Both the position numbers and the translations under genes were made by a program. This document shows positions 1-64,000 of a DNA stretch of 64,000 bases, in pieces. Each line of letters begins with the position of its first letter. Within the stretch, counting starts at the first letter, position 1. The DNA lies in the NCBI RefSeq assembly GCF_900104255.1, contig NZ_FNKZ01000002.1, positions 1 to 64,000 on the forward strand, in the 5' to 3' direction. The notes under the pieces are model-generated. The model ran no database searches, was not told the DNA's origin, and was given only the letters and a program-made list of their open reading frames with translations. Source of the stretch: Pseudoxanthomonas sp. CF385. Its GTDB lineage: Bacteria > Pseudomonadota > Gammaproteobacteria > Xanthomonadales > Xanthomonadaceae.

Positions 1-42
1 GTGGCGTACTTTTACCTTCCCAAGGTCGCAAATGCGGCCTAA
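1..42 (+). CDS. 3' end of an integron cassette ORF (partial)
   Basis: The first 14 codons read open in frame 1 and end with a TAA at 40-42 that lies inside the left core site of the following attC. A stop codon embedded in the attC is usual for integron cassette genes. Only the last 13 residues are visible (ending KVANAA), so no function can be given. The 5' part of the gene and the rest of the array lie to the left of the window. Confidence 0.45.
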   Translation: MAYFYLPKVANAA

Positions 43-97
43 CAATTCATTCAAGCCGAACCCGCTTCGCGGGTCGGCTTAATTCAGGCGTTAGCGC
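37..97 (+). other. Integron attC recombination site, well formed
   Basis: The left core GCCTAAC (37-43) fits RYYYAAC and the right side carries GTTAG (90-94), the recombination point. Between them, TCAAGCCGA is inversely repeated as TCGGCTTAA, and the centre ACCCGC-TTC-GCGGGT is a perfect short hairpin. The whole segment can therefore fold as one imperfect hairpin, the form used by integron integrases. The look is that of Xanthomonas-type attC sites as I remember them. The bases after GTT (AGCGC) are exactly complementary to the left core of the next attC, as expected when cassette 1 was inserted from a circular form. Confidence 0.88.
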
Positions 98-99
98 CC

Positions 100-390
100 A
101 TGAAAAGCAGTATTCGGCTACTAAAGTTCTGGGTACTAGCAACTGCTCAGATCGTTCTGGTCGTTGCCTGTGCGGTCGTTTGGTTCTACTTCCGCACAGT
201 TGCTTACCTGACTGGCCCACCTGATCCAGACACTTACGCCTGGAACTGGGGGTTCCAACTTGTCGCGTTCGTCATTGTCTGGCTGCCCGCACTTCTCGTC
301 TGCACCGGTATTCTGCTGGTCATCGAGCGGGCTGCACTTACCCCGTACTATCGCGCTAGGGCACTCCAAGTTGGTCGGCATGTGCGCTAA
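100..390 (+). CDS. Cassette-encoded small membrane protein, unknown function
   Basis: A 96-residue ORF starting 6 bases after the GTTAG of the preceding attC and ending inside the next attC (stop at 388-390), which is the standard layout of an integron gene cassette. The protein has two likely membrane segments (about residues 8-32 and 50-75), a short polar loop between them and a basic C-terminus. I recognise no family. There is no ribosome binding site of its own between attC and ATG, so translation probably depends on upstream coupling or cassette read-through. That it is a cassette gene is well supported; that it is expressed is inference. Confidence 0.72.
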   Translation: MKSSIRLLKFWVLATAQIVLVVACAVVWFYFRTVAYLTGPPDPDTYAWNWGFQLVAFVIVWLPALLVCTGILLVIERAALTPYYRARALQVGRHVR

Positions 391-446
391 CAATTCATTC
401 AAGCCGAACCCGCTTTCGCGGGCTGGCCTGGCTCAGGCATCGGGCT
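384..446 (+). other. Integron attC site with decayed right half
   Basis: The left half is nearly identical to the first attC: GCGCTAAC core at 384-391, then the same AATTCATTCAAGCCGAACCC block. The central hairpin CCCGC-TTT-GCGGG is kept. The right half has diverged: the L' box reads GCTGGCCTGG instead of GTCGGCTTAA, and the recombination triplet region reads CATCGGG where the intact site has CGTTAGC. Without GTT the site should not recombine on its right side. The left core perfectly complements the start of cassette 1, which shows that this attC belongs to that cassette. Confidence 0.82.
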
Positions 447-450
447 CGCT

Positions 451-918
451 ATGAAGATCCTCGCGGCGCTCGCTCTGACATCGATGCTGGCAGGCTGCAC
501 CTCGACCCGTGGTGAGCCAAGCGATGCCGAGAGATTCGCGACCTTGGTGGCCGAACCCACGCCACCCGAGTGGCGTGTGGGTGCTGTCTGGGAGTTTTCG
601 AATCCGGAGCCGCACGACGGCTCCCGCTCAAGCTGGACTGTTCGAGTGACGAACACACCTATCGAAACATGCACGTCCGGCGAATGGCGGGAACTTGAAC
701 CCATCCGGACGCCTGTGCAGGGCACCAGGGAACCGGCCAGATATGCCTACAGCGTTTCGGGTCGCCTGCTGATGCTCGACTTCAATGCCGGAACGTGCGA
801 CATCGGTGATATCCGAGGCGAGCTCACCGACGGGTCATTCGTTGGACAACGCTCGGCCGGACCCTTTCCCGGCCGCGATTTCGTCGCGCCGCGGATCGTG
901 GGTCGAAGCGTGCCGTGA
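451..918 (+). CDS. Putative lipoprotein in second cassette position, unknown function
   Basis: A 155-residue protein with a lipoprotein signal: short basic start, hydrophobic stretch and lipobox LAGC with the modifiable Cys at residue 16. The mature part is polar, with further cysteines at CTSGEW and GTCDIGD that could pair in the periplasm. No known domain is recognised. The ATG follows directly after the decayed attC, so it occupies a cassette position, but with both flanking attC sites damaged it is probably fixed in place. Lack of an obvious ribosome binding site is again cassette-like. Confidence 0.7.
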   Translation: MKILAALALTSMLAGCTSTRGEPSDAERFATLVAEPTPPEWRVGAVWEFSNPEPHDGSRSSWTVRVTNTPIETCTSGEWRELEPIRTPVQGTREPARYAYSVSGRLLMLDFNAGTCDIGDIRGELTDGSFVGQRSAGPFPGRDFVAPRIVGRSVP

Positions 919-919
919 A

Positions 920-985
920 AGGCCGCGTCAATGCGTGCAAGCCGAATCTGCTTCGCGAAGCGGAGCAACTCGAGTGTTCTAACGC
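920..985 (+). other. attC-like remnant
   Basis: The block CAAGCCGAATCTGCTTCGCG (953-972 region) matches the core of the two attC sites upstream, and the central palindrome CTGCTTCGCGAAGCGG is retained. The left core is not RYYYAAC and the right end reads GTTCTAAC, so the integrase core sites are no longer recognisable. I read it as an eroded attC at the oldest, distal end of the array. Confidence 0.55.
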
Positions 986-1096
986 ATGAAGCGCATCGCG
1001 AACCTGGCGATCGCACTGGGTATCTTCATTGCGGCGTGCGGATGCATTGGCAAGCCTGCCGTGAAGAACCTGCTGCCCGCAACCGGGTCGCTATGA
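986..1096 (+). CDS. Very small lipoprotein-like ORF, unknown function
   Basis: A 36-codon ORF directly after the attC remnant. It encodes a basic start (MKR), a hydrophobic stretch and a lipobox-like IAAC with Cys at residue 18, followed by only about 18 residues, a size and layout reminiscent of entericidin-type lipopeptides. No homology can be claimed. It could be the leftover 5' end of a larger cassette gene: it ends in TGSL followed by a stop, and the DNA around its stop (CGGGTCGCTATGA) resembles the DNA just before the ATG of the upstream lipoprotein. Existence as a gene is tentative. Confidence 0.4.
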   Translation: MKRIANLAIALGIFIAACGCIGKPAVKNLLPATGSL

Positions 1097-1122
1097 CGGA
1101 CTGACCTCACTCCGGCGAGATC

Positions 1123-1149
1123 GGCACGGCATGAACCGTGCCGCCTTTT
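1123..1149 (+). terminator. Hairpin terminator closing the cassette array
   Basis: GGCACGG-CATGAA-CCGTGCC forms a 7-bp stem followed by GCCTTTT on the plus strand. It sits between the last cassette ORF and the 3' end of lolD, so it should stop rightward cassette transcription from running antisense into lolD. There is no T-run on the minus side. Confidence 0.55.
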
Positions 1150-1856
1150 CAGACCGCTTCAGGCGCCAGCTCGCGAAGCTTGCCTTCGTGCAGTTCGAGT
1201 ACGCGATCCAGCCGGCGCGCCAGGCGGCGGTCATGGGTCACCAGCACCAGACTGGTCTTCTGCGCGCGGTTGAGCTCCAGCATCAGGTCGAACACCGTCG
1301 CTGCGGTCTTCTCGTCCAGATTGCCGGTCGGCTCGTCGCCGAGCACGCAGGCCGGCTGGTTGACGAGGGCGCGGGCGACAGCCGCACGCTGGCGTTCGCC
1401 GCCGGACAGTTCACCAGGCTTGTGTTCGAGACGATGCCCCAAACCCACCGACTCCAGGAGCGCTTTCGCGCGCGCGGCGGCATCGTCCGTCGCCGCGCCA
1501 CCCAGCATCACCGGCATCATCACGTTCTCGAGCGCGGTGAACTCCGGCAACAGATGGTGGAACTGGTAGACGAAGCCGAGCGAGGTGTTGCGCAGCTGGC
1601 CGCGTGCGGCGTCCGACAGCGATGACATCTTCTTGCCGGCGACGTAGACCTCGCCGGAGGTGGGCGTGTCGAGGCCACCCAGCAGGTGCAGGAGCGTGCT
1701 CTTGCCCGCGCCCGACGCACCGACGATGGCCACGGTCTCGCCCGGCTGCACGTTGAGCTCCAGGCCATCGAAGACCGGGGTGCGCAGCTTGCCTTCGGCA
1801 TAGGTCTTGCCCAGCGCTTCGGCATGGATGACCGCGGTGCGGATGGACTCATTCAT
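1149..1856 (-). CDS. lolD: Lipoprotein-releasing ABC transporter ATP-binding protein LolD
   Basis: Cytoplasmic ATPase of the Lol complex, which extracts outer-membrane lipoproteins from the inner membrane and hands them to LolA. The 235-residue protein shows Walker [10 protein letters not shown] (46-54), the Q-loop [10 protein letters not shown] typical of the LolD/MacB class, signature LSGGERQ (150-156), Walker B plus catalytic Glu in [10 protein letters not shown] and the switch His at 208. It overlaps the 3' end of the upstream lolC/E gene by 8 bases, so the two are translationally coupled. Length and motif content are normal for LolD. Confidence 0.93.
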
Positions 1857-3096
1857 AGCGCAGCGCCTCCGCGGGCTGGGTGCGGGCGGCGCGCCACGCC
1901 GGGTACAGCGTGGCCAGGAAGCTCATCGTCAGCGCGACGGCGGCGATCATCACCACTTCGCCTGCGTCGAGTTCGTAAGGCAGACCGGTGATGTAGTAGA
2001 CGTCCGAGGGCAGCAGGGTGACCTTGAACACGGCCTCGATGGCCGCGAGGATGTATTCGAGGTTGACCGTCAGCAGGATGCCGCCGATCACGCCCATCAC
2101 CGTGCCCATCACGCCGATCAGCACGCCCTGCACCATGAAGACCTGCATCACGCCGCGCGGCGTCAGGCCCAGCGTGCGCAGGATGGCGATGTCGGCCTGC
2201 TTGTCGGTGACCAGCATCACCTGCGAGTTCACCAGCGAGAACGCGCCCATCAGGATGATGAAGGACAGCAGGATGCCCATCACCGTCTTCTCCATCTTCA
2301 GCGAGTGGTAGAGATTGGCGTTTTCGCTGGTCCAGTCGCTGATCCGGTATGGACCCTGCAGCCGCAGTGCGAGGTCGCGCGCCACGTCCCAGGACTGGTA
2401 CATGTCGTGCAGCTTCAAGCGGACGCCGGTGACGCCCTCGCCCATCCGCAGCACGCGCTGCAGGTCGCCCATGTGGACGAGCGCGAGGTTCCGGTCCACG
2501 TCGTTGTGGCCGACCGCGAAGATGCCGGTGACGGTGAAGCGCTTGATCTTGGGCATCGCGCCCATCGGCGTGCCCTGGAAGTCGCCCGCCGTGACGACCA
2601 CGCTGTCGCCCACGCCGACGCGCAGCCAGGCGGCCAGCTCCTGCCCGAGCAGGATGTGGAACTCGCCCGGCTTCAGCGAATCCAGGGTGCCGGCCTTCAT
2701 CTTGTCGCCGATGACGGAGACCTTGGGCTCCTCGCCCGGCAGGATGCCGGTGACCAGGGCGCCTTGCGGGTCCGCATTGCCGGTGAGCATCGCCTGCACG
2801 TGGATGAAGGGCGCCGCGCCCGATACGCGCGGATCGTCCATCGCGATCTTGGTGGCGTGCGGCCAGTCCTGCATGGCTTCGCCCGCCCCCATCACGGTGG
2901 CGTGCGCGGTGGCCTGCAGCAGCCGGTCGCGGATTTCGCGCTGGAAGCCGCTCATCACGGACAGCGTGGTGATCAGGATCATCACGCCCAGGGCGATGCC
3001 GACGACCGAGGCCAGCGAGATGAAGGAGATGAAACCGTTGCGGCGCTTGGCGCGGAGATAGCGCAGGCCGATGGCGACGGGGATGGGTTTGAACAT
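1849..3096 (-). CDS. lolC: Lipoprotein-releasing system permease LolC/LolE
   Basis: Inner-membrane permease of the Lol lipoprotein exporter. 415 residues: one transmembrane helix near the N-terminus (about 22-45, [19 protein letters not shown]), a large periplasmic domain and three C-terminal helices (about 270-300, 320-350, 375-402), the FtsX/MacB-type fold. Only one permease gene is present next to lolD. The system may be of the single-permease (LolF) type or a second copy may lie elsewhere, so the C/E assignment is not certain. It lies directly downstream of the ygfX-like gene and is probably transcribed with the sdh cluster or from an internal promoter. Confidence 0.88.
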
Positions 3097-3101
3097 GGAC
3101 C

Positions 3102-3557
3102 CTATGGTGCCATCGGGCCCGCCGGGCGCCCAGCGTCGGCTTCGCCCGCAGCAAGCCTCAGTTCACGCCGGGCGCGGGCCGGCAGCGTGTCGGGCCACCA
3201 GGCCGCATGGCGCCAGGCTCCGCCCGGCCGTTCGCGCCAGCGCAGGAACGCCAGCGGCCCACGCCAGGCCAAGCGCACATCGTGCAGAGGAGCCCCATCG
3301 ACGGTGGGCACCCGGCCGTCGCCCGGGAACCAGAATTCACGCTCCGCCGACGCGGCATGGGCCTGCGCCAGCCACAGGCCGCGACTCAGCGCCAAGACGG
3401 CCCCGGGCCAGGCGATGGCCACGGGTAGTTCGCAGAGCAGCAGCGAGAGTGCCGCCAGCAGGCCCAGCAAGACCAGCCACGCCTGCACCAGGCGCGAGGG
3501 GCGCCATTCAAGCCGGCAGCTGACGGATCCGTTCGACCAGCGCGGCGAGTTCCGCAT
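3102..3557 (-). CDS. YgfX (CptA)-like membrane protein, partner of SdhE
   Basis: A short membrane protein following sdhE, as in enterobacteria, where YgfX and SdhE (CptA/CptB) are paired and YgfX was described as a membrane-bound toxin affecting MreB/FtsZ. Here two adjacent hydrophobic segments (roughly residues 24-60) precede a W/R-rich cytoplasmic tail. Similarity is by context, size and topology; sequence recognition is weak. The start is uncertain. The ATG at 3557 lies 50 bases inside sdhE, and no ATG occurs in frame near the sdhE stop. A GTG at 3488 just before the first membrane helix is an alternative. Confidence 0.6.
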
Positions 3558-3756
3558 CGGGACACTGCTCGTAGCCCATGAACCAGCGCCAGAGCTTATC
3601 GTCCTCGCAATCCAGCAGGCGTAGGAAAACCACGCGCTGCGGCTCGGATTCGGTCGCCCAACTCCGATCGAGGTAACGACCGAACAACTGGTCCAGTTCG
3701 CGCATGCCGCGCCGGCAGCGCCAGCGGATGCGCTTGAGTTCGGGATCGTCGCTCAT
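3508..3756 (-). CDS. sdhE: FAD assembly factor SdhE
   Basis: An 82-residue protein of the SdhE/SDHAF2 family that promotes covalent attachment of FAD to SdhA. It carries the diagnostic RGMRELD motif (RGxxE, about residues 16-22) and the conserved helical bundle pattern ending in a short acidic/hydrophobic tail. It follows the MAPEG gene with a 4-base ATGA overlap and precedes the ygfX-like gene, all downstream of sdhB, which fits a role in complex II assembly. Confidence 0.9.
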
Positions 3757-4184
3757 GCCGCCGCCAGCGCGAGGGCCAGGCGCACCCAGAAGGCGATCAG
3801 CACCAGTGTCGCCACCGCGTAGGCGACGAAGCGGGTCATGACGTGGTTGAACGTGCAGTGCACCAGGCTGTGCACCGCACGCAGGCCGACGAAGACCCAG
3901 GCCAGCGCCAGCGATACCGCGTCGGCCACGCCGAGTTGCGCGGCCAGCAGCACGCCGGCGTAGAACAGCACCGGCAACTCGAACAGATTGCGGAAGTTGT
4001 CCGATGCGCGGGTGTCGGCCAGCAGCCGTACCGAATCGGCCGCGTTCGCCAGCGCCTGCGCATGGATGCGCTTGCGCGACATTTCACCCAGGCGGAGCTG
4101 GTACAGCCTGGCCCACACGAGGAAGGTCAGGCCGGCCATCGCCACTGCGGGCCAGAGGATCGCCGTGGCGGACGCGTCGCTCAT
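3753..4184 (-). CDS. MAPEG family membrane protein
   Basis: 143 residues with four predicted membrane helices and the MAPEG signature region ([18 protein letters not shown], then [11 protein letters not shown]). MAPEG proteins include glutathione-dependent membrane enzymes, but bacterial members of this short type have no established substrate. It sits between sdhB (4-base gap) and sdhE (4-base overlap). It is therefore transcribed with complex II genes, and whether it works with them is unknown. Confidence 0.82.
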
Positions 4185-4188
4185 GCGG

Positions 4189-4971
4189 TCAGGCGCGACG
4201 CGCCATCATCAGCTTCTTGATCTCGGCGATCGCCAGCGCCGGGTTCAGGCCCTTCGGGCAGGTACGCGCGCAATTCATGATGGTGTGGCAGCGGTACAGC
4301 TTGAACGGATCTTCCAGATCGTCCAGGCGCGCACCGGTGTCCTCATCGCGCGAATCGATGATCCAGCGGTAGGCCTGCAACAGGATCGCCGGGCCGAGGT
4401 AACGCTCGCCGTTCCACCAGTAGCTCGGGCAGCTGGTCGAGCAGCAGGCGCAGAGGATGCACTCGTACAGGCCGTCCAGCTTCTTGCGGTCTTCCGGCGA
4501 CTGCAGGCGCTCGCGATCCGGCGGCGCCGGCGTCTGCGTGCGGATCCACGGCTTGATCGAGGCGTACTGCGCGTAGAAGTGGGTCAGGTCGGGAACCAGG
4601 TCCTTCACCACGTCCATGTGCGGCAGCGGATAGATCGGCACTTCCGCTTTGGTGCAATCGCCGATCGCCTTGGTGCAGGCCAGCGTGTTGGTGCCGTCGA
4701 TGTTCATCGCGCACGAACCGCAGATGCCTTCGCGGCACGAGCGACGGAACGTCAGCGTGGGGTCGATCTCGTTCTTGATCTTGATCAGCGCGTCCAGGAC
4801 CATCGGACCGCACTTGTCGAGGTCGACATCGTACGTGTCGGTACGCGGATTGGCGCCGTCGTCCGGGTTCCAGCGGTATACCTTGAAGGTGCGCACATTC
4901 TTGGCGCCCTTCGCGGGGAAGTGCTTGCCCTTGGTGACGCGCGAGTTCTTCGGGAGGGAAAATTCGGCCAT
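4189..4971 (-). CDS. sdhB: Succinate dehydrogenase iron-sulfur subunit
   Basis: Iron-sulfur subunit of complex II carrying electrons from SdhA to ubiquinone. 260 residues. N-terminal 2Fe-2S ligands are C79, C84, C87 and C99 ([10 protein letters not shown]), and C-terminal 4Fe-4S and 3Fe-4S ligands lie in [12 protein letters not shown] (171-182) and [14 protein letters not shown] (228-241). The W of PSYWWN is near the quinone site in the family. It lies 18 bases downstream of sdhA within the sdhCDAB order typical of proteobacteria. Confidence 0.96.
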
Positions 4972-4989
4972 GTGTCAGGTCTCCCGGGC

Positions 4990-6780
4990 TCAGTAAACGC
5001 GCGGCTTGGGCGGCACCACATCCACGTCCTTGCTGAGCGTGTACATGTGCACAGGGCGGAAATCGAAGCTGCACTTGCCGTCGTCGGCGACATTGACCAG
5101 CGTGTGCTTCTGCCAGTTGACGTCGTCGCGCTCGGGGAAGTCCTCGTGCGCGTGCGCGCCGCGGCTTTCGTGGCGTTGCTCGGCCGAGTTGATCGTGGCG
5201 ACCGCGCTGAGCAGCAGGTTGTGCAGTTCGTAGGTCTCGATCAGGTCGGAGTTCCAGATCAGCGAACGGTCGCTGACCTTCACGTCCTGGAAGCTGGAGA
5301 AGATGTCGGCCATCTTGTCGCAGCCATCCTTCAGCGACTTGCTGGTGCGGAAGACGGCGGCGTCGGCCTGCATCGTGCGCTGCATGTTGTCGCGGATCAC
5401 CGAGGTCGGCGTATCGCCGCTGGCGTTGCGCAGCTTGTCCAGGTGCGACAGCGCCTTGTCGCACGCATCGCCGGCCAGCGGCTTGTGCGACGAACCGCTC
5501 TTGATGGTCTCGGCGCAGCGGTTGGCGACCGCGCGGCCGAACACGACCAGGTCGAGCAGCGAGTTCGAACCCAGGCGGTTGGCGCCGTGCACCGACACGC
5601 AGGCGGCTTCGCCGATCGCGTACAGGCCGGGCACCACCGCATCGGGGTTGTCGCCGACCTTGCGCACGACTTCGCCGTGGTAGTTGGTCGGGATGCCGCC
5701 CATGTTGTAGTGCACGGTCGGGATGACCGGGATCGGCTGCTTGGTCACGTCCACGCCGGCGAAGATGTGGGCGCTTTCGGCGATGCCGGGCAGCTTCTCG
5801 TTGATGACCTCCGGGCCCAGGTGGGTCAGGTCGAGCAGGATGTGGTCCTTGTGCTCGCCGACGCCACGGCCTTCGCGGATCTCGATGGTCATCGAGCGGC
5901 TGACCACGTCGCGCGAGGCCAGATCCTTGTAGTGCGGTGCGTAACGCTCCATGAAGCGCTCGCCGTTGCTGTTGCGCAGGATGCCGCCTTCGCCGCGGAC
6001 GCCCTCGGTGATCAGGCAGCCCGCGCCGTAGATGCCGGTCGGATGGAACTGCACGAACTCCATGTCCTGCATCGGCAGGCCGGCGCGCATCACCATGCCG
6101 CCACCGTCGCCGGTGCAGGTATGGGCGGAGGTCGCCGAGAAGTACGCACGGCCGTAGCCGCCGGTGGCCAGCACCACGCCATGGGCGCGGAACAGGTGCA
6201 GCGTGCCGGTGGCCATGTCGAGGGCGAGCACGCCGCGGCAGGCACCCTCTTCATCGAAGATCAGGTCAAGCGCGAAGTACTCGACCATGAAGCGCGCGTC
6301 GTGCGCCAGCGACTGCTGGTACAGCGTGTGCAGCATGGCGTGGCCGGTACGGTCGGCGGCGGCGCAGGTGCGCTGCGCCGGCGGGCCTTCGCCGTACTTG
6401 GTCGTCATGCCGCCGAACGGGCGCTGGTAGATCTTGCCCTCTTCGGTGCGGGAGAACGGCACGCCGTAGTGCTCCAGCTCGATGATGGCCGGGATGGCCT
6501 CGCGGCACATGTACTCGATGGCGTCCTGGTCGCCCAGCCAGTCCGAGCCCTTGATGGTGTCGTAGAAGTGGTAGCGCCAGTCGTCCTCGCCCATGTTGCC
6601 CAGCGCGGCGGAGATGCCGCCCTGCGCCGCCACGGTGTGTGAGCGGGTCGGGAAGACCTTGGTCAGGCAGACCGTCTGCAGGCCCTTGGCCGCCAGGCCG
6701 AAGGTCGCGCGCAGGCCGGCGCCGCCGGCGCCCACCACGACCATGTCGTACTTGTGTTCGGTGATCTTGTAAGCGGACAT
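4990..6780 (-). CDS. sdhA: Succinate dehydrogenase flavoprotein subunit
   Basis: Catalytic flavoprotein of complex II, oxidising succinate to fumarate at the inner face of the membrane. 596 residues with FAD-binding GAGGAGLRA (about 17-25), the SHTVAAQGG segment whose His (residue 48) is the expected covalent FAD attachment site, and the active-site region with [21 protein letters not shown]. Full length and intact. Flavinylation would rely on SdhE and, by inference, the DUF1674 protein, both encoded in the same cluster. Confidence 0.97.
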
Positions 6781-6784
6781 TGAC

Positions 6785-7168
6785 TCAATTCCCCAGCGCG
6801 ATGCGGGCCACGGCGAAGACGCTGACGATGGCGCCCAGCACGGCGATAAACTTGACGGTGGTCTGCACCGCGAGGGCGAGCAGCGAGTTGTGCACGTAGT
6901 CTTCCAGCACGACCTGCAGGCCGAGCTGGGCGTGCCAGAACATGGCGACCAGGAAGCCGACCAGCAGCACCGCGTTCCACGGCTTGGACACGGCGGCGGT
7001 GGCGGTGACGTAATCGGCGCCGACCAGGCTCAGTACGAACACCAGGAACCAGATCGTCAGCGCGACCAGCGCGGTCGCGGTCAGCCGCTGGTGGACGAAA
7101 TGCTCGGTACCGGTCTTCGCCGAGCCCAGGCCGCGCGCATTCTTGATCGGCGTGCGGAAGTTGCTCAT
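6785..7168 (-). CDS. sdhD: Succinate dehydrogenase membrane anchor subunit
   Basis: A 127-residue hydrophobic anchor with three membrane helices, preceded by a polar N-terminus ([20 protein letters not shown]) of the SdhD type. The start at 7168 is chosen because it overlaps the sdhC stop in an ATGA junction and has a GGGAGG-like binding site just upstream. The His of the central helix ([17 protein letters not shown]) is in the position of the heme b ligand. Together with SdhC it forms the ubiquinone and heme site. Confidence 0.93.
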
Positions 7169-7557
7169 GCGCCACCTCCCAACAGCACATACGCCCACAC
7201 CAGGGCGGTGATGACCAGGCTGCCGATCACCGACAACCAGCTGTTGCGCACGAACGTGGCGATGCGGTAGCCGATGGCGAAGTCCTGCACGATGTGGCGG
7301 ATGCCGTTGCACAGGTGGTAGGCGAAGGCCCAGGTCCAGCCGAACAGGAACAGCTGGCCGTACCAGGCGCGCGCCATGTCGGTGAAGCAGTTCCAGGCTT
7401 CGGGGCCGATCATCAGCGTCAGCAGGCCCGCGGTGATCACCAGCGCGCCGGCGGCGAGGACGATGCCGGTGGCGCGATGCAGGATGGAGGTCGCCATCTG
7501 GATCTGCCAGCGGTAGACCTGAAGATGGGGGGAAAGCGGACGTTGTGGAGTCGCCAT
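7165..7557 (-). CDS. sdhC: Succinate dehydrogenase cytochrome b556 subunit
   Basis: A 130-residue anchor subunit with the family motif RPLSPHLQVYRWQ near the N-terminus and the HRATG and HLCNGIRHIVQD segments, the second carrying the His expected to bind heme. Three membrane helices. Start at 7557 (MATPQRPLSP) fits the family; the open frame upstream overlaps the DUF1674 gene and is not needed. Confidence 0.94.
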   Translation of the reverse strand: MATPQRPLSPHLQVYRWQIQMATSILHRATGIVLAAGALVITAGLLTLMIGPEAWNCFTDMARAWYGQLFLFGWTWAFAYHLCNGIRHIVQDFAIGYRIATFVRNSWLSVIGSLVITALVWAYVLLGGGA

Positions 7558-7612
7558 TGACGCGCTCGTTGTCTCGGCTGGGCGGTCGTGACCGCGTTGG
7601 CTCAAACGCTGC

Positions 7613-7798
7613 TCAGAAGTCGATGCAGCGCCCGTTCTTTTCCCAATCCCCGTAACGCGTGGGCTCAGGCCCGTCGCGGCCGCCGATCTCCTTCGCCACC
7701 GCCGTTCCCCCTGCCCCTTCACCCGCAGGCGGGGTCGAGGTTTCGGGCGGCTGTGTTCCGGGATCGGTGTCGGGAGTCGGGGGTGTTTGACCTATCAT
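7613..7798 (-). CDS. DUF1674 (SDHAF4-like) succinate dehydrogenase assembly protein
   Basis: A 61-residue protein whose C-terminus PTRYGDWEKNGRCIDF is the hallmark of DUF1674/SDHAF4. The mitochondrial member binds flavinylated SdhA and helps assemble it with SdhB. The N-terminal half is Pro/Thr/Gly-rich and probably unstructured. It is the first gene of the cluster, 55 bases upstream of sdhC and directly behind the sdh promoter. The ATG at 7798 is favoured; an in-frame GTG at 7816 is possible. That the bacterial protein acts in complex II assembly is inferred from family and position. Confidence 0.85.
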   Translation of the reverse strand: MIGQTPPTPDTDPGTQPPETSTPPAGEGAGGTAVAKEIGGRDGPEPTRYGDWEKNGRCIDF

Positions 7799-7819
7799 GG
7801 CGGTCTCGCAACGCACAAA

Positions 7820-7848
7820 ATTTTAATCCCCACCCCCTTGGCTGACAA
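7820..7848 (-). promoter_or_regulatory. Sigma-70-type promoter of the DUF1674-sdh operon
   Basis: On the minus strand, TTGTCA (7843-7848) and TAAAAT (7820-7825) are separated by exactly 17 bases, close to the consensus in both hexamers. Transcription would start near 7813, a short distance before the DUF1674 gene. The promoter overlaps the start region of the divergent ygfZ gene. Confidence 0.7.
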
Positions 7849-8701
7849 CCTTTCCCGTACCAGCACACCGGTTTTCGCCCTGCCCGACCACGCGCTGGTG
7901 ACGCTGGAAGGGCCCGATGCGACGGCGTTTGCGCAGGCCCAGTTCGCCAACGACGTGGCCGTCCTGCCGCCCGGACAGTGGCAGTGGAATGCGTGGCTGA
8001 CACCCAAGGGGCGCGTGATCGCGGTGCTCGCGCTGGCCAAACTGGCCGAGGACCGCGTGTGGCTGGTGCTGCCCGACCACCCGGCCGGCGCCTTCGCCGA
8101 AGCGCTGCGACGTTTCGTGTTTAGACGAAAGTTGAAGATCGATGTCCCCGTCGACACCGCCGTCAGCGGAGGATTTACCGCGCCCGCGGTCGCGCACGGC
8201 GCCGTGCTGGCGATGGATGCCGGCACGCTCGAACTGGATATGGGTGGCGACGGCGGCCCGCGCACGCTGCGCCTGGGGCCCGCCGCGGCCGATGACGCCG
8301 TACAGCAGGCCGCGTGGCGCGCCGCCGATTTGCGCCATGGCCTGCCCCGCCTGCCGGAAACGCAGCGCGAGCAGTGGACGCCCCAGCAGCTGGCATTGGA
8401 CCGGCTGGCGGCGTACAGCGTCAAGAAGGGCTGCTACCCGGGCCAGGAAATCGTCGCCCGCACGCATTTCCTCGGCAAGGCCAAGCGCGCGTTGCAGGGC
8501 TTCCTCGTTGACGGCGCTCTCGATCCTGGCGCCGCGGTGCGCGACAGCGAGCGCGACGTCGGCGCCGTGGTGAGCACCGCGCCCGAAGGTCCGCAGACCC
8601 TGTTGCTCGCGGTGCTTCCCCTGGACCATGCCGGCGAAGGCCTCTCGGTCGAGGCACGCCCGCTGTCGCGCGCGCCGCTGCTGGACGGCCTGCGCCGCTG
8701 A
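7838..8701 (+). CDS. ygfZ: YgfZ/GcvT-family folate-binding Fe-S cluster protein
   Basis: Tetrahydrofolate-binding protein involved in making or repairing certain Fe-S enzymes. The family motif KGCYPGQE with its essential Cys (about residue 199 from this start) is intact, followed by IVARTHFLGKAKR. The frame is open upstream to a TTG at 7787, but the TTG at 7838 gives the length and N-terminus expected for the family (FALPDHALVTLEGPDA soon after the start). Neither start has a clear ribosome binding site. It is divergent from the sdh operon, many of whose products are Fe-S or flavin enzymes. Confidence 0.85.
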   Translation: MADNLSRTSTPVFALPDHALVTLEGPDATAFAQAQFANDVAVLPPGQWQWNAWLTPKGRVIAVLALAKLAEDRVWLVLPDHPAGAFAEALRRFVFRRKLKIDVPVDTAVSGGFTAPAVAHGAVLAMDAGTLELDMGGDGGPRTLRLGPAAADDAVQQAAWRAADLRHGLPRLPETQREQWTPQQLALDRLAAYSVKKGCYPGQEIVARTHFLGKAKRALQGFLVDGALDPGAAVRDSERDVGAVVSTAPEGPQTLLLAVLPLDHAGEGLSVEARPLSRAPLLDGLRR

Positions 8702-8717
8702 CCCTTCTGCGCGGGGA

Positions 8718-8731
8718 TTGATCCACGTCAA
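8718..8731 (+). promoter_or_regulatory. FNR/ANR-type binding site at class II position
   Basis: TTGATCCACGTCAA is a 14-bp palindrome differing from TTGAT-N4-ATCAA at one base. A -10-like TAGACT lies at 8753-8758. If transcription starts at 8766, the box is centred at -41.5, the classical position for class II activation by FNR-type regulators. No -35 hexamer is needed in that arrangement, and none is seen. The gene it precedes encodes a UbiM-like monooxygenase. Confidence 0.62.
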
Positions 8732-8787
8732 TGACGTGGGCGCCTGCCTGCCTAGACTGCCGTGAACCCAGGCACGAGGACACGCGC

Positions 8788-10020
8788 ATGCACCACGACG
8801 TCATCATCATCGGCGCCGGCCCGGCCGGCTTGTGCCTGGCCAAGGCGCTCTGCGAACTCGATCTCAAGGTGGCCCTCGTGGAGCGCCAGTCGCGCGCCGC
8901 CATCGCCGAACCCGCGTTCGACGGCCGCGAGATCGCACTGACGCACGCCTCGATGCGCCTGCTGCGCGATCTCGGCATCTGGCAGCACCTGCCGGAAGAT
9001 GCCTGCTCTCCGCTGCGCGCTGCACGGGTGATGGAGGGCGACTGCCTGCACGACATGCGCATCGACGCCGCCCTGGCTGGCAAGGAGCAGCTCGGCATGC
9101 TGGTGCCGAACCATCGGATCCGGGAAGCCGCGTGGGCGGCCGTGTCGGACCTTCCCGGCCTGGATTTCTTCGACGGCGCCCGCATCCACGCCGTCCGCAC
9201 GACGGACGATCGCGCCGGCATCACCCTCGGCGACGGGCTCCGCCTGGAAGCGCCGCTGCTGATCGCCGCGGACAGCCGATTCTCCGAAACGCGACGCGCG
9301 ATGGGCATCGGGGCCGATCAGCACGATTTCGGCAAGAGCATGCTGGTCTGCCGCATGCACCACGAGCAGCCGCACCAGGGCGTGGCGTGGGAATGGTTCG
9401 GCCATGGCCAGACACGGGCGTTGCTGCCGCTGGAGGAGCACGCATCCTCGATCGTCATCACCCTGCCCGACGCCGCCGCACGCCGCCTCGCCGCGCTCGA
9501 CGTGGACGCCTTCGCGTGCGAGATGGAGCAGCGTTACGGGCATCGCCTCGGCCACATGAAGCTGGAGAGCAGCCGCCATGTGTATCCCCTGGTGGGCGTC
9601 TACGCGCGCCGGTTCGTCGCCCGCCGGTTCGCACTGGCCGGCGACGCGGCGGTCGGCATGCATCCGGTCACCGCGCACGGCTTCAATCTCGGACTCGCCA
9701 GCGTCGAACGGCTCGCCGACATGGCGCGGGAAGCACTGCAGCGCAACGGCGACCTGGGGTGCGCGGACGGGTTGGCGCGCTACGAGCGCCGTCATCGTCG
9801 TGGCACCCGGCCGCTGTACCTGGCCACGCGCGCCATCGTCGAGCTCTACACCGACGATCGCGCGCCCGCACGCCTCGTGCGCGAGGGCGTCCTGCGGGCC
9901 GGCCGCCGCCTCACGCCGTTCCGGCGTGCGCTGGCCGGCATGCTCGCGGACGAGGCGCCGAACACGCGTCGCCCGCTGCAGCGCCTGAGGGATGGCCTGG
10001 CGCTGCTGCGCCCGGCCTGA
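8788..10020 (+). CDS. FAD-dependent ubiquinone-pathway hydroxylase, UbiM-like
   Basis: 410-residue flavoprotein monooxygenase of the UbiH/UbiF/UbiI/UbiM group. Features are the N-terminal dinucleotide motif GAGPAGLCLAKAL, FDGREIALTHASMRLLRDLGIW typical of this group, and the second FAD motif FALAGDAAVGMHPVTAHGFNLGL. The FDGREIALTH stretch and short length suggest UbiM, the 5-demethoxyubiquinol hydroxylase variant, but UbiH/UbiF cannot be excluded. Start at 8788 is supported by a GAGGA site 8 bases upstream. It has its own upstream FNR-type box, suggesting oxygen-responsive control. Confidence 0.8.
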   Translation: MHHDVIIIGAGPAGLCLAKALCELDLKVALVERQSRAAIAEPAFDGREIALTHASMRLLRDLGIWQHLPEDACSPLRAARVMEGDCLHDMRIDAALAGKEQLGMLVPNHRIREAAWAAVSDLPGLDFFDGARIHAVRTTDDRAGITLGDGLRLEAPLLIAADSRFSETRRAMGIGADQHDFGKSMLVCRMHHEQPHQGVAWEWFGHGQTRALLPLEEHASSIVITLPDAAARRLAALDVDAFACEMEQRYGHRLGHMKLESSRHVYPLVGVYARRFVARRFALAGDAAVGMHPVTAHGFNLGLASVERLADMAREALQRNGDLGCADGLARYERRHRRGTRPLYLATRAIVELYTDDRAPARLVREGVLRAGRRLTPFRRALAGMLADEAPNTRRPLQRLRDGLALLRPA

Positions 10021-10024
10021 CGGA

Positions 10025-10567
10025 TCAGTCGAGCCAGGCGCCGAAACGATCCAGGAACAGCTGCAGGCGCTTGCGCAGGCGCTCGTCGACCACGTCGCCC
10101 GCCGCGTCGATCTGGCCCTCCCGGTACTGGATGGCGATCTCCGGTTGCGGCAGCACGGCGACGTCGACCGCGGCCAGCACGTTGCGCAGATGCTGCTGCG
10201 CGGACACCGTGCCGTGCGCACCCGGCGACGTGCCGATGATCGCGGCACGCTTGCCGCCGAAGGAATTGCGGCCGCCGGGACGGCTGCCCACGTCGATGGC
10301 GTTCTTCAGGACGCCGGGGATTGAGCGGTTGTATTCCGGCGTGACGAACAACAACGCATCGCAGCCTTCCACCTGTTGCTTGAACTGCGAGCCCGCCGGC
10401 GGGAAATCCGCATCGTCGTCCTGGTCGTACAACGGCAGGTCGCCGATGCCGATCTCCTCGAAGGCGAAACGATCGCCCGCCATCGCCCGCACGGCGCCCG
10501 CGAGTTGGCGATTGAAGGAGCCTTCGCGCAGGCTGCCGATGATGATGCCGATGCGGGGCGTGGCCAT
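10025..10567 (-). CDS. NADPH-dependent FMN reductase family protein
   Basis: 180-residue flavodoxin-fold reductase. The N-terminal GSLREGSFNRQLA phosphate-binding loop and TPEYNRSIPGVLKNAIDVGSRP identify the NAD(P)H:FMN/quinone/chromate reductase family (ChrR/YieF-like). The start at 10567 has AGGAACGG just upstream; the longer frame would overlap the E1 gene. The natural acceptor cannot be told from sequence. It may be co-transcribed with the E1 dehydrogenase gene 29 bases upstream. Confidence 0.87.
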   Translation of the reverse strand: MATPRIGIIIGSLREGSFNRQLAGAVRAMAGDRFAFEEIGIGDLPLYDQDDDADFPPAGSQFKQQVEGCDALLFVTPEYNRSIPGVLKNAIDVGSRPGGRNSFGGKRAAIIGTSPGAHGTVSAQQHLRNVLAAVDVAVLPQPEIAIQYREGQIDAAGDVVDERLRKRLQLFLDRFGAWLD

Positions 10568-10596
10568 GTCCGTTCCTCGATCAGGTACAGCCGACA

Positions 10597-12858
10597 TCAT
10601 GCCAGCCGGTCGGCCGCGGCGACGATGTCCTCGTCGCCCGGCAGCACCAGGAACGCGGCGCCGGCGAGCGGTGTGTACGTATCGGCGCCGACGACGCGCT
10701 GGAACGGACGCGCCCGATAGCCGGCTTCGGCGATCGCCGTGATGACGCCTTCACCCACACCGGCGGCCTGCCGTCCCTCGTCGACCACCAGGATGCGCTT
10801 GGCCGTCTTCGCCTGTTCGGCGATGAAGGCCGCGTTGAGCGGTACCAGCCAGCGCAGATCGACCACGCGCACCTGCCAGCCATGCGTGCGTTCGATGGTC
10901 CGCGCGGCGCGCAGGCTCATCGGCACGCCGTTGCCGTAGGTGAAGATGACCAGGTCGTCGGCGCCTTCGCCGTAGACGCGCCCCTCGCCGAGCGTCATCG
11001 CCTCGTCCTGCGGCGGATACGGGAACAACCACTGCCCGTCGCCTGGTTCGTGCAGGTCCTTGGTCATGTACAGCGCGATGGGCTCGAGGAACGCCGTGAC
11101 GCGCCCATCGACCTTGGCCAGGGCGGCCAGCGTGCGCAACATGGTGGCGGCATCGTCGCCCCGCGAGGGGCAGCCGACGACCAGGCCCGGGATGTCGCGC
11201 AGCGCGGTGATCGAGTTGTCGTTGTGGAAGTGGCCGCCGAAGCCGCGCTGGTAGCCCAGGCCGGCGATGCGGACGACCATCGGGTTGCGGTACTGGTCGT
11301 TGCTGAAGAACTGGAGGCTGGCGGCCTCGCCGCGGATCTGGTCGCAGGCGTTGTGGAAGTACGCCAGGTACTGGATCTCCGGCAGCGGCAGCATGCCCAT
11401 GTTGGCGTAGCCCTGGGCCAGGCCGAGGATCATCGTCTCGTCGAGCAGCGTGTTGAACACGCGGCTGCCCTTGAACGCTTTCTGCAGGCCCTTGGTGACG
11501 GTGTAGACACCGCCCTTCTGCGCGACGTCCTCGCCGAACAGCAGCGTCTCCGGATACTTGCAGAACAGGTCGTGCAGCGCGTTGTTGATCTGGATGGCGA
11601 GATGCCGCGGCGGCAGTTTCTCCGGCAGCCTCTCCTCGCTGCCGAACGCAGCCACTCGGACATCGTGCGGCGCGGTGCGACGCGCCTCCTTTGCGACCTC
11701 GCGCGGGCTGTACGGCGCCAGCGGAGCGATCACGTCCTGCAGCGATGCGATCTTGGGACGGCGGTCGGCGTCCTCCGCGGCGGCGAAGCAGCGCTTGCGC
11801 GTGGCGTCGTACAGCGCGAGCAGCGACGCCTTCGTGTACAGGCCCGACGCCAGCGCGATGTCGGCGCTGCGCAGCAAGGGATCGGTCGCCTCCACGGCGC
11901 ACAACTCTTCCAGCGGGCGCCATTCGATTTCGAAGTCGGTACCGGCGTGGCCCATGATGCGCGTGGTCCGCAGGTGCAGGAACGTCGGCCGGCGCGTGCG
12001 GCGGCAGTGCTCGACGGCGGCCTGCACCTGGCCGTAGCCGGCCGCAAGATCGAGGCCATCGGCGTGGAAGTAGTCCAGGTCGGCGCGGTCGCGGAAGTTG
12101 CGGCCGATCCAGCCATCCGGCGTCTTCACCGAAATGCCGATGCCGTTGTCTTCGCAGACGAACAGCACCGGCGCCGGCAGCTTCTGGTAGGCCGTCCACG
12201 CCGCCGCGTTGAACGCGGTCTGCGCGGTGGCGTGATTGGACGAGGCGTCGCCGAAGGAACAGATCGCGATGCTGTCCTCCGGGATGGGCAATGCATGGCC
12301 GATGCGGCGCCCCTGCTCGATCGCCACCGCCGTGCCCAGCGCCTTCGGCAGGTGGGAGGCGATGGTCGAGGTCTGCGGCAGCACCCACAACGGCTTGCTG
12401 CCCCACACCTTGTGGCGGCCGCCGGAGGCCGGATCTTCGGCGCTGGCGGCGAAGCTCAGTGCCGAGTCCATCACCGGGTCCATGCCCGGCAGCTTGCGGA
12501 AACGCTCGGCCATGAAACCGCCGCTGCGGTAATGCAGGAAGGCCGGATCGGTATGGCGCGTGGCACGGGCGACCATCGCGTTGCCCTCGTGGCCGCTGGA
12601 CCCGATGGTGTAGAAGACCTTGTTCTGCACGCGCAGCACCCGCGCCATCAGGTCCAGATGGCGGCTGACCAGCTGCGATTCGAGCAGCTCGACGAAGCCG
12701 CGCGCGTCCAGCGCACTGCCCGGCAGGACGGGTTCGCCCGCTGCCGGTGCAACACGTGCCTGGCCGTTCCATTCGTTGACGAACTCGATGAAATTCTGGT
12801 CGCAGATCTCGGCCCGGTTCAGGCCTTTCATGCGTGCGGGAATCTCTTTTGCAGTCAT
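10597..12858 (-). CDS. Fused alpha/beta E1 component of a 2-oxoacid dehydrogenase
   Basis: 753 residues joining an alpha-type thiamine diphosphate domain (about 60-370) to a beta-type transketolase-like domain (about 420-753). The diphosphate/Mg site reads GDASSNH followed about 30 residues later by CEDN, a variant of GDG-N-N. The beta half has FGEDVAQKGGVYTVTKGL and ends with the DLRWLVPLN and VVDEGRQAAGVGEGV segments typical of branched-chain-type E1 beta. No E2 or E3 gene is adjacent, so the partner and substrate are unknown. Branched-chain 2-oxoacid or pyruvate dehydrogenase-like activity is the family expectation. Confidence 0.84.
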   Translation of the reverse strand: MTAKEIPARMKGLNRAEICDQNFIEFVNEWNGQARVAPAAGEPVLPGSALDARGFVELLESQLVSRHLDLMARVLRVQNKVFYTIGSSGHEGNAMVARATRHTDPAFLHYRSGGFMAERFRKLPGMDPVMDSALSFAASAEDPASGGRHKVWGSKPLWVLPQTSTIASHLPKALGTAVAIEQGRRIGHALPIPEDSIAICSFGDASSNHATAQTAFNAAAWTAYQKLPAPVLFVCEDNGIGISVKTPDGWIGRNFRDRADLDYFHADGLDLAAGYGQVQAAVEHCRRTRRPTFLHLRTTRIMGHAGTDFEIEWRPLEELCAVEATDPLLRSADIALASGLYTKASLLALYDATRKRCFAAAEDADRRPKIASLQDVIAPLAPYSPREVAKEARRTAPHDVRVAAFGSEERLPEKLPPRHLAIQINNALHDLFCKYPETLLFGEDVAQKGGVYTVTKGLQKAFKGSRVFNTLLDETMILGLAQGYANMGMLPLPEIQYLAYFHNACDQIRGEAASLQFFSNDQYRNPMVVRIAGLGYQRGFGGHFHNDNSITALRDIPGLVVGCPSRGDDAATMLRTLAALAKVDGRVTAFLEPIALYMTKDLHEPGDGQWLFPYPPQDEAMTLGEGRVYGEGADDLVIFTYGNGVPMSLRAARTIERTHGWQVRVVDLRWLVPLNAAFIAEQAKTAKRILVVDEGRQAAGVGEGVITAIAEAGYRARPFQRVVGADTYTPLAGAAFLVLPGDEDIVAAADRLA

Positions 12859-12871
12859 GTGCTCGCTCGGA

Positions 12872-13522
12872 TCAGGAAGACGCCAGGCGCGCGGCGACGT
12901 CGTCGCTCACGCCGGGCATGGGAACGAAACCCGGCTGGGCGCGCACGCGCGCCAGCCAGTCGGTGATGCATGGGTACGCGACGAGATCGAAACCGCCGTC
13001 GTCGGCGCAATGCGTATAAGCAAACAGCGCGATATCGGCCACGCCGTAGTCGTTTCCGGTGAACCACGCCGCTGCCTGCAGATGCTTCTCCATCACGGCC
13101 AGCGCCTGCGCGCCGCGCTCGACCAGGCGCGGCAGATCCGCGCGGCGCGGCGAATCCAGCGGCGTCCAGCCCCGGATGAAGCGTGCGACCGCGATATAGG
13201 GCTCATGGCTGTACTGCTCGAAGAACAGCCAGCTCAGCGCCAGCGCACGCTGCCACGCATCGTCCGGCAGGTACGGGCTGCCTTCGGCCAGCCAGCAGAG
13301 GATGGCGTTCGATTCCACGAGGACGCCGCCATCCGCGCGCTCCAGCATCGGGACCTTGCCGTTCGGGTTCTTGGCCAGGTACGCGGGCGTGCGGGTACCA
13401 CCGTTGGCGCTGTCGACTTCGATCCAGCGGTAGGGGCGTCCGAGCTGCTCCAGCAGCAGGCGCACCTTGTGGCAGTTGCCCGAGGTGGACATGCCATGGA
13501 CAGTGACGGTTTCAGGCGACAT
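12872..13522 (-). CDS. Glutathione S-transferase family protein
   Basis: 216 residues: N-terminal thioredoxin-fold half with STSGNCHKVRLLLEQLG (Ser in the catalytic position) and the cis-Pro motif NGKVPMLE, then ESNAILCWLAEGS binding the glutathione gamma-glutamyl part, and an all-helical C-terminal half. Start at 13522 is inside the upstream nucleotidyltransferase gene (11-base overlap), implying translational coupling. Substrate unknown. Confidence 0.88.
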   Translation of the reverse strand: MSPETVTVHGMSTSGNCHKVRLLLEQLGRPYRWIEVDSANGGTRTPAYLAKNPNGKVPMLERADGGVLVESNAILCWLAEGSPYLPDDAWQRALALSWLFFEQYSHEPYIAVARFIRGWTPLDSPRRADLPRLVERGAQALAVMEKHLQAAAWFTGNDYGVADIALFAYTHCADDGGFDLVAYPCITDWLARVRAQPGFVPMPGVSDDVAARLASS

Positions 13523-13997
13523 GCGGATGCTCCGACGCGGCGGGAATGCGGGCGGCCTTGGCGAGGTCCTTCTCGCGGCCGAACGCCAGCAGGATGCGGC
13601 GCTGGTCCTCCCGCGTCGGGATGCGCACGGCGTGGCCGCCGACATCGATGCGCACGTCGTCGCGAACGTCGAGTTCCTGCCATCCGATGGCCGTCATCAC
13701 CTCCAGACCGCCCATGACTTCCAGCGGCATCGGCAGGTGCGTGAAGCGCGCGAAGGTCGAACGGAAACGGGCGTCGTCCGCGGGCTGGTAGGCCGCATCG
13801 ACGTGGTCGATCCACGCCTCGCGCAGGCGCAGCGCATCGCGGCGGCTGCATAGCACATCGATATCCTGCGGCACGATGTCCGGAATGCCTGCCAGCGCCA
13901 TCGCGGCACTGCCGATGATCCACCAGGGATCGCGGAAGGTCCGCGCCAGCTCGGGCAAGGCATCGTGCAGGCCTGCGTGCAGCGCGGAGGTCGGCAT
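13512..13997 (-). CDS. Nucleotidyltransferase-fold protein, unknown function
   Basis: 161 residues with IIGSAAMALAG (about 27-37) followed by PQDIDVLCSRRDA (DxD at about 45-47), the pattern of minimal nucleotidyltransferase-fold proteins related to MNT antitoxins and to RNA/aminoglycoside nucleotidyltransferases. There is no HEPN partner gene adjacent, so a HEPN-MNT toxin-antitoxin module is not supported. The ATG at 13997 overlaps the GNAT gene stop (ATGA) and the 3' end overlaps the GST start. Confidence 0.72.
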   Translation of the reverse strand: MPTSALHAGLHDALPELARTFRDPWWIIGSAAMALAGIPDIVPQDIDVLCSRRDALRLREAWIDHVDAAYQPADDARFRSTFARFTHLPMPLEVMGGLEVMTAIGWQELDVRDDVRIDVGGHAVRIPTREDQRRILLAFGREKDLAKAARIPAASEHPHVA

Positions 13998-14548
13998 CAC
14001 GGGCGCGCGGCCCTGCGTGTGCGCCACTGCGCGCGCGTCTGGCCCCAGACTTCCACCGGTTTCTCGTGGTGCGGTTCGGGCAGGCGATCCATCCGCAGGT
14101 AGGCCGATCCGAGTTTCGCGGCGACCGCCTTGGAGTTGGCGTTCTCCGGATCGATGGTATGGATCACCTCGTCCCAGCCCAGCTGGTCGAACGCCCAGTC
14201 GATGCTGGCCGTCGCCGCCTCCGGTGCGTAACCGCGGCCCCAGGCTTCACGGGCGATGCTCCAGCCGACCTCGGTGCCCGGCCAGCCTTCGGGCTGCCAC
14301 GGCCCTACCCGGCCGATCCAGCGACCGCTGGCCTTCTCGATCACCGAGAACATCGCGAACCCTTGCAGGTGCCAACTGCCGAGCATCGCCGCGAGGCTCC
14401 GCCACGCGGGTGAGCGTGCCTGCACGCCGCCGATGTAACGGGTGGCCTCCTCGTCGGCGACGAAGGCCGCCCAGGGCTCGTAGTCCTCGCGCCGCGGCAA
14501 CCGCAGCAGGAGGCGGGGGGTTTCAAGCTGCAGCTCTGAAAGATCCAT
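13997..14548 (-). CDS. GNAT family N-acetyltransferase
   Basis: 183-residue acetyltransferase of the RimJ/RimL-like branch: ETPRLLLRLPRREDYEPW at the N-terminus, ARSPAWRSLAAMLGSW, GRWIGRVGPW, the acetyl-CoA site VGWSIAREAWGRGYAPEAA and the closing IDPENANSKAVAAKLG. Substrate unknown. The ATG at 14548 is preferred over the TTG further upstream. First gene of an overlapping trio with the nucleotidyltransferase and GST. Confidence 0.86.
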   Translation of the reverse strand: MDLSELQLETPRLLLRLPRREDYEPWAAFVADEEATRYIGGVQARSPAWRSLAAMLGSWHLQGFAMFSVIEKASGRWIGRVGPWQPEGWPGTEVGWSIAREAWGRGYAPEAATASIDWAFDQLGWDEVIHTIDPENANSKAVAAKLGSAYLRMDRLPEPHHEKPVEVWGQTRAQWRTRRAARP

Positions 14549-14641
14549 CGTTGCCACGTCATCCCAGAACGGAAGGTCTCCCAACCCGCGGGCCTCTTGC
14601 CCGCGCGCTCCCTCTCCCGCACGCCTGGTGCGGGTACCCGC

Positions 14642-15805
14642 TCAGAACGCGCTGATGCCCGTCAGCTCGCGGCCGATCACCAGTTGGTGCACGGTTTCCG
14701 TGCCTTCGTAGGTGATCACCGATTCCAGGTTCAGCGCATGGCGGATCGCGGCGTGCTCGGTGGTGATGCCGGCGCCGCCCAGCAGGTCGCGGCACTCGCG
14801 GGCGATGTCGATGGCCATGCGGCAGTTGTTCCACTTCGCCAGCGATACCTGCTGCGGCGCCATCGTGCCGGCGTCTTTCAGGCGGCCCAGCTGCAACGAC
14901 AGCAGCTGCGCCAGGGTGATGCGGCGGGCCATCTCGGCCATCTTGATCTGCGCGCTCTGCGTGGCCGCGACGGGGCGGTCGAACAGGATGCGCTCCTTGG
15001 TGTAGGCCAGCACTTCATAGAGGCAGGCGATCGCCGCGCCGATCGGCCCCCAGGTGATGCCGTAGCGCGCCTGGGTCAGGCAGCCCAGCGGACCCTTCAG
15101 GCCCTTCACGTTGGGCAGGCGACTGCTGTCGGGCACGCGCACGTTGTCGAAGAACAACGCGCTGGTCACCGAGGCGCGCAGGCTCATCTTGTGCTTGATC
15201 TCCTGCGCCGTGAAACCAGCCATGCCCTTCTCGAGCAGGAAACCCTGGATGCCGTCGTCGGTCTGCGCCCAGACGATGGCGATGTCGGCCAGGTTGCCGT
15301 TGGTGATCCACATCTTCGAACCGTTGATGACCCAGTCGTCGCCGTCGCGGCGCGCGTGGGTCTTCATGTTGGCCGGGTCTGAGCCGCCGTGCGGTTCGGT
15401 CAGGCCGAAGCAGCCGATCACCTTGCCCGCTGCCATGTCGGGCAGCCAGCGCTGGCGCTGCTCTTCGTTGCCGTAGGCGTAGATGGGGTACATGCACAGC
15501 GAGGACTGCACGCTGACGAAACTGCGGATGCCGCTGTCGCCGCGCTCCAGTTCCTGGCAGATCAGCCCGTAGCTGACCGCGTTGAGGCCGGCGCAGCCGT
15601 ACTTCTCCGGCAGCGAGGAGCCGAGCAGGCCCAGTTCGGCGATCTCCGGCACGAGTTCCTTCGGAAAGCGTCCCTGGTCAAACGCGTCGCCGATGATCGG
15701 ACGTACTCGCTCGTCCGTGAAGCGGGCGACGGCGTCCTGGACGGCGCGCTCCTCTTCGGTCAGCAGGGAACGGACATCGAACAGGTCGTACGGGTTCAGG
15801 GCCAT
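14642..15805 (-). CDS. gcdH: Glutaryl-CoA dehydrogenase
   Basis: Acyl-CoA dehydrogenase family flavoenzyme that oxidises and decarboxylates glutaryl-CoA to crotonyl-CoA in lysine/tryptophan breakdown. 387 residues. The FAD/substrate motifs CFGLTEPHGGSDPA and WITNG are present, and the catalytic Glu is at residue 367 in TYEGTETVHQLVIGRELTG, as in the glutaryl-CoA dehydrogenase branch. FVSVQSSLCMYPI and the RPVAATQ segment fit that branch better than short-chain dehydrogenases. It stands alone, without lysine catabolic neighbours. Confidence 0.9.
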   Translation of the reverse strand: MALNPYDLFDVRSLLTEEERAVQDAVARFTDERVRPIIGDAFDQGRFPKELVPEIAELGLLGSSLPEKYGCAGLNAVSYGLICQELERGDSGIRSFVSVQSSLCMYPIYAYGNEEQRQRWLPDMAAGKVIGCFGLTEPHGGSDPANMKTHARRDGDDWVINGSKMWITNGNLADIAIVWAQTDDGIQGFLLEKGMAGFTAQEIKHKMSLRASVTSALFFDNVRVPDSSRLPNVKGLKGPLGCLTQARYGITWGPIGAAIACLYEVLAYTKERILFDRPVAATQSAQIKMAEMARRITLAQLLSLQLGRLKDAGTMAPQQVSLAKWNNCRMAIDIARECRDLLGGAGITTEHAAIRHALNLESVITYEGTETVHQLVIGRELTGISAF

Positions 15806-15883
15806 CGCGTTTCAACCGGCGTTTGAGGTATCCGGCGATTGTATGCGGTGGCCCTCGGCGCCGGTAAGCGCCAGTCCGCAAAG

Positions 15884-15910
15884 CGAAGGCCGGCGAAACG
15901 CCGGCCTTCG
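15884..15910 (-). terminator. Perfect 12-bp hairpin after the glycine-zipper gene
   Basis: CGAAGGCCGGCG-TTT-CGCCGGCCTTCG on the minus strand is a perfect 12-bp stem with a 3-base loop, 45 bases downstream of the stop at 15955. Only CTTTG follows, so the T-tract is weak. It lies between two minus-strand genes and most likely ends the glycine-zipper transcript. Confidence 0.6.
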
Positions 15911-15954
15911 AGGGGTGCCACGTTGAAACGCAGGTTCCGGCCGGGACCGCGGGT

Positions 15955-16767
15955 TCAGCCCTGCTTGGGCGTATCCACGCTGGCGGTCTGGGTCACGACC
16001 TGGCCGTCGATCACCGGCAGGCGGGCGCCCGGCTCCTGTTCCATGCGGATGGTCTTTTCCTGGCCCTCGAACCGGTAGGTCACGTCGTAGCCGACGACCT
16101 TGTCCGTCGTGCCCAGGGCGATGCGGTTGCCCGGCTTGCTGTCCATGCGCATCGTGCCGGTGGTGCCGTCCGGGTTCCGGTAGGTGACGTTGTAACCGGT
16201 CACGCGCGAGGACTCGGACGTCGCATTCTCGGTATGGCACTGGCGCTCGGTGCGGCTGACCACCTTGCCACCCACGTGGCGCTTGTCCACCTGGTTGCCG
16301 ATGGCGCCGCCCGCGACCGCGCCGGCCACGGTCGCAGCCTTCTTGCCGCTGCCGCTACCGACCTGGTTGCCCAGCAGGCCGCCGATCACGGCACCCGCCA
16401 CCGTGCCACCGACGTTGCCGTCGCGTTCCGGTGCGCGCTCCTGCACCACGACGTCCTGGCAGACCTCGCGCGGCGTGCTGCTGGTGGTCGTCTCACGCAC
16501 GGCTTCGGTGCCGATCACCGTCGCATACAGCTTCTCCGAACTCGTCACCGGGGCGGACTTCACCACCTCGGCGTACTGGAGCGTGCCGACCGGAATCTGG
16601 TTGTCCGTCGAGGCCGCATCGTCCGCGACCAGCGAACCATCCGCAGCCGTCACCAGGCCGCCCTCCGCCGGGCCCTTGTCACCGCCCTTGAGGAAAGCCG
16701 CCGTGGCCACACCGCCCACCAGCAGCGCGCCGACGGCGACAAGAATCGTTGTGGTATTGCTCTTCAT
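15955..16767 (-). CDS. Glycine-zipper 2TM domain protein
   Basis: 270 residues: N-terminal signal anchor (about 5-27), a Thr/Ala-rich linker, then a glycine zipper (GGTVAGAVIGGLLGNQVGSG followed by ATVAGAVAGGAIGNQ) of the SlyB/17-kDa antigen type. The C-terminal region has repeated VTGYNVTYRNPDG and VVGYDVTYRFEGQ segments. Probably in the cell envelope. Start at 16767 has a GGAGGC site; the longer frame is not needed. A shorter lipoprotein with the same domain is encoded at 19390-19866. Confidence 0.82.
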   Translation of the reverse strand: MKSNTTTILVAVGALLVGGVATAAFLKGGDKGPAEGGLVTAADGSLVADDAASTDNQIPVGTLQYAEVVKSAPVTSSEKLYATVIGTEAVRETTTSSTPREVCQDVVVQERAPERDGNVGGTVAGAVIGGLLGNQVGSGSGKKAATVAGAVAGGAIGNQVDKRHVGGKVVSRTERQCHTENATSESSRVTGYNVTYRNPDGTTGTMRMDSKPGNRIALGTTDKVVGYDVTYRFEGQEKTIRMEQEPGARLPVIDGQVVTQTASVDTPKQG

Positions 16768-16906
16768 CGCTGCCTCCAAGTCGGGCCTTGCCCGGTTCAC
16801 ATTGGTCATCATTGCACCACTGCGAACCTGAACCAAGTACCCGCGAACGGCCACGAAAACCAACAAAAAATGAACGATTCCATGACCTCCCGATCATGCT
16901 AGCGTG

Positions 16907-17164
16907 ATGCCCATCCCACTGCGGTCGAGTGCCGACGCCATGCCCAGTCCCATCCTCCTTCCCTTTCTCGATTGGGCGCGCAAGCTGCGCTATCCCACGC
17001 TGTTCAAGATCACCGCCGCGCTGTTCTTCGTGACCCTCTTCCTGCCGGACCCGGTGCCCTTCGTGGATGAAATCCTGTTCGGCCTCGGCACGTTGCTGCT
17101 CGCCAACTGGAAGCGGCGCAAGGATCCGCCATCCTCGCTCGAGGCGCCCGACGCACGTCGCTGA
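16907..17164 (+). CDS. DUF6116 family small membrane protein
   Basis: 85 residues (or 74 from an ATG at 16940). Two hydrophobic segments carry the pattern LDWARKLRYPTLFKITAALFF...VPFVDEILFGLGTLLLANWKRRKD that I associate with DUF6116, a family common in this bacterial order and of unknown function. The 3' end is followed 4 bases later by the tatD start, so the two are probably co-transcribed. The start choice is uncertain because neither ATG has a good ribosome binding site. Confidence 0.75.
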   Translation: MPIPLRSSADAMPSPILLPFLDWARKLRYPTLFKITAALFFVTLFLPDPVPFVDEILFGLGTLLLANWKRRKDPPSSLEAPDARR

Positions 17165-17168
17165 CCTC

Positions 17169-17936
17169 ATGCTGGTCGACAGCCACAGCCACCTCGATGC
17201 GCCCGAACTGGACGCCGACCGCGACGCCGTGCTGGCGCGTGCGCGCGCCGCCGGGGTAACGCGCCAGGTGGTGCCTGCCGTGACGGCCGCCTCGTGGCCG
17301 AAGCTGCGCGACGTGTGCGCACAGGAGGCCGGGCTGTTCGCCGCCTACGGCCTGCACCCGATGTACTTGTCGGAGCATCGGCCGGGGCACCTGGACGAAC
17401 TGCGCATGTGGATCGAAGGCGAGAAGCCGGTGGCCGTCGGCGAATGCGGGCTCGACTTCTTCGTCGACGGGCTGGATGCGGAGACACAGCAGTCCTACTT
17501 CGATGGCCAACTGCGGCTGGCGCGCGCGTTCGACCTGCCGGTGATCGTCCACGCACGTCGTGCGGTGGATGCCGTGATCGCTTCGATCCGTCGGATCGGC
17601 GGCCTGCGGGGCGTGGTGCACAGTTTTTCCGGCAGCCCGGAACAGGCGAAGCAGCTGTGGCAGGCCGGTTTCCTGATCGGCCTGGGCGGACCGGTGACCT
17701 ACGAACGCGCCAACCGGGTGCGCACGCTCGCCCGCACGATGCCGCTGGACTACCTACTGCTGGAGACGGATTCGCCGGACCAGCCCGATGCCGGCATCCG
17801 CGGGCAACGCAACGAGCCCGCGCGGCTGACGGAGATCCGCGATGTCATCGCCGGACTGCGCGACATGGCGCCGGACGAGATCGCGCGGGTGACCACGCAG
17901 AACGCGGAGCGCCTTTTCAGGCTGCCGTCGCGCTGA
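17169..17936 (+). CDS. TatD family metal-dependent deoxyribonuclease
   Basis: 255-residue TIM-barrel hydrolase: metal-binding HSHLD at the N-terminus, GLHP and GECGLDFF (Glu ligand), VIVHARRA, VHSFSGSPEQA and the C-terminal LLETDSPDQP with the catalytic Asp. TatD proteins are 3'-5' exonucleases acting on damaged DNA. This one could be the YjjV- or YcfH-type paralogue. The 3' end overlaps the convergent tcdA gene by 20 bases. Confidence 0.9.
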   Translation: MLVDSHSHLDAPELDADRDAVLARARAAGVTRQVVPAVTAASWPKLRDVCAQEAGLFAAYGLHPMYLSEHRPGHLDELRMWIEGEKPVAVGECGLDFFVDGLDAETQQSYFDGQLRLARAFDLPVIVHARRAVDAVIASIRRIGGLRGVVHSFSGSPEQAKQLWQAGFLIGLGGPVTYERANRVRTLARTMPLDYLLLETDSPDQPDAGIRGQRNEPARLTEIRDVIAGLRDMAPDEIARVTTQNAERLFRLPSR

Positions 17937-18729
17937 CGGCGCGGGCCTTCTTCAGCAGCAGCTCCAATGCCTTGCCCACCATCGCAAAGGCGAAGGCACC
18001 GGTGATGTGCGTCGCCGCGCCCAGGCCCACGCCGCAGTCCAGCTTCAACGCTGCATCGGCGCCCAGTTGCGGCCGCAGGCCACAGACGGTGCCATCGGCC
18101 TGCGGATAGTTGACGTTCTCCAGCGAGTAGACCGCCTGCACGCCGAAATAGCGGTCGCGGTTCTTCGGGAAGTTGAACTCCGCGCGCAGCTTCTTGCGTA
18201 CCAACGCGAGCAGCGCGTCGTGCTCGGTGCGCGAGAGGTCGCGCAGGCGGATCTGGGTGGGATCGGTGCGTCCCCCTGCCGAGCCGGACACGACGATGGG
18301 CAGCTTGCGCCGGCGGCACCAGGCGATCATCTCCACCTTCACGCGGAAACTGTCGCAGGCATCGAGCACCAGATCGAAGCCGCGATCCAGCAGCTCGCCC
18401 ATGTTGGAGGCGGTCAGGAACTGCGGCACGACCTCGACGTCGATCAATGGATTGATCGCACGGCAGCGCTCGGCCATCGCTTCGGCCTTGTTTCGGCCGT
18501 AGTGGCCTTCCAGCGCGGGCAACTGGCGGTTGGTATTGGAGACGCAGATGTCGTCCGCGTCGATCAACGTGAGATGACCGATGCCCGAGCGCGCCAGCGC
18601 TTCCACCACCCACGAGCCGACGCCGCCCATGCCGACGATGACCACGCGCGAGGCCGCGTACCGTTCCGTCGCGCCCACGCCGTACAGGCGGTCGATGCCG
18701 GCGAACCGGTCCCTAAGTTCTTTCTTCAT
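17917..18729 (-). CDS. tcdA: tRNA threonylcarbamoyladenosine dehydratase
   Basis: 270-residue E1/ThiF-like enzyme that converts t6A37 in tRNA to its cyclic form using ATP. It shows RFAGIDRLYG at the N-terminus, the nucleotide site VVIVGMGGVGSWVVEALARSG, DADDICVSNTNRQ with the Arg finger, and the acceptor-Cys region near the C-terminus (CGVGLGAATHITGAFAF). Full length. Convergent with tatD. Confidence 0.92.
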   Translation of the reverse strand: MKKELRDRFAGIDRLYGVGATERYAASRVVIVGMGGVGSWVVEALARSGIGHLTLIDADDICVSNTNRQLPALEGHYGRNKAEAMAERCRAINPLIDVEVVPQFLTASNMGELLDRGFDLVLDACDSFRVKVEMIAWCRRRKLPIVVSGSAGGRTDPTQIRLRDLSRTEHDALLALVRKKLRAEFNFPKNRDRYFGVQAVYSLENVNYPQADGTVCGLRPQLGADAALKLDCGVGLGAATHITGAFAFAMVGKALELLLKKARAVSATAA

Positions 18730-18805
18730 ATCACTAGTGTAAAGCGTGGCGCGAACCGTGACGGCCGTCGTACCATCGCCCCGTCACCCACCAGGAGCCC
18801 GCCGC

Positions 18806-19246
18806 ATGGCCAGCCAGCCCGAGACCAAGAAGCCGTCCGCCGCTTCGCGCTACTTCTTCCTCTTCCTGATCGGTCTGGTGGTAGGCGCCATCTGCACGGT
18901 GATGGCAATGCGGGCGCTGCAGGCGCGCCAGGATCCGTTCCCCCACAGCGTCATGCACGTGATGGGGAAGCACGCCGGCCAGTTGGCGGACAAGGTGAAA
19001 GAGAACCGCTGCGCGGCCACCGACACGATTCCGCACGTGCGAACGCTGCGCGCGATGGCGAACGATCTCGAGTTGGCGTTCCCCGGCCTGGCCGACGACA
19101 CCCGCTTCAAGAGCCACACCAGCCAGTTCCGCGCGGACCTGGACGCCGCCCTGAGTGCGCCCCCGACCGAGTGCGCCGCCGCGTCCACGCTGGTCGAGAA
19201 GGTAGGCGCGGACTGCAAGGCCTGCCACCAGGATTTCAAGGGATGA
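18806..19246 (+). CDS. Membrane-anchored cytochrome c'-like protein
   Basis: 146 residues with one N-terminal membrane helix (about 15-36) and a helical domain carrying a single heme motif CKACH (137-141) at the extreme C-terminus. This placement is typical of cytochrome c'/c-556. Start at 18806 is preceded by AGGAG. The protein would be exported and need the Ccm system encoded later in the window. A role in electron transfer or NO/peroxide protection is family knowledge only. Confidence 0.8.
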   Translation: MASQPETKKPSAASRYFFLFLIGLVVGAICTVMAMRALQARQDPFPHSVMHVMGKHAGQLADKVKENRCAATDTIPHVRTLRAMANDLELAFPGLADDTRFKSHTSQFRADLDAALSAPPTECAAASTLVEKVGADCKACHQDFKG

Positions 19247-19389
19247 CAGCGGCGTCACGCCTCTGAATCGCACCTGACACTCGGGCCGCGCAAGCGGCCC
19301 GATTGTCATCACGTTCACGCGCTGCTGCCGAGCATGTGACACGACAGGACCCGGCAAACGCACGGGCTCCATCGCACAGGAGGCTTCCC

Positions 19390-19866
19390 ATGAATACGCG
19401 TCTGCTCGTCATCGGCCTGACCGCCACCGTCGCCCTCGCCGGTTGCGCGAGTACCTCCCCGGGTTACGGCAGCAGCGGCTACGGCAGTGGCGGCTACAGC
19501 GCCCCGGCCAACCGCTACTGCGCGGACTGCGGCATCGTCGAACGCATCGACGTGGTGTCGTCGGGCCGGAGTGCTCCTTCCGCAACGGGCGCCGTGCTCG
19601 GCGGCATCGTGGGCGCAGTGGCGGGCCGCCAGATCTCCGACCGCACGGGTGGCAGCGAGGGCAACAAGAACGTGTCCACGGTCGCCGGCGCAGTGGCCGG
19701 CGCGGCCGCCGGCAACGCCATCCAGAAGCGCACCACCGGCGACACCTACAACGTCACCGTGCGCATGGACGATGGCCGCCGCGTGACCATCAGCCAGCAC
19801 GACCTCGGCGGCATCCGCGAGAACACCTACGTGCGCGTCCAGAACGGCCGCGTGGTCCTGCGCTGA
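19390..19866 (+). CDS. Glycine-zipper lipoprotein (SlyB/Rick-17kDa type)
   Basis: 158-residue putative outer-membrane lipoprotein with lipobox LAGC (Cys 19). It continues with a Gly/Tyr/Ser-rich linker, then the paired Cys YCADCGIVERIDVV, a glycine zipper (GAVLGGIVGAVAGRQ, then STVAGAVAGAAAGNAIQ) and a C-terminal beta-rich part (YNVTVRMDDGRRVTISQ). Start at 19390 has an AGGAGG site. Related in domain to the larger protein at 15955-16767. Confidence 0.86.
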   Translation: MNTRLLVIGLTATVALAGCASTSPGYGSSGYGSGGYSAPANRYCADCGIVERIDVVSSGRSAPSATGAVLGGIVGAVAGRQISDRTGGSEGNKNVSTVAGAVAGAAAGNAIQKRTTGDTYNVTVRMDDGRRVTISQHDLGGIRENTYVRVQNGRVVLR

Positions 19867-19888
19867 TCCGCGCACCCCACAGGCAAAG

Positions 19889-19916
19889 AAAAAGCCCGGC
19901 ATTCGCCGGGCTTTTT
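19889..19916. terminator. Bidirectional terminator
   Basis: AAAAAGCCCGGC-ATTC-GCCGGGCTTTTT: a strong stem with A-run on one side and T-run on the other. It can terminate both the plus-strand lipoprotein gene (ends 19866) and the convergent minus-strand cold shock gene (ends 19959). Confidence 0.9.
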
Positions 19917-19958
19917 CATGCGGAGCCCGCGCCTGGCGCGGTACGCATCACATCAATG

Positions 19959-20168
19959 TCAGACAGGCTGCACCGCATCCGCCTGCAGGCCCTTCTGGCC
20001 CTGCACGACGGTGAAGCTGACCTTCTGGCCTTCCTTCAGGCTCTTGAAACCCTGGGTCTGGATGGCGCGGAAGTGCACGAACACGTCTTCGCCATTTTCC
20101 CGGCTGATAAAGCCGAAGCCCTTGGCATCGTTGAACCATTTCACGGTTCCGGTTTCACGCTCGGACAT
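19959..20168 (-). CDS. Cold shock protein (CspA family)
   Basis: 69-residue single cold-shock domain with RNP1 KGFGFI and RNP2 VFVHF, binding single-stranded RNA/DNA as an RNA chaperone. The start has an AAGGAG site. The next gene upstream is divergent, and the intergenic region leaves room for a long 5' leader, as in cold-inducible csp genes. Whether it is cold-induced or constitutive cannot be told. Confidence 0.95.
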
Positions 20169-20323
20169 CTAGTTGCTCCTTGGAACGGGTGGTGGTTACG
20201 CCTCTCGGCGGCTGGTTGCAAGGAGGACACGAGGTACAAGCGATGCAGCGGATCATTGGATCTACCCCATCAGGCCACGGTGCACGGTGACCTTGGCAAC
20301 GACAGCGGCCGCACAGTAACCCG

Positions 20324-20339
20324 GCATTTGGCAAAATGC
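20324..20339. promoter_or_regulatory. Inverted repeat in the csp / DUF456 divergent region
   Basis: GCATTT-GGCA-AAATGC is a perfect 6-4-6 inverted repeat in the 230-bp region between the divergent cold shock and DUF456 genes. On the minus strand a TTGACT lies about 20 bases upstream of it. The repeat would overlap the promoter of the cold shock gene, which makes it a candidate operator. No regulator is proposed. Confidence 0.35.
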
Positions 20340-20398
20340 AAACGCGCGAACGAAAAAGTCAACCCCCTGGCAAGCCCTTGATTCACTAGGAGAATTGT

Positions 20399-20884
20399 TT
20401 GGACATCCAGTATCTGTACTACACCGTCGCCATCGTGCTGATCCTGGTGGGCATCGCCGGGGTGATTCTGCCCGCCCTGCCCGGCCTGCCGCTGGTGTTC
20501 GCCGGCATGCTGCTGGCGGCCTGGGCCGGCGATTTCCAGCAGATCGGCTGGGTCACGCTGGTGGTCCTGGGCCTGCTGACGGCGCTCTCCTTCGCCGTCG
20601 ACATATTCTCGACCGCGATCGGCGCCCAGCGGGTGGGTGCCAGCAAGAAAGCCCTGCTGGGCACGGTCATCGGCACGTTCGCCGGCCTGTTCTTCATGCC
20701 CATCGGCCTCCTGGCAGGCCCTTTCGTCGGTGCCCTGGTCGGCGAGCTGTGGCACGGGCGCGAGTTCCGCCAGGCCACCAAGGTCGGCCTGGCCACCTGG
20801 CTGGGCATCGTGCTGGGCGTGGTGCTCAAGCTGGGCCTCGCGTTCGCGATGCTGGGCCTGTTCGTTTTCGCCTGGATCTTCTGA
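20399..20884 (+). CDS. DUF456 family membrane protein
   Basis: 161 residues, five or so membrane helices, with the typical ILPALPGLPLVFAGMLLAAW segment near the N-terminus and a Gly-rich GAQRVGASKKALLGTVIGTFAGLF middle. The start is TTG at 20399 with AGGAGA upstream. Function of the family is unknown. Confidence 0.85.
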   Translation: MDIQYLYYTVAIVLILVGIAGVILPALPGLPLVFAGMLLAAWAGDFQQIGWVTLVVLGLLTALSFAVDIFSTAIGAQRVGASKKALLGTVIGTFAGLFFMPIGLLAGPFVGALVGELWHGREFRQATKVGLATWLGIVLGVVLKLGLAFAMLGLFVFAWIF

Positions 20885-20936
20885 CCTTCGCCCGTCGGCT
20901 GGCAGAATGTCGGCGCCCCCAACGAGCGATCCCTGC

Positions 20937-22112
20937 ATGACGCACCGCATTCGACTGCTGCCGCTTGTAATTGGAGTTACATACGGCCTGACCGCCCACG
21001 CGCAGGAAAGCGCACCGGTAGCGACGCCGGCCGAAGCCTGCTTCCTGCTGGAAAACGATGCGCAGCGCCTGGCCTGTTACGACAAGGCCCTGGGTCGCAC
21101 GGCCGCCGACACCCGCCGTGCGGATGAAGACGCCGTGGCGGCGAAGGAAGCCGAAGCGGCGGCCCGCGCAAAGGCTCGCGAGGCCGCCGATGCCTCGCAC
21201 GACCCGGATGCGCCGCTCAGCGAGCGCACGCGCCGGCGCCTGGGGGCGTGGTTCCGCGCGGACGACCCCTCGGACGCCGACCTGATCGCCAACGCGGGCC
21301 GCGGCTCCCTGCTGGACAGCCGCTGGGAACTGGCCAAGGACTCCAAACTGGGCGTGTTCCAGTTGCGCGGTTACAAGCCGGTCTACCTGCTGCCCGCGTT
21401 CTGGACCAGCCAGGTCAACGAAACGCCGACCTCGCCGAACCCGGACAACACGGTCACCACGCCCCAGGAATTGCAGGACATCGAAGCCAAGTTCCAGCTC
21501 AGCTTCAAGACCAAGTTCGCCGAGAACCTGTTCGGCGACAACGGCGACCTCTGGGGCGCCTATACGCAGAGCTCGCGTTGGCAGGTATTCAACGGCGAGG
21601 AGTCGCGCCCGTTCCGGGAGACGAACTACGAACCGGAAGTGATGCTGGTGTTCCGCAACAACTACAGCATCGCCGGCTGGAAGGGCCGCATGGCCGGCAT
21701 CGGCATCAACCACCAGTCCAACGGCCGCAGCGATCCGCTCTCGCGCAGCTGGAACCGGGTGATCGCCACCATCGGCCTGGACCGCGAGAACTGGGCGTTC
21801 GTGGTCCGGCCGTGGTACCGCGTGCCCGACGGCAACGACGACGACAATCCCGACATCGAGGACTACATCGGCCGCGGCGACGCGATGCTGACGTACGCAC
21901 GCGGCGGGCACGTCTTCACCGTGCTGGGGCGCCACTCGCTGCGCGGCGGCGACGATTCGCACGGCGCGCTGCAGGTGGATTACGGCTTCCCGATCACCCG
22001 CACCTTCCGCGGCCACGTGCAGGTCTTCCACGGCTACGGCGAGAGCCTGATCGACTACAACCACAAGGCCACCTACCTCGGCCTGGGCATCTCGCTGCTG
22101 GACTGGTACTGA
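20937..22112 (+). CDS. pldA: Outer membrane phospholipase A
   Basis: 391-residue protein with a signal peptide (about 1-22), a coiled/acidic N-terminal extension of about 130 residues including an Ala/Glu/Lys/Arg helix, and a C-terminal OmpLA beta-barrel ending in a typical aromatic residue (LDWY). The active site HQSNGRSDPLSRSWNR gives His 259, Ser 261 and Asn 273, with the same His-Asn spacing of 14 as in E. coli OmpLA. It hydrolyses phospholipids in the outer leaflet when the outer membrane is disturbed. The N-terminal extension is longer than in E. coli. The stop overlaps the next gene's ATG. Confidence 0.9.
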   Translation: MTHRIRLLPLVIGVTYGLTAHAQESAPVATPAEACFLLENDAQRLACYDKALGRTAADTRRADEDAVAAKEAEAAARAKAREAADASHDPDAPLSERTRRRLGAWFRADDPSDADLIANAGRGSLLDSRWELAKDSKLGVFQLRGYKPVYLLPAFWTSQVNETPTSPNPDNTVTTPQELQDIEAKFQLSFKTKFAENLFGDNGDLWGAYTQSSRWQVFNGEESRPFRETNYEPEVMLVFRNNYSIAGWKGRMAGIGINHQSNGRSDPLSRSWNRVIATIGLDRENWAFVVRPWYRVPDGNDDDNPDIEDYIGRGDAMLTYARGGHVFTVLGRHSLRGGDDSHGALQVDYGFPITRTFRGHVQVFHGYGESLIDYNHKATYLGLGISLLDWY

Positions 22113-22531
22113 TGGACGACGTGACGATCTACCACAACCCCGCATGCGGCACGTCGCGCAACACGCTGGGACTGATCCGCAATGCCGGCATCGAACCGCG
22201 CGTCATCGAGTACCTGCAGGCGCCGCCGGACCGCACGACGCTGCTGGCGCTGATCGCCGCCATGCAGATCCCCGTGCGCGACGTCGTACGCACGAAGGAG
22301 GCGCTCTACGCCGACCTCGGCCTGGCCGAGGCCTCCGATGCGGCGCTCGTGGACGCGATGCTGGCCCATCCGGTGCTGATCAACCGCCCCATCGTCGTCA
22401 CCGCCCTGGGCACCAAGCTCTGCCGCCCATCGGAAATGGTGCTCGACATCCTGCCGCAGCGGCAACGCGGCGCCTTCAACAAGGAAGACGGCGAGCCGGT
22501 CGTGGACGCGGCCGGAAACCGCATCGGCTGA
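22112..22531 (+). CDS. arsC: ArsC family (arsenate reductase-like) protein
   Basis: 139-residue thioredoxin-fold protein with the HNPACGTSRN loop carrying the catalytic Cys at residue 12. It also has the conserved R/P region around VLINRPIVV and KLCRPSEMVLDIL of glutaredoxin-type arsenate reductases. No other arsenic genes are nearby, and YfgD/Spx-like members share this fold, so real arsenate reduction is plausible but not shown. The start overlaps the pldA stop (TGATG), indicating coupling. Confidence 0.83.
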   Translation: MDDVTIYHNPACGTSRNTLGLIRNAGIEPRVIEYLQAPPDRTTLLALIAAMQIPVRDVVRTKEALYADLGLAEASDAALVDAMLAHPVLINRPIVVTALGTKLCRPSEMVLDILPQRQRGAFNKEDGEPVVDAAGNRIG

Positions 22532-22578
22532 CGTAAGATCGGGCGCAGGACCTGTACCGCCTGCCAAGGAAGCCGCCC

Positions 22579-23688
22579 ATGCCACGCCTGCGCCGTTCGT
22601 TCTTCGCCTATGCCTCCGCCCTGCTGGGTCTGCTCAGCCTGATGGCGGTGGCCTGCTTCCATTTCCCGGAGCTGCTGACGAGCAAGGAATTCCGGGCGGC
22701 CTACAACGAACAGTTCGCCCGCCACCTGTTGCTGGTCGGGCTGGTGGCGGCGTTCGCGCTCGGGACCTTGGCCATCCTGCGCGACCGCAACAAGCGCATC
22801 GCGCTGATCGGTGTCGGCAGCGCGACGGTGGCCGTGCTGCTCGGCGGCACCAACGTGCAGTTCGACGCCATCGGCAAGACCCCCTACTCGCTGGGTCTGG
22901 ACTGGTTCGTGATCTCGCTGTTCTTCTCGGCGCTGGTGTTCGTCCCGCTGGAGCACTACCTGGGCAAGCGCCGGATCTCGCCGCTGCGCCCGGGCTGGCG
23001 CACGGACGTGACCTACTTCTTCATGAGCCACATGCTGGTGCAGTTCATCCTGATCCTGGTGACGGCCTCGACCTCGACCATCGCCGGTTTGGCCGCATTT
23101 CCGGCGCTGAAGGACGCGATCCAGTCGCTGCCGGTGTGGGCGCAGTTCCTGATCGCCGTGTTCGTCGCCGACCTCGCACAAGCGCTGCTGCATCGCGCGT
23201 ACCACAACATCCCGTGGCTCTGGCGCTTCCATGCGGTCCACCATTCCAGCCGCGAAATGGATTGGCTGGCCGGCTCGCGCATCCACTTCGTCGAGATCGT
23301 GCTGACCCGCAGCGCCGTGTTGCTGCCGCTGCTGATCCTGGGCTTCTCCACGCCGGCCGTGAACGCCTACGTGATCCTGGTCGGCCTGCAGGCGGTGCTG
23401 GCGCACGCCAACCTCGGCCTCCGTTTCGGCGTGCTCGAGTACCTGCTGGTGCTGCCGCGCTACCACCACTGGCACCATGCGCGGCACAAGGACTACCTGG
23501 ACGTGAACTACGCCATCCACCTGCCGCTGGTGGACATGCTGATGGGCACATTCAAGCTGCCGCCGAAGCAGGAAGACTGGCCCGAGGAATACGGTGTGAT
23601 GAAGCTGGAAACCGTGCCGCGCGGCATCGTCCGCCAGCACCTGATGCCGTTCCAGGGCGGGAAGAAGTTCGACGAGTACGTGGACTGA
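22579..23688 (+). CDS. Sterol desaturase / fatty acid hydroxylase superfamily protein
   Basis: 369-residue integral membrane di-iron enzyme of the fatty acid hydroxylase superfamily. About six membrane helices and the His clusters HRAYH, HAVHH and HHWHHARH that bind two irons. The substrate could be a lipid chain, carotenoid or sterol-like molecule and cannot be fixed. An AAGGAAG-like site precedes the ATG. Intact. Confidence 0.86.
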   Translation: MPRLRRSFFAYASALLGLLSLMAVACFHFPELLTSKEFRAAYNEQFARHLLLVGLVAAFALGTLAILRDRNKRIALIGVGSATVAVLLGGTNVQFDAIGKTPYSLGLDWFVISLFFSALVFVPLEHYLGKRRISPLRPGWRTDVTYFFMSHMLVQFILILVTASTSTIAGLAAFPALKDAIQSLPVWAQFLIAVFVADLAQALLHRAYHNIPWLWRFHAVHHSSREMDWLAGSRIHFVEIVLTRSAVLLPLLILGFSTPAVNAYVILVGLQAVLAHANLGLRFGVLEYLLVLPRYHHWHHARHKDYLDVNYAIHLPLVDMLMGTFKLPPKQEDWPEEYGVMKLETVPRGIVRQHLMPFQGGKKFDEYVD

Positions 23689-23705
23689 GTTGCCAGGGCA
23701 ATCGG

Positions 23706-23789
23706 TGTGGGAACGAGGTGAGTCGCGAAACTGCGTGATCCAAGCGGTGCGAGCCGGAGAAGAAGCTCGCGACTTACGTCGCTCCCACA
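23706..23789. repeat. Extragenic palindrome (GTGGGAGCGACGTAAGTCGC family), degenerate copy
   Basis: A 23-bp right arm reading TCGCGACTTACGTCGCTCCC plus ACA (23767-23789) pairs with a diverged left arm at 23706-23728, leaving a loop of 38 bases. It lies between convergent genes. A perfect copy of the same element is at 30627-30695. Confidence 0.8.
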
Positions 23790-23802
23790 AGACGCATGTC
23801 CA

Positions 23803-24438
23803 TTACGTCCAGTCGGTCAGCCCCTCGCGGGCATAGACTTCCCTGAAGCTCGGCAGCGCCTTCATCCGCTGCGCATAGGCCAGCAGCACCGGCCAGGTGT
23901 CGGTGGGCTTCGGCATGTTGCGCGACCAGCGCATCAGCATCGTCAGCAGGAAATCAGCCGCGGTGCGTTGCGCGCCCAGCAGGTAGGGGCCATGCGCCTC
24001 CAGGTGGTCGGCGACCTGGCCCCACGCCTTCTCCAGCTTCGCCCGCGCGTGGAGCTGGGTGGCCTCGATGTTGGCCTCGCCGGCGATCTCGTCCGAATAG
24101 AACCACGCACGGTACGCCGGCATCAGCGTGTTGGCGCAGAACAGCATCCAGCGGTAGTACTGCGCGCGCTGCGTGCCCGCCACCGCCGGCGCGAGTTCGG
24201 CGCGCGGGTGCGTGTCGGCGAGATGCATCAGGATCGCCGCCGTCTCGGTGATGACCTGCCCGTCCACCACCAGCGTGGGGACCACGCCGGCGGGATTGAG
24301 CTTCAGGTAGTCGCCGGACTTCTGGTCGCGCTTGTCGAAGTCCAGCTCGTGCAATTCGTGCGGGATGTCCAATTCGATCAGCAGCCAGTGGACGACCAGG
24401 CTGGCGGTGCTGCGGGAGTAGTAGAGCTTTGTCGTCAC
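23803..24438 (-). CDS. Glutathione S-transferase family protein
   Basis: 211 residues. N-terminal thioredoxin-fold half with YYSRSTASLVVHWLLIELD (Ser active-site region), the cis-Pro in AGVVPTLVVDG, and ITETAAILMHLADTHP for glutathione binding; the helical C-terminal half is complete. Different branch from the GST at 12872-13522. Substrate unknown. Next upstream gene begins 18 bases away on the same strand. Confidence 0.88.
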   Translation of the reverse strand: MTTKLYYSRSTASLVVHWLLIELDIPHELHELDFDKRDQKSGDYLKLNPAGVVPTLVVDGQVITETAAILMHLADTHPRAELAPAVAGTQRAQYYRWMLFCANTLMPAYRAWFYSDEIAGEANIEATQLHARAKLEKAWGQVADHLEAHGPYLLGAQRTAADFLLTMLMRWSRNMPKPTDTWPVLLAYAQRMKALPSFREVYAREGLTDWT

Positions 24439-24455
24439 GGATCACCCGATAACCA

Positions 24456-24881
24456 TCAAAGGGAAGTCGAAGCCGGTGCGGCAGTGGCCGCCTTCACGGG
24501 CGTATGGCATTGCGAGCAGGCTTGGTCGAGCGTGAAGGCATCTAGACCTGCTATTTCGTAGCCGCATTGGACGCAATGGAATCCAGGTTCGATGCGTGTA
24601 CGGTCAACAGCGGGCACATACATCACACCTTTCTCGTCGGATTCGATCACCCACCATTGGCGGTCGAAGTCGTAGCGAGCGACTCCATGGATTTCGATAT
24701 CTTCGGCGTCATCCGATTCGTCGTATGCCACGAGATCGAGTCCGTCTTTAAGCACGACGCCTGCGTTCGACAGGTCTCTCAGGGAGCCAAACGTGTCCAA
24801 GACCACCGCAATCCGGCCATTCGCTGGCCCGCGGACCAAGCCATTGAAGTCAGCGTAGATCCTGAATGCGTCGGCTGTCAT
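24456..24881 (-). CDS. Conserved hypothetical protein with C-terminal zinc-ribbon-like CxxC pair
   Basis: 141 residues, not recognised. The N-terminal two thirds is acidic and looks like a compact alpha/beta domain (RIYADFNGLVR, IAVVLDTFGSLRDLS, YDESDDAEDIEIHGVARYDFDRQWWVI). The C-terminal part has CVQCGYEI and CSQCHTPV, two CxxC knuckles suited to binding zinc like a rubredoxin/zinc ribbon. It lies between fumarase and a GST on the same strand. Confidence 0.7.
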   Translation of the reverse strand: MTADAFRIYADFNGLVRGPANGRIAVVLDTFGSLRDLSNAGVVLKDGLDLVAYDESDDAEDIEIHGVARYDFDRQWWVIESDEKGVMYVPAVDRTRIEPGFHCVQCGYEIAGLDAFTLDQACSQCHTPVKAATAAPASTSL

Positions 24882-24887
24882 CAGCGC

Positions 24888-26405
24888 TTACGCCACCACC
24901 ACCGGAATCTTCCCGATGCGCGCCTGCCATTCCTTCGGGCCAGTCTGGTGCACCGAAGTGCCCTGCGAATCGACGGCCACCGTCACCGGCATGTCCTGCA
25001 CGGTGAACTCGTAGATCGCCTCCATGCCCAGGTCGGCGAAGCCGACGACCTTCGCCGCCTTGATCGCCTTCGACACCAGGTAGGCCGCGCCGCCGACGGC
25101 CATCAGGTAGGCCGACTGGTGCTTCTTGATCGCTTCGATCGCGGCGGGGCCGCGCTCGGCCTTGCCGACCATGCCCAGCAGGCCGGTCTGCGCCAGCACC
25201 TGCTCGGTGAACTTGTCCATGCGGGTCGCGGTGGTCGGACCGGCCGGGCCGACGACCTCGTCGCGCACCGGATCGACCGGGCCGACGTAGTAGATGAAAC
25301 GACCCTTCAGGTCGACCGGCAGTGGCTCGCCCTTGTTGAGCATGTCGACCATGCGCTTGTGCGCGGCGTCGCGGCCGGTCAGCAGCTTGCCGTTGAGCAG
25401 CAGCACTTCACCCGGCTTCCAGTTGGCCACGTCTTCGCGCGTCAGTGTGTCGAGATCGACGCGACGGCCCTTGGAGGCGTCGTAGGTCAGCTCCGGCCAG
25501 TCTTCCAGCGAGGGCGGGTCCAGCATCACCGGGCCGCTGCCGTCGAGGGTGAAGTGCGCGTGGCGGGTGGCGGCGCAGTTCGGAATGAGCGCGACCGGCA
25601 GGTTCGCCGCGTGGGTCGGATAATCCTTGACCTTGATGTCGAGCACGGTGGTCAGGCCGCCCAGGCCCTGCGCGCCGATGCCCAGCGCGTTGACCTTCTC
25701 GTACAGTTCCAGCCGCAGTTCCTCGGCGCGGTTGGACGCGCCGCGGGCCTGCAGGTCGGTGATGTCGATCGGCTCCATCAGCGATTCCTTCGCCAGCAGC
25801 ATCGCCTTCTCGGCGGTGCCGCCGATGCCGATGCCGAGCATGCCCGGCGGGCACCAGCCGGCGCCCATCGTCGGCACGGTCTTCAGCACCCAGTCGACGA
25901 TGGAGTCGGACGGGTTGAGCATCGCGAACTTCGACTTCGCCTCCGAACCGCCGCCCTTCGCGGCGACGATCACGTCGACGGTGTTGCCCGGCATCACCTT
26001 CACGTTCACCACGCCCGGCGTGTTGTCCTTGGTGTTGGTGCGCTTGCCGGCCGGGTCGGCCAGCACGCTGGCGCGCAGCTTGTTGTCCGGGTGGTTGTAG
26101 GCGCGGCGAACGCCCTCATGGACCATGTCCTCCACGCCCATCGTGGCGTCGTCCCAGCGCACGTCCATGCCGATCTCGAGGAACACGGTGACGATGCCGG
26201 TGTCCTGGCAGATCGGGCGGTGGCCCTCGGCGCACATGCGCGAGTTGATCAGGATCTGGGCGATGGCGTCCTTGGCCGCCGGGGATTCCTCGCGCTCGTA
26301 GGCGGCGGCGAGGTTCTGGATGTAGTCGACCGGGTGGTAGTAGCTGATGTACTGCAGGCCATCGGCGATGGACTGGATGAGGTCTTCTTGCTTGATCGAG
26401 GTCAT
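24888..26405 (-). CDS. fumA: Class I (Fe-S) fumarate hydratase
   Basis: 505-residue iron-sulfur-dependent fumarase, interconverting fumarate and malate in the TCA cycle. N-terminal catalytic region carries cluster Cys candidates (CAEGHRPICQDTG, GWCPPGMLGIGIGGTAE, PNCAATRH) and the C-terminal Fe-hydro-lyase beta domain has GPAGPTTATRMDKF. Start at 26405 (MTSIKQEDL) is preferred to the longer frame. On the minus strand a TAAAAT at 26452-26457 is a likely -10 element. It is divergent from the ECF sigma gene. Confidence 0.94.
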   Translation of the reverse strand: MTSIKQEDLIQSIADGLQYISYYHPVDYIQNLAAAYEREESPAAKDAIAQILINSRMCAEGHRPICQDTGIVTVFLEIGMDVRWDDATMGVEDMVHEGVRRAYNHPDNKLRASVLADPAGKRTNTKDNTPGVVNVKVMPGNTVDVIVAAKGGGSEAKSKFAMLNPSDSIVDWVLKTVPTMGAGWCPPGMLGIGIGGTAEKAMLLAKESLMEPIDITDLQARGASNRAEELRLELYEKVNALGIGAQGLGGLTTVLDIKVKDYPTHAANLPVALIPNCAATRHAHFTLDGSGPVMLDPPSLEDWPELTYDASKGRRVDLDTLTREDVANWKPGEVLLLNGKLLTGRDAAHKRMVDMLNKGEPLPVDLKGRFIYYVGPVDPVRDEVVGPAGPTTATRMDKFTEQVLAQTGLLGMVGKAERGPAAIEAIKKHQSAYLMAVGGAAYLVSKAIKAAKVVGFADLGMEAIYEFTVQDMPVTVAVDSQGTSVHQTGPKEWQARIGKIPVVVA

Positions 26406-26481
26406 TGGCGCGACGGGCGGGCTGCCGGTGGGGTAGCGGGCGGAAGCCCCCATTTTAGGCCAAAGTGGGGGCCGCCCCGGC

Positions 26482-26508
26482 TGTCACGGGCCGGTGCCCT
26501 CGCCCGTC
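26482..26508 (+). promoter_or_regulatory. ECF41-type promoter before the sigma factor gene
   Basis: TGTCACG (26482-26488) and CGTC (26505-26508) are separated by exactly 16 bases, matching the published ECF41 promoter pattern TGTCACA-16-CGTC as I recall it. The ATG of the sigma gene lies only 9 bases after CGTC, so the transcript would be almost or fully leaderless. The same pattern with the same spacing occurs before the partner gene. Confidence 0.68.
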
Positions 26509-26517
26509 TTTGGTCGC

Positions 26518-27405
26518 ATGAACGCCGAAAACACCTTCGAAACCCACCGCGCCCGCCTGTTTGGGCTCTCCTACCGCCTGTTGGGCAGCCGCAGCGACGC
26601 CGAGGATGTCGTCCAGGACACCTGGCTGCGCTGGCAGCAGACCGACAAGACCGGCATCCGCGACCCCGAGGCCTGGCTGGTCACCGCCGCCACCCGCCTG
26701 GGCATCGACCGCCTGCGGGCTGCGCGCGTGCAGCGCGAGCACTACACCGGCCCCTGGCTGCCCGAACCCGCCGAGATCGACGAGGCCCCCGGCCCCGAGC
26801 GCACCGCCGAGGTGTCGGAACAGGTTTCGCTGGCCTTCCTGGCCGTGCTGGAACGGCTGGGCCCGGAGGAGCGCGCGGCTTTCCTGCTGAAGGAGGCCTT
26901 CGACTACGACTACGCGCAGATCGCCCCCCTGCTCGGCCAGAGTGAAGCGAACTGCCGGCAGATGGTCCACCGGGCGCGCGAACGCGTGCAGGCGGGGCGC
27001 CCGCGCTTCGACGTGCCGCCGGAGAACCATCGCCGCCTGCTGGAGCGTTTCATGCAGGCCGCACGCCGCGGCGACCAGCCGGCGATCACCGCCCTGCTGC
27101 GGGAAGACGCGCAGCTGGTCTCCGACGGCGGCGGCAAGGCGCAGGCGGTCATTCGCCCGCTGCTGGGCGCGATACGCATCGCCCGGCTGTTCTGGGCCGC
27201 TTACCGCCGGCAGGACCCGGCGATCGCCTGGCGCATGGGCACGGTGAACGGCGAACCGGCGATCCTGCGTTACCGCGACGGCGTGCTGGTCGCGGTGATG
27301 GTGGCGGTGAGCGATGGCGAACGCATCAGCGAGCTGTTCACGGTCGCCAATCCGGACAAGCTGGGCCCGGGTGTCACGACGAAGGACGGTGGTGCGTCCT
27401 GGTAG
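26518..27405 (+). CDS. ECF41 (SigJ-like) RNA polymerase sigma factor with fused regulatory domain
   Basis: 295 residues. Sigma region 2 (about 10-75, RLFGLSYRLLGSRSDAEDVVQDTWLRW), a linker with WLPEP, and region 4 (about 105-160, LERLGPEERAAFLLKEAFDYDYAQIA). A C-terminal SnoaL-like domain (about 165-295) carries the conserved DGGGK and NPDKL motifs of group ECF41. In this group no anti-sigma factor is known; the C-terminal domain controls activity. The next gene is the expected carboxymuconolactone decarboxylase partner. Start at 26518 fits the promoter; an upstream in-frame start would overlap it. Confidence 0.92.
   Translation: MNAENTFETHRARLFGLSYRLLGSRSDAEDVVQDTWLRWQQTDKTGIRDPEAWLVTAATRLGIDRLRAARVQREHYTGPWLPEPAEIDEAPGPERTAEVSEQVSLAFLAVLERLGPEERAAFLLKEAFDYDYAQIAPLLGQSEANCRQMVHRARERVQAGRPRFDVPPENHRRLLERFMQAARRGDQPAITALLREDAQLVSDGGGKAQAVIRPLLGAIRIARLFWAAYRRQDPAIAWRMGTVNGEPAILRYRDGVLVAVMVAVSDGERISELFTVANPDKLGPGVTTKDGGASW
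27372..27398 (+). promoter_or_regulatory. ECF41-type promoter before the carboxymuconolactone decarboxylase gene
   Basis: TGTCACG (27372-27378) plus 16 bases plus CGTC (27395-27398), located inside the last codons of the sigma gene. Same heptamer, same tetramer and same spacer as the site before the sigma gene. A leader of about 35-40 bases would precede the ATG at 27443. Confidence 0.75.
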
Positions 27406-27442
27406 CGAAGGTGGCCATCGTGGCCGCCATTGAGGCACTGAC

Positions 27443-27889
27443 ATGAGCATGAAATTCCATCGCGTCGATTACCCCAAGCACGTTCCCGAGGCCTTCCGTG
27501 GCCTGTATGCCACCAGCACGGCGCTGCACAACGGCGCGCTGGGCAAGGAGTTCCTCGAACTGGTCTTCCTGCGCGTCTCCCAGATCAACGGCTGCGCCTA
27601 CTGCATGGACATGCACAGCAGCGCACTGGTCAAGGCCGGGGTGGAGTCGCGCAAGCTGCACACGCTGGCCGGCTGGCGCGACAGCCGCTTCTTCGACGCG
27701 CGCGAACGCGTCGCGCTCGCCTGGGCCGAAGCGCTGACCACCCTGCCCTCCGGCGCGCCGGCCGATGCGACCTACGAGGCGCTGAAGGACCACTTCGACG
27801 AGCACGGCATCGCCGAGCTGACGATGGCCGTGGCCACGATCAACGCATGGAACCGCCTGGGCGTGGGCATGCAGCCGATCCTGCCCTGA
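27443..27889 (+). CDS. Carboxymuconolactone decarboxylase (AhpD-like) family protein
   Basis: 148-residue all-helical protein with the redox motif CAYCMDMH (Cys 51, Cys 54, His 58) of AhpD-like disulfide reductases/peroxidases. Families of this kind are the usual ECF41-controlled partner gene (COE: carboxymuconolactone decarboxylase, oxidoreductase or epimerase). The physiological reaction is unknown; a peroxide- or stress-related redox role is the common guess. Confidence 0.9.
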   Translation: MSMKFHRVDYPKHVPEAFRGLYATSTALHNGALGKEFLELVFLRVSQINGCAYCMDMHSSALVKAGVESRKLHTLAGWRDSRFFDARERVALAWAEALTTLPSGAPADATYEALKDHFDEHGIAELTMAVATINAWNRLGVGMQPILP

Positions 27890-27914
27890 CCGCGCAGCCG
27901 CGCCAGGCGGCACA

Positions 27915-28568
27915 ATGGGCACCATGGATACCCTGGTGCTCATCCTCGACCTGGTCGGCACGTTCGTGTTCGCGCTCAGCGGCGCCATGCTGGGCGTGCG
28001 CCGCCGGCTGGACATCTTCGGCGTGCTGGTGCTGTCGTTCATCGCCGCGACCGCCGGCGGCATCACCCGCGACCTGCTGATCGGCGCCACGCCGCCCGCG
28101 GCGCTCAGCGACTGGCGCTATCCCGTCACCTCGCTGGCTGCCGGCGTGGTGACGTTCTTCCGCGCGCCGCTGATCGAGAAGCTGCACCACCCGGTGCGCC
28201 TGTTCGATGCGATGGGCCTGGCCCTGTTCGCCGTCGCAGGGACGCAGAAGGCCCTGGAGTACGGCATCGCACCGCCGATGGCGGCCGCGATGGGCATGCT
28301 GACCGGCATCGGTGGCGGTATCGCGCGCGATCTGTTGCTGGCGCAGGTACCGCTGGTGCTGCGCGCCGAACTCTATGCCGTGGCCGCGCTGGCCGGCGCC
28401 CTGATCGTCGCGGTCGGCCATTGGTTGACGCTGCCGCCGCTGCCGTGCGCACTGGCCGGTGCCGCGGCCTGCTTCGGCCTGCGGATGGCGGCGGTCACGT
28501 TCGGCTGGCACCTGCCGGTCGCCCTGCAGTCCGGCGGGGACGGCGAGCCGCCCGGCCCGCTGCGCTGA
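27915..28568 (+). CDS. TRIC (UPF0126/YadS) family cation channel-like membrane protein
   Basis: 217 residues with seven membrane helices made of two related halves. Each half has the Gly-rich motif followed by RDLL (TAGGITRDLLIG and GIGGGIARDLLLA), the mark of prokaryotic trimeric intracellular cation channels. An ATG at 27924 is an alternative start. Ion selectivity in this organism is not known. Confidence 0.86.
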   Translation: MGTMDTLVLILDLVGTFVFALSGAMLGVRRRLDIFGVLVLSFIAATAGGITRDLLIGATPPAALSDWRYPVTSLAAGVVTFFRAPLIEKLHHPVRLFDAMGLALFAVAGTQKALEYGIAPPMAAAMGMLTGIGGGIARDLLLAQVPLVLRAELYAVAALAGALIVAVGHWLTLPPLPCALAGAAACFGLRMAAVTFGWHLPVALQSGGDGEPPGPLR

Positions 28569-28675
28569 CCCGCCCGCACGTGCGCCCAAGCGTGCACGGG
28601 GGCCGATGAGCCGTGCCGCATCGCGGGGCGCATGGCCTTAGCATGGCGGCACCTGCGTCCGTACCGTCTTCCGCC

Positions 28676-29761
28676 ATGGCCATCGCTGCATCCCGCTCCC
28701 TCGATATCCCCCGCCAGCAGGCCTTCTGGCTGCTGCACCTGGGCGGCTGGGGCGCCTACTTCGCACAGGGCTGCCTGTATGCCGTCGCGCACGGCAAGCC
28801 GTCGGGCTACTGGGTGGTGCCGCTGACCGCGGCCATCACCGGCGCCGTGGTCACCCTGGGGCTGCGCTACCTGCTGCGCGCGTGCTGGGGCCTGCCGCCA
28901 CGCAGGCTGCTGGCGGTGATGGTGCCCGCAATCCTGGTCAGTTCGGCCGTCATCGATTTCGTCACCCGCGAGGCGCTGGTCGACTTCTGCGAAACCTGCC
29001 GGCCGTCCACGCAACTGGAGTTCATCGCCTATTCGCTGGGCTACATCTACGTGGTGCTGGCCTGGGTGGGCGCCTACATGGGCATCAAGTACTACCGCCA
29101 GTTGCAGGGCGAAACCGAGCGCACGCTGGCCGCGCGCAGCATGGCCCATCAGGCGCAGCTGAAGATGCTGCGCTACCAGCTCAACCCGCACTTCCTGTTC
29201 AACACGCTCAACGCGATCTCCACCCTGATCCTCGACCGCGACAACGCCACCGCCAACCGCATGGTGCAGGGCCTGTCGTCGTTCCTGCGTCACTCGCTGG
29301 ACAACGATCCGATGCAGCGGGTGACGCTGCGGCAGGAACTGGACGCACTGACGCTCTACCTGGACATCGAGAAGATCCGCTTCGCCGAGCGCCTGCGCAT
29401 CGAGACCGACATCGACGAGGACTGCTGGCGCGCCTTGCTGCCCAGCCTGCTGCTGCAGCCGCTGGTCGAGAATGCGATCAAGTACGCCGTCGCCAAGCAG
29501 GTCGCGGGCGGGTTGCTGCGCATCGAGGCCGAACGCGAAGGCGAACAGCTGGTGTTGCGCGTGATCGACGACGGTCCCGGCTGCGGCAGCCTGGAAGGCA
29601 GCGAGCTGCCGCCGGGCAAGGGCGTGGGCCTGCGCAACACCCGTGAGCGGTTGAGCGTGCTGTACGGCGACGCCGGCGGCTTCTCGGTCCGCAACCACGA
29701 ACGCGGCCTGGAAGTCTCGCTGCGCCTGCCGTTCGAAACTTCCCAGACCCTCGGGGATTGA
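28676..29761 (+). CDS. LytS/AlgZ-type sensor histidine kinase
   Basis: 361 residues from this start (an ATG at 28643 is possible). Four membrane helices (to about residue 140) with CETC in a loop are followed by the His_kinase domain QLNPHFLFNTLNAIS, whose His (about residue 172) is the phosphorylation site. The ATPase part has QPLVENAIKYAV, DDGPGC and GVGLRNTRERL. The stop is 2 bases before the response regulator ATG, so this is a co-translated two-component pair. Signal unknown. Confidence 0.88.
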   Translation: MAIAASRSLDIPRQQAFWLLHLGGWGAYFAQGCLYAVAHGKPSGYWVVPLTAAITGAVVTLGLRYLLRACWGLPPRRLLAVMVPAILVSSAVIDFVTREALVDFCETCRPSTQLEFIAYSLGYIYVVLAWVGAYMGIKYYRQLQGETERTLAARSMAHQAQLKMLRYQLNPHFLFNTLNAISTLILDRDNATANRMVQGLSSFLRHSLDNDPMQRVTLRQELDALTLYLDIEKIRFAERLRIETDIDEDCWRALLPSLLLQPLVENAIKYAVAKQVAGGLLRIEAEREGEQLVLRVIDDGPGCGSLEGSELPPGKGVGLRNTRERLSVLYGDAGGFSVRNHERGLEVSLRLPFETSQTLGD

Positions 29762-29763
29762 GC

Positions 29764-30612
29764 ATGGACAGCCACGCCCGCGTCGAACCCGCCCCGCGCC
29801 TGCGCGCCCTGATCGTCGACGACGAACCGCTGGCGCGCCGCGGCTTGGAGATCCGCCTGGCGGCGCACCCGGACATCGAGATCGTCGGCCAGTACGGCGA
29901 CGGCGCCGCCGCGATCGCCGGATTGCGCGAGCATCGGCCGGACCTGATGTTCCTCGACGTGCAGATGCCGGGCATGGACGGCTTCCAGACGCTGCGCGCG
30001 ATTCCGGCCAACGAAATGCCGCTGGTGGTGTTCGTCACCGCCTACGACCACTATGCGATCCGCGCGTTCGAGGCCTCGGCGACCGACTACCTGCTGAAAC
30101 CGGTGGAGGACTCCCGCCTGGCGCAGGCGCTCGTGCGGGTGCGCCTCGCCCGTGCGCAGCGCGAAGCCAGCGGCCATTGCGCCCACCTGCTCGGGCTGCT
30201 GGGCGAACTCAGCGGCCGGCCGCCGCTGGACCTGGACGAAGCCCTGAAGCCCGACGCGCTCGACCTGTTGCGCCGCGAAGACAAGCTCGCCGTGCGCGAC
30301 GGCGGCCGCACGGTGCGCGTGGACCTGCACAGCATCCGCTGGATCGACGCCGCCGGCGATTACATGTGCATCCATGTGGACGGTGACGACGCCAACGGCA
30401 CCACCCTGATCCTGCGCGCCACCATGCGCGACCTGGAGAAGCAGTTGGATCCGCAACGCTTCCCGCGCATCCACCGCTCCACCATCGTCAATGCCCGCCG
30501 CGTGGTGGAGATGCGCCCGCACACGAACGGCGAAAGCTTCCTGCGCCTGGACTGCGGCCAGGAACTGAAGCTGTCCCGCAGCCATCGCGACAAGCTGGCG
30601 GTGTTGCTCTAA
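29764..30612 (+). CDS. LytTR-family response regulator
   Basis: 282 residues: receiver domain (about 13-125) with acidic pocket IVDDEP and phospho-acceptor Asp 65 in MFLDVQMPGMDG, then a linker and a C-terminal LytTR DNA-binding domain (about 180-282; VDLHSIRWIDAAGDYMCIH, RIHRSTIVNARRVVEM). AlgR/LytR-type regulators bind direct repeats. The next genes downstream (RND pump and adaptor) are reasonable but unproven targets. Confidence 0.9.
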   Translation: MDSHARVEPAPRLRALIVDDEPLARRGLEIRLAAHPDIEIVGQYGDGAAAIAGLREHRPDLMFLDVQMPGMDGFQTLRAIPANEMPLVVFVTAYDHYAIRAFEASATDYLLKPVEDSRLAQALVRVRLARAQREASGHCAHLLGLLGELSGRPPLDLDEALKPDALDLLRREDKLAVRDGGRTVRVDLHSIRWIDAAGDYMCIHVDGDDANGTTLILRATMRDLEKQLDPQRFPRIHRSTIVNARRVVEMRPHTNGESFLRLDCGQELKLSRSHRDKLAVLL

Positions 30613-30626
30613 GCGTCGCCTGCTTC

Positions 30627-30695
30627 TTGTGGGAGCGACGTAAGTCGCGACGACGGACCTTGATGCGGCCATCGCGACTTACGTCGCTCCCACAA
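30627..30695. repeat. Extragenic palindrome, perfect copy
   Basis: Two perfectly complementary 24-base arms (30627-30650 and 30672-30695) separated by 21 bases; the arm contains GTGGGAGCGACGTAAGTCGC. Each arm also has an internal palindrome GCGAC-GTAA-GTCGC. It lies 15 bases after the response regulator stop and may act as a transcript end or RNA-stabilising hairpin. The rest of the gap to the RND gene shows no other feature. Confidence 0.88.
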
Positions 30696-30855
30696 CAGCT
30701 CCGCTCCTTGCGCGTAACGCGAATTCTCATTCTTCGGTTCGCCGCGCCGCGTTCACCACTCGCCGCAACGCCGCGCCGCGCATGACTTCCGGGCCATAAC
30801 GCCGTCTTCTGCTGCGCGCATCGTGCGCACCGCCGAAGCCAAGATCGCCCGCACG

Positions 30856-33800
30856 ATGAAACTCACCGAAGCCTCCCTGCGCAATCCCGCCGCCGTCGCC
30901 GTGGTGGTGGCGATGGTCTGCGCGTTCGGCCTGCTGAGCCTGGGCAAGCTGCCGTTGCAGCTGTTTCCGGACATCGAGCGTCCGCAGATGTCGATCCAGA
31001 CCGGCTGGCGCGCGGCGTCGCCGCAGGAGATGGAATCGGAGATCGTCGAACCGATCGAAACGGTGATGCAGGGGCTGCCGGGCCTGGAGGAGATGGCCTC
31101 CAACGTCAACGCCGGCAACAGCTTCATCAACCTGACCTTCGCCGTCGGCAGCGACATGGACGCGATGCTGGTGGAGGTGCTGTCGCGGATGAACCGCCTG
31201 CAGCCGCTGCCGCGCGATGCCACGCCGCCGGTGGTCCAGGCCGGCGCCGACAACGCCAACAACTCGCTGACCTATTTCTTCGTGCAGAAACTGCCGGGCA
31301 CCCGGGGCGACATCCTCGACTACCGGCAGTTCATCGAGGACCGGATCGTGCCGCGGCTGACATCGGTCGACGGCGTGGCCGGCGTGGAGATCAACGGCGG
31401 CGCGGAAGAAGAGCTCACCATCACCCTGGACCTCGCGCGCGCGGCGGCGCTCGGCATCCAGATCCCGGAGGTCGCGGCGGTGGCCGCGCGCGCCACCGAT
31501 GTCTCCGGCGGCGTGGTCGAAGCCGGGCGTCGCGAGTACGTGCTGCGCTTCGCCGGACGCTATTCGCCCGACGCACTCGGCAACCTGATCCTCGCCTGGC
31601 GCGACGGACGGCCGGTGCGCCTGGCCGACGTGGCCACCGTCGAGGTCAAGCGACCGGAGCAGCGCTTCTTCGCCTATCAGAACGGCAATCCCGCCATTGG
31701 CCTGCGCATCCTGCGCGAGAGCGGCGCCAACGTGCTCGACACGCTGGACGAGGTCAAGCAGGTGGTCGCCGAGGTGCGCGAGCAGGAACTGAAGCCGCTC
31801 GGCCTGGACATCGCCCAGAGCTTCGACGCCTCGGTGTTCATCAACCGTGCGCTCGGCCTGCTCTCCGGCAGCCTGACCGCCGGCGTGCTGCTGGCGGTGG
31901 GTTGCCTGTGGTGGTTCCTGCGCGATGTGCGCGCCACCGCATTGATCGCGTGCGCCATTCCCATCTCGCTGCTGGCCACCTTCATCGTGCTGCAGCTGAC
32001 CGGCCGCAGCCTCAACGTCATCTCGCTGGCCGGGTTGGCCTTCGCCGTGGGCATGGTGATGGACGCGGCGGTCGTGGTGGCCGAGAACATCGTGCGCTTG
32101 CGCGAGCAAGGGCTGTCGGCGACGCACGCCGCACTGGAAGGCACGCGCCAGGTCGGCGGCGCGCTGGTCGCGTCCACCCTGACCACGGTGGCGGTGTTCC
32201 TGCCGGTGATCTTCATGGAGGACGTCGAAGGCCAGCTCTTCGCCGACCTTGCGCTGACGATTTCCATCGCCGTCGGCATCTCGCTGCTGATCGCCGTCAC
32301 CGTGTTGCCCGCGGCCGCTGGCAGCTGGTTGCGTACGCGCCCTGGCGAGGAACGCCAGCACCGGTTCTGGTCGCGGCTCAGCGACTGGGCGCTGAAGACC
32401 ACCGACGGCCGGACCCGCCAGCTGGGCTGGGTCGGCGCGCTGGTGCTCGCGCCCGCCCTGCTCGCCGCCGTGCTGATGCCGCAGATCGACTACCTGCCCC
32501 CCGTGAAGCGCGCGGCGGTCGACGCTTTCTTCAACTTCCCGCCCGGCATGAGCCCGGAGCGGGTGAACCGCGAGATCGCGCCGGTCCTGCTAGAACGCAT
32601 GCGCCCCTACATGGACGGCGAGAAGGGCCCGCAGCTGAGCAACTGGTACCTCAACCTGTGGCCGGGCGGCGGCACGCTGGGCGCGCGCGTGGTGGACCCG
32701 GGCGATATCGGCGAACTCGAACGCATCGTCCGCGACGAGATCGTGGTCGGCTTTCCGGATACCCGCGCGTTCGCCAGCGAAGGCGAACTGTTCGGCAGCT
32801 TCGGCGGGTCCGCGCGCGCCATCGCCATCCACCTGCAGCACAGCGACGGCGATGCGCTGGCGCGGGCGGCGGAGACGGGACGCAAGGCGTTGTCCGACCG
32901 TTTTGCCAGCGCCAACGTGCAGGCCTGGCCGAGTGCCGACGGCGGCACGCCGGAGCTGCGCGTCAATCCCGACGACCGCCGCCTGGCCGAAGCGGGCTGG
33001 CGGCGCCCCGAGCTGGGCACCGTGGTGCGCACGTTGGGCGACGGCCAATGGCTGGGCGAACACTTCGACGGCGACCGGCGCCTGGCGATCATCCTGCGCA
33101 GCGCAGGCGAGGACGACATCGCCCGCCTGGGCGCCGCGCCGCTGGCCACACCGCAGGGCGGCGTGCTGAGCCTGGCCGACCTGGCGCAGGTGGACACGAT
33201 GCTGGCACCCAACCAGCTGCGCCGCATCGACCGTCGCCGCACCATCACCCTCACCGTGGACCCGCCGGCGGCGATGTCGCTGGAGGAAGCGCTCGACATC
33301 GTCAACGACGAGATCGTGCCCACCCTGCGCGACGCGCTGCCGCCGGACGCCGCAATCCGCATCTCCGGCAGCGCCGATCGGCTGGGCGAAGTGGTGCGCA
33401 GCATGGGCATCAACTTCGCGATGGCGCTGGTGGTGCTGTTCATGCTGATGGCGGCGATGTTCCGCTCGCTGCGGGACAGCGCGTTCGTCATGGCCACGCT
33501 GCCGATGGCGGTGCTGGGTGGCGTCGCGGGCCTGCGCGTGCTCGACCTCGCGGCCGGGCAGACGCTAGACCTGCTGTCGATGATCGGCTTCATCATGCTG
33601 CTGGGCATGGTGATCAACAACGCGATCCTGCTGGTCGCGCAGACGCGCGAAGCGCAGGCCGAAGGCGCCTCGCTGGACGACGCACTGAAGCAGGCCCTGG
33701 AACAGCGCCTGCGTCCGATCCTGATCGCCGCCCTCACCGGCGTGCTCGGCGCGCTGCCGATGGCGATCAATCCCGGGCCCGGTGCGGTGATCTACCGCGG

Positions 33801-33951
33801 GCTGGCTGCGGTGTCGGTCGGTGGCGTCGCGCTGAGCCTGCTGTTCACCGTGGTGCTCGTGCCGGCGCTGCTGCGCCTGGCCGGCCGCGCCGCGCCCGCG
33901 CGCGCCGCCTTGTCGACCGACGACGCACCGCTGCCCCATCCCGTGTCCTGA
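30856..33951 (+). CDS. RND efflux transporter permease subunit
   Basis: 1031-residue inner-membrane RND pump with 12 membrane helices in two halves, each with a large periplasmic domain. In TM4 the motif reads GMVMDAAVVVAEN, with one Asp where AcrB has two, as in metal-type RND pumps. In TM10 it reads GMVINNAILLV, with Asn in place of the AcrB Lys. The start at 30856 (MKLTEASLRNPA) is typical. Unusually the permease gene precedes the adaptor gene. No outer-membrane channel gene is adjacent, so it must use a TolC-like protein encoded elsewhere. Substrate unknown. Confidence 0.88.
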   Translation: MKLTEASLRNPAAVAVVVAMVCAFGLLSLGKLPLQLFPDIERPQMSIQTGWRAASPQEMESEIVEPIETVMQGLPGLEEMASNVNAGNSFINLTFAVGSDMDAMLVEVLSRMNRLQPLPRDATPPVVQAGADNANNSLTYFFVQKLPGTRGDILDYRQFIEDRIVPRLTSVDGVAGVEINGGAEEELTITLDLARAAALGIQIPEVAAVAARATDVSGGVVEAGRREYVLRFAGRYSPDALGNLILAWRDGRPVRLADVATVEVKRPEQRFFAYQNGNPAIGLRILRESGANVLDTLDEVKQVVAEVREQELKPLGLDIAQSFDASVFINRALGLLSGSLTAGVLLAVGCLWWFLRDVRATALIACAIPISLLATFIVLQLTGRSLNVISLAGLAFAVGMVMDAAVVVAENIVRLREQGLSATHAALEGTRQVGGALVASTLTTVAVFLPVIFMEDVEGQLFADLALTISIAVGISLLIAVTVLPAAAGSWLRTRPGEERQHRFWSRLSDWALKTTDGRTRQLGWVGALVLAPALLAAVLMPQIDYLPPVKRAAVDAFFNFPPGMSPERVNREIAPVLLERMRPYMDGEKGPQLSNWYLNLWPGGGTLGARVVDPGDIGELERIVRDEIVVGFPDTRAFASEGELFGSFGGSARAIAIHLQHSDGDALARAAETGRKALSDRFASANVQAWPSADGGTPELRVNPDDRRLAEAGWRRPELGTVVRTLGDGQWLGEHFDGDRRLAIILRSAGEDDIARLGAAPLATPQGGVLSLADLAQVDTMLAPNQLRRIDRRRTITLTVDPPAAMSLEEALDIVNDEIVPTLRDALPPDAAIRISGSADRLGEVVRSMGINFAMALVVLFMLMAAMFRSLRDSAFVMATLPMAVLGGVAGLRVLDLAAGQTLDLLSMIGFIMLLGMVINNAILLVAQTREAQAEGASLDDALKQALEQRLRPILIAALTGVLGALPMAINPGPGAVIYRGLAAVSVGGVALSLLFTVVLVPALLRLAGRAAPARAALSTDDAPLPHPVS

Positions 33952-33971
33952 CCCCTGCTCCGGAGTTCCCC

Positions 33972-35069
33972 ATGCGTACCCTGCACAAGTCCCTGATCGC
34001 CCTCGCGCTGGCCGGCGTCCTCGCCCTCCCCCTGCTTCGCCTGGACGCCGATGCCAGCGCCCCTGCCGCCACGCCGGAAGCGCCCCCCGCCATCGTCAGC
34101 GTCGCGCCGGCGGTCAGCACCGATTTCGCGCCGCGCCACTGGGCGCCCGGCAGCATCATCAGCCGCCAGGACGCACGCGTGGCCAGCGAACTCGAAGGCC
34201 GCGTGCTGCAGGTCGCGGAGGTCGGGCAACGCATGCGCGCGGGACAGGCGCTGGCGGTGCTGGACGACACCACGCTGCGCCTGCGCGAGCGCGAGGGCGA
34301 GGCCGACCTGGCCCGCATCCAGGCGCAGCTGGACCTCGCCGCGCGGCAGGAGCAGCGCTATGCGCAGTTGGCGGCGCAGCAGAACATCGCGCGTTCGCAG
34401 TACGAACAGCTGCGCGCCGACCGCGACGTACTGGCGCAGGAACGCGCGCGTGCGCAGGCCCAGCTCGCCCAGGTCCGTCACCAGCGCACGCAGATGGTGG
34501 TGCGCGCGCCGTTCGACGGCATCGTCGCCGAGCGCCACACCCAGCGCGGCGAATACCTGGTGACTGGCGCCTCGGTGGCACGACTGGTGGATACCGCCGC
34601 ACCCGAGGTGCGCGTGCGTGCGCCGGTGGACCTTGCTCGCCACCTGGAGCGCGGCACTTTGGTGCGCGTGCGCGCCGGCGGCGACGAGCGCGACTACCCG
34701 GTCAGCGCATTGGTGCCGGTGGGCGATGAAGCCTCGCGCCAGTTGGAACTGCGCGTCGCGATCCGCGACCTGCAGGCGCCGGTCGGCACCGCGGTCGACG
34801 TGGGCCTGCCCAGCGCGGCAGCGCGCACGGTCGTCGCCGTGCCGCGCGATGCGGTGATCCTGCGTCGCGAGGGCGATTTCGTGTTGCGCGTGGATGCCGC
34901 CGGCAAGGCGGAGCGCCTGGCGGTGAAGACCGGTGCCCGTGTGGACGACATGGTCGAAGTGAGCGGCGACGTGCAGGCCGGCGACCGCCTGATCGTCCGC
35001 GGCGGCGAACGCGTCGAACCGGGCCAGGCGGTGTCCGTGCAGCCGCTGGCGGCGTTGGCGATGCGCTGA
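33972..35069 (+). CDS. RND efflux periplasmic adaptor subunit
   Basis: 365-residue membrane fusion protein. Signal peptide/anchor at 1-25, lipoyl-like half-motifs (LEGRVLQVAEVGQRMRAGQALAVLDD and VRAPFDGIVAERHTQRGEYL) around a coiled-coil hairpin (about 100-165, rich in Glu/Arg/Gln), then beta-barrel and membrane-proximal domains (DAVILRREGDFVLRVD). It follows the RND permease by 20 bases and would link it to an outer-membrane channel. Confidence 0.88.
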   Translation: MRTLHKSLIALALAGVLALPLLRLDADASAPAATPEAPPAIVSVAPAVSTDFAPRHWAPGSIISRQDARVASELEGRVLQVAEVGQRMRAGQALAVLDDTTLRLREREGEADLARIQAQLDLAARQEQRYAQLAAQQNIARSQYEQLRADRDVLAQERARAQAQLAQVRHQRTQMVVRAPFDGIVAERHTQRGEYLVTGASVARLVDTAAPEVRVRAPVDLARHLERGTLVRVRAGGDERDYPVSALVPVGDEASRQLELRVAIRDLQAPVGTAVDVGLPSAAARTVVAVPRDAVILRREGDFVLRVDAAGKAERLAVKTGARVDDMVEVSGDVQAGDRLIVRGGERVEPGQAVSVQPLAALAMR

Positions 35070-35155
35070 CGCCGATACGAGGCGCATGACATCCGGATAC
35101 CGGGCTGCGCAACGCATTCACTGACGGGGGACCCGCCAGCAGGCACAATCGGGAC

Positions 35156-37030
35156 ATGGCGTCCTCCCCCTCGCACGCGCCCCCGCGGCGCACCGGACAA
35201 CCCAACCTGCGCGAGCGCTTCGATGCGATGCGCAACCTCGTGCCGTTCCTGCGCCAGATCTGGCAGACCAGCCGCACGCTGACCCTCGCCAGCCTCGGCC
35301 TGCGCGTGGTGCGCGCGGTGATGCCGGTCGCCACGCTCTACATCGGCAAGCTGATCATCGACGAAGCGATCCGCCTGGTCGGCCTGGGGCTGGGCTTCGA
35401 CGCGTTGGGCGACGCGTGGCGCAGCGGCCAGCTCGACACGCTGCTGGGGTTGCTGGCGCTGGAGTTCGGCCTCGCCATCGTGTCCGATCTGCTGGGCCGG
35501 CTGGTGAGCTATGCCGACGCGCTGCTCTCGGAACTGTTCACCAATGCGACCAGCATCCGCCTGATGGAACACGCGGCGCAGCTGGACCTGGAGGACTTCG
35601 AAGACCCCGACCTGCAGGACAAGCTCGACCGCGCGCGCCGGCAGACGATGGGGCGCATGAACCTGATGAGCCAGCTGTTCGGCCAGGTGCAGGACGCCAT
35701 CACCGTGGCGACGTTCGCCGCCGGCCTGCTGGTCTACGCGCCCTGGCTGATCGCGCTGCTGGCGCTGGCGCTGGTCCCTGCCTTCGTCGGCGAGGCGCAC
35801 TTCAACGCGCTCGGCTACTCGCTCAACTTCCAGTGGACGCCCGAACGCCGCCAGCTGGAGTACCTGCGGCAGATGGGCGCCAGCGTGGAGACCGCGAAAG
35901 AGGTGAAGATCTTCAACCTCCACCGGTTCCTGATCGACCGCTACCGCACGCTTGCCGAGAAGTTCTTCGTCGCCAACCGCGCCCTGGCCCGGCGACGCGC
36001 CTTCTGGGGTGCGCTGCTGGCCGCGCTCGGCACCCTGGGCTATTACGTGGCCTACGGCTACATCGCCTGGCGCACGGTGCGCGGCGATTTCAGCATCGGC
36101 GACCTGACCTTCCTCGCCGGCAGCTTCCTGCGCCTGCGCCAGCTGCTGGAAGGCCTGCTGATCGGCTTCTCGCAGGTCGCCGGCCAGGCGCTGTACCTGG
36201 ACGACCTGTTCTCGTTCTTCGAGATCGAGCCGGAGATCGCCTCGCCCGCGAACGCCATGCCGGTGCCGAAGCCGATCACCCGCGGCTTCGTCTTCGAGAA
36301 CGTCGGCTTCCGCTATCCCGATGCCGAACGCTGGGCCGTGCGGCACCTGGATTTCGAACTGCACGCCGGCGAAGTGCTGGCGCTGGTCGGCGAGAACGGC
36401 GCAGGCAAGACCACGCTGGTGAAACTGCTCGCCCGCCTGTACGACCCGGACGAGGGCCGCATCCTGCTCGACGGCCGCGACCTGCGCGAGTACGACATCG
36501 ACGATCTGCGCGCCAACATCGGGGTGATCTTCCAGGACTTCGTGCGCTACCACCTGACCGCCGGCGAGAACATCGGCGTCGGCCGCATCGAGGCCATGTA
36601 CGACCAGGACCGCGTGCGCGCCGCCGCCGCGCGCGCGATGGCCGACGAGGTGATCGACGCGCTGCCGCGCGGCTACGACCAGCTCGTGGGCCGGCGCTTC
36701 AAGGACAGCGTGGACCTGTCCGGCGGCCAATGGCAGAAGATCGCCATCGCCCGCGCCTACATGCGCGACGCGCAGGTCATGATCCTGGATGAACCGACGG
36801 CCGCCCTCGACGCGCGTTCGGAGTTCGAGGTCTTCCAACGCTTCAAGGAATTGTCGGACAATCGGACCGCGGTGCTGATCTCGCACCGCTTCTCCAGCGT
36901 CCGCATGGCTGACCGCATCCTGGTGCTCAACGAAGGACGGCTGGAGGCCAGCGGCACCCACGAGCACCTCATGGCCCAAGGCGGCCGCTACGCGGAACTG
37001 TTCGAACTGCAGGCCGCCGGCTACCGCTGA
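35156..37030 (+). CDS. ABC transporter with fused permease and ATPase domains
   Basis: 624 residues: N-terminal exporter-type membrane domain (about 30-360) and ATPase domain with Walker A GENGAGKTT (about 411-419), Q-loop FQDFVRYHLT, a signature LSGGQWQKIAIARA (about 521) and Walker B MILDEPTAALD (about 542) and H-loop SHRFSS. The substrate cannot be read from sequence; homologues are often annotated as multidrug or lipid exporters. It works as a homodimer or with an unlinked partner. No RND or regulator gene overlaps it. Confidence 0.87.
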   Translation: MASSPSHAPPRRTGQPNLRERFDAMRNLVPFLRQIWQTSRTLTLASLGLRVVRAVMPVATLYIGKLIIDEAIRLVGLGLGFDALGDAWRSGQLDTLLGLLALEFGLAIVSDLLGRLVSYADALLSELFTNATSIRLMEHAAQLDLEDFEDPDLQDKLDRARRQTMGRMNLMSQLFGQVQDAITVATFAAGLLVYAPWLIALLALALVPAFVGEAHFNALGYSLNFQWTPERRQLEYLRQMGASVETAKEVKIFNLHRFLIDRYRTLAEKFFVANRALARRRAFWGALLAALGTLGYYVAYGYIAWRTVRGDFSIGDLTFLAGSFLRLRQLLEGLLIGFSQVAGQALYLDDLFSFFEIEPEIASPANAMPVPKPITRGFVFENVGFRYPDAERWAVRHLDFELHAGEVLALVGENGAGKTTLVKLLARLYDPDEGRILLDGRDLREYDIDDLRANIGVIFQDFVRYHLTAGENIGVGRIEAMYDQDRVRAAAARAMADEVIDALPRGYDQLVGRRFKDSVDLSGGQWQKIAIARAYMRDAQVMILDEPTAALDARSEFEVFQRFKELSDNRTAVLISHRFSSVRMADRILVLNEGRLEASGTHEHLMAQGGRYAELFELQAAGYR

Positions 37031-37053
37031 CTTCCCCCACAGGAGACACGACG

Positions 37054-38262
37054 TTGCGCCACGCTCCCCACCGACTCGCCACCGCCCTCCTCCTCGCGCT
37101 GCCGCTGGCCGCGTGCAACTCCTCCGCCAACGGCGACGCATCGGGCGCTGCGGCGCCCGCGGCCGCGCAGGCCGCGCCGGCCAGCCAGCCGGCGCAGACG
37201 CTGACCAGCGCGAAGGGCCAGATCCGCGTCACCCAGGTGGCCAGCGGGCTCGCCCATCCGTGGGCGCTGGCGTTCCTGCCCGACGGCGCGGTGCTGGTCA
37301 CCGAACGCGGCGGCGCGCTGCGGCGCGTCGGCACCGACGGCGCGGTGTCTGCGCCGATCACCGGCGTGCCGAAGGTGTTCGCCACCGGCCAGGGCGGTCT
37401 GCTCGACGTGGTCCTGGCCCCGGATTTCGCCAGCACGCAGCGCATCTACCTCAGCTACGCCGAGCCCGGCGACAGCGGCACCGCCGGCACCGCCGTCGCC
37501 TACGGCACGCTGGCCGGCGACGCGCTCAGCGACGTCAAGGTGATCTATCGCCAGGAACCGAAGGTCGACGGCCCCAACCATTTCGGTTCGCGCCTGGTCT
37601 TCGACGGCCAGGGCCATCTCTTCATCAGCCAGGGCGAGCGCAACAAGCGCCCGATGTCGCAGGAGCTGGACAAGCTGCAGGGCAAGCTGGTGCGCCTGAA
37701 CCTCGACGGCACCGTGCCGCAGGACAATCCCTTTGTCGGCAAGGCCGGCGCGCGTCCGGAAATCTTCAGCTACGGCCACCGCAACATGCAGGGCATGGCG
37801 CTGGATCCGCGTACCGGGAAACTGTGGCAGAGCGAGCACGGCCCGCGCGGCGGCGACGAGATCAATCTGCCCGAAGCCGGCAAGAACTACGGCTGGCCCA
37901 TCATCACCTACGGCATCAACTATTCCGGCCAGCCCATCCCCGAAGCCGAGGGCAAGGCGAAGGACGGCATGGAGCAGCCCTTCCACGTCTGGGAGAAATC
38001 CCCCGGCGTGTCGGGCATGGCGTTCTACACCGGCCAGCCGGACAGCCCGTGGAACGACAGCCTGTTCCTCGGCTCGCTGGCCGAGCGCAACCTGATCCGC
38101 CTGACCCTGCAGGGCGATACCGTCCTCGGCGAGGAACGCCTGCTCAACGAGATCGGCGAGCGCGTCCGCGACGTGCGCGTGGGCCCGGACGGCAACGTCT
38201 ACGTGGTCACCGACGAGGAAGACGGCAAGCTGCTGCGGATCGAACCGCCGAAGGCCCCGTGA
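37054..38262 (+). CDS. PQQ-dependent sugar dehydrogenase family lipoprotein (YliI/Asd type)
   Basis: 402 residues with a lipoprotein signal (lipobox LAAC, Cys 21), an Ala/Gln/Pro-rich linker and a six-bladed beta-propeller of the soluble aldose dehydrogenase family. Blocks are GLAHPWALAFLPDG, GGLLDVVLAPDF, FGSRLVFDGQGHLF, SYGHRNMQGMALDP, WQSEHGPRGGDEIN and NYGWP. Residues His, Arg and Gln/Asn for PQQ binding are in the expected blocks. Start is TTG at 37054 with AGGAGA upstream. No PQQ biosynthesis genes are in the window. Substrate unknown. Confidence 0.88.
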   Translation: MRHAPHRLATALLLALPLAACNSSANGDASGAAAPAAAQAAPASQPAQTLTSAKGQIRVTQVASGLAHPWALAFLPDGAVLVTERGGALRRVGTDGAVSAPITGVPKVFATGQGGLLDVVLAPDFASTQRIYLSYAEPGDSGTAGTAVAYGTLAGDALSDVKVIYRQEPKVDGPNHFGSRLVFDGQGHLFISQGERNKRPMSQELDKLQGKLVRLNLDGTVPQDNPFVGKAGARPEIFSYGHRNMQGMALDPRTGKLWQSEHGPRGGDEINLPEAGKNYGWPIITYGINYSGQPIPEAEGKAKDGMEQPFHVWEKSPGVSGMAFYTGQPDSPWNDSLFLGSLAERNLIRLTLQGDTVLGEERLLNEIGERVRDVRVGPDGNVYVVTDEEDGKLLRIEPPKAP

Positions 38263-38264
38263 CG

Positions 38265-38657
38265 ATGCGCCCGATGATGATCTGCACCGCCGTGTTCGCG
38301 TGGGCGATGGCCACCGCCGTCGCCGCGCATGCGCAATCGCCGACCGACTACACGCAGGCCAAGCAGCGCGCCGACGCCGACGAGGCATCGTTGCCTGCGG
38401 CGACGTCGCAGACCTTGCTCGACGCGCAATCGCGGGTGCTCGGCGAGGCGATCGCCGAATGCGCCACGCCGAACGCCGATACGGCGCCGTTCGTGATCGT
38501 CGCCGAGTTGGATGCCGCCGGCGCGGTCCGCCGCACCTGGCGCGAGGGCGGCACACCGCTGGCGATCTGCGTGCAGAAGCAGATCAACCGCAAGACGCTG
38601 GCCGCGCCCCCGCGCTCGCCGTTCTACACCTCGTTCGAACTGAGCTTCACGCCATGA
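38265..38657 (+). CDS. Exported hypothetical protein
   Basis: 130 residues with a signal peptide cleaved about residue 23 (AAHAQS). The mature part has two Cys (ECATPN and AICVQK) that may pair, and a C-terminus KTLAAPPRSPFYTSFELSFTP. No family is recognised. It starts 2 bases after the sugar dehydrogenase stop and its own stop overlaps the thioesterase ATG, so the three are likely one transcript. Confidence 0.72.
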   Translation: MRPMMICTAVFAWAMATAVAAHAQSPTDYTQAKQRADADEASLPAATSQTLLDAQSRVLGEAIAECATPNADTAPFVIVAELDAAGAVRRTWREGGTPLAICVQKQINRKTLAAPPRSPFYTSFELSFTP

Positions 38658-39100
38658 GCGACAGCACCGACATCAACGCCCTGCTGCGGGCGCGCCTGCC
38701 CGCAGGCGTACCGCTGCAGATCCCGCCGCCCTGCCTGGTCGACATGCAGGGCGAGCCGGTGGCCTACGTGGAAGGCGAATCGCTGACGATGCGGTTCCCG
38801 GTACTGGCGCGCTACCAGAATCCGATCGGGCACATGCAGGGCGGTTTCATCGTGGCGGCGCTGGACAACACGCTGGGGCCGTTCTCGTACCTGATCGCAC
38901 CGCCCAGCGTGACGACGTCGCTCAACACGCAGTACCTGCGCCCGGTAACGCAGGAGATGCCGCACATCACGTGCCATGCGCGGTTGGTGGAACGCACGCG
39001 TACGCAGTTGTTCTTGGCCGGCGAGGTGCGCGACGACGCGGGCCGTGTGCTGGCGATGTGCCAGGCGGTGTGCCAGATCCTGCCGCAGAAGGCGGGCTGA
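38654..39100 (+). CDS. PaaI-type hotdog-fold thioesterase
   Basis: 148 residues with the hotdog pattern NPIGHMQGGFIVAALDNTLGPFSYL (central helix with the catalytic Asp and GG), TTSLNTQYLRPV and a closing beta strand. Family members hydrolyse acyl-CoA esters. ATGA overlap with the preceding gene. Substrate unknown. The large palindromic element begins 70 bases after its stop. Confidence 0.85.
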   Translation: MSDSTDINALLRARLPAGVPLQIPPPCLVDMQGEPVAYVEGESLTMRFPVLARYQNPIGHMQGGFIVAALDNTLGPFSYLIAPPSVTTSLNTQYLRPVTQEMPHITCHARLVERTRTQLFLAGEVRDDAGRVLAMCQAVCQILPQKAG

Positions 39101-39170
39101 ACCCGATACGCACATCCGTTGATGAGCGCATCGGGTTCATGGGTTTGCTGAGGCATGGCGATGGGTTTGG

Positions 39171-39662
39171 CATGGTGCCGCTCGCCGCGGGGGCCCTACT
39201 TTTCTTTGCTTGTGCAAAGAAAAGTAGGCAAAAGAAACACCCCCCGGCGGTCCGCCCACCGCTGCGCGGCGGGTGCGCAGTCCCGGCGGGAATTTTCGGA
39301 CGGGGCATCCTGCCCCGGCCGAAAACGGCGCACATCCTTGTGCGCCGCCCTGCGGGTTTTACCCGCCGTGACTGCCGGACCTCAGGGGCCCCGAAAGTCG
39401 AGACGGACATATCCGGCGGGCACGCCTTTGACCTGGCTCTTCAGGGCCCCCATGAGGCACGGCGAGTGGGCCGGGTAAAACCCGAAGGGCGCCGCCCGGA
39501 TGGGCGGCGTTTTCGTATGGCACATGGATGTGCCTTACGGAAATTCCCGGACCGCTCGCGGACCCGGAGCGAAGCGCAGGGCGTGCCGCCTGGGGTGTGC
39601 TTTCTTTGGTTACTTTCTTTGCACAAGCAAAGAAAGTGACGCCTCGCGGCGAGCGCACCATG
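39171..39662. repeat. 492-bp extragenic element: long imperfect inverted repeat of nested hairpins
   Basis: The gene-free stretch 39101-39707 is occupied by one structured element. Its ends (CATGGTG... and ...CACCATG) are inverted copies, and the two arms match each other inversely over most of their length. Each arm starts with a strong hairpin (ACTTTTCTTTGC-TTGT-GCAAAGAAAAGT at 39198-39225; ACTTTCTTTGC-ACAA-GCAAAGAAAGT at 39612-39637). Four smaller hairpins follow: 39302-39316, 39327-39346, 39491-39508 and 39519-39534. Read outside-in on its own arm strand, each has ATCC in or next to the loop. Both arms then carry a CGGGTTTTACCCG-like segment. Open frames across it are by-products. Similar sequences recur in Xanthomonad genomes as I remember them. 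Confidence 0.85.
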
Positions 39663-39707
39663 CTGGCTGCACCAGCAAGCTTGATACCGAGCGCAACATC
39701 CGAGGGA

Positions 39708-40505
39708 TCAACGCAGCTCGAACCGATCCGCATCCAGCATCGCCGGGAACCGCTCCCGATGCGCCGCCAACGCCTCCGCCGAAATCGTCGACGTCACCAC
39801 CCCCTCGCCCGCCGGCAACTCCACCACCGGCTGCCCGAGGAAATCGATCACCGCACTGTCGCCACTGTATGCGTGCCCGTTGCCATCCGTGCCCGCGCGA
39901 TTGACCGCCGCCACGTAGCAGAGATTCTCGATCGCCCGCGCCCGCAGCAGCGTCTTCCAGGGATAAGCCCGCGGCGCCGGCCAATTCGCGACGAACAGCT
40001 GCAGATCGAAATCCAGCTGGCCCGCGCGTTCGACATCGAAGCGATTGCGCGCGAACACCGGGAAACGCAGGTCGTAGCAGACCAGCGGATTGATCCGCCA
40101 CCCCTTCCACTCCACCGTCAGACGCTCACGACCGGCGGCGTAGCGCGTGTGCTCGTTCGCATAGCGGAACAGATGGCGCTTGTCGTAATGCTGCAGACCG
40201 CCATCGGGCATGGCGAACAGCAGACGGTTGAATACGCCGTCCGCCGTGCGCAATTGCACGCTGCCGGTCATCGCCGCATTGAGCGTCGCCGCCTGCTCGC
40301 GGATCCATGCCACCGTGGCGCCCTCCATACCCTCGGCCTGGTCGATCGCCTCGTTGCTGAAGCCGCTGGTGAAGGTCTCCGGCAGGATCACCAGATCGGT
40401 CTGCCCCGCGAGCGGCGCGATCAGCCCGCCGTAGTAGTCGCGGTTGCCCGCCGGATCGTGCCAGCGGGTTTCGCCCTGGATCAGGGAAATGCGCAGGTCC
40501 TGCAT
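39708..40505 (-). CDS. Omega-amidase YafV-type nitrilase-superfamily hydrolase
   Basis: 265 residues of the nitrilase superfamily with the Glu-Lys-Cys triad at E43 (ILPETFTSGF), K109 (HYDKRHLF) and C143 (LVCYDLRFP). The best match is the YafV/Nit2 omega-amidase branch, which hydrolyses 2-oxoglutaramate. It sits 19 bases downstream of a YbdL-type methionine aminotransferase on the same strand. Together they can drive glutamine-dependent transamination of the methionine keto acid to completion. Confidence 0.87.
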   Translation of the reverse strand: MQDLRISLIQGETRWHDPAGNRDYYGGLIAPLAGQTDLVILPETFTSGFSNEAIDQAEGMEGATVAWIREQAATLNAAMTGSVQLRTADGVFNRLLFAMPDGGLQHYDKRHLFRYANEHTRYAAGRERLTVEWKGWRINPLVCYDLRFPVFARNRFDVERAGQLDFDLQLFVANWPAPRAYPWKTLLRARAIENLCYVAAVNRAGTDGNGHAYSGDSAVIDFLGQPVVELPAGEGVVTSTISAEALAAHRERFPAMLDADRFELR

Positions 40506-40524
40506 GCGTGTCTCCGTTTCCGCC

Positions 40525-41676
40525 CTAGAGCGTCTTCAAACTTGCGATCGCCGCATCCAGCGTCGCCTCGTTCTTGGCGAAGCACAAACGCGCCAGGCGC
40601 TGGCCGGTCGGCGGCGTTTCGTAGAACGGCGACAGCGGGATCGCGGTGACGCCGTGCTCGACGGTCAGCCACTTCACGAACTCGGCATCCGGCAGGTCGC
40701 TGACGGCGGAATAGTCGACCAGCTGGAAATAACCGCCCGGCACCGGCAGCGGCTTGAACTTCGTGCCCAGCAGCTGTTCGCGGAAACGGTCGCGCTTGTC
40801 CTGGTAGAACGCGCCCAGCTGCTCGTAGTGCTCCGGCTCCTGCCGGATCATCGCGGCGAACGCGTGCTGCGCCGGCGCGAACGTGCAGAACACGTTGTAC
40901 TGGTGGACCTTGCGGAATTCCGCGCTCAACGCCGGCGGCGCGATGGCGTAGCCGATCTTCCAGCCGGTGCAGTGGTAGGTCTTGCCGAAGCTGGAGACCA
41001 CGAACGCGCGCGCAGCCAGTTCGGGATAGCGCAGGATCGATTCGTGGCGACGTCCATCGAACACGATGTGCTCGTAGACCTCGTCGGAGATCAGGTAGAT
41101 GCCGGTGCCTTCCAGCAGCGCGGCCAGCGCGCGGATGTCGGCTTCGTCGAACATCGCGCCGGACGGGTTGTGCGGGCTGTTGACGATCAGCAGGCGCGTA
41201 CGCGGCGTGATCGCCGCGCGCACGCGGTCCCAGTCCACGGCGAACGTCTGCGGGTCCAGCGGCACGTGCACGGCACGCGCGCCGGCCAGGTCGATGGCCG
41301 GCTCGTAGCTGTCGTAGGCCGGGTCCAGCACGATGACCTCTTCGCCCGGGCGCACGACCGCGTGGATCGCGTTGAACAGCGCCTCGGTGGCGCCGCTGGT
41401 CACGGTGATCTCGGTGTCCGGGTTCACTTCGCGCCCGTAGCAGCGCAGCACCTTCTCGGCGATGGCCTGGCGCAGCGGCGCCACGCCCGTCATCGGTGCG
41501 TACTGGTTGTGGCCGTCGCGCATGGCGCGGTCCAGCTCGTCCACCAGCCGCTGCGGTACCGCGAAGTCCGGGAAGCCCTGCCCCAGGTTGACCGCGCCGT
41601 GCTCGGCGGCGAGCTGCGACATCACGGTGAAGATGGTGGTGCCCACCTTGGGCAGCTTGGTCTGCGGCTGGAACAT
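40525..41676 (-). CDS. Methionine/aromatic aminotransferase, YbdL-type
   Basis: 383-residue fold-type I PLP enzyme. NLGQGFPDFAVP at the N-terminus, HNQYAPMTG, Asn 170 in NSPHNPSG, Asp 198/Tyr 201 in ISDEVYEH, and the PLP Lys 232 in SSFGKTYHCTGWK. HNQYAPMTGVAPLR and the fold suggest the YbdL/kynurenine aminotransferase-like branch preferring methionine, its keto acid and glutamine. The downstream omega-amidase supports glutamine as amino donor (inference). Confidence 0.88.
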   Translation of the reverse strand: MFQPQTKLPKVGTTIFTVMSQLAAEHGAVNLGQGFPDFAVPQRLVDELDRAMRDGHNQYAPMTGVAPLRQAIAEKVLRCYGREVNPDTEITVTSGATEALFNAIHAVVRPGEEVIVLDPAYDSYEPAIDLAGARAVHVPLDPQTFAVDWDRVRAAITPRTRLLIVNSPHNPSGAMFDEADIRALAALLEGTGIYLISDEVYEHIVFDGRRHESILRYPELAARAFVVSSFGKTYHCTGWKIGYAIAPPALSAEFRKVHQYNVFCTFAPAQHAFAAMIRQEPEHYEQLGAFYQDKRDRFREQLLGTKFKPLPVPGGYFQLVDYSAVSDLPDAEFVKWLTVEHGVTAIPLSPFYETPPTGQRLARLCFAKNEATLDAAIASLKTL

Positions 41677-41747
41677 CCCGGTTCAGGTACTCGTGGAAGG
41701 GGGAGCACGGAGTGTACGCGCTCGACGTTACGCGCGATGATGCGGCC

Positions 41748-42254
41748 ATGGCCGAACACAGTGTTCCCGCCGAAGGCGCCGCGAACGGGGATGTCCCCGA
41801 GGCCGAGCGCGCGCGGCTGGCCATCGCCTGGGCCGCCGCGCACTACTTCGTCACCCTCGGTCGCAAGGAATGGCTGTTCTGCGCGGGCCTGACGACACCC
41901 GAGGTCGAACGCCAGGTCATGGCCGACCGCTATCTGTTCATCACCGCCTGGAATCCCCCGCCCGGCGAAGCCTCGCGCGCCGACAACGACGCCGCGCAGG
42001 CCCGATTGGAGGCGCGCGTGCAGGCGCTGGGCCTGAGCCTGCACCCGGCGCTCGGCTGCAACAGCCAGGGGGGCATGGTCGAGTACGGCTGCCTGGTCCT
42101 GGATGCCACGCTGGCGCAGGCCGATGCGCTGGCGCGGGAATTCGGCCAGGGCGGCACGCTGTGCTGGCGTGCCGGCGAACCCGTCCGCTTGCGGATGATG
42201 TGGCCCCGGCCGGCCGGCGCCGACGGCGACCCGCACACCGACTGGGTGGGCTGA
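41748..42254 (+). CDS. DUF3293 domain protein
   Basis: 168 residues; the segment RYLFITAWNPPPGEASRADNDAAQARLEA is the DUF3293 core, followed by LHPALGCNSQGGMVEYGCLVLD and a short C-terminal tail. Function unknown. The ATG at 41748 is chosen because the extra upstream residues have no family match. Divergent from the aminotransferase. Confidence 0.75.
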   Translation: MAEHSVPAEGAANGDVPEAERARLAIAWAAAHYFVTLGRKEWLFCAGLTTPEVERQVMADRYLFITAWNPPPGEASRADNDAAQARLEARVQALGLSLHPALGCNSQGGMVEYGCLVLDATLAQADALAREFGQGGTLCWRAGEPVRLRMMWPRPAGADGDPHTDWVG

Positions 42255-42371
42255 CGCGCATGTTTGCGGGGGCGCGACGGTCTGTCGCAGGCGGGTGGAC
42301 CGGCGGCTCCGTTTAGAATGGGCGGCTGAGCCCCAGGACACCCAGCCTCCCGCACGGGAACGCCCGACCCG

Positions 42372-43016
42372 ATGACCGACGCCGCTCCCACCCATCCGCC
42401 GTTGCTGGCCGCCCGCGGCCTGGCGTTCTCGCGCAACGACGAGCCGGTGTTCGGGCCGCTGGATTTCGCCGTGGACGCGGGCGAGGCCCTGCTGGTGCAG
42501 GGCGGCAACGGCGTAGGCAAGACCACCCTGCTGCGCGTCCTGGCGGGGCTGCTGCGCGCCGATGCGGGCCACATCGACATCGACGGCCATCCCGCCGGCC
42601 CGTCGCGCCGTGCCCATGCGATGGCCTACCTGGGCCACCTGCCGGCACTGAAGGCGGACCTGAACGCGCTCGAGAACCTCAACTTCCTCTGCGGCCTGCA
42701 CGGGCGCCGCGCCCGCCAGATGCCGGGCAACGCGCTGGCCATGGTCGGCCTGGCCGGATACGAGGACGCGCTCGCGCGGCAGCTCTCCGCCGGCCAGAAG
42801 AAGCGCCTCTCGCTGGCCCGCCTGTGGCTGTCGCCGTCGCCGCTCTGGCTGCTGGACGAGCCCTACGCCAACCTCGACCTGGACGGCATCACCCTGGTCA
42901 ACCGAATGATCTCCGCGCACCTGCGCGACGGCGGCGCCGCGCTGGTCACCACCCACGGCGCCTACGCGGCCCCGCCGGTGCAGACCCGCATGCTGTTGCT
43001 GGAGCGCCCCGCATGA
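42372..43016 (+). CDS. ccmA: Heme exporter ATP-binding protein CcmA
   Basis: 214-residue ATPase of cytochrome c maturation: Walker [10 protein letters not shown] (44-52), signature LSAGQKKR (138-145), Walker [11 protein letters not shown]. With CcmB/C it drives release of heme-loaded CcmE. First gene of the ccm operon; a TAGAAT at 42314-42319 is a possible -10 element, with no clear -35. Overlaps ccmB by ATGA. Confidence 0.94.
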
Positions 43017-43699
43017 ATCCGGCGCCCTCGCTGTTCCAGACCGCCCGCGCCCTGGTCGTGCGCGACGTGCAGCTGCTGTGGCGCCGCCGCGGCGATGCGC
43101 TGCAACCGGCGCTGTTCGCGCTGCTGGTGGTGGTGCTGTTCGCGCTGGGCCTCGGTACCTCGCCGCAGGCGCTGTCGAAGGTGGCGCCCGCCGTGCTGTG
43201 GGTGGGGGTGCTGCTGGCCGGCCTGCTGTCCCTGGATACGCTGTTCCGCGGCGATGCCGAGGACGGGTCGCTCGAACAATGGATCCTCGCCCCGGTGCCG
43301 CTGGCCTGGCTGGTGCTGGTGCGCGTGCTGACCCACTGGGCCACCACCGCCGTGCCGCTGGTGCTGGCCGCGCCGCTGTTGGGCGAAATGCTGCACCTGC
43401 CGCGCAGCGAACTGCCGATGCTGCTGGCCACGCTGGCGCTGGGCACGCCGCTGCTGAGCCTGCTCGGTGCGGTGGTCGCCGCCCTGACGGTCGGCATGAG
43501 GCGCTCTGGTATCCTTGTGGCCCTGCTGGCGCTGCCGCTGTACGTGCCGGTACTGGTGTTCGGCGCGGGCGCCGTGGCCGCCAACGCGCAAGGCCTGGAT
43601 GCCTCCGGCGCCCTCCTCTGGCTGGCCGCCGGCCTGCTGCTGTCGTTGCTGCTCGCCCCGCTGGCCGCCGCCGCGGCGATCCGCATCGCCCTGACCTGA
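43013..43699 (+). CDS. ccmB: Heme exporter permease CcmB
   Basis: 228-residue inner-membrane protein with six membrane helices, starting [24 protein letters not shown] and containing [20 protein letters not shown], the diagnostic CcmB segment. Partner of CcmA in the CcmABCD complex. Start overlaps the ccmA stop. Confidence 0.93.
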
Positions 43700-43714
43700 A
43701 GACCCACGCTGCGC

Positions 43715-44473
43715 ATGAATCCACTCGTCCGCTGGTTCCACCAACTCGGCTCGCCGCCCTACTTCGACCGCTTCGCGGCGCGCTGGACGCCGTGGTGCTA
43801 CCTCGCCGCGATCGTGCTGCTGGGGCTGGGCCTGTGGCAGGCGCTGTTCGTCGCCCCCGCCGACTACCAGCAGGGCGACAGCTTCCGCATCCTCTACATC
43901 CACGTCCCCAGCGCGTGGATGAGCATGTTCGTGTTCGGCCTGATGGCGGTCTACGCGGCCATCGCGCTGATCTGGCGGATCAAGCTGTGCGAGATCCTGG
44001 CGATGGCGTGCGCACCCACCGGCGCCGCGTTCACCATCATCACCCTGGCCACCGGCAGCATCTGGGGCAAGCCGATGTGGGGCACGTGGTGGGACTGGGA
44101 TCCGCGCCTGACCACCGAGCTGATCCTGCTGTTCCTCTACCTGGGCGTGATGGGCCTGTACGGCGCCATCGACGACCGCCGCAACGCCGCCCGCGCGGCC
44201 GGCCTGCTGGCCATCGTCGGCGTGGCGATCCTGCCGGTGATCCGCTATTCCGTGGTGTGGTGGAACTCGCTGCACCAAGGCCAGACGATCCGCGTGTTCG
44301 GCGAGTCGAGCATGGACGACAGCATGGTGCTGCCGCTGGTGCTGATGGTGGTGGCGACCAAGTTCTGGTTCGCCGGTTCGCTGCTGGCGCGCGCGCGCGC
44401 CGACAACCTGCGCCGCGAGGCCGGCAAGGACTGGGTGGCGAAACTCGCCGCCGCCAAGGGAGCCGCGCCGTGA
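43715..44473 (+). CDS. ccmC: Heme ABC transporter permease CcmC
   Basis: 252 residues, six membrane helices with the tryptophan-rich WGTWWDWDPRLT periplasmic motif that presents heme to CcmE. Flanking His (YIHVPSAWMS and WWNSLHQGQT) match the axial ligands of the family. The stop overlaps the GTG start of ccmD. Confidence 0.95.
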   Translation: MNPLVRWFHQLGSPPYFDRFAARWTPWCYLAAIVLLGLGLWQALFVAPADYQQGDSFRILYIHVPSAWMSMFVFGLMAVYAAIALIWRIKLCEILAMACAPTGAAFTIITLATGSIWGKPMWGTWWDWDPRLTTELILLFLYLGVMGLYGAIDDRRNAARAAGLLAIVGVAILPVIRYSVVWWNSLHQGQTIRVFGESSMDDSMVLPLVLMVVATKFWFAGSLLARARADNLRREAGKDWVAKLAAAKGAAP

Positions 44474-44637
44474 GCTACCTGGAATACGTCATCGGCGCCT
44501 ACGCCGTGTTCGCCGTCGTGCTGGCATGGGATTTCCTCGCGCCGCGCCTGCAGGTGCGCCGTGAACTGCGCGCCGCCCGCCAACGCGCCGCACGCGACAC
44601 CCGCCGCGCCGCCGCGCCCGCCGATCTGGAACGCTGA
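44470..44637 (+). CDS. ccmD: Heme exporter protein CcmD
   Basis: 55-residue protein starting with GTG, one membrane helix with the conserved [23 protein letters not shown] and a basic Arg-rich tail. CcmD is needed to release holo-CcmE from CcmABC. Position between ccmC and ccmE, with overlap on the left and 4 bases on the right, confirms identity. Confidence 0.92.
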
Positions 44638-44641
44638 CCGC

Positions 44642-45106
44642 ATGAATCCCGTCCGTCGCCGCCGCCTGCTGTTCGTGCTGCTGGCCCTGCTGGTCGCCGG
44701 TGCCGCCACCGCGCTGATCGCGATGGCCCTGCAACGCAACGTGGCGTACCTGTACACCCCGGCCGAAGTGCTGCGTGGCGATGCCAGCGAGCGCGCCCGC
44801 TTCCGCCTCGGCGGCATGGTCGAGAAGGGCTCGTTCAAGCGCGAGAGCGGGTCGCTGGTCTCCCAGTTCCGCGTCACCGACGGCGATGCGCAGCTGACCG
44901 TGCGCTACGGCAAGATCCTGCCGGACCTGTTCCGCGAGGGCCAGGCCGTGGTCGCCACCGGCACCATGCAGGACGGCGTGTTCGTCGCCGAGGACGTGCT
45001 GGCCAAGCACGACGAGACGTACATGCCCAAGGAAGTCGCCGACAAGATGGGCAAGGCGCACCAGAAGCACGACGTGCAGGCCGCACCGACGGGGCCGGCG
45101 AATTGA
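44642..45106 (+). CDS. ccmE: Cytochrome c-type biogenesis heme chaperone CcmE
   Basis: 154 residues: membrane anchor (about 8-30) and periplasmic OB-fold domain. Heme is bound covalently at His 123 in [12 protein letters not shown], with Tyr 127 as likely ligand. The C-terminal tail ([15 protein letters not shown]) is flexible as usual. It is followed by two repeat elements instead of directly by ccmF. Confidence 0.95.
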
Positions 45107-45127
45107 TCGCCGAGCCCGCCGTGATCT

Positions 45128-45310
45128 CCCTTCTCCCTGCTTGCGGGGAGAAGGTGGCCGAAGGCCGGATGAGGGGCGCTCTTGCTTTCTGGCGCCGCTG
45201 TCGGACGTCCATTCCGCGCATCCGTCTGTACACGGATTTTTCGGGACTTCGCGACTCCGCTCGCCCCTCACCCGCCTTCGGCACCCTCTCCCCGCTGCGC
45301 AGGGAGAGGG
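45128..45310. repeat. CTTCTCCCCGC-type paired-palindrome element, copy 1
   Basis: Left arm hairpin (CTTCTCCCTGCTTGCGGGGAGAAG) followed by GGTGGCCGAAGGCCGGATGA and GGGGC; the right arm (45261-45310) is the inverted version, ...CCCCTCACCCGCCTTCGGCA... ending in a CCCTCTCCCCGC/GCAGGGAGAGGG hairpin. About 80 bases separate the arms. It occupies most of the gene-free stretch 45107-45518 together with copy 2. Confidence 0.85.
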
Positions 45311-45376
45311 ACTCGAACGCAGAACGCTCTCGACGAGCACAAGCCACCACACTACTTCACGACCATGCGCCTCATC

Positions 45377-45507
45377 CCCTTCTCCCCGCCTGCGGGGAGA
45401 AGGTGGCCAAAGGCCGGATGAGGGGCGCTTTTTGCTTTCAGGCGCCGCTGTCGGACGTGACCCTCACCCGCCTTCGGTACCCTCTCCCCGCGAAGCGGGG
45501 CGAGGGA
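45377..45507. repeat. CTTCTCCCCGC-type paired-palindrome element, copy 2
   Basis: Same design as copy 1: left hairpin CTTCTCCCCGC-CT-GCGGGGAGAAG, GGTGGCC block, and inverted right arm from 45461 ending GCGAGGGA at 45507. Copies 1 and 2 also share their inner segment (GCTTTC.GGCGCCGCTGTCGGACGT), so they are probably a duplication. The GAGGGA at its right end lies 11 bases before the ccmF ATG and is the best ribosome binding site there. Confidence 0.86.
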
Positions 45508-45518
45508 ATGGATGACTG

Positions 45519-47459
45519 ATGCTGCCTGAACTCGGACAAATCGCGCTGATCCTGGCGCTGCTGGTGGCCATCCTGCAGGCGGTGCTGCCGCTGGCCGGCG
45601 CGCACCGCGGCAAGACCGCGTGGATGGACGTCGCCCGCCCAGCCGCCTACGCGCAGCTCTGGCTGGTGATGCTGGCCTTCATCGCGCTGACGGTCGCGTT
45701 CGTGCAGCAGGATTTCTCGGTGAAGTACGTCGCCGACAACTCCAACTCGCTGCTGCCGATGGTCTACCGCTACACCGCGGTGTGGGGTTCGCACGAAGGG
45801 TCGCTGCTGCTGTGGGCACTGGTGCTGGCGATCTGGACGGGCGCGGTGGCGGTGTTCTCGCGTCGCCTACCGGACGTCGTGATCGCGCGCGTGCTCGGCG
45901 TGATGGGGCTGGTCGCCGTCGGCTTCCTCGCCTTCCTGATCTTCACCTCCAATCCCTTCATCCGCCTGCTGCCCTCGCCGGGCGAGGGCCGCGACCTGAA
46001 TCCGCTGCTGCAGGACCCGGGGATGATCATCCATCCGCCGCTGCTGTACGTGGGCTACGTGGGTTTCGTGGTGCCGTTCGCGTTCGCGATCGCCGCGCTG
46101 CTCGATGGCCGCGTCGATGCGCGCTGGCTGCGCTGGACGCGCCCGTGGACGAACGTCGCCTGGGGTTTCCTCACCCTCGGCATCGCCCTGGGCAGCTGGT
46201 GGGCGTACTACGAACTGGGCTGGGGCGGCTGGTGGTTCTGGGATCCGGTCGAAAACGCCAGCTTCATGCCCTGGCTGGTCGGTGCGGCGCTGATCCATTC
46301 GCAGGCGGTCACCGAGAAGCGCGGCGCCTTCCGCGGCTGGACGTTGCTGCTGGCCATCGCCGCGTTCTCGCTGTCGCTGCTGGGCACGTTCCTGGTGCGC
46401 TCGGGTGTGATCACCAGCGTGCACGCCTTCGCGGCCGATCCCAGCCGCGGCGTCTTCATCCTGATCTTCCTCGGCATCGTGATCGGCAGCTCGCTGCTGC
46501 TGTATGCATGGCGCGCGCCGCAACTGGCCGATGACGCTACGGAGAAGTCGTACTTCGCCGCCAACTCGCGCGAGACCCTGCTGCTGGCCAACAACCTGCT
46601 GCTGACCGCCGCCTGCGCGATGATCCTGTTGGGCACGCTCTACCCGCTGATCGCCGATGCGCTGGACCTCGGCAAGATCTCGGTCGGCCCGCCCTACTTC
46701 AGCCTGCTGTTCATCGTGCTGATGGCGCCGCTGGTGGCGCTGGTGCCGTTCGGCCCGCTCACCAAGTGGCAGCGCGACAAGGCCTCCCGCCTCGGCGCGA
46801 TGCTGCTGCCGTGGGTGTTGCTGTCGGTCGTGCTGGCCGTCGTTGCCTACTTCGTCGCGCCGCAGGGCAAGCTCAAGGCCGCCGCCGGCATCCTCGGCGC
46901 GGCGTGGGTCGGCCTGGGCACCGTGCGCTTCATCTGGTCGCGCCTGCGCGCCAATGGCCGCTTCACCCCGGAAATGCTCGGCATGACGCTGGCGCACACC
47001 GGCGTCGCGGTGTTCCTGGTGGGCGCGCTGCTGGTGGAAGCGCTCAACGTGCAGCGCGAACTCGCCGTGAAGCCTGGCCAAACCGTCGAGGTCGGCCGGT
47101 GGGGCTTCCATTTCCAGGGCGTCGATGAAACCCAGGGCCCGAATTACCTCTCCGACCGCGGCCATGTGCAGGTGCTGCGCGACGGCACGCCGGTGACACT
47201 GCTGCACCCGGAAAAGCGCGCCTACGCCAGCGGCGGCCAGGTGATGACCGAGGCCGGCATCAAGCCCGGCGTGCTCGGCGACGTCTATGTCGCCATCGGC
47301 GAACCGCTCGGCGATGGTGCATGGTCGCTGCGCGTGCACATCAAACCCTTCGTCCGCTGGATCTGGCTCGGCGCCGCCCTGATGGCGCTGGGTGGCTTCG
47401 TCACCGCCGCCGACCGCCGCTTCCGGAATCACCGCAAGAACGAGGCGACCCCCGCATGA
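45519..47459 (+). CDS. ccmF: Heme lyase CcmF
   Basis: 646-residue inner-membrane protein with about 14-15 helices that, with CcmH/I, attaches heme to apocytochromes. The WWD-family motif is GWGGWWFWDPVENASFMPWL. Conserved His in the flanking loops (WGSHEGSLLLW, IIHPPLLYVGY, ALIHSQAVTEKRG) are heme ligands in the family. Full length. The stop overlaps the ccmG start. Confidence 0.96.
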   Translation: MLPELGQIALILALLVAILQAVLPLAGAHRGKTAWMDVARPAAYAQLWLVMLAFIALTVAFVQQDFSVKYVADNSNSLLPMVYRYTAVWGSHEGSLLLWALVLAIWTGAVAVFSRRLPDVVIARVLGVMGLVAVGFLAFLIFTSNPFIRLLPSPGEGRDLNPLLQDPGMIIHPPLLYVGYVGFVVPFAFAIAALLDGRVDARWLRWTRPWTNVAWGFLTLGIALGSWWAYYELGWGGWWFWDPVENASFMPWLVGAALIHSQAVTEKRGAFRGWTLLLAIAAFSLSLLGTFLVRSGVITSVHAFAADPSRGVFILIFLGIVIGSSLLLYAWRAPQLADDATEKSYFAANSRETLLLANNLLLTAACAMILLGTLYPLIADALDLGKISVGPPYFSLLFIVLMAPLVALVPFGPLTKWQRDKASRLGAMLLPWVLLSVVLAVVAYFVAPQGKLKAAAGILGAAWVGLGTVRFIWSRLRANGRFTPEMLGMTLAHTGVAVFLVGALLVEALNVQRELAVKPGQTVEVGRWGFHFQGVDETQGPNYLSDRGHVQVLRDGTPVTLLHPEKRAYASGGQVMTEAGIKPGVLGDVYVAIGEPLGDGAWSLRVHIKPFVRWIWLGAALMALGGFVTAADRRFRNHRKNEATPA

Positions 47460-48052
47460 GCAACGCGTCCGAACTCCCGCCGTCGCCGCCGCGCTCCCAG
47501 GGCGCGCTGACTTTCGCGTTGGTCATCATCGGCCTGTTCTTCGTCGGCCTGATGGGCTTGCTGTATTACGGGGTGAAGCAGTCCGACCGCGCCGGCCGCG
47601 ATGCGTTGCCCTCCACGCTGATCGGCAAGCCGGCGCCCGCGTTCGACCTGCCGCTGCTGCACGAACCCACCAAGCGCGTGACCAACGCCGACCTCGCCGG
47701 CCAGGCCTACGTGATGAACGTGTGGGGCAGCTGGTGCCCGGAATGCCGCGTGGAGCACCCGGTCCTCACCCGGTTCGCGCTGACCAAGCGCGTGCGTTTC
47801 ATCGGCTACAACCTCAAGGATGAGCGCCCGGATGCGTTGCGCTGGCTGGAGCAGTTCGGCAATCCCTACATGATGGTGCTGGCCGATATCGAAGGCCGCA
47901 CGGCGATCGACTGGGGCATTTCCGGAGCGCCCGAGACCTTCCTGGTGGACGGCCAGGGCATCGTGCGCTGGAAGCACGTCGGCGCCATCGACCAGGCCAT
48001 CATCGACCACCAGCTGATTCCCGCGCTGGAAAAGATCGAAACCGGCCGATGA
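47456..48052 (+). CDS. ccmG: Thiol:disulfide interchange protein CcmG/DsbE
   Basis: 198 residues: N-terminal membrane anchor (about 18-40) and a periplasmic thioredoxin fold with WCPEC (Cys 94, Cys 97), the acidic loop typical of DsbE, and cis-Pro in GAPETFLVDG. Reduces the CxxCH cysteines of apocytochromes. ATGA overlaps on both sides. Confidence 0.94.
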   Translation: MSNASELPPSPPRSQGALTFALVIIGLFFVGLMGLLYYGVKQSDRAGRDALPSTLIGKPAPAFDLPLLHEPTKRVTNADLAGQAYVMNVWGSWCPECRVEHPVLTRFALTKRVRFIGYNLKDERPDALRWLEQFGNPYMMVLADIEGRTAIDWGISGAPETFLVDGQGIVRWKHVGAIDQAIIDHQLIPALEKIETGR

Positions 48053-48507
48053 ACACCTCCCCCGTCCTCCTGTTGCGCGCCTTGCTGCTGGCCCTGCTGG
48101 TCGCCGTCGCCGCGCCGGTCTTCGCGCAGGTCAGCGATCCCACCCCGCTGCAGTTCCGCGACGATGCCGAGGAAGCCCGCTTCCACAGGCTCACCGCCGA
48201 ACTGCGCTGCGTGATGTGCCAGAACCAGTCGCTGGCCGATTCCAACGCGCAGATCGCCCACGACCTGCGCCGCGAAGTGCTCGACCTGATGCGCCAGGGC
48301 AAGAACGACGCGCAGGTGAAGCAGTTCCTGGTGGACCGCTACGGCGAGTTCGTGCTGTACAAGCCCGATGTCGCACCCGGCACCTACGTGCTCTGGTTCG
48401 GCCCGCTGCTGCTGCTGTTGGCCGGCGGTGTGTGGGTGGGGCGCATCGTCGCGCGCCGCGCCAGGCAACCGGCCCCCGCCACCGACGACAACGACCAGGA
48501 GTGGTGA
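48049..48507 (+). CDS. ccmH: Cytochrome c-type biogenesis protein CcmH
   Basis: 152 residues: signal peptide, a periplasmic three-helix domain with the redox motif LRCVMCQNQSLADS (Cys 54, Cys 57) and a C-terminal membrane helix (about 113-135). Works with CcmG in reducing the heme-binding cysteines. Separate ccmH and ccmI genes, as in most proteobacteria other than enterics. Confidence 0.95.
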   Translation: MNTSPVLLLRALLLALLVAVAAPVFAQVSDPTPLQFRDDAEEARFHRLTAELRCVMCQNQSLADSNAQIAHDLRREVLDLMRQGKNDAQVKQFLVDRYGEFVLYKPDVAPGTYVLWFGPLLLLLAGGVWVGRIVARRARQPAPATDDNDQEW

Positions 48508-49517
48508 TGACCACGTTCGTGATCCTCGCCATCGTGCTGTCCGTGGCCGTGCTGCTGGCGGTGCTGTGGCCGCTGTGGCGCACCGCCAAGCCGCTGGTGA
48601 TCGGCGGCGTGGTCGCGCTCGGCATCGCCACGTTCGCGCTGTACCGCGTGGTCGGCACGCCCGCCGCGCTGGAACCGCAGGCCACCGCGGCCGCGCCGGC
48701 CACGCTGGAAGAGGCCATCGCCCAGCTCGAGGCCGAGCTGAAGAAGAAGCCGAACGAACCCGAGGGCTGGCGCCTGCTCGGCAAGTCCTACGCGGCGCTG
48801 CAGCGCTACGGCGACGCGCAGAAGGCGTTCGAGCGCGCAGTACAGCTGATGCCCGACGACGCCGACTTGCTGGTGGAAGCCGCGCAGGCCCGCCTGTTCA
48901 ACAACGCCGACCGCAAGCTCGATGCGCAGGCTATCGCGCTGCTGGAACGCGCGCGCCAGATCAATCCCGGCCATCAGCGTGCCGCCTGGTTCGTCGGCCT
49001 GGCCCAGCGCCAGGACGGCAAGCCGGCCGAGGCCGCGAAGACCTGGGAGCCGCTGCTGGCCCAGGTGGATCCCAACACCGCCGCCACCCTGCGCACGCAG
49101 ATCAACGAAGCGCGCGCCGAAGCCGGCCTGCCGCCGCTCGCCGACGCCGCGCCTGCCGCCGACGCTTCGCCCGCGCTGCTGACGGTGACCGTGGACCTCG
49201 CGCCCGCGCTGAAAGAGAAGCTGGCACCGGGCGATACGCTGTTCGTGTTCGCCCGCCAGGTGGGCGGCCCGCCGATGCCGGTCGCCGCCAAGCGCCTGCC
49301 GGTGGCGTCGTTCCCGATGACGGTACCGCTCGGCGACGGCGACAGCCCCATGCCCACGCTGAAGCTCTCGCAGCTGCCGCAGGTGCAACTGGTCGCGCGT
49401 ATCTCCAAGGGCGGCGCCGCCACCGCGACCGCCGGCGACCTGGAAGCCACTGCCATCACCGCCGACGTGAAGGCCGGCAACACCTACACCCTGACGATCG
49501 ACCGCGTGGTGCCGTAA
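48507..49517 (+). CDS. ccmI: Cytochrome c maturation TPR protein CcmI
   Basis: 336 residues: two N-terminal membrane helices (about 5-22 and 30-47), TPR repeats (about 65-205; EGWRLLGKSYAALQRYGDAQKAFERAVQL is the clearest) and a C-terminal domain with a Pro/Ala linker, of the type that chaperones apocytochrome c. Starts on the ccmH stop (TGATG). Last ccm gene. Confidence 0.9.
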   Translation: MTTFVILAIVLSVAVLLAVLWPLWRTAKPLVIGGVVALGIATFALYRVVGTPAALEPQATAAAPATLEEAIAQLEAELKKKPNEPEGWRLLGKSYAALQRYGDAQKAFERAVQLMPDDADLLVEAAQARLFNNADRKLDAQAIALLERARQINPGHQRAAWFVGLAQRQDGKPAEAAKTWEPLLAQVDPNTAATLRTQINEARAEAGLPPLADAAPAADASPALLTVTVDLAPALKEKLAPGDTLFVFARQVGGPPMPVAAKRLPVASFPMTVPLGDGDSPMPTLKLSQLPQVQLVARISKGGAATATAGDLEATAITADVKAGNTYTLTIDRVVP

Positions 49518-49530
49518 GGCGCTTGTCGCT

Positions 49531-49672
49531 CCCTTCTCCCCGCCTGCGGGGAGAAGGTGCCCGGAGAGCGGATGAGGGGCAAGCGCGGTGCACACACGTG
49601 CGCCGACGCTGTCCATCTTCGTTCGCCCCTCACCCGCCTTCGGCACCCTCTCCCCGCTTCGCAGGGAGAGGG
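49531..49672. repeat. CTTCTCCCCGC-type paired-palindrome element, copy 3
   Basis: Left hairpin and GGTGCCCGGAGAGCGGATGA block at 49531-49580, inverted right arm at 49624-49672 (CGCCCCTCACCCGCCTTCGG, then CCCTCTCCCCGC/GCAGGGAGAGGG). Sits between the ccm operon and metX, starting 13 bases after the ccmI stop, where it may serve as the operon's 3' end. Confidence 0.86.
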
Positions 49673-49745
49673 CACGCAAAGCACCGCAACACCGCGATGC
49701 ACGGGTGAAATGGCATCGCCCGGCGGCATTGCCTACACTGCCCGG

Positions 49746-50873
49746 ATGACCGAATTCATCCCCCCCGGCACCCGCTTCCATCCCCTGCCCTCGCCGTTCC
49801 GCATGAAGCGGGGGGGCGCGCTGCACGGGGCGCGGGTGGCGTACGAGACCTGGGGTACGTTGAACGAGCGCCGCGACAATGCGGTGCTGATCGTCACCGG
49901 GTTGTCGCCCGATGCGCATGCCGCCCGCAATGCCGGCAACCCGGACGAGGGCTGGTGGGAGCCGATGGTGGGCTCCGGCAAGCCGATCGATACCGATCGC
50001 TGGTTCGTGGTCTGCGTGAACTCGCTGGGCAGCTGCAAGGGCTCGACCGGGCCGGCGTCGGTCAATCCGGACACCGGCGCGCTGTATCGGCTCGACTTCC
50101 CCGAACTGTCGGTGGAAGACGGCGCGAACGCGGCATTCGACGTGGTGCGGGGGCTGGGCATCGAGCAGCTGGCCTGCATCATCGGCAATTCGATGGGCGG
50201 GATGACCGCGCTCGCCTACCTGTTGCTGCACCCGGGCGCGGCGCGCACCCACATCAACATCTCCGGCAGTGCGCAGGCGCTGCCATTCTCCATCGCCATC
50301 CGCTCGCTGCAGCGCGAGGCGATCCGCCTGGATCCGCATTGGAACCACGGCCAGTACGACGACGACACCTATCCGGAATCCGGCATGCGCATGGCGCGCA
50401 AGCTGGGCGTGATCACCTACCGCTCGGCGCTGGAGTGGGATGGCCGCTTCGGCCGCGTGCGGCTGGACTCCGACCGCCCGGACGAGGAGCCGTTCGGCCT
50501 GGAATTCCAGGTCGAGAGCTATCTGGAAGGCCATGCGCGCCGGTTCGTGCGCCGGTTCGACCCGAATTGCTATCTCTATCTCAGCCGGTCGATGGACTGG
50601 TTCGACCTGGCCGAATATGCCGCCCAGGAGCCGGCGGGCGGCGATGTGGTCGCGGGCCTGGCGAAGATCCGCGTGCAGCGGGCGCTGGCCATCGGCGCCA
50701 CCACCGACATCCTGTTCCCGCTGCAGCAACAGCAGCAGATCGCCGAGGGCCTGGCCGCCGGCGGCGCGCAGGCGGACTTCCTGCCGCTGGAGTCGCCGCA
50801 GGGCCATGACGCCTTCCTGGTGGACTACGACCGCTTCGGCCCGGCCGTGCGGGATTTCCTGGCGTCGATCTGA
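49746..50873 (+). CDS. metX: MetX-family O-acyltransferase (serine O-succinyl- or homoserine O-acetyltransferase)
   Basis: 375-residue alpha/beta-hydrolase-fold acyltransferase with nucleophile Ser 149 (GNSMGGM), Asp 321 (GATTDILFP) and His 354 (QGHDAFL). MetX proteins acylate homoserine for methionine synthesis. In this bacterial order several were shown to be serine O-succinyltransferases feeding cysteine synthesis, and the GLSPDAHAA motif may belong to that type (from memory). A TACACT at 49734-49739 places a possible transcription start at or next to the ATG, so the mRNA may be leaderless. The following gene is cysteine dioxygenase. Confidence 0.85.
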   Translation: MTEFIPPGTRFHPLPSPFRMKRGGALHGARVAYETWGTLNERRDNAVLIVTGLSPDAHAARNAGNPDEGWWEPMVGSGKPIDTDRWFVVCVNSLGSCKGSTGPASVNPDTGALYRLDFPELSVEDGANAAFDVVRGLGIEQLACIIGNSMGGMTALAYLLLHPGAARTHINISGSAQALPFSIAIRSLQREAIRLDPHWNHGQYDDDTYPESGMRMARKLGVITYRSALEWDGRFGRVRLDSDRPDEEPFGLEFQVESYLEGHARRFVRRFDPNCYLYLSRSMDWFDLAEYAAQEPAGGDVVAGLAKIRVQRALAIGATTDILFPLQQQQQIAEGLAAGGAQADFLPLESPQGHDAFLVDYDRFGPAVRDFLASI

Positions 50874-50884
50874 TCCGGGATGCT

Positions 50885-51027
50885 CCCTTCTCCCCGCGAG
50901 GCGGGGAGAAGGTGCCGAAGGCGGATGAGGGGCAAGCGCGGTAGCGACCCGTGCACCGTCCCATCCGGCCTCCGTTCGCCCCTCACCCGCCCTCCGGGCA
51001 CCCTCTCCCCGCACGCGGGGCGAGGGA
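50885..51027. repeat. CTTCTCCCCGC-type paired-palindrome element, copy 4
   Basis: Left hairpin CTTCTCCCCGC-GAG-GCGGGGAGAAG with GGTGCCGAAGGCGGATGA, inverted right arm at 50976-51027 ending GCACGCGGGGCGAGGGA. Lies between metX and the cysteine dioxygenase gene. A TAAAAT at 51076-51081, just outside the element, is a likely -10 for the downstream gene. Confidence 0.86.
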
Positions 51028-51109
51028 TCTCAGGCCATTTCCGCACCGCACGACGCCCTCCCCGGCCGGGGCGGCTAAAATGGCCCCACATTCTTATCCG
51101 GGCCGTGCC

Positions 51110-51697
51110 ATGACCCTCGATTTCCCCGGCGCCGACAAGCTGGTCGCCTCGCTGGACGCCGCCGTCGCCCTGGGCGACGACCGCGCCATCACCGATGCGC
51201 TGCGCAAGTCGCTGTGCGAACTGATCTGCGACGAGGACGTGCGCCTGCCAGCCTGTGTGCTGGAGCCGATCTCGGACCACTACGCGCGCCGCGAGCTGTA
51301 CACCAGTCCGGAGCACGGCTACAGCGTGATCGCGATGACGTGGGGCCCCGGCCAGGGCACGAAGATCCACGATCATTCGGGCATGTGGTGCGTGGAAGGC
51401 GTGTGGCGCGGGCGGCTGGAAATCACCCAGTACGAGCTGGCCGAGCACGACGAGGTGCGTTATCGGTTCATCCCGGCCGGCACCATCGAAGCAGGCACCG
51501 GGTCGGCCGGCAGCCTGATCCCGCCGCACGAGTACCACACCATCCGCAACCCCAGCGACAAGGCCGTGGCGGTCAGTCTGCACGTCTACCAGCGCACGAT
51601 GGTCCGCTGCGGCATCTACACGCCGGAGGAAGAGGCCGGCACCAGCGGTTGGCAGCGCCGCGGCGAGCGCCTGCTGGGCACCGACCAGGTCAACTGA
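51110..51697 (+). CDS. Cysteine dioxygenase family protein
   Basis: 195-residue cupin that oxidises cysteine (or 3-mercaptopropionate) to the sulfinic acid using non-heme Fe(II). Iron ligands are His 87 and His 89 (KIHDHSG) and a third His at 140 or 143 (PPHEYH). Cys 94 and Tyr 160 fall where the animal enzyme has its Cys93-Tyr157 crosslink, whereas many bacterial enzymes have Gly at the Cys position. Start at 51110; own promoter likely (TAAAAT about 29 bases upstream). Neighbouring metX-type gene fits sulfur amino acid metabolism. Confidence 0.88.
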   Translation: MTLDFPGADKLVASLDAAVALGDDRAITDALRKSLCELICDEDVRLPACVLEPISDHYARRELYTSPEHGYSVIAMTWGPGQGTKIHDHSGMWCVEGVWRGRLEITQYELAEHDEVRYRFIPAGTIEAGTGSAGSLIPPHEYHTIRNPSDKAVAVSLHVYQRTMVRCGIYTPEEEAGTSGWQRRGERLLGTDQVN

Positions 51698-51739
51698 GCC
51701 CACGCGGGTCCACCCTGTCGGCGAGGCCCCGCGCTCGGC

Positions 51740-51745
51740 TATACT
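51740..51745 (+). promoter_or_regulatory. -10 element of the tRNA-Leu gene
   Basis: TATACT lies 10 bases before the mature tRNA 5' end and is followed by a GC-rich discriminator (TCGCGTCC), the arrangement of stable-RNA promoters under stringent control. No good -35 is seen. Confidence 0.55.
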
Positions 51746-51755
51746 TCGCGTCCGC

Positions 51756-51841
51756 GCCGGAGTGGCGGAATGGTAGACGCAGCGGACTCAAAATCCGCCG
51801 CCCTTAAAAGCGTGTGGGTTCGAGTCCCACCTCCGGCACCA
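51756..51841 (+). tRNA. tRNA-Leu (anticodon CAA)
   Basis: Class II tRNA with long variable arm. Acceptor stem GCCGGAG pairs with CTCCGGC, the anticodon stem GCGGA/TCCGC encloses loop CTCAAAA with anticodon CAA, and the T-arm reads GTGGGTTCGAGTCCCAC. Discriminator A and CCA are encoded (51838-51841). Confidence 0.97.
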
Positions 51842-51847
51842 AGATCA

Positions 51848-51872
51848 AACCCTGGACCTCCAGGGTTTTTTC
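51848..51872 (+). terminator. Rho-independent terminator of tRNA-Leu
   Basis: AACCCTGGA-CC-TCCAGGGTT followed by TTTTTCG: perfect 9-bp stem and T-run 7 bases after the tRNA end. Confidence 0.93.
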
Positions 51873-51933
51873 GTTTGTGGGGCCTGGGCGCACATGTCGA
51901 AAGTCCGCTAAAGGCCAGAAGCGAACATCGTCC

Positions 51934-52137
51934 CTAAATCCGATCGAAGGTCTCCACCAGGTCGTTGACACGACTTCGGAGCTCGGCAATTTCCTCTGGA
52001 TCACATTCGATCTCTATCTCGAGCACCAATGCATGGAACTGCGGCCAGAACTGCGCAGGATGGCGAACCCGGCTTTTCCACACCGGGATCATGTCGACCA
52101 GGTTGCGCCATCTCGCTTCAGTCTCGGGTCGAAGCAC
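51934..52137 (-). CDS. Small hypothetical protein
   Basis: 67 residues, mostly helical and acidic at the C-terminus (EIEIECDPEEIAELRSRVNDLVETFDRI), basic and W/F-rich at the N-terminus. Starts 12 bases after the stop of the glucan synthase gene on the same strand, so it could be the last gene of that transcript. No family recognised; composition looks like a real protein and no better frame exists here. Confidence 0.5.
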   Translation of the reverse strand: MLRPETEARWRNLVDMIPVWKSRVRHPAQFWPQFHALVLEIEIECDPEEIAELRSRVNDLVETFDRI

Positions 52138-52149
52138 GGCGCTTAGACC

Positions 52150-55100
52150 TCAGGTGACGTACGCGGCGTGGTGGAGTTTTCCGTCATCCACCAGCGGGAT
52201 CTCCAGCGCATCCTGCGCCGCGCCATCCAGAATCAGCCTCGCACCGCCCGGTTCACTCCCCACCTCGACGTTGATCTGGTAGGTGGCGCTGCCGAATCGG
52301 TAGCGCACTTCGAAGGCATCCCAGTGGGCAGGCGCGCAGGGAACCAGCGTCAGCACATCCCCCTTGCGCCGCAGACCCAGCACGGATTCGACCAGCAGCC
52401 GATACATCCAGCCGGCCGACCCCGTGTACCACGTCCATCCGCCGCGCCCCGTATGCGGTGGCACCGCGTAAACATCGGCGGCCATGACATACGGTTCCGC
52501 CTTGTATACGTGGACGGCGTCCGCGTCCAGCGCGTGGTTGATCGGATTGATCATGCGAGCGAGATCCCAGGCACGGGCATTGTCGCCGGCATGCGCGAAC
52601 GCCATGGCCGCCCACACCGCGGCATGTGTGTACTGGCCGCCATTCTCGCGGACGCCTGGGACATAGCCTCGGATGTAGCCCGGATCGTGCGCCGTCTTAT
52701 CGAAAGGCGGATCGAGCAGCTGGACCAGGCCAGCCTCCGGCTTCACCAGCTTCGTATAGAGCGAGTCCAGCGCACGCTGCCCACGCGAGGCCTCGGCAAC
52801 GCCCGACAGCACGGACCAGCTCTGCGAGATCGAATCGATCCTGCATTCATCGCTGCTGGAAGAACCGATGGGCGTGCCGTCGTCGAACCATGCCCGGCGA
52901 TACCACTCGCCATCCCAGGCATGCGTCTCCAAAGCGGCAGCGAGGGCATCCGCCTGTTCGACGCACCAGCGTACGACCTCGGCATCGCCGCGCTCCTGCG
53001 CGACGGGAACGAACCTGCGCAACGTATCCACCAGGAAGAAGCCGAGCCAGACGCTTTCGCCACGCCCAGCTTCGCCGACGCGGTTCATGCCGTCGTTCCA
53101 GTCGCCGGTGGCCATCAGCGGTATTCCGCGCTCGCCCAGCAGGCTGCAGCCGCGTTGCAGCGCCAGGACGCAATGGTCGTACAGCGACTTCCGTAGCGAG
53201 GACGTCGCCGGCATGTCGTAATAGCCTTCTTCATCGGGGTTGACCTCCCTGCCCTCGACGAATCCCACGATCTCGTCCAGCACGGTGGTGTCGGAGGTCA
53301 CTTCGAGATAGCGACTTGTCGCCAACGGCAGCCAGAGATAGTCGTCCGAGCAGCGCGTCCGGACGCCCCGCCCCTGCGGCGGATGCCACCAGTGCATCAC
53401 GTCGCCCTGGGGGAACTGGTGGGCAGCGCTGGTGAGCAGGTGCTTGCGGCTCAGGTCCGGTCGCGCGTGGATCGTCGCCATCGTGTCCTGCAACTGGTCG
53501 CGGAAGCCGAATGCACCGCCGGACTGGTAATAGCCACTGCGCGCCAGATAGCGGCAGCCCAGCGTCTGGTACAGCAGCCAGCCATTGGCTAGCGCATCGA
53601 ACGCGGCATCGGGCGTGCGTACCTGGATCGAATCCAGCAACCCTCGCCAATGGATTCTTGCCGCGTCCAGCGCATCGTGGGCGCCATGCTTTCCCTGGGG
53701 GCGACGTGCCATCGCCAGCGCGCTGTCACGGTCCTTCGCCGCACCCAGCCTGAAGGCCACTTCCCGTTCCTCTCCCGGGCCCAGTTCCATCGGCACCTGG
53801 ATGGCCGCGCACGGGTCGAGCCCGACGCCGACACGACCGCTCAGTCGTTCCCGACGCAGGGCGACCGGGTGGTGTAGGCCCCCGTTGCGACCGACGAACT
53901 CGATGCGGTCCGATGTCCAACTGCAGCCGCTGGCGTCAGTGTCGAAGAATGCCGTCCTGCCTGCGAACTCGGTATTGAACGAGTTGTGTGCAACCAGCGC
54001 GCCACTGACAGGATCCACCTCGGTCACCACATGCATCCTGGACTTGTGGCGCAGGTCGCCCAGCACCCACTCGACGTATCCGAACGCGGACAGCTTGCGC
54101 GTCTGATCAGACAGGTTACGGATGCGGAGCATCGAATACTTGACCGCCTCATCAACCCCCACGTAGACCCACAGCTCGGTGTGGATGCCACGCTCCTGGT
54201 GTTCGTAGACGGTGTATCCGAAGCCATGGCGGGCCCGATAGTCGCCCGTCCCCCGGCACGGCAGGGGCGTGGGAGACCAGATATCGCCGCTCGTGTCGTC
54301 GCGCAGGTAGAACGCCTCACCGCTCAGATCGGAGATCGGGTCGTTATGCCAAGGAGTGAGACGGTACTCGTGGGCGTTCTCGAACCAGGTGTAGCCCGGC
54401 GAACTTTCACTGACGACGCAACCGAACGCTTCGTTGGCCAGCACGTTGCACCACGGCGCGGGCGTCGGCATGCCTTCACGCGATACGATGACGTACTCCC
54501 TGCCATCCCGCGTGAACGCACCGATCCCGTTGTCGAAGATGCGCTCCGGTTCCATCGGCAGGAACGGCCACAGCGCTTCCCGCTGCTCCTCGTCGCCCTT
54601 CCATGCCTCGGGAAGTCCGCCTCCCGGATCGAGTGGTGCTTGCCACTCGACTGCGTCGGATGCCGATGTCCCGGACGCGTCGTCGGCGCCGCGCTCGCGC
54701 GCGAGCATCGCGGGCAGCGGTTTCGGCGGCAGCTTCCGCCCGAGTTGGGCCGCCAGCGTCCCCTCGCGGTCGTCGATGAGTACGCGGGCGACCGCCTGCA
54801 GCAAGGTGCGGTCTTCCTGAGACATGTTCTGTGCGGGCCGCACGAAGATCCCTCCGGGCCGATCGAGGATCGACGCCTCCGAATCGGCAGAGATCATGCC
54901 CAGGATCTGGTCCTGCAGCTGCTGACGGTAACCGGCCTTGCTGTCGTTCCAGATGACCAAGTCCGCATGCAAGCCCTTGAGCCGCCAGTACGCATGCGCC
55001 TGCACCAGCTGCCGCACCACTTCGATGTTGTCAGCGTCGTGGACCTTGAGCAGCACGATGGGCAGATCGCCGGAGATTGCATGCCCCCAGAGGCCCGACT

Positions 55101-58100
55101 GACCGCGCTGGTTCTGCCGCAGCACGTCGGCAGGGGCCCGCAGATGCGGGTTGGCGTAGACCACGAGGCTGGCGAGCCGCTCGTAGAGCTGGGCTTCGGC
55201 GACGGTGGCGTTGATCTGGCGCCGCACCACCTGGCTGTGCGTCCACGCAAGATCGAATACGCGATCCGCCAGACGACGGTCGCGATACCGGTCGATCAGC
55301 GTCTGGCTCGCTTCTCGACTGGTCGCCACGCCATAGACCATATCGATCTGGACCGCCTGCTCCGGCTCGAGGTTCACCCTCACTCGGATCGCCACGATCG
55401 GATCCAGTACGGACCCTTCGCTGTCGCCCAGTGCCGCTTCGCTCGTCAACGCCTTCGGCGTGCGCGTCGTATTGCCTCGACCTACGAATTTCGACCGGTC
55501 GGTCTCGTAAGAGATCGATGCCACGTCGGCATCGTGCACGGCGACCAGATGGATCAGCCAGGGCGGCACTTCATCGTGGGCTCTGGGACGCCGGGTGCAC
55601 AGCAGCGCCTGTTTGTCGCGCACGATCTCGGTCTGCACGAACAGGTTGCTGAAGGCCGGATGCGCGTCGTCCGAGGCGGCCGTGGCGAGGACGACTTCCG
55701 CGTAGCTCGTGATCTCGATGGTACGGGGACGACGGCTGCGGTTGGCGATCTTCAGCCGCCGCAGCTCCATGTCGTCTTCAGGCGAGATAGCGATCTCGAG
55801 GTGGCTCTCGAAGCCCTGCTTGCGGCCACGGAACTCGGCCTTGGCGTCCGAGAAAATCGCTTCGTACTGCTCCACGGGCACGCAGGTCGGCTGATGCGCG
55901 GCCGACCAGAAATCGCCGCTCTCCACGTCGCGCAGATAGCAGAACGTCCCCCAGGCATCCGTCGTGCCGTCCTCCCGCCATCGCGTGGTGGCCATGTCCC
56001 GGTGACGGCTATAGCCACCGCCTGCGTGACTGACCAGCCCGTGATAGCGCCCGTTGGAAAGGAGCTGGACTTCCGGGCGCGGACCTTCCGGATCGCGCAG
56101 GACCCGCAGTACCGCCTCTCCCTCGCCCACGGGTGTCCGCGTCTCCAGCGTTTCCGCCTCGTGGGGATGGAAGATGCCCACCCGCGGGATGCGCTCCTGC
56201 AGCAACAGCAGCGTCGCCTGGAACTCGGCATCCGCGACGAAGCGGCGCTGCATGGGTTCGTTCCCCAGCAGATGGACCAGCGACAGGAACCCCATGCCCT
56301 GGTGATGGGCCATGAACGAGCGCAGCAGTACGCACTCCTGTCCCGGCGGGACGCGCGAGGGCGTGTAGTCGATCGCCTCGTACATGCCGAAGCGACCGGA
56401 GAAGCCAAGGTCCTGCAAGCGTTGCAGGTTCTCGCAAGCGGCCTCGGGACTGACCATCAGCGCCATCATGCTGGCGTACGGCGCGACGACGTTGTCTTGG
56501 CTCAGTCCGCGTTTCAGGCCCAGTCCCGGCACGCCGAAGGCCCGGTACTGATAGTTCATGCGGGTATCGACCGCGTTGTAGCCGGACTCCGATACGCCCC
56601 ACGGCAGGCCCAGCCCCTTGCCGTGCAGGATGTGAGCTTCCACCGCGTTGTGCATGGTCTGGTCGAGCAAGGTGTCCGGGTAGCCCGGCATCACCAATTG
56701 CGGCATCAGGTACTCGAACATCGAGCCGCTCCAGGACAGCAGTGCGGGCGTTCCATTGACCTCGGTCAGCAGGCGGCCGAGCGCGAACCAGCTCTCCTGG
56801 GGCAGCTGGCCCTGCGCGATGGCGACGAACACGCCGAGACGGACTTCCGAAGCGAGCAGGTCGTAGAAGCTGTTGTCCAGGCGGTGATCGTCGACATTGA
56901 AGCCGATGGCCAACAGGTTCCTCGACCGGTCATACAGGAAGCCGTATTCCATCAATGAGAACTGGCCAGCCACGTGTGCAAGCCGCTCCAGCTCGTTGAT
57001 ACGTTCCCGCGCCAGTTTCGAAGCGCGAGGATCGCCGCCTGCGGTGGAGAGTTCGCGCAGGGTGGGAATGGGACGGCCTGGCGAGTCGGCCGATCGTGGG
57101 AATGGCCCGTCAGGAAAGAAGGCCGTCAGTTCAGCCAGCGCGCTCGTGCAGGCATCGTTCAAGGCCTGCGGCCAGTGACGGTCGCCCGGCTCGAGGACGA
57201 CCGGGGCTGGCCAGGCGGCCAACAGATTTCCGGCATGCGTTTGCAAGGCCGCTAGCGCCGACGCTGCCCGATCCCACGACATGACGGCATCCGCGTCGAC
57301 CGCCGCAAGGCAGCTCCTGAACGCCGCCAGCTCGAGCGCGATGGAAGCGCTCCGTTCGGGGAGCGAGACTGCCGCCTCTTCCACAATCCCCAGCGTGTCC
57401 GCGATTCCGCTGAACGTCGTGGGCGCCAGGATGGGCGCATCTGGCAACGCCAGCAAGCCCTGCCTGAGGGTCAGCAAATGGCCGGCGAGATTCCCGCTGT
57501 CCACTGTGGAGACATAACGCGGCGGAAGCGGCTGCAGGTTCGAGGTGTCGTACCAGTTGAGGAAGTGTCCGCGATGCCGCGGGAGCTGCTCCAGCGTGTC
57601 GAAGACGTTACGCGTGCGCTCGGCGACCGCGCCGGCCTGCAGATAGCCGAAATCCCACGCCGCGAGATTCGCCAGCAGGGAGAGCCCGATGTTCGTCGGC
57701 GATGTGCGCCGGGCCACGACCAGCGAGGGATGCTCCTGGATGTTGTCCGGCGGAAGCCAGTGGTCTTCCTCGTTAACCCATGTTTCGAAGAACGACCATG
57801 TACGCCGCGACAACTTCCCGAGGAACATGCGCTGCGATGGGCTCAGTGCCGCATCCTCGCGTTCCGGAGGACTGCTCAGCCAGGTCATCACCGCGGGCGC
57901 CCACATCCAGGCGAGCAGCACCGGTCCCGCTACCGCCAAGACGTCGGGTCGCAGCCACAGCAACAGCAGCGCGACCGCGACCGCCACCACCGAGCCCGGC
58001 AACATGCCGCGCCAGTCGGCGCTCCGATCTCCGGCCAGCGAGCGCTCCACTTCGCTGGAAGGATTCCACTGCAGCAGGTGGCGCCGGCTCACGCCCAGCC

Positions 58101-60876
58101 GCCAGAGCGTGCGCAGGATGGCGCCGCTCGCGAGCCAGGCTTCGTGGGCAAGACACGCTACGTTGAGCGCGGCGCGCTGCAAGGACCTTGCGGTGGCGCG
58201 GCCCACCTGCACCCAGTGCGTCTCCGCCGGCGTATCTTCCGGCAGGGTCATCCCGTCCTTCAGCGCGGAGACGAGGACCGGCAGGAACCACAGCGTCAGT
58301 ACGATCAGTGTCCAGGCCAGCGGCCGCGGTGCATGCAGCCATCCGATGACGAACAACGCCAGCGCCGCCATCGGCACCAGACTGCGACGGAGATTGTCCA
58401 GCAGCTTGCCGCGCGAGAGCCAGCTCAGTGGATTGCGCTCCCACACACCAGTGGCATTCGGTACGCGCGGCAGCAACCACGGCAACAGTTGCCAGTCGCC
58501 GCGCGTCCACCGCGTCCGTCGCTTGGTGTCAGCGGAATAGCGATCCGGATAATCCTCGTAGAGCCGCACATCGCTGACCAGGCCCGCGCGTGCGAAGCAG
58601 CCTTCGAGAAGGTCGTGGCTGAGGATCCGGTTCTCCGGCAGGCGCCCCGCCAGTACCCGTTCGAACGCGGCGACGTCGTAGATGCCCTTGCCCACGAACG
58701 AGCCTTCACCGAACAGGTCCTGATAGACATCCGATACCGTGCGTGTGTACGGATCGATGCCCGGCTCGCTCCCGAAGACCTTCGCGAAGCGGGAAGGCCT
58801 TCGGCCACCGAGACTGCTGCCGACGCTCGGCTGGAGGATGCCGTAACCGCGGATCACCACGTCGCGCCGCGGATCGACGACCGGCTGGTTGAGCGGGTGG
58901 GCAAGCGTGGCGACGAACTCTCTGGCCGCGTCCCGCGGCAGCCGGGTGTCCGTATCGAGGGTAATGACGTATTTCGCATGCCGCAGCGCCGAGACATCGC
59001 CGACCATGCGCATGAAGGGCGCATGCTCTCCGTCCAGGATGAGCGCATTGAGCGCCGACAGCTTTCCACGCTTGCGCTCGTATCCCATCCAGGCGCCCTC
59101 TGCTGCGTTCCATTGCCGGGGCCGGTGCAACAGGAAGAAGCGGTCCAGCTTTTCCGGCGCGTAGCGCCGGTTGAGCCGTTCGATGTGGGCCGCCGCGTAC
59201 GCGAGCAGTTCCTCGTCTTCGGGAAGCGACGCGCTCGGGGCATCCAGGAAATCCGTGAGCAGGACGAATCTGAGTTGCGCATCCCGATTGGCCAGGAAAC
59301 GCACCTCCATCCCTTCGACCAGGCCATCGATGCCACGGATGCTCGAAAGCAGGGTCGGCACGGCGACCACGGATCGAGAAGCCTCTGGAATTCCGGTACT
59401 GAAATCCATGCGTGGCAGCGGACGGGGCGAGATAAGCAGCGTCGCGAGCCAATTGACCAGCGCGATACCCAGCTCACTGAAGATCAGGATCGAGAGGCCG
59501 ACAACGATCCACAGCGGAACATCGCCGTACCCGCTGGATATGAGACCCCAGGTCGCAACCGCGATGATCGCAGCGATCGGAAACAGGTACGCCAGCAGTG
59601 GATAACGTTGCGGGCGTAGCCGGGCACGGCGATAGCCGGGCGCCGCACGTGCCACGACGTCCAGCGTGCGATCCAGCCCGGCATTCAGCAGCCAGTAGCC
59701 CACGTGTGCGCTCTGCTGGCGCGGAACCTCCGATGCGGCGTGATCGCGCGCCAGCGTGACGGCGACACCTGCGACCTCGTCCTCCGACGCCCCGCTGGAG
59801 CGTGCGATCTTCTCGATCACATGTCGATAGGCGTCGCGGGTGCCGAAGTCCATCTGACCGTAGATGCCCGCAGGATCCTCCCGCAGGCGTCTGTCGACCA
59901 CACTCATGTCTTCCACGAAGCCTTTCCAGTCCATCGTCGCCAAGAAGCGCAGGCTGCCGATGCTGTTGCCGATGGAGACCTGGTCGGTCGCTTGCTGTTG
60001 GCTTTCGGCATTGACGAGCTCGTCGATCCGATAGCCGGCAGCGGCCACCCATTGATCCAGCCACGCGCTCGGCAATGCCAACGGTCCCGTGCGACCATCC
60101 AGCCGGCGCGTCAGTTCCGAGACGAACGCGCCCGTCAACGGCGGCGTGGAGCGCGCCATATCCGCCACGGTGAGCACCACGTCACCCGGCGCTTCGATGG
60201 CGGCGCGGTTCAGCGTCCGCGCCCATGTGTTGGCCAAGCGGCGATCTGCACCGTCGCTCATCACCTGCGCCGCCATGCGACGCAGGTTTTCCAACAATGC
60301 CAGGCGCAGCATGATGGGAACGGCCCAAAGTTCGCCCATCTTGAGCGGCGCAACCGTCTGGTAGGCGGCAATGAAGCGACGCAGGGTCTCTCCGTCGATA
60401 CGACCGTCCCCGTGAGATACCGCCTCGATCGTCAGCGCGTACACCCGCGGCAGTCCGCGCAGCGGGCCGTGCGACAGCGAAGGCAATTGCCGACTGTAGC
60501 CCTTGGGCAGATGGCGCCGCGCCAGCTGGATCTGCTCTTCGATGATGTGGTAGTTGTCCAACAACCACTCGCCGGCCGGCGAAATCCTCAGTTCCTCGCG
60601 AACCAGATCGTTAAGAAGATCGTTCGCCTCGCTCAGTACGCGCTGGTTTGACTGCAGGCGCTCAAGCAGCCGCTCTTCGGTCGGCTCCATCCGCACCTTG
60701 TGCGCATGGGCAAGCGAACGGCCATAGGCATCCATCTGCTCCACGCTGAGAAGCTGGGCTCTCAGCGGGCCCTCGCCCTTGCCAGCCGGATTGCTGAACA
60801 GACGGGTACGACGGAACTGCTTGAGCCGGCGCCGCAGGCGTAGCCAGCGTCCGAAAGCGCGCTTGAGGTTGGTCAT
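52150..60876 (-). CDS. ndvB: NdvB-type cyclic beta-glucan synthase (GT84 / GH94)
   Basis: 2908 residues, a size normal for cyclic beta-1,2-glucan synthases. The order is an N-terminal helical region and membrane helices at about 430-480. A GT84 glycosyltransferase region follows with DTDTRLP (about 637-643) and TRWTRGDWQ (about 787-795), then more membrane helices to about 1000. Next come a glycoamylase-like domain around 1290-1520 (MNYQYRAFGVPGLGLKRG near 1437), and two GH94-type beta-sandwich regions. The C-terminal GH94 alpha/alpha barrel has GDWNDGMNRVG (about 2591-2601). The enzyme builds and cyclises periplasmic glucan from UDP-glucose at the inner membrane. Such glucans act in osmotic adaptation and, in plant pathogens of this order, virulence. 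Confidence 0.94.
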   Translation of the reverse strand: MTNLKRAFGRWLRLRRRLKQFRRTRLFSNPAGKGEGPLRAQLLSVEQMDAYGRSLAHAHKVRMEPTEERLLERLQSNQRVLSEANDLLNDLVREELRISPAGEWLLDNYHIIEEQIQLARRHLPKGYSRQLPSLSHGPLRGLPRVYALTIEAVSHGDGRIDGETLRRFIAAYQTVAPLKMGELWAVPIMLRLALLENLRRMAAQVMSDGADRRLANTWARTLNRAAIEAPGDVVLTVADMARSTPPLTGAFVSELTRRLDGRTGPLALPSAWLDQWVAAAGYRIDELVNAESQQQATDQVSIGNSIGSLRFLATMDWKGFVEDMSVVDRRLREDPAGIYGQMDFGTRDAYRHVIEKIARSSGASEDEVAGVAVTLARDHAASEVPRQQSAHVGYWLLNAGLDRTLDVVARAAPGYRRARLRPQRYPLLAYLFPIAAIIAVATWGLISSGYGDVPLWIVVGLSILIFSELGIALVNWLATLLISPRPLPRMDFSTGIPEASRSVVAVPTLLSSIRGIDGLVEGMEVRFLANRDAQLRFVLLTDFLDAPSASLPEDEELLAYAAAHIERLNRRYAPEKLDRFFLLHRPRQWNAAEGAWMGYERKRGKLSALNALILDGEHAPFMRMVGDVSALRHAKYVITLDTDTRLPRDAAREFVATLAHPLNQPVVDPRRDVVIRGYGILQPSVGSSLGGRRPSRFAKVFGSEPGIDPYTRTVSDVYQDLFGEGSFVGKGIYDVAAFERVLAGRLPENRILSHDLLEGCFARAGLVSDVRLYEDYPDRYSADTKRRTRWTRGDWQLLPWLLPRVPNATGVWERNPLSWLSRGKLLDNLRRSLVPMAALALFVIGWLHAPRPLAWTLIVLTLWFLPVLVSALKDGMTLPEDTPAETHWVQVGRATARSLQRAALNVACLAHEAWLASGAILRTLWRLGVSRRHLLQWNPSSEVERSLAGDRSADWRGMLPGSVVAVAVALLLLWLRPDVLAVAGPVLLAWMWAPAVMTWLSSPPEREDAALSPSQRMFLGKLSRRTWSFFETWVNEEDHWLPPDNIQEHPSLVVARRTSPTNIGLSLLANLAAWDFGYLQAGAVAERTRNVFDTLEQLPRHRGHFLNWYDTSNLQPLPPRYVSTVDSGNLAGHLLTLRQGLLALPDAPILAPTTFSGIADTLGIVEEAAVSLPERSASIALELAAFRSCLAAVDADAVMSWDRAASALAALQTHAGNLLAAWPAPVVLEPGDRHWPQALNDACTSALAELTAFFPDGPFPRSADSPGRPIPTLRELSTAGGDPRASKLARERINELERLAHVAGQFSLMEYGFLYDRSRNLLAIGFNVDDHRLDNSFYDLLASEVRLGVFVAIAQGQLPQESWFALGRLLTEVNGTPALLSWSGSMFEYLMPQLVMPGYPDTLLDQTMHNAVEAHILHGKGLGLPWGVSESGYNAVDTRMNYQYRAFGVPGLGLKRGLSQDNVVAPYASMMALMVSPEAACENLQRLQDLGFSGRFGMYEAIDYTPSRVPPGQECVLLRSFMAHHQGMGFLSLVHLLGNEPMQRRFVADAEFQATLLLLQERIPRVGIFHPHEAETLETRTPVGEGEAVLRVLRDPEGPRPEVQLLSNGRYHGLVSHAGGGYSRHRDMATTRWREDGTTDAWGTFCYLRDVESGDFWSAAHQPTCVPVEQYEAIFSDAKAEFRGRKQGFESHLEIAISPEDDMELRRLKIANRSRRPRTIEITSYAEVVLATAASDDAHPAFSNLFVQTEIVRDKQALLCTRRPRAHDEVPPWLIHLVAVHDADVASISYETDRSKFVGRGNTTRTPKALTSEAALGDSEGSVLDPIVAIRVRVNLEPEQAVQIDMVYGVATSREASQTLIDRYRDRRLADRVFDLAWTHSQVVRRQINATVAEAQLYERLASLVVYANPHLRAPADVLRQNQRGQSGLWGHAISGDLPIVLLKVHDADNIEVVRQLVQAHAYWRLKGLHADLVIWNDSKAGYRQQLQDQILGMISADSEASILDRPGGIFVRPAQNMSQEDRTLLQAVARVLIDDREGTLAAQLGRKLPPKPLPAMLARERGADDASGTSASDAVEWQAPLDPGGGLPEAWKGDEEQREALWPFLPMEPERIFDNGIGAFTRDGREYVIVSREGMPTPAPWCNVLANEAFGCVVSESSPGYTWFENAHEYRLTPWHNDPISDLSGEAFYLRDDTSGDIWSPTPLPCRGTGDYRARHGFGYTVYEHQERGIHTELWVYVGVDEAVKYSMLRIRNLSDQTRKLSAFGYVEWVLGDLRHKSRMHVVTEVDPVSGALVAHNSFNTEFAGRTAFFDTDASGCSWTSDRIEFVGRNGGLHHPVALRRERLSGRVGVGLDPCAAIQVPMELGPGEEREVAFRLGAAKDRDSALAMARRPQGKHGAHDALDAARIHWRGLLDSIQVRTPDAAFDALANGWLLYQTLGCRYLARSGYYQSGGAFGFRDQLQDTMATIHARPDLSRKHLLTSAAHQFPQGDVMHWWHPPQGRGVRTRCSDDYLWLPLATSRYLEVTSDTTVLDEIVGFVEGREVNPDEEGYYDMPATSSLRKSLYDHCVLALQRGCSLLGERGIPLMATGDWNDGMNRVGEAGRGESVWLGFFLVDTLRRFVPVAQERGDAEVVRWCVEQADALAAALETHAWDGEWYRRAWFDDGTPIGSSSSDECRIDSISQSWSVLSGVAEASRGQRALDSLYTKLVKPEAGLVQLLDPPFDKTAHDPGYIRGYVPGVRENGGQYTHAAVWAAMAFAHAGDNARAWDLARMINPINHALDADAVHVYKAEPYVMAADVYAVPPHTGRGGWTWYTGSAGWMYRLLVESVLGLRRKGDVLTLVPCAPAHWDAFEVRYRFGSATYQINVEVGSEPGGARLILDGAAQDALEIPLVDDGKLHHAAYVT

Positions 60877-61257
60877 GACGAGCCTGTGGGGGCAGGAATG
60901 TCCTCATCCTCGCACCCGGCCCCACTCGCGAAATGTGAAGACCTGCGAGGCAGATGCCATCCGTGCCGCTGCGCGCAGCGTGAACGTCATTCCACGGAGG
61001 GCGGCAACTTGCTCAGCGTGTGGTGACCTTTACTCTGTCGGCTTCTACGGTCTTCACACCGTGTACTCGCAAGCGCTCAGGCGTGGCATGGATCGCTCGA
61101 CGCATCCGCCGGGGACGCCGGACAAGTTTGCTGCAAGGCACTGTTGAGCGACCACCGGACAGGCTGCATGATCGATGAGAGCCAGAGACGAAGATCCAGT
61201 CGAGGCTCGCTTTGGGTCGGGAACGGACCCCTGGTGTTTCCACCCTCTTGCCAGAAC
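60877..61257. other. Gene-free stretch between glucan synthase and hybrid kinase
   Basis: 381 bases between two minus-strand genes. It should contain the ndvB promoter, but I see no convincing -35/-10 pair and only a weak AGG before the ndvB ATG. Short open frames here (for example on both strands around 60980-61147) lack start signals and protein-like composition. No terminator with T-run was found after the kinase gene. Confidence 0.5.
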
Positions 61258-64000
61258 TCACTTCTCCAGCACGTCGCGCACGCGTGCCGCAAGCTCCTGA
61301 AGCGTGAAGGGCTTTCCGATCAGGTTGACGCCGGGGTCCAGCACACCGTTGTGGACGACGGCGTTGCGGCTGTAACCCGTGGTGAAAAGCACCTTCAGAT
61401 GCGGCCACCGCCTGCAGGCCTCATCCGCCAGCTTGCGTCCGTTGGTCTCCGGCATCACCACGTCCGTGAACATCAGGCTGATGGAAGGTTCTTCCTCGAG
61501 AATACGCAGGGCGGCCGCGGCGCTGTCCGCGGAGAAGACGTGGTAGCCAAGCTCGGTCAGCGCGTCGACGGAGAACTGACGCACCGCCAGCTCATCCTCG
61601 ACCACTAGAATGACCTCCTGGAGCTCGCCGCGGGGAAGCGGATGGGCGATCGTCACGACGTCGGTTCCCACGTCCGCGCCAACTTGGCGTGGCAGGTACA
61701 CCTTGACGGTGGTGCCGCTGCCGATTTCGGAGTAGATCTTCACGTGGCCGCCGGATTGCTTCACGAAGCCGTAAACCTGCGACAAGCCCAGCCCGGTGCC
61801 CCGACCGACCTCCTTTGTGGTGAAGAACGGATCGAACGCTTTCGCGATGACCTCGGCCGGCATACCGGCGCCGGTGTCGGATACCGCGATGAGCACATAC
61901 TGTCCGGGTGCGACACCAAGATTCCCTTCCGCATAACCATGATCGAGGTAGCAGTTAGCGGTCTCCACGGTCACGCGCCCGCCCTCGGGCATCGCGTCGC
62001 GCGCATTCACCGCCAGGTTGAGGATCACATTCTCCAACTGATTGGGATCGGCATGCGTCCTCCAGAGGCCGCCTGCCAGTACGGTCTCAAGCCGAACGTC
62101 ACCACCGAGCGAGTGGCTCAACAGGTCCGACATCCCTGCGACGAGCTTGTTGGCGTCCAGCGACTCGGGCTGCAATGGTTGTTGGCGCGAGAAAGCGAGC
62201 AGTCGCTGCGTGAGTTGTGCTGCACGCCGCGCTGCCTCCATCGCGATGTCCACGTAGCGCTTGGCGCGAGCGTCCTCGGGATCCAATCGCCCCGTCAGAA
62301 GATCCAGCGGACCGATGATCGCAGCCAGCATGTTGTTGAAGTCGTGCGCGATACCGCCGGTTAACTGTCCCACCGCTTCCATCTTCTGGCTCTGCCGCAG
62401 CGCATCCTCCACGCGTATGCGCTCGGCGACCTCTTCGGCGACCCGGCTTTCGAGGCGCTCGTTGAGCTCCCTGAGCTGCGTTTCGGCCGCCTTCCGCGCC
62501 GTAACATCGATCGCAACGCCGACCACGCGCGTGCAGCGATCGCGTTCGAACAGACCTCGTCCCTTGGCGGCTACCCAACGTGTCACGCCGTCCTCCTTGC
62601 CGACGGTCCGGTACTCCACGTCGTAGAGCGCCCGCTGCGCGGGGTCGGCCGCAGCGGCGAACGCCACGCTCGTTTTCTCCAGATCTTCCGGATGCAAGCC
62701 GGCGTAAAAGTCCGCCATGGAGCAGGGAACATGCGGCGAGATGCCAAACATGGCCTTCGTCCGCGCAGGCCAGATGAGCAGGTCGTTGACCAGGTCCACG
62801 TCCCAGAAGCCGATGTCGGACGCTTCCGTCGCTAACCGCAAGCGCTCCTCGCTTTCTGTCAGGGCGGCCTGGGCGGCCTTCCGTCCGGTCAGGTCGAGCA
62901 TCGCGCCGATCATGCGGATCGGCTCGCCTGCCGATCCACGCAGGACTGTCCCGCGGTCCAAGATATCGGCATAGGCGCCGTCGGCGCGCCGGAAACGATA
63001 CTCGGCCGACCATACGTCGCCGCCATGATCGATCACCGCGTGGATGCTGTCGCCGATCCTCTCCCGGTCATCGGGATGGATATTGTCCAACCACCATTGG
63101 GCGCTGCTTTCCAGTCGATCATGGCCGAACAACGTGGCCAGTGCCTCGTTCCAGATCACGTGACCGTCCGCCATGCGCCAATCCCAAATTGCATCGCTCG
63201 TGGCGAGTGCGGCGAGGCGGTAGCGCTCTTCGATCTCCCGATGGCTGGCTTCGACCGCTTTCCTGTCGGTTATATCCAACGATGCACCGATCAAACCGAC
63301 GATCTGTCCGTTCGCATCCCGGAGCGGTGCCTTTGTCGACAGCCAGAAGGCACGCTTCCCATTCGGATAGTTCACTTCCTCTTCCAACTGCTCCATCTGG
63401 CCTGACGCCATGATGCGTGCGTCGGCGGCCATGACGGCCGCAGCCTGTATCTGGTTGTCGAGCAATTCGGCATCCGTGCGTCCTAGGTACTCCTCCGGCG
63501 GCCTGCCGATCAGGTTCGTCGTACCGCGATTGCCGATCAGCAGTCGACCCTGCCGGTCCTTGGCGTACACGACACCTGGCACCGCTTCCACGAACGTATT
63601 GAGCAGGCCTTCCGCCCGATCCCGAGCCTCTTCGACGCGCCGCCTTTCACTGATGTCGATCAGCACGCCAGGGAAGCTTATGGCTGCGCCGCTCGCATCC
63701 AGATTGACCCACCCGCGCGCTTCGACCCAACGCCACGCGTCATCTCCATGCCGGGTCCTGTACTGATGAACGTACTGTCCTCCGCGCGATATCGCGTCTT
63801 GGATGGCGGCATCTAGGCTGGTTTGATCCTCCGGATGAACGGACCGGATCAGGTCCTGAAGCGTCCGGCGTCCACCGCTCGGGTCCAGACCAAAAGCCCG
63901 CTCCAGCGCCGGATCCACCGTGACGGCATCGGCCTTCACATCCCAGAACCATGTTCCGATGATGGCACCCGCCGCCAACGCCACACGGACGCGTTCGCCA
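61258..64000 (-). CDS. Multi-PAS hybrid sensor histidine kinase with C-terminal receiver (5' end outside window)
   Basis: At least 908 residues; the frame stays open to the right edge and reads GERVRVALAAGAIIGTWFWDV, a typical PAS start, so the true N-terminus lies beyond the window and the GTG at 63984 is probably internal. Visible are four PAS/PAC units, each ending in a DIxxRKAxE-like motif. Then come a coiled linker, the HisKA H-box GGIAHDFNNMLAAI (His about 547), HATPase boxes NLAVNARDAMPEGG and GLGLSQVYGFVKQSGG, and a receiver domain with Asp about 839 (LMFTDVVMPETNG). No clear membrane helix, so probably a cytoplasmic sensor. Signal and output partner unknown. Confidence 0.9.
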   Translation of the reverse strand, partial: GERVRVALAAGAIIGTWFWDVKADAVTVDPALERAFGLDPSGGRRTLQDLIRSVHPEDQTSLDAAIQDAISRGGQYVHQYRTRHGDDAWRWVEARGWVNLDASGAAISFPGVLIDISERRRVEEARDRAEGLLNTFVEAVPGVVYAKDRQGRLLIGNRGTTNLIGRPPEEYLGRTDAELLDNQIQAAAVMAADARIMASGQMEQLEEEVNYPNGKRAFWLSTKAPLRDANGQIVGLIGASLDITDRKAVEASHREIEERYRLAALATSDAIWDWRMADGHVIWNEALATLFGHDRLESSAQWWLDNIHPDDRERIGDSIHAVIDHGGDVWSAEYRFRRADGAYADILDRGTVLRGSAGEPIRMIGAMLDLTGRKAAQAALTESEERLRLATEASDIGFWDVDLVNDLLIWPARTKAMFGISPHVPCSMADFYAGLHPEDLEKTSVAFAAAADPAQRALYDVEYRTVGKEDGVTRWVAAKGRGLFERDRCTRVVGVAIDVTARKAAETQLRELNERLESRVAEEVAERIRVEDALRQSQKMEAVGQLTGGIAHDFNNMLAAIIGPLDLLTGRLDPEDARAKRYVDIAMEAARRAAQLTQRLLAFSRQQPLQPESLDANKLVAGMSDLLSHSLGGDVRLETVLAGGLWRTHADPNQLENVILNLAVNARDAMPEGGRVTVETANCYLDHGYAEGNLGVAPGQYVLIAVSDTGAGMPAEVIAKAFDPFFTTKEVGRGTGLGLSQVYGFVKQSGGHVKIYSEIGSGTTVKVYLPRQVGADVGTDVVTIAHPLPRGELQEVILVVEDELAVRQFSVDALTELGYHVFSADSAAAALRILEEEPSISLMFTDVVMPETNGRKLADEACRRWPHLKVLFTTGYSRNAVVHNGVLDPGVNLIGKPFTLQELAARVRDVLEK

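Follow-up and report, generated by a model that had tools for sequence, protein, structure and literature searches.

Inverted pairs of a putative structured-RNA repeat with CsrA/RsmA-type loops and a predicted triple-helix head in Pseudoxanthomonas and other bacteria

In the window analysed, a stretch of 64,000 nucleotides from Pseudoxanthomonas sp. CF385, a thioesterase superfamily gene and a carbon-nitrogen hydrolase gene face each other across a 492-bp element made of two arms in inverted order, each with two inner GGA-loop hairpins and a structured outer end that we term the head (Table 1). An earlier sequence-only reading of this DNA had described inverted ends and arms that form a near-palindrome, four inner hairpins, each showing ATCC at its loop when read from the outside in, and one terminal (head) hairpin per arm; all of these are present. 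R1, a covariance model of the head, matches the left arm at 39157-39251 on the minus strand and the right arm at 39586-39677 on the plus strand. The fold energy of the plus strand of 39171-39662 corresponds to a z-score of -17.7 as DNA and -16.8 as RNA, and 0 of 100 shuffled sequences were as good in either case. A search for sigma-70-like promoters between 39050 and 39760 found none. The genome of this strain holds three full-length copies of the element (100, 90 and 89% identity) plus a weaker fragment.

Table 1. Features of the element and its neighbours (positions in the window; 'copies' are the 44 full-length copies compared in the text)
Feature	Position	Strand	Description
Left neighbour, thioesterase superfamily (4HBT) gene	38654..39100	+	PF03061; converges on element
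Whole element	39171..39662	.	Two inverted, putatively RNA-coding arms; sharp ends CATGGYGC...GCACCATG
Left arm	39171..39392	-	RNA strand 39392 -> 39171, tail to head
Left head hairpin H1 (stem S2)	39195..39228	-	CCTACTTTTCTTTG-CACAAG-CAAAGAAAAGTAGG
Left head loop L1	39230..39237	-	TTTCTTTT; predicted third strand parallel to purine strand AAAGAAAA
Left head P2 5′ strand	39238..39241	-	GGTG; 3/4 pairs with loop CACA, one mismatch
Left GGA hairpin B	39293..39325	-	Loop CAGGATG; GGA in 42/44 copies
Left GGA hairpin A	39327..39346	-	GGCGCACA-AGGA-TGTGCGCC, includes ACAAGGATGT; GGA in 44/44 copies
Central spacer	39393..39443	.	Separates the two tails; weakly conserved among copies
Right arm	39444..39662	+	RNA strand 39444 -> 39662, tail to head
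Right GGA hairpin A	39491..39508	+	GCCGCCC-GGAT-GGGCGGC; GGA in 43/44 copies
Right GGA hairpin B	39510..39543	+	Loop ACATGGATGT; GGA in 44/44 copies
Right head P2 5′ strand	39596..39599	+	TGTG; 4/4 pairs with loop CACA at 39622-39625
Right head loop L1	39601..39607	+	TTTCTTT; predicted third strand parallel to purine strand AAAGAAA
Right head hairpin H1 (stem S2)	39609..39640	+	GTTACTTTCTTTG-CACAAG-CAAAGAAAGTGAC
Right terminal region H0 / inverted end	39641..39662	+	Mirror of 39171-39192
Right neighbour, carbon-nitrogen hydrolase gene	39708..40505	-	PF00795; converges on element

Sequences matching the element at E <= 0.001 were found in 36 of 38 genomes of the genus, some of them with full-length copies and others with matches of arm length. 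When 50 copies were aligned, both ends were sharp and the arms conserved, while the ~50 bases at the centre were variable. Base pairing was assessed in 44 of the 48 full-length copies found, a set that includes the window's copy and from which four copies with altered heads were excluded. Standard pairs were formed in 95.3% of the pair cells, and 20 of the 73 pairs showed changes on both sides; shuffling gave 10.0 ± 1.6 such pairs (0 of 500 shuffles reached the observed value), and slid controls gave six at most. The loops were kept as well, with GGA in 173 of 176 and A(N)GGA in 155 of the 176. The proposal that the stems covary around constant loops, as expected of a selected structure, was thus borne out, and both signs that the copies were to be searched for, compensatory changes and kept loops, were seen.

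The strand on which the structure is selected can be read from the loops and from the mispaired stem positions. On the strand read from centre to end in 118 arms collected across genera, 152 of 233 perfect hairpins had GGA in the loop and three had TCC (92 and 85 of 779 in shuffled sequences); in 137 arms from the genus, the corresponding figures were 244 and six of 358 hairpins. The commonest loops on the strand that runs from the centre to the end were CATGGATG, CAGGATG, CAGGGATG and CAAGGATG. On the GGA strand of 216 GGA hairpins, the non-Watson-Crick stem positions comprised 40 G.T, 11 A.C and 106 others, and in the outer stem of 113 heads 39 G.T, 2 A.C and 13 others, the 39 to 2 ratio being inflated by shared ancestry, chiefly through the common GTTAC/GTGAC stem. 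Together, the loop motif, the wobble positions and the covariation indicate that selection acts on the fold of a single strand that runs from tail to head, the simplest candidate being RNA. That an arm would fold as an RNA read from the centre outward, with its GGA loops read inside-out, is well supported by these comparisons. The informative reading of the loop is then GGAT, inside-out, on the strand complementary to the one that gave ATCC, and among the options offered by the sequence-only reading, the best fit is a structured RNA made from both strands, with one sense arm per strand.

The inner hairpins resemble binding sites of CsrA/RsmA. Each arm of the window has two adjacent hairpins with GGA loops, the GGA of hairpin B lying 27 nt (left arm) or 28 nt (right arm) past that of hairpin A. 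The right hairpin A of the window has no A before its GGA, and A(N)GGA is found at this place in 28 of the 44 copies. Two strict hairpins were present in 34 of the 118 cross-genus arms, with a GGA-to-GGA spacing of 26-30 nt (median 28). The loops of the arms are CANGGAYG and CAGGAYG, that is, of the CsrA/RsmA type: in the available text of the sources, the preference of RsmA is given as CANGGAYG and that of CsrA as RUACARGGAUGU by SELEX and AUGGAUG by CLIP (PMC7705225), and one CsrA dimer is stated to bridge sites 10-63 nt apart, best above 18 (PMC7652899). On sequence grounds, the arms agree with the CsrA/RsmA rules in what their loops read, in where these lie and in how far apart the sites are. 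Function cannot be deduced from GGA loops alone, since Xanthomonas RsmU, according to the part of the report available, largely retained RsmA binding and its phenotype when all four predicted GGA motifs were changed (PMC7694677).

The head lies 3′ of these hairpins and reads, on the RNA strand, GGG-(P2 5′ strand)-UUUCUUU(U)-outer stem-UUUCUUUG-(P2 3′ strand)AG-CAAAGAAA-outer stem-hairpin. Its outer stem covaries, with changes on both sides in 6 of 13 predicted pairs. The four bases that form the P2 5′ strand pair with the first four bases of the loop; among the 210 heads with a matching L1, to which the count was limited, all four pairs were formed in 171, by 16 different pairings. Among 86 unusual loops, 65 fitted the upstream strand of their own head, a share that fell to 4% after swapping (a looser parse, which admitted hairpins other than heads, gave 65 of 173 unusual loops; 65 of 86 is the count used). 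The right head of the window fits fully and the left one in three of its four P2 pairs, the loop bases CACA at 39211-39214 being the 3′ strand of the helix in this case. That the head would fold as an H-type pseudoknot is well supported by this covariation.

The loop L1 covaries too, with the purine tract that it would have to contact. Of 510 hairpins, 284 had a pyrimidine tract upstream, and in 167 of these the purine tract was asymmetric; with the tract defined as an A-G-A core, an exact parallel third strand was present in 127 of the 167 and an antiparallel one in 15. For the rarer tracts, 41 of 50 matched, against a mean of 14.1 and a maximum of 21 in 500 swaps (e.g. AAAAGAAA with UUUUCUUU, AAGAGAAA with UUCUCUUU, and AAAGAGAA with UUUCUCUU). 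Two faulty definitions of the tract did not separate the directions: a six-base cut gave 238 parallel and 233 antiparallel of 313, and a tract that included the outer-stem purines gave 22 and 38 of 238; the counts used are those with the A-G-A core. L1 is predicted to lie in the major groove and to form U.A-U and C.G-C triples, the triple helix itself being a prediction from the covariation; neither it nor the pseudoknot had been noticed in the sequence-only reading. H-type pseudoknots with major-groove triples are known from telomerase RNA and from the SAM-II and preQ1-II riboswitches. In these, as would be the case in the head, loop 1 crosses the groove of stem 2 and a pyrimidine third strand runs parallel to the purine strand. 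Unlike them, the head has triples predicted from covariation, belongs to a bacterial intergenic repeat and has no known ligand or regulated gene.

An exact scan with the 22-base core of the head yielded at least 120 stretches. The matches listed came from Xanthomonadaceae, Pseudomonas, Pasteurellaceae, Nevskiaceae/Solimonas, Hydrogenophilus and others, including some Clostridia and Chitinivibrionales assemblies; as the heads of these loci (L037-L156) were found by the exact 22-mer, they cannot vary inside it. The 120 exact-scan matches listed and 20 loci from the survey of the class described below contained 215 heads in all. In 41 neighbouring pairs the heads faced outward with the tails inside, and 39 of these had a layout like that of the window, at a distance of 393-662 bases; 16 pairs faced inward, 107-222 bases apart, five pairs were in tandem, and 92 of the 215 heads had no neighbour within 900 bases. 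The occurrence of outward pairs besides lone and inward-facing heads indicates that the 492 bp comprise two arms placed in opposite directions. The unit of the family, as judged from these arrangements, is the arm of ~220 nt, which also occurs alone or head-to-head. Head matches lay within ~150 bases of contig ends at six loci (L045, L057, L066, L069, L139 and L146), and repeats of this kind may break draft assemblies. A head-like sequence was also seen at six places in the record of an Ilyobacter polytropus plasmid (NC_014633.1, for example at 223999-224047), an organism far outside Pseudomonadota.

The arms showed no preferred orientation towards neighbouring genes. Among the 118 arms, the upstream gene was on the same strand in 60 cases and on the opposite strand in 49, and the downstream gene in 53 and 54, respectively; nine arms were flagged as lying inside a called gene. 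A dedicated role in 3′-UTRs is unsupported for this reason, and a rule to that effect was dropped.

The model R1 was used to follow the head across wider samples, with at most 18 (class) or 21 (order) candidates scored per genome, so that copy numbers are lower bounds. In the window's class, 54 of the 229 genomes sampled (51 of 196 genera) had heads, as had 13 of 30 genomes of one family (f107) and 64 of 200 genomes of the order of genome G261. This order is probably Burkholderiales, since the loci of G261 resemble records from Comamonas, Variovorax and Methylibium; in both the class and the order, most of the positive genomes were multicopy. CsrA (PF02599) was detected in 194 of the 229 class genomes, in 1 of 30 of the family and in 2 of 200 of the order, one of these last two matches being over the cut-off. 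CsrA is described as scarce in betaproteobacteria in the accessible part of a published account (PMC7366521). Comparison of the two lists for the class showed that 9 of the 54 head-positive genomes lacked CsrA. An overall association of the head with CsrA, which had been considered, was not found; the payload, i.e. the part of the arm ahead of the head, alone follows CsrA. Since the head is untied to CsrA and common in an order that nearly lacks it, CsrA binding cannot be its function.

The payload was examined in arms from 31 other genomes of the class sample and 40 genomes of the G261 order, excluding arms with <150 bases of body, identical bodies and three head-positive genomes negative for CsrA (G095, G160 and G252). 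Strict CsrA-type hairpins, for which shuffling gave a chance rate of 0.3-0.4%, were present in 36 of 83 arms and 13 of 27 genomes with CsrA (the other 14 CsrA-bearing genomes had none), and in 0 of 61 arms from the 40 genomes of the order. Strict hairpins were also seen in 8 of 9 arms from four genomes that were incomplete (73-87%) and gave no CsrA match; for two of the four, CsrA was present in a sampled congener (G048) or family member (G085). CsrA was found in all 13 of the genomes examined that had strict hairpins and were >=95% complete. The P values of the contrast (7e-11 for arms, 8e-7 for genomes) overstate independence because the CsrA-less order is one large clade; the payload thus appears to follow CsrA in a pattern that is strong but not independent. 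A different payload loop (TGTTTGAGC...GAGTT) was present in 41 of the 61 arms of the order and in 30 of the 83 arms of the genomes with CsrA. A payload that we call type C, with the hairpin loop TGTTTGAGC...GCGAGTTT on the RNA strand, is common to Pasteurellaceae and the CsrA-less order (L060, L061, L142, L155 and L309-L356).

We consider it probable that the element consists of two structured-RNA modules of a dispersed family, one inverted relative to the other, and that the type present in the window is a two-way CsrA/RsmA sponge or tether. Transcription could cover either strand, its likeliest source being read-through from the two neighbour genes that converge on the element, and the RNA from either strand would contain one arm in sense. 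Two GGA hairpins 27-28 nt apart would provide a geometry that one CsrA/RsmA dimer can clamp; 3′ of them, the H-type pseudoknot, with its predicted major-groove triple helix, and the closing hairpin would protect or define the 3′ end of the RNA. As the arms are inverted, the pair would offer a sense arm in both directions and could therefore serve as a sponge or tether wherever it is located. A read-through transcript would hold both arms, and their mutual pairing could compete with the display of the sites. The head would be the constant part of a wider repeat family, and the payload ahead of it would be exchangeable, of the CsrA type in genomes with CsrA and with another loop elsewhere.

The constant head might itself be the functional part, acting in RNA 3′-end stability, processing or termination, with the GGA loops bound by some other factor or merely incidental. 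Such a role would agree with the head being more widespread than the GGA payload, with the use of the same head by the TGTTTGAGC...GCGAGTTT payload, and with the location in the head of the pseudoknot and third-strand covariation. It would leave unexplained why the loop sequence, the free N position and the constant spacing of 26-30 nt match the CsrA/RsmA rules, and why none of the 61 arms from the CsrA-less order has the GGA payload, and for these reasons we think it unlikely.

The history of the window's locus bears on whether the element is mobile. In the genus, 37 of the 38 genomes were found to have the neighbour gene, and its locus was examined in 30 of them. Among the 14 closest genomes, 13 had the element at this locus, in the orientation of the window in seven, in the opposite one in five and in an unclear one in one (L209); in the remaining genome (L210) both neighbour genes were present and the element was absent. 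In the 16 more distant genomes, no element was found in the flanks of the neighbour gene, and the thioesterase gene was nearby in five. Dispersed multicopy repeats with sharp inverted ends, present or absent and in both orientations at one locus, would be expected of an element that moves as single-stranded DNA (IS200/IS605- or RAYT-like, or as a cruciform), with hairpins recognised by a transposase and a wobble bias that belongs to that strand; inverted ends, dispersed copies and presence/absence are likewise shared with MITEs and other non-autonomous transposons. The sequence-only reading had included a non-autonomous mobile element among its options and had proposed a search for target duplications and empty sites. 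The dispersal, the variable occupancy and the two orientations are compatible with that option, and one empty site (L210) was indeed found, but no target-site duplication was evident by eye in 50 flanks, and no transposase or autonomous copy was shown. Against mobility of this kind stand the loops of the CsrA/RsmA type and the excess of G.T over A.C. Furthermore, no match to the element was found in 50,697 phage records, and the window query matched plasmids solely on 14 replicons of 0.67-2.6 Mb. We regard this explanation as improbable. Queries from other loci had further matches, on a 373-kb Comamonas plasmid and, over 49 bases, on Burkholderia cepacia plasmids of ~204 kb. Bacterial palindromic repeats such as REP/BIME, ERIC, YPAL and SMAG are, like the element, intergenic, multicopy and hairpin-rich and occur in several mutual orientations. 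The element differs from them in its ~220-nt arms with a pseudoknot, CsrA-type loops and a payload that appears swappable; REP/BIME palindromes are 20-40 nt long, with an adjacent RAYT transposase.

Copies at the same locus in different genomes had a mean identity of 0.829 (36 pairs), no higher than that of other pairs (0.819, 859 pairs) and below that of copies at different loci within one genome (0.872, 51 pairs), which suggests that copies undergo turnover or gene conversion. These values, and the position of copies at conserved intergenic sites, might be expected if the element were an intergenic repeat that has no function at present, either passively selfish or gene-converted, and that kept its structure only through its mode of spread. 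A repeat of that nature predicts neither CsrA-type loops confined to CsrA-bearing lineages nor third-strand covariation in an RNA-type pseudoknot, and we hold it to be improbable as well. Several open frames of 107 to 373 aa overlap the element, but a decayed or overlapping protein-coding gene, already discounted in the sequence-only reading, can be dismissed with near certainty given the compensatory stem changes, the indels and the lack of a Pfam match in the four overlapping frames scanned.

Some further features of the copies were observed. In many genomes, the flanks at the window's locus (L201-L211) contain a second repeat beside the element, a CCCCTCTCCC...GGGAGAGGGG hairpin followed by TTGGGGTGAGGG; the empty site L210 contains only the hairpin. 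An insert of ~28 nt (TTGACCAGCCATTCGGCTGTTGAAAAGCG type) lies within the head region of some copies (L180, L187 and others in Pseudoxanthomonas), and at L180 complementary inserts are present in both heads of one element, as if the ends had been altered in concert. At the loci examined among L157-L166, two copies lie ~5.5 kb apart around a block of flagellar genes, one of them between flgF and flgG; from reading of the proteins, we take this block to be flgB-flgF. The idea that such pairs flank an rRNA operon was rejected, as 16S and 23S probes gave no match and the flagellar block was found instead.

The element was compared with known RNA families. At gathering level, Rfam had no match in 38900-39900; MIR8622, ncS037 and RsmW were rejected as matches of the window since they scored far below gathering (RsmW, the best of the overlapping clan members and the only one of them that the search keeps, reached 22.6 bits against 52). 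TwoAYGGAY (RF01731) was not listed in that interval up to E = 5, and its cut-off was passed in none of the 38 genomes of the genus, seven of which gave weak matches. There was likewise no gathering-level match in 40 further head-bearing loci. Among 18 other loci, two riboswitch matches were unrelated, and one locus (L067), a relative, matched TwoAYGGAY inside the element, both arms passing the gathering score (48.5 and 44.8 against 43 bits), each inside-out. TwoAYGGAY is predicted, in the text available, to bind CsrA on the basis of motif matches (PMC4333381; family described by Weinberg 2010, PMC2864571). It shares with the arm a pair of successive GGA-loop hairpins that an outer stem encloses; unlike the arm, the part of its model compared has no pseudoknot head, and the accessible portions of its descriptions mention neither inverted pairs nor a dispersed repeat family (PMC2864571, PMC4333381). 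GGA-loop hairpins of the CsrA/RsmA type are also shared with CsrB, CsrC, RsmX, RsmY, RsmZ, RsmW and Xanthomonas RsmU. The CsrB-type RNAs and RsmU are single sRNA genes or sRNAs derived from mRNAs (RsmU, with four GGA motifs, is processed from the 3′-UTR of XC1332, according to the available part of PMC7694677), whereas the element is a dispersed repeat with an arm for each strand and with a pseudoknot for which a third strand is predicted.

The Aggregatibacter sRNA AaHKsRNA22 matched three Pasteurellaceae loci (L040 4000-4098, L090 4808-4900 and L144 510-594). As the three matches lay off the payload, it was rejected as being the arm itself. At L090 and L040 it overlaps weak head-like matches on the same strand (4773-4816 and 3968-4011), and at L144 the strand differs; to judge from these positions, AaHKsRNA22 may be an insert in the loop of variant heads.

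No description of the family was found, by sequence string or by topic, in the literature covered, most subscription journals and bioRxiv being outside its scope. Examples are known of CsrA-binding RNAs, of palindromic repeats and of triple-helix pseudoknots, and we found no report of their combination. We tentatively propose, as a reading somewhat less likely than not, that the element represents a very widespread, previously undescribed class of bacterial repeat RNAs that would have a constant pseudoknot head, stabilised by a covarying pyrimidine-purine-pyrimidine triple helix, and exchangeable payloads and would often occur as inverted pairs. In lineages with CsrA, the payload would be a one-dimer CsrA/RsmA clamp, forming a distributed sponge in place of or besides genes of the CsrB/RsmZ type, and in those without CsrA it would be a different one. 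Xanthomonads have RsmA and were reported in 2014 to be without antagonist RNAs of the rsmB type (PMC3937308); RsmU was reported later, and a homologue of CsrB, RsmX, RsmY or RsmZ is stated not to have been found, in the part of that report available (PMC7694677). A family that scatters RsmA-type clamps in Xanthomonads would make the question of what titrates RsmA in these bacteria directly testable. Through the covariation of its third strand, the head is a strong candidate for an RNA triple helix that is common in bacteria, and one chassis with payloads that differ by CsrA status would constitute a natural experiment on how repeat RNAs gain regulatory cargo.
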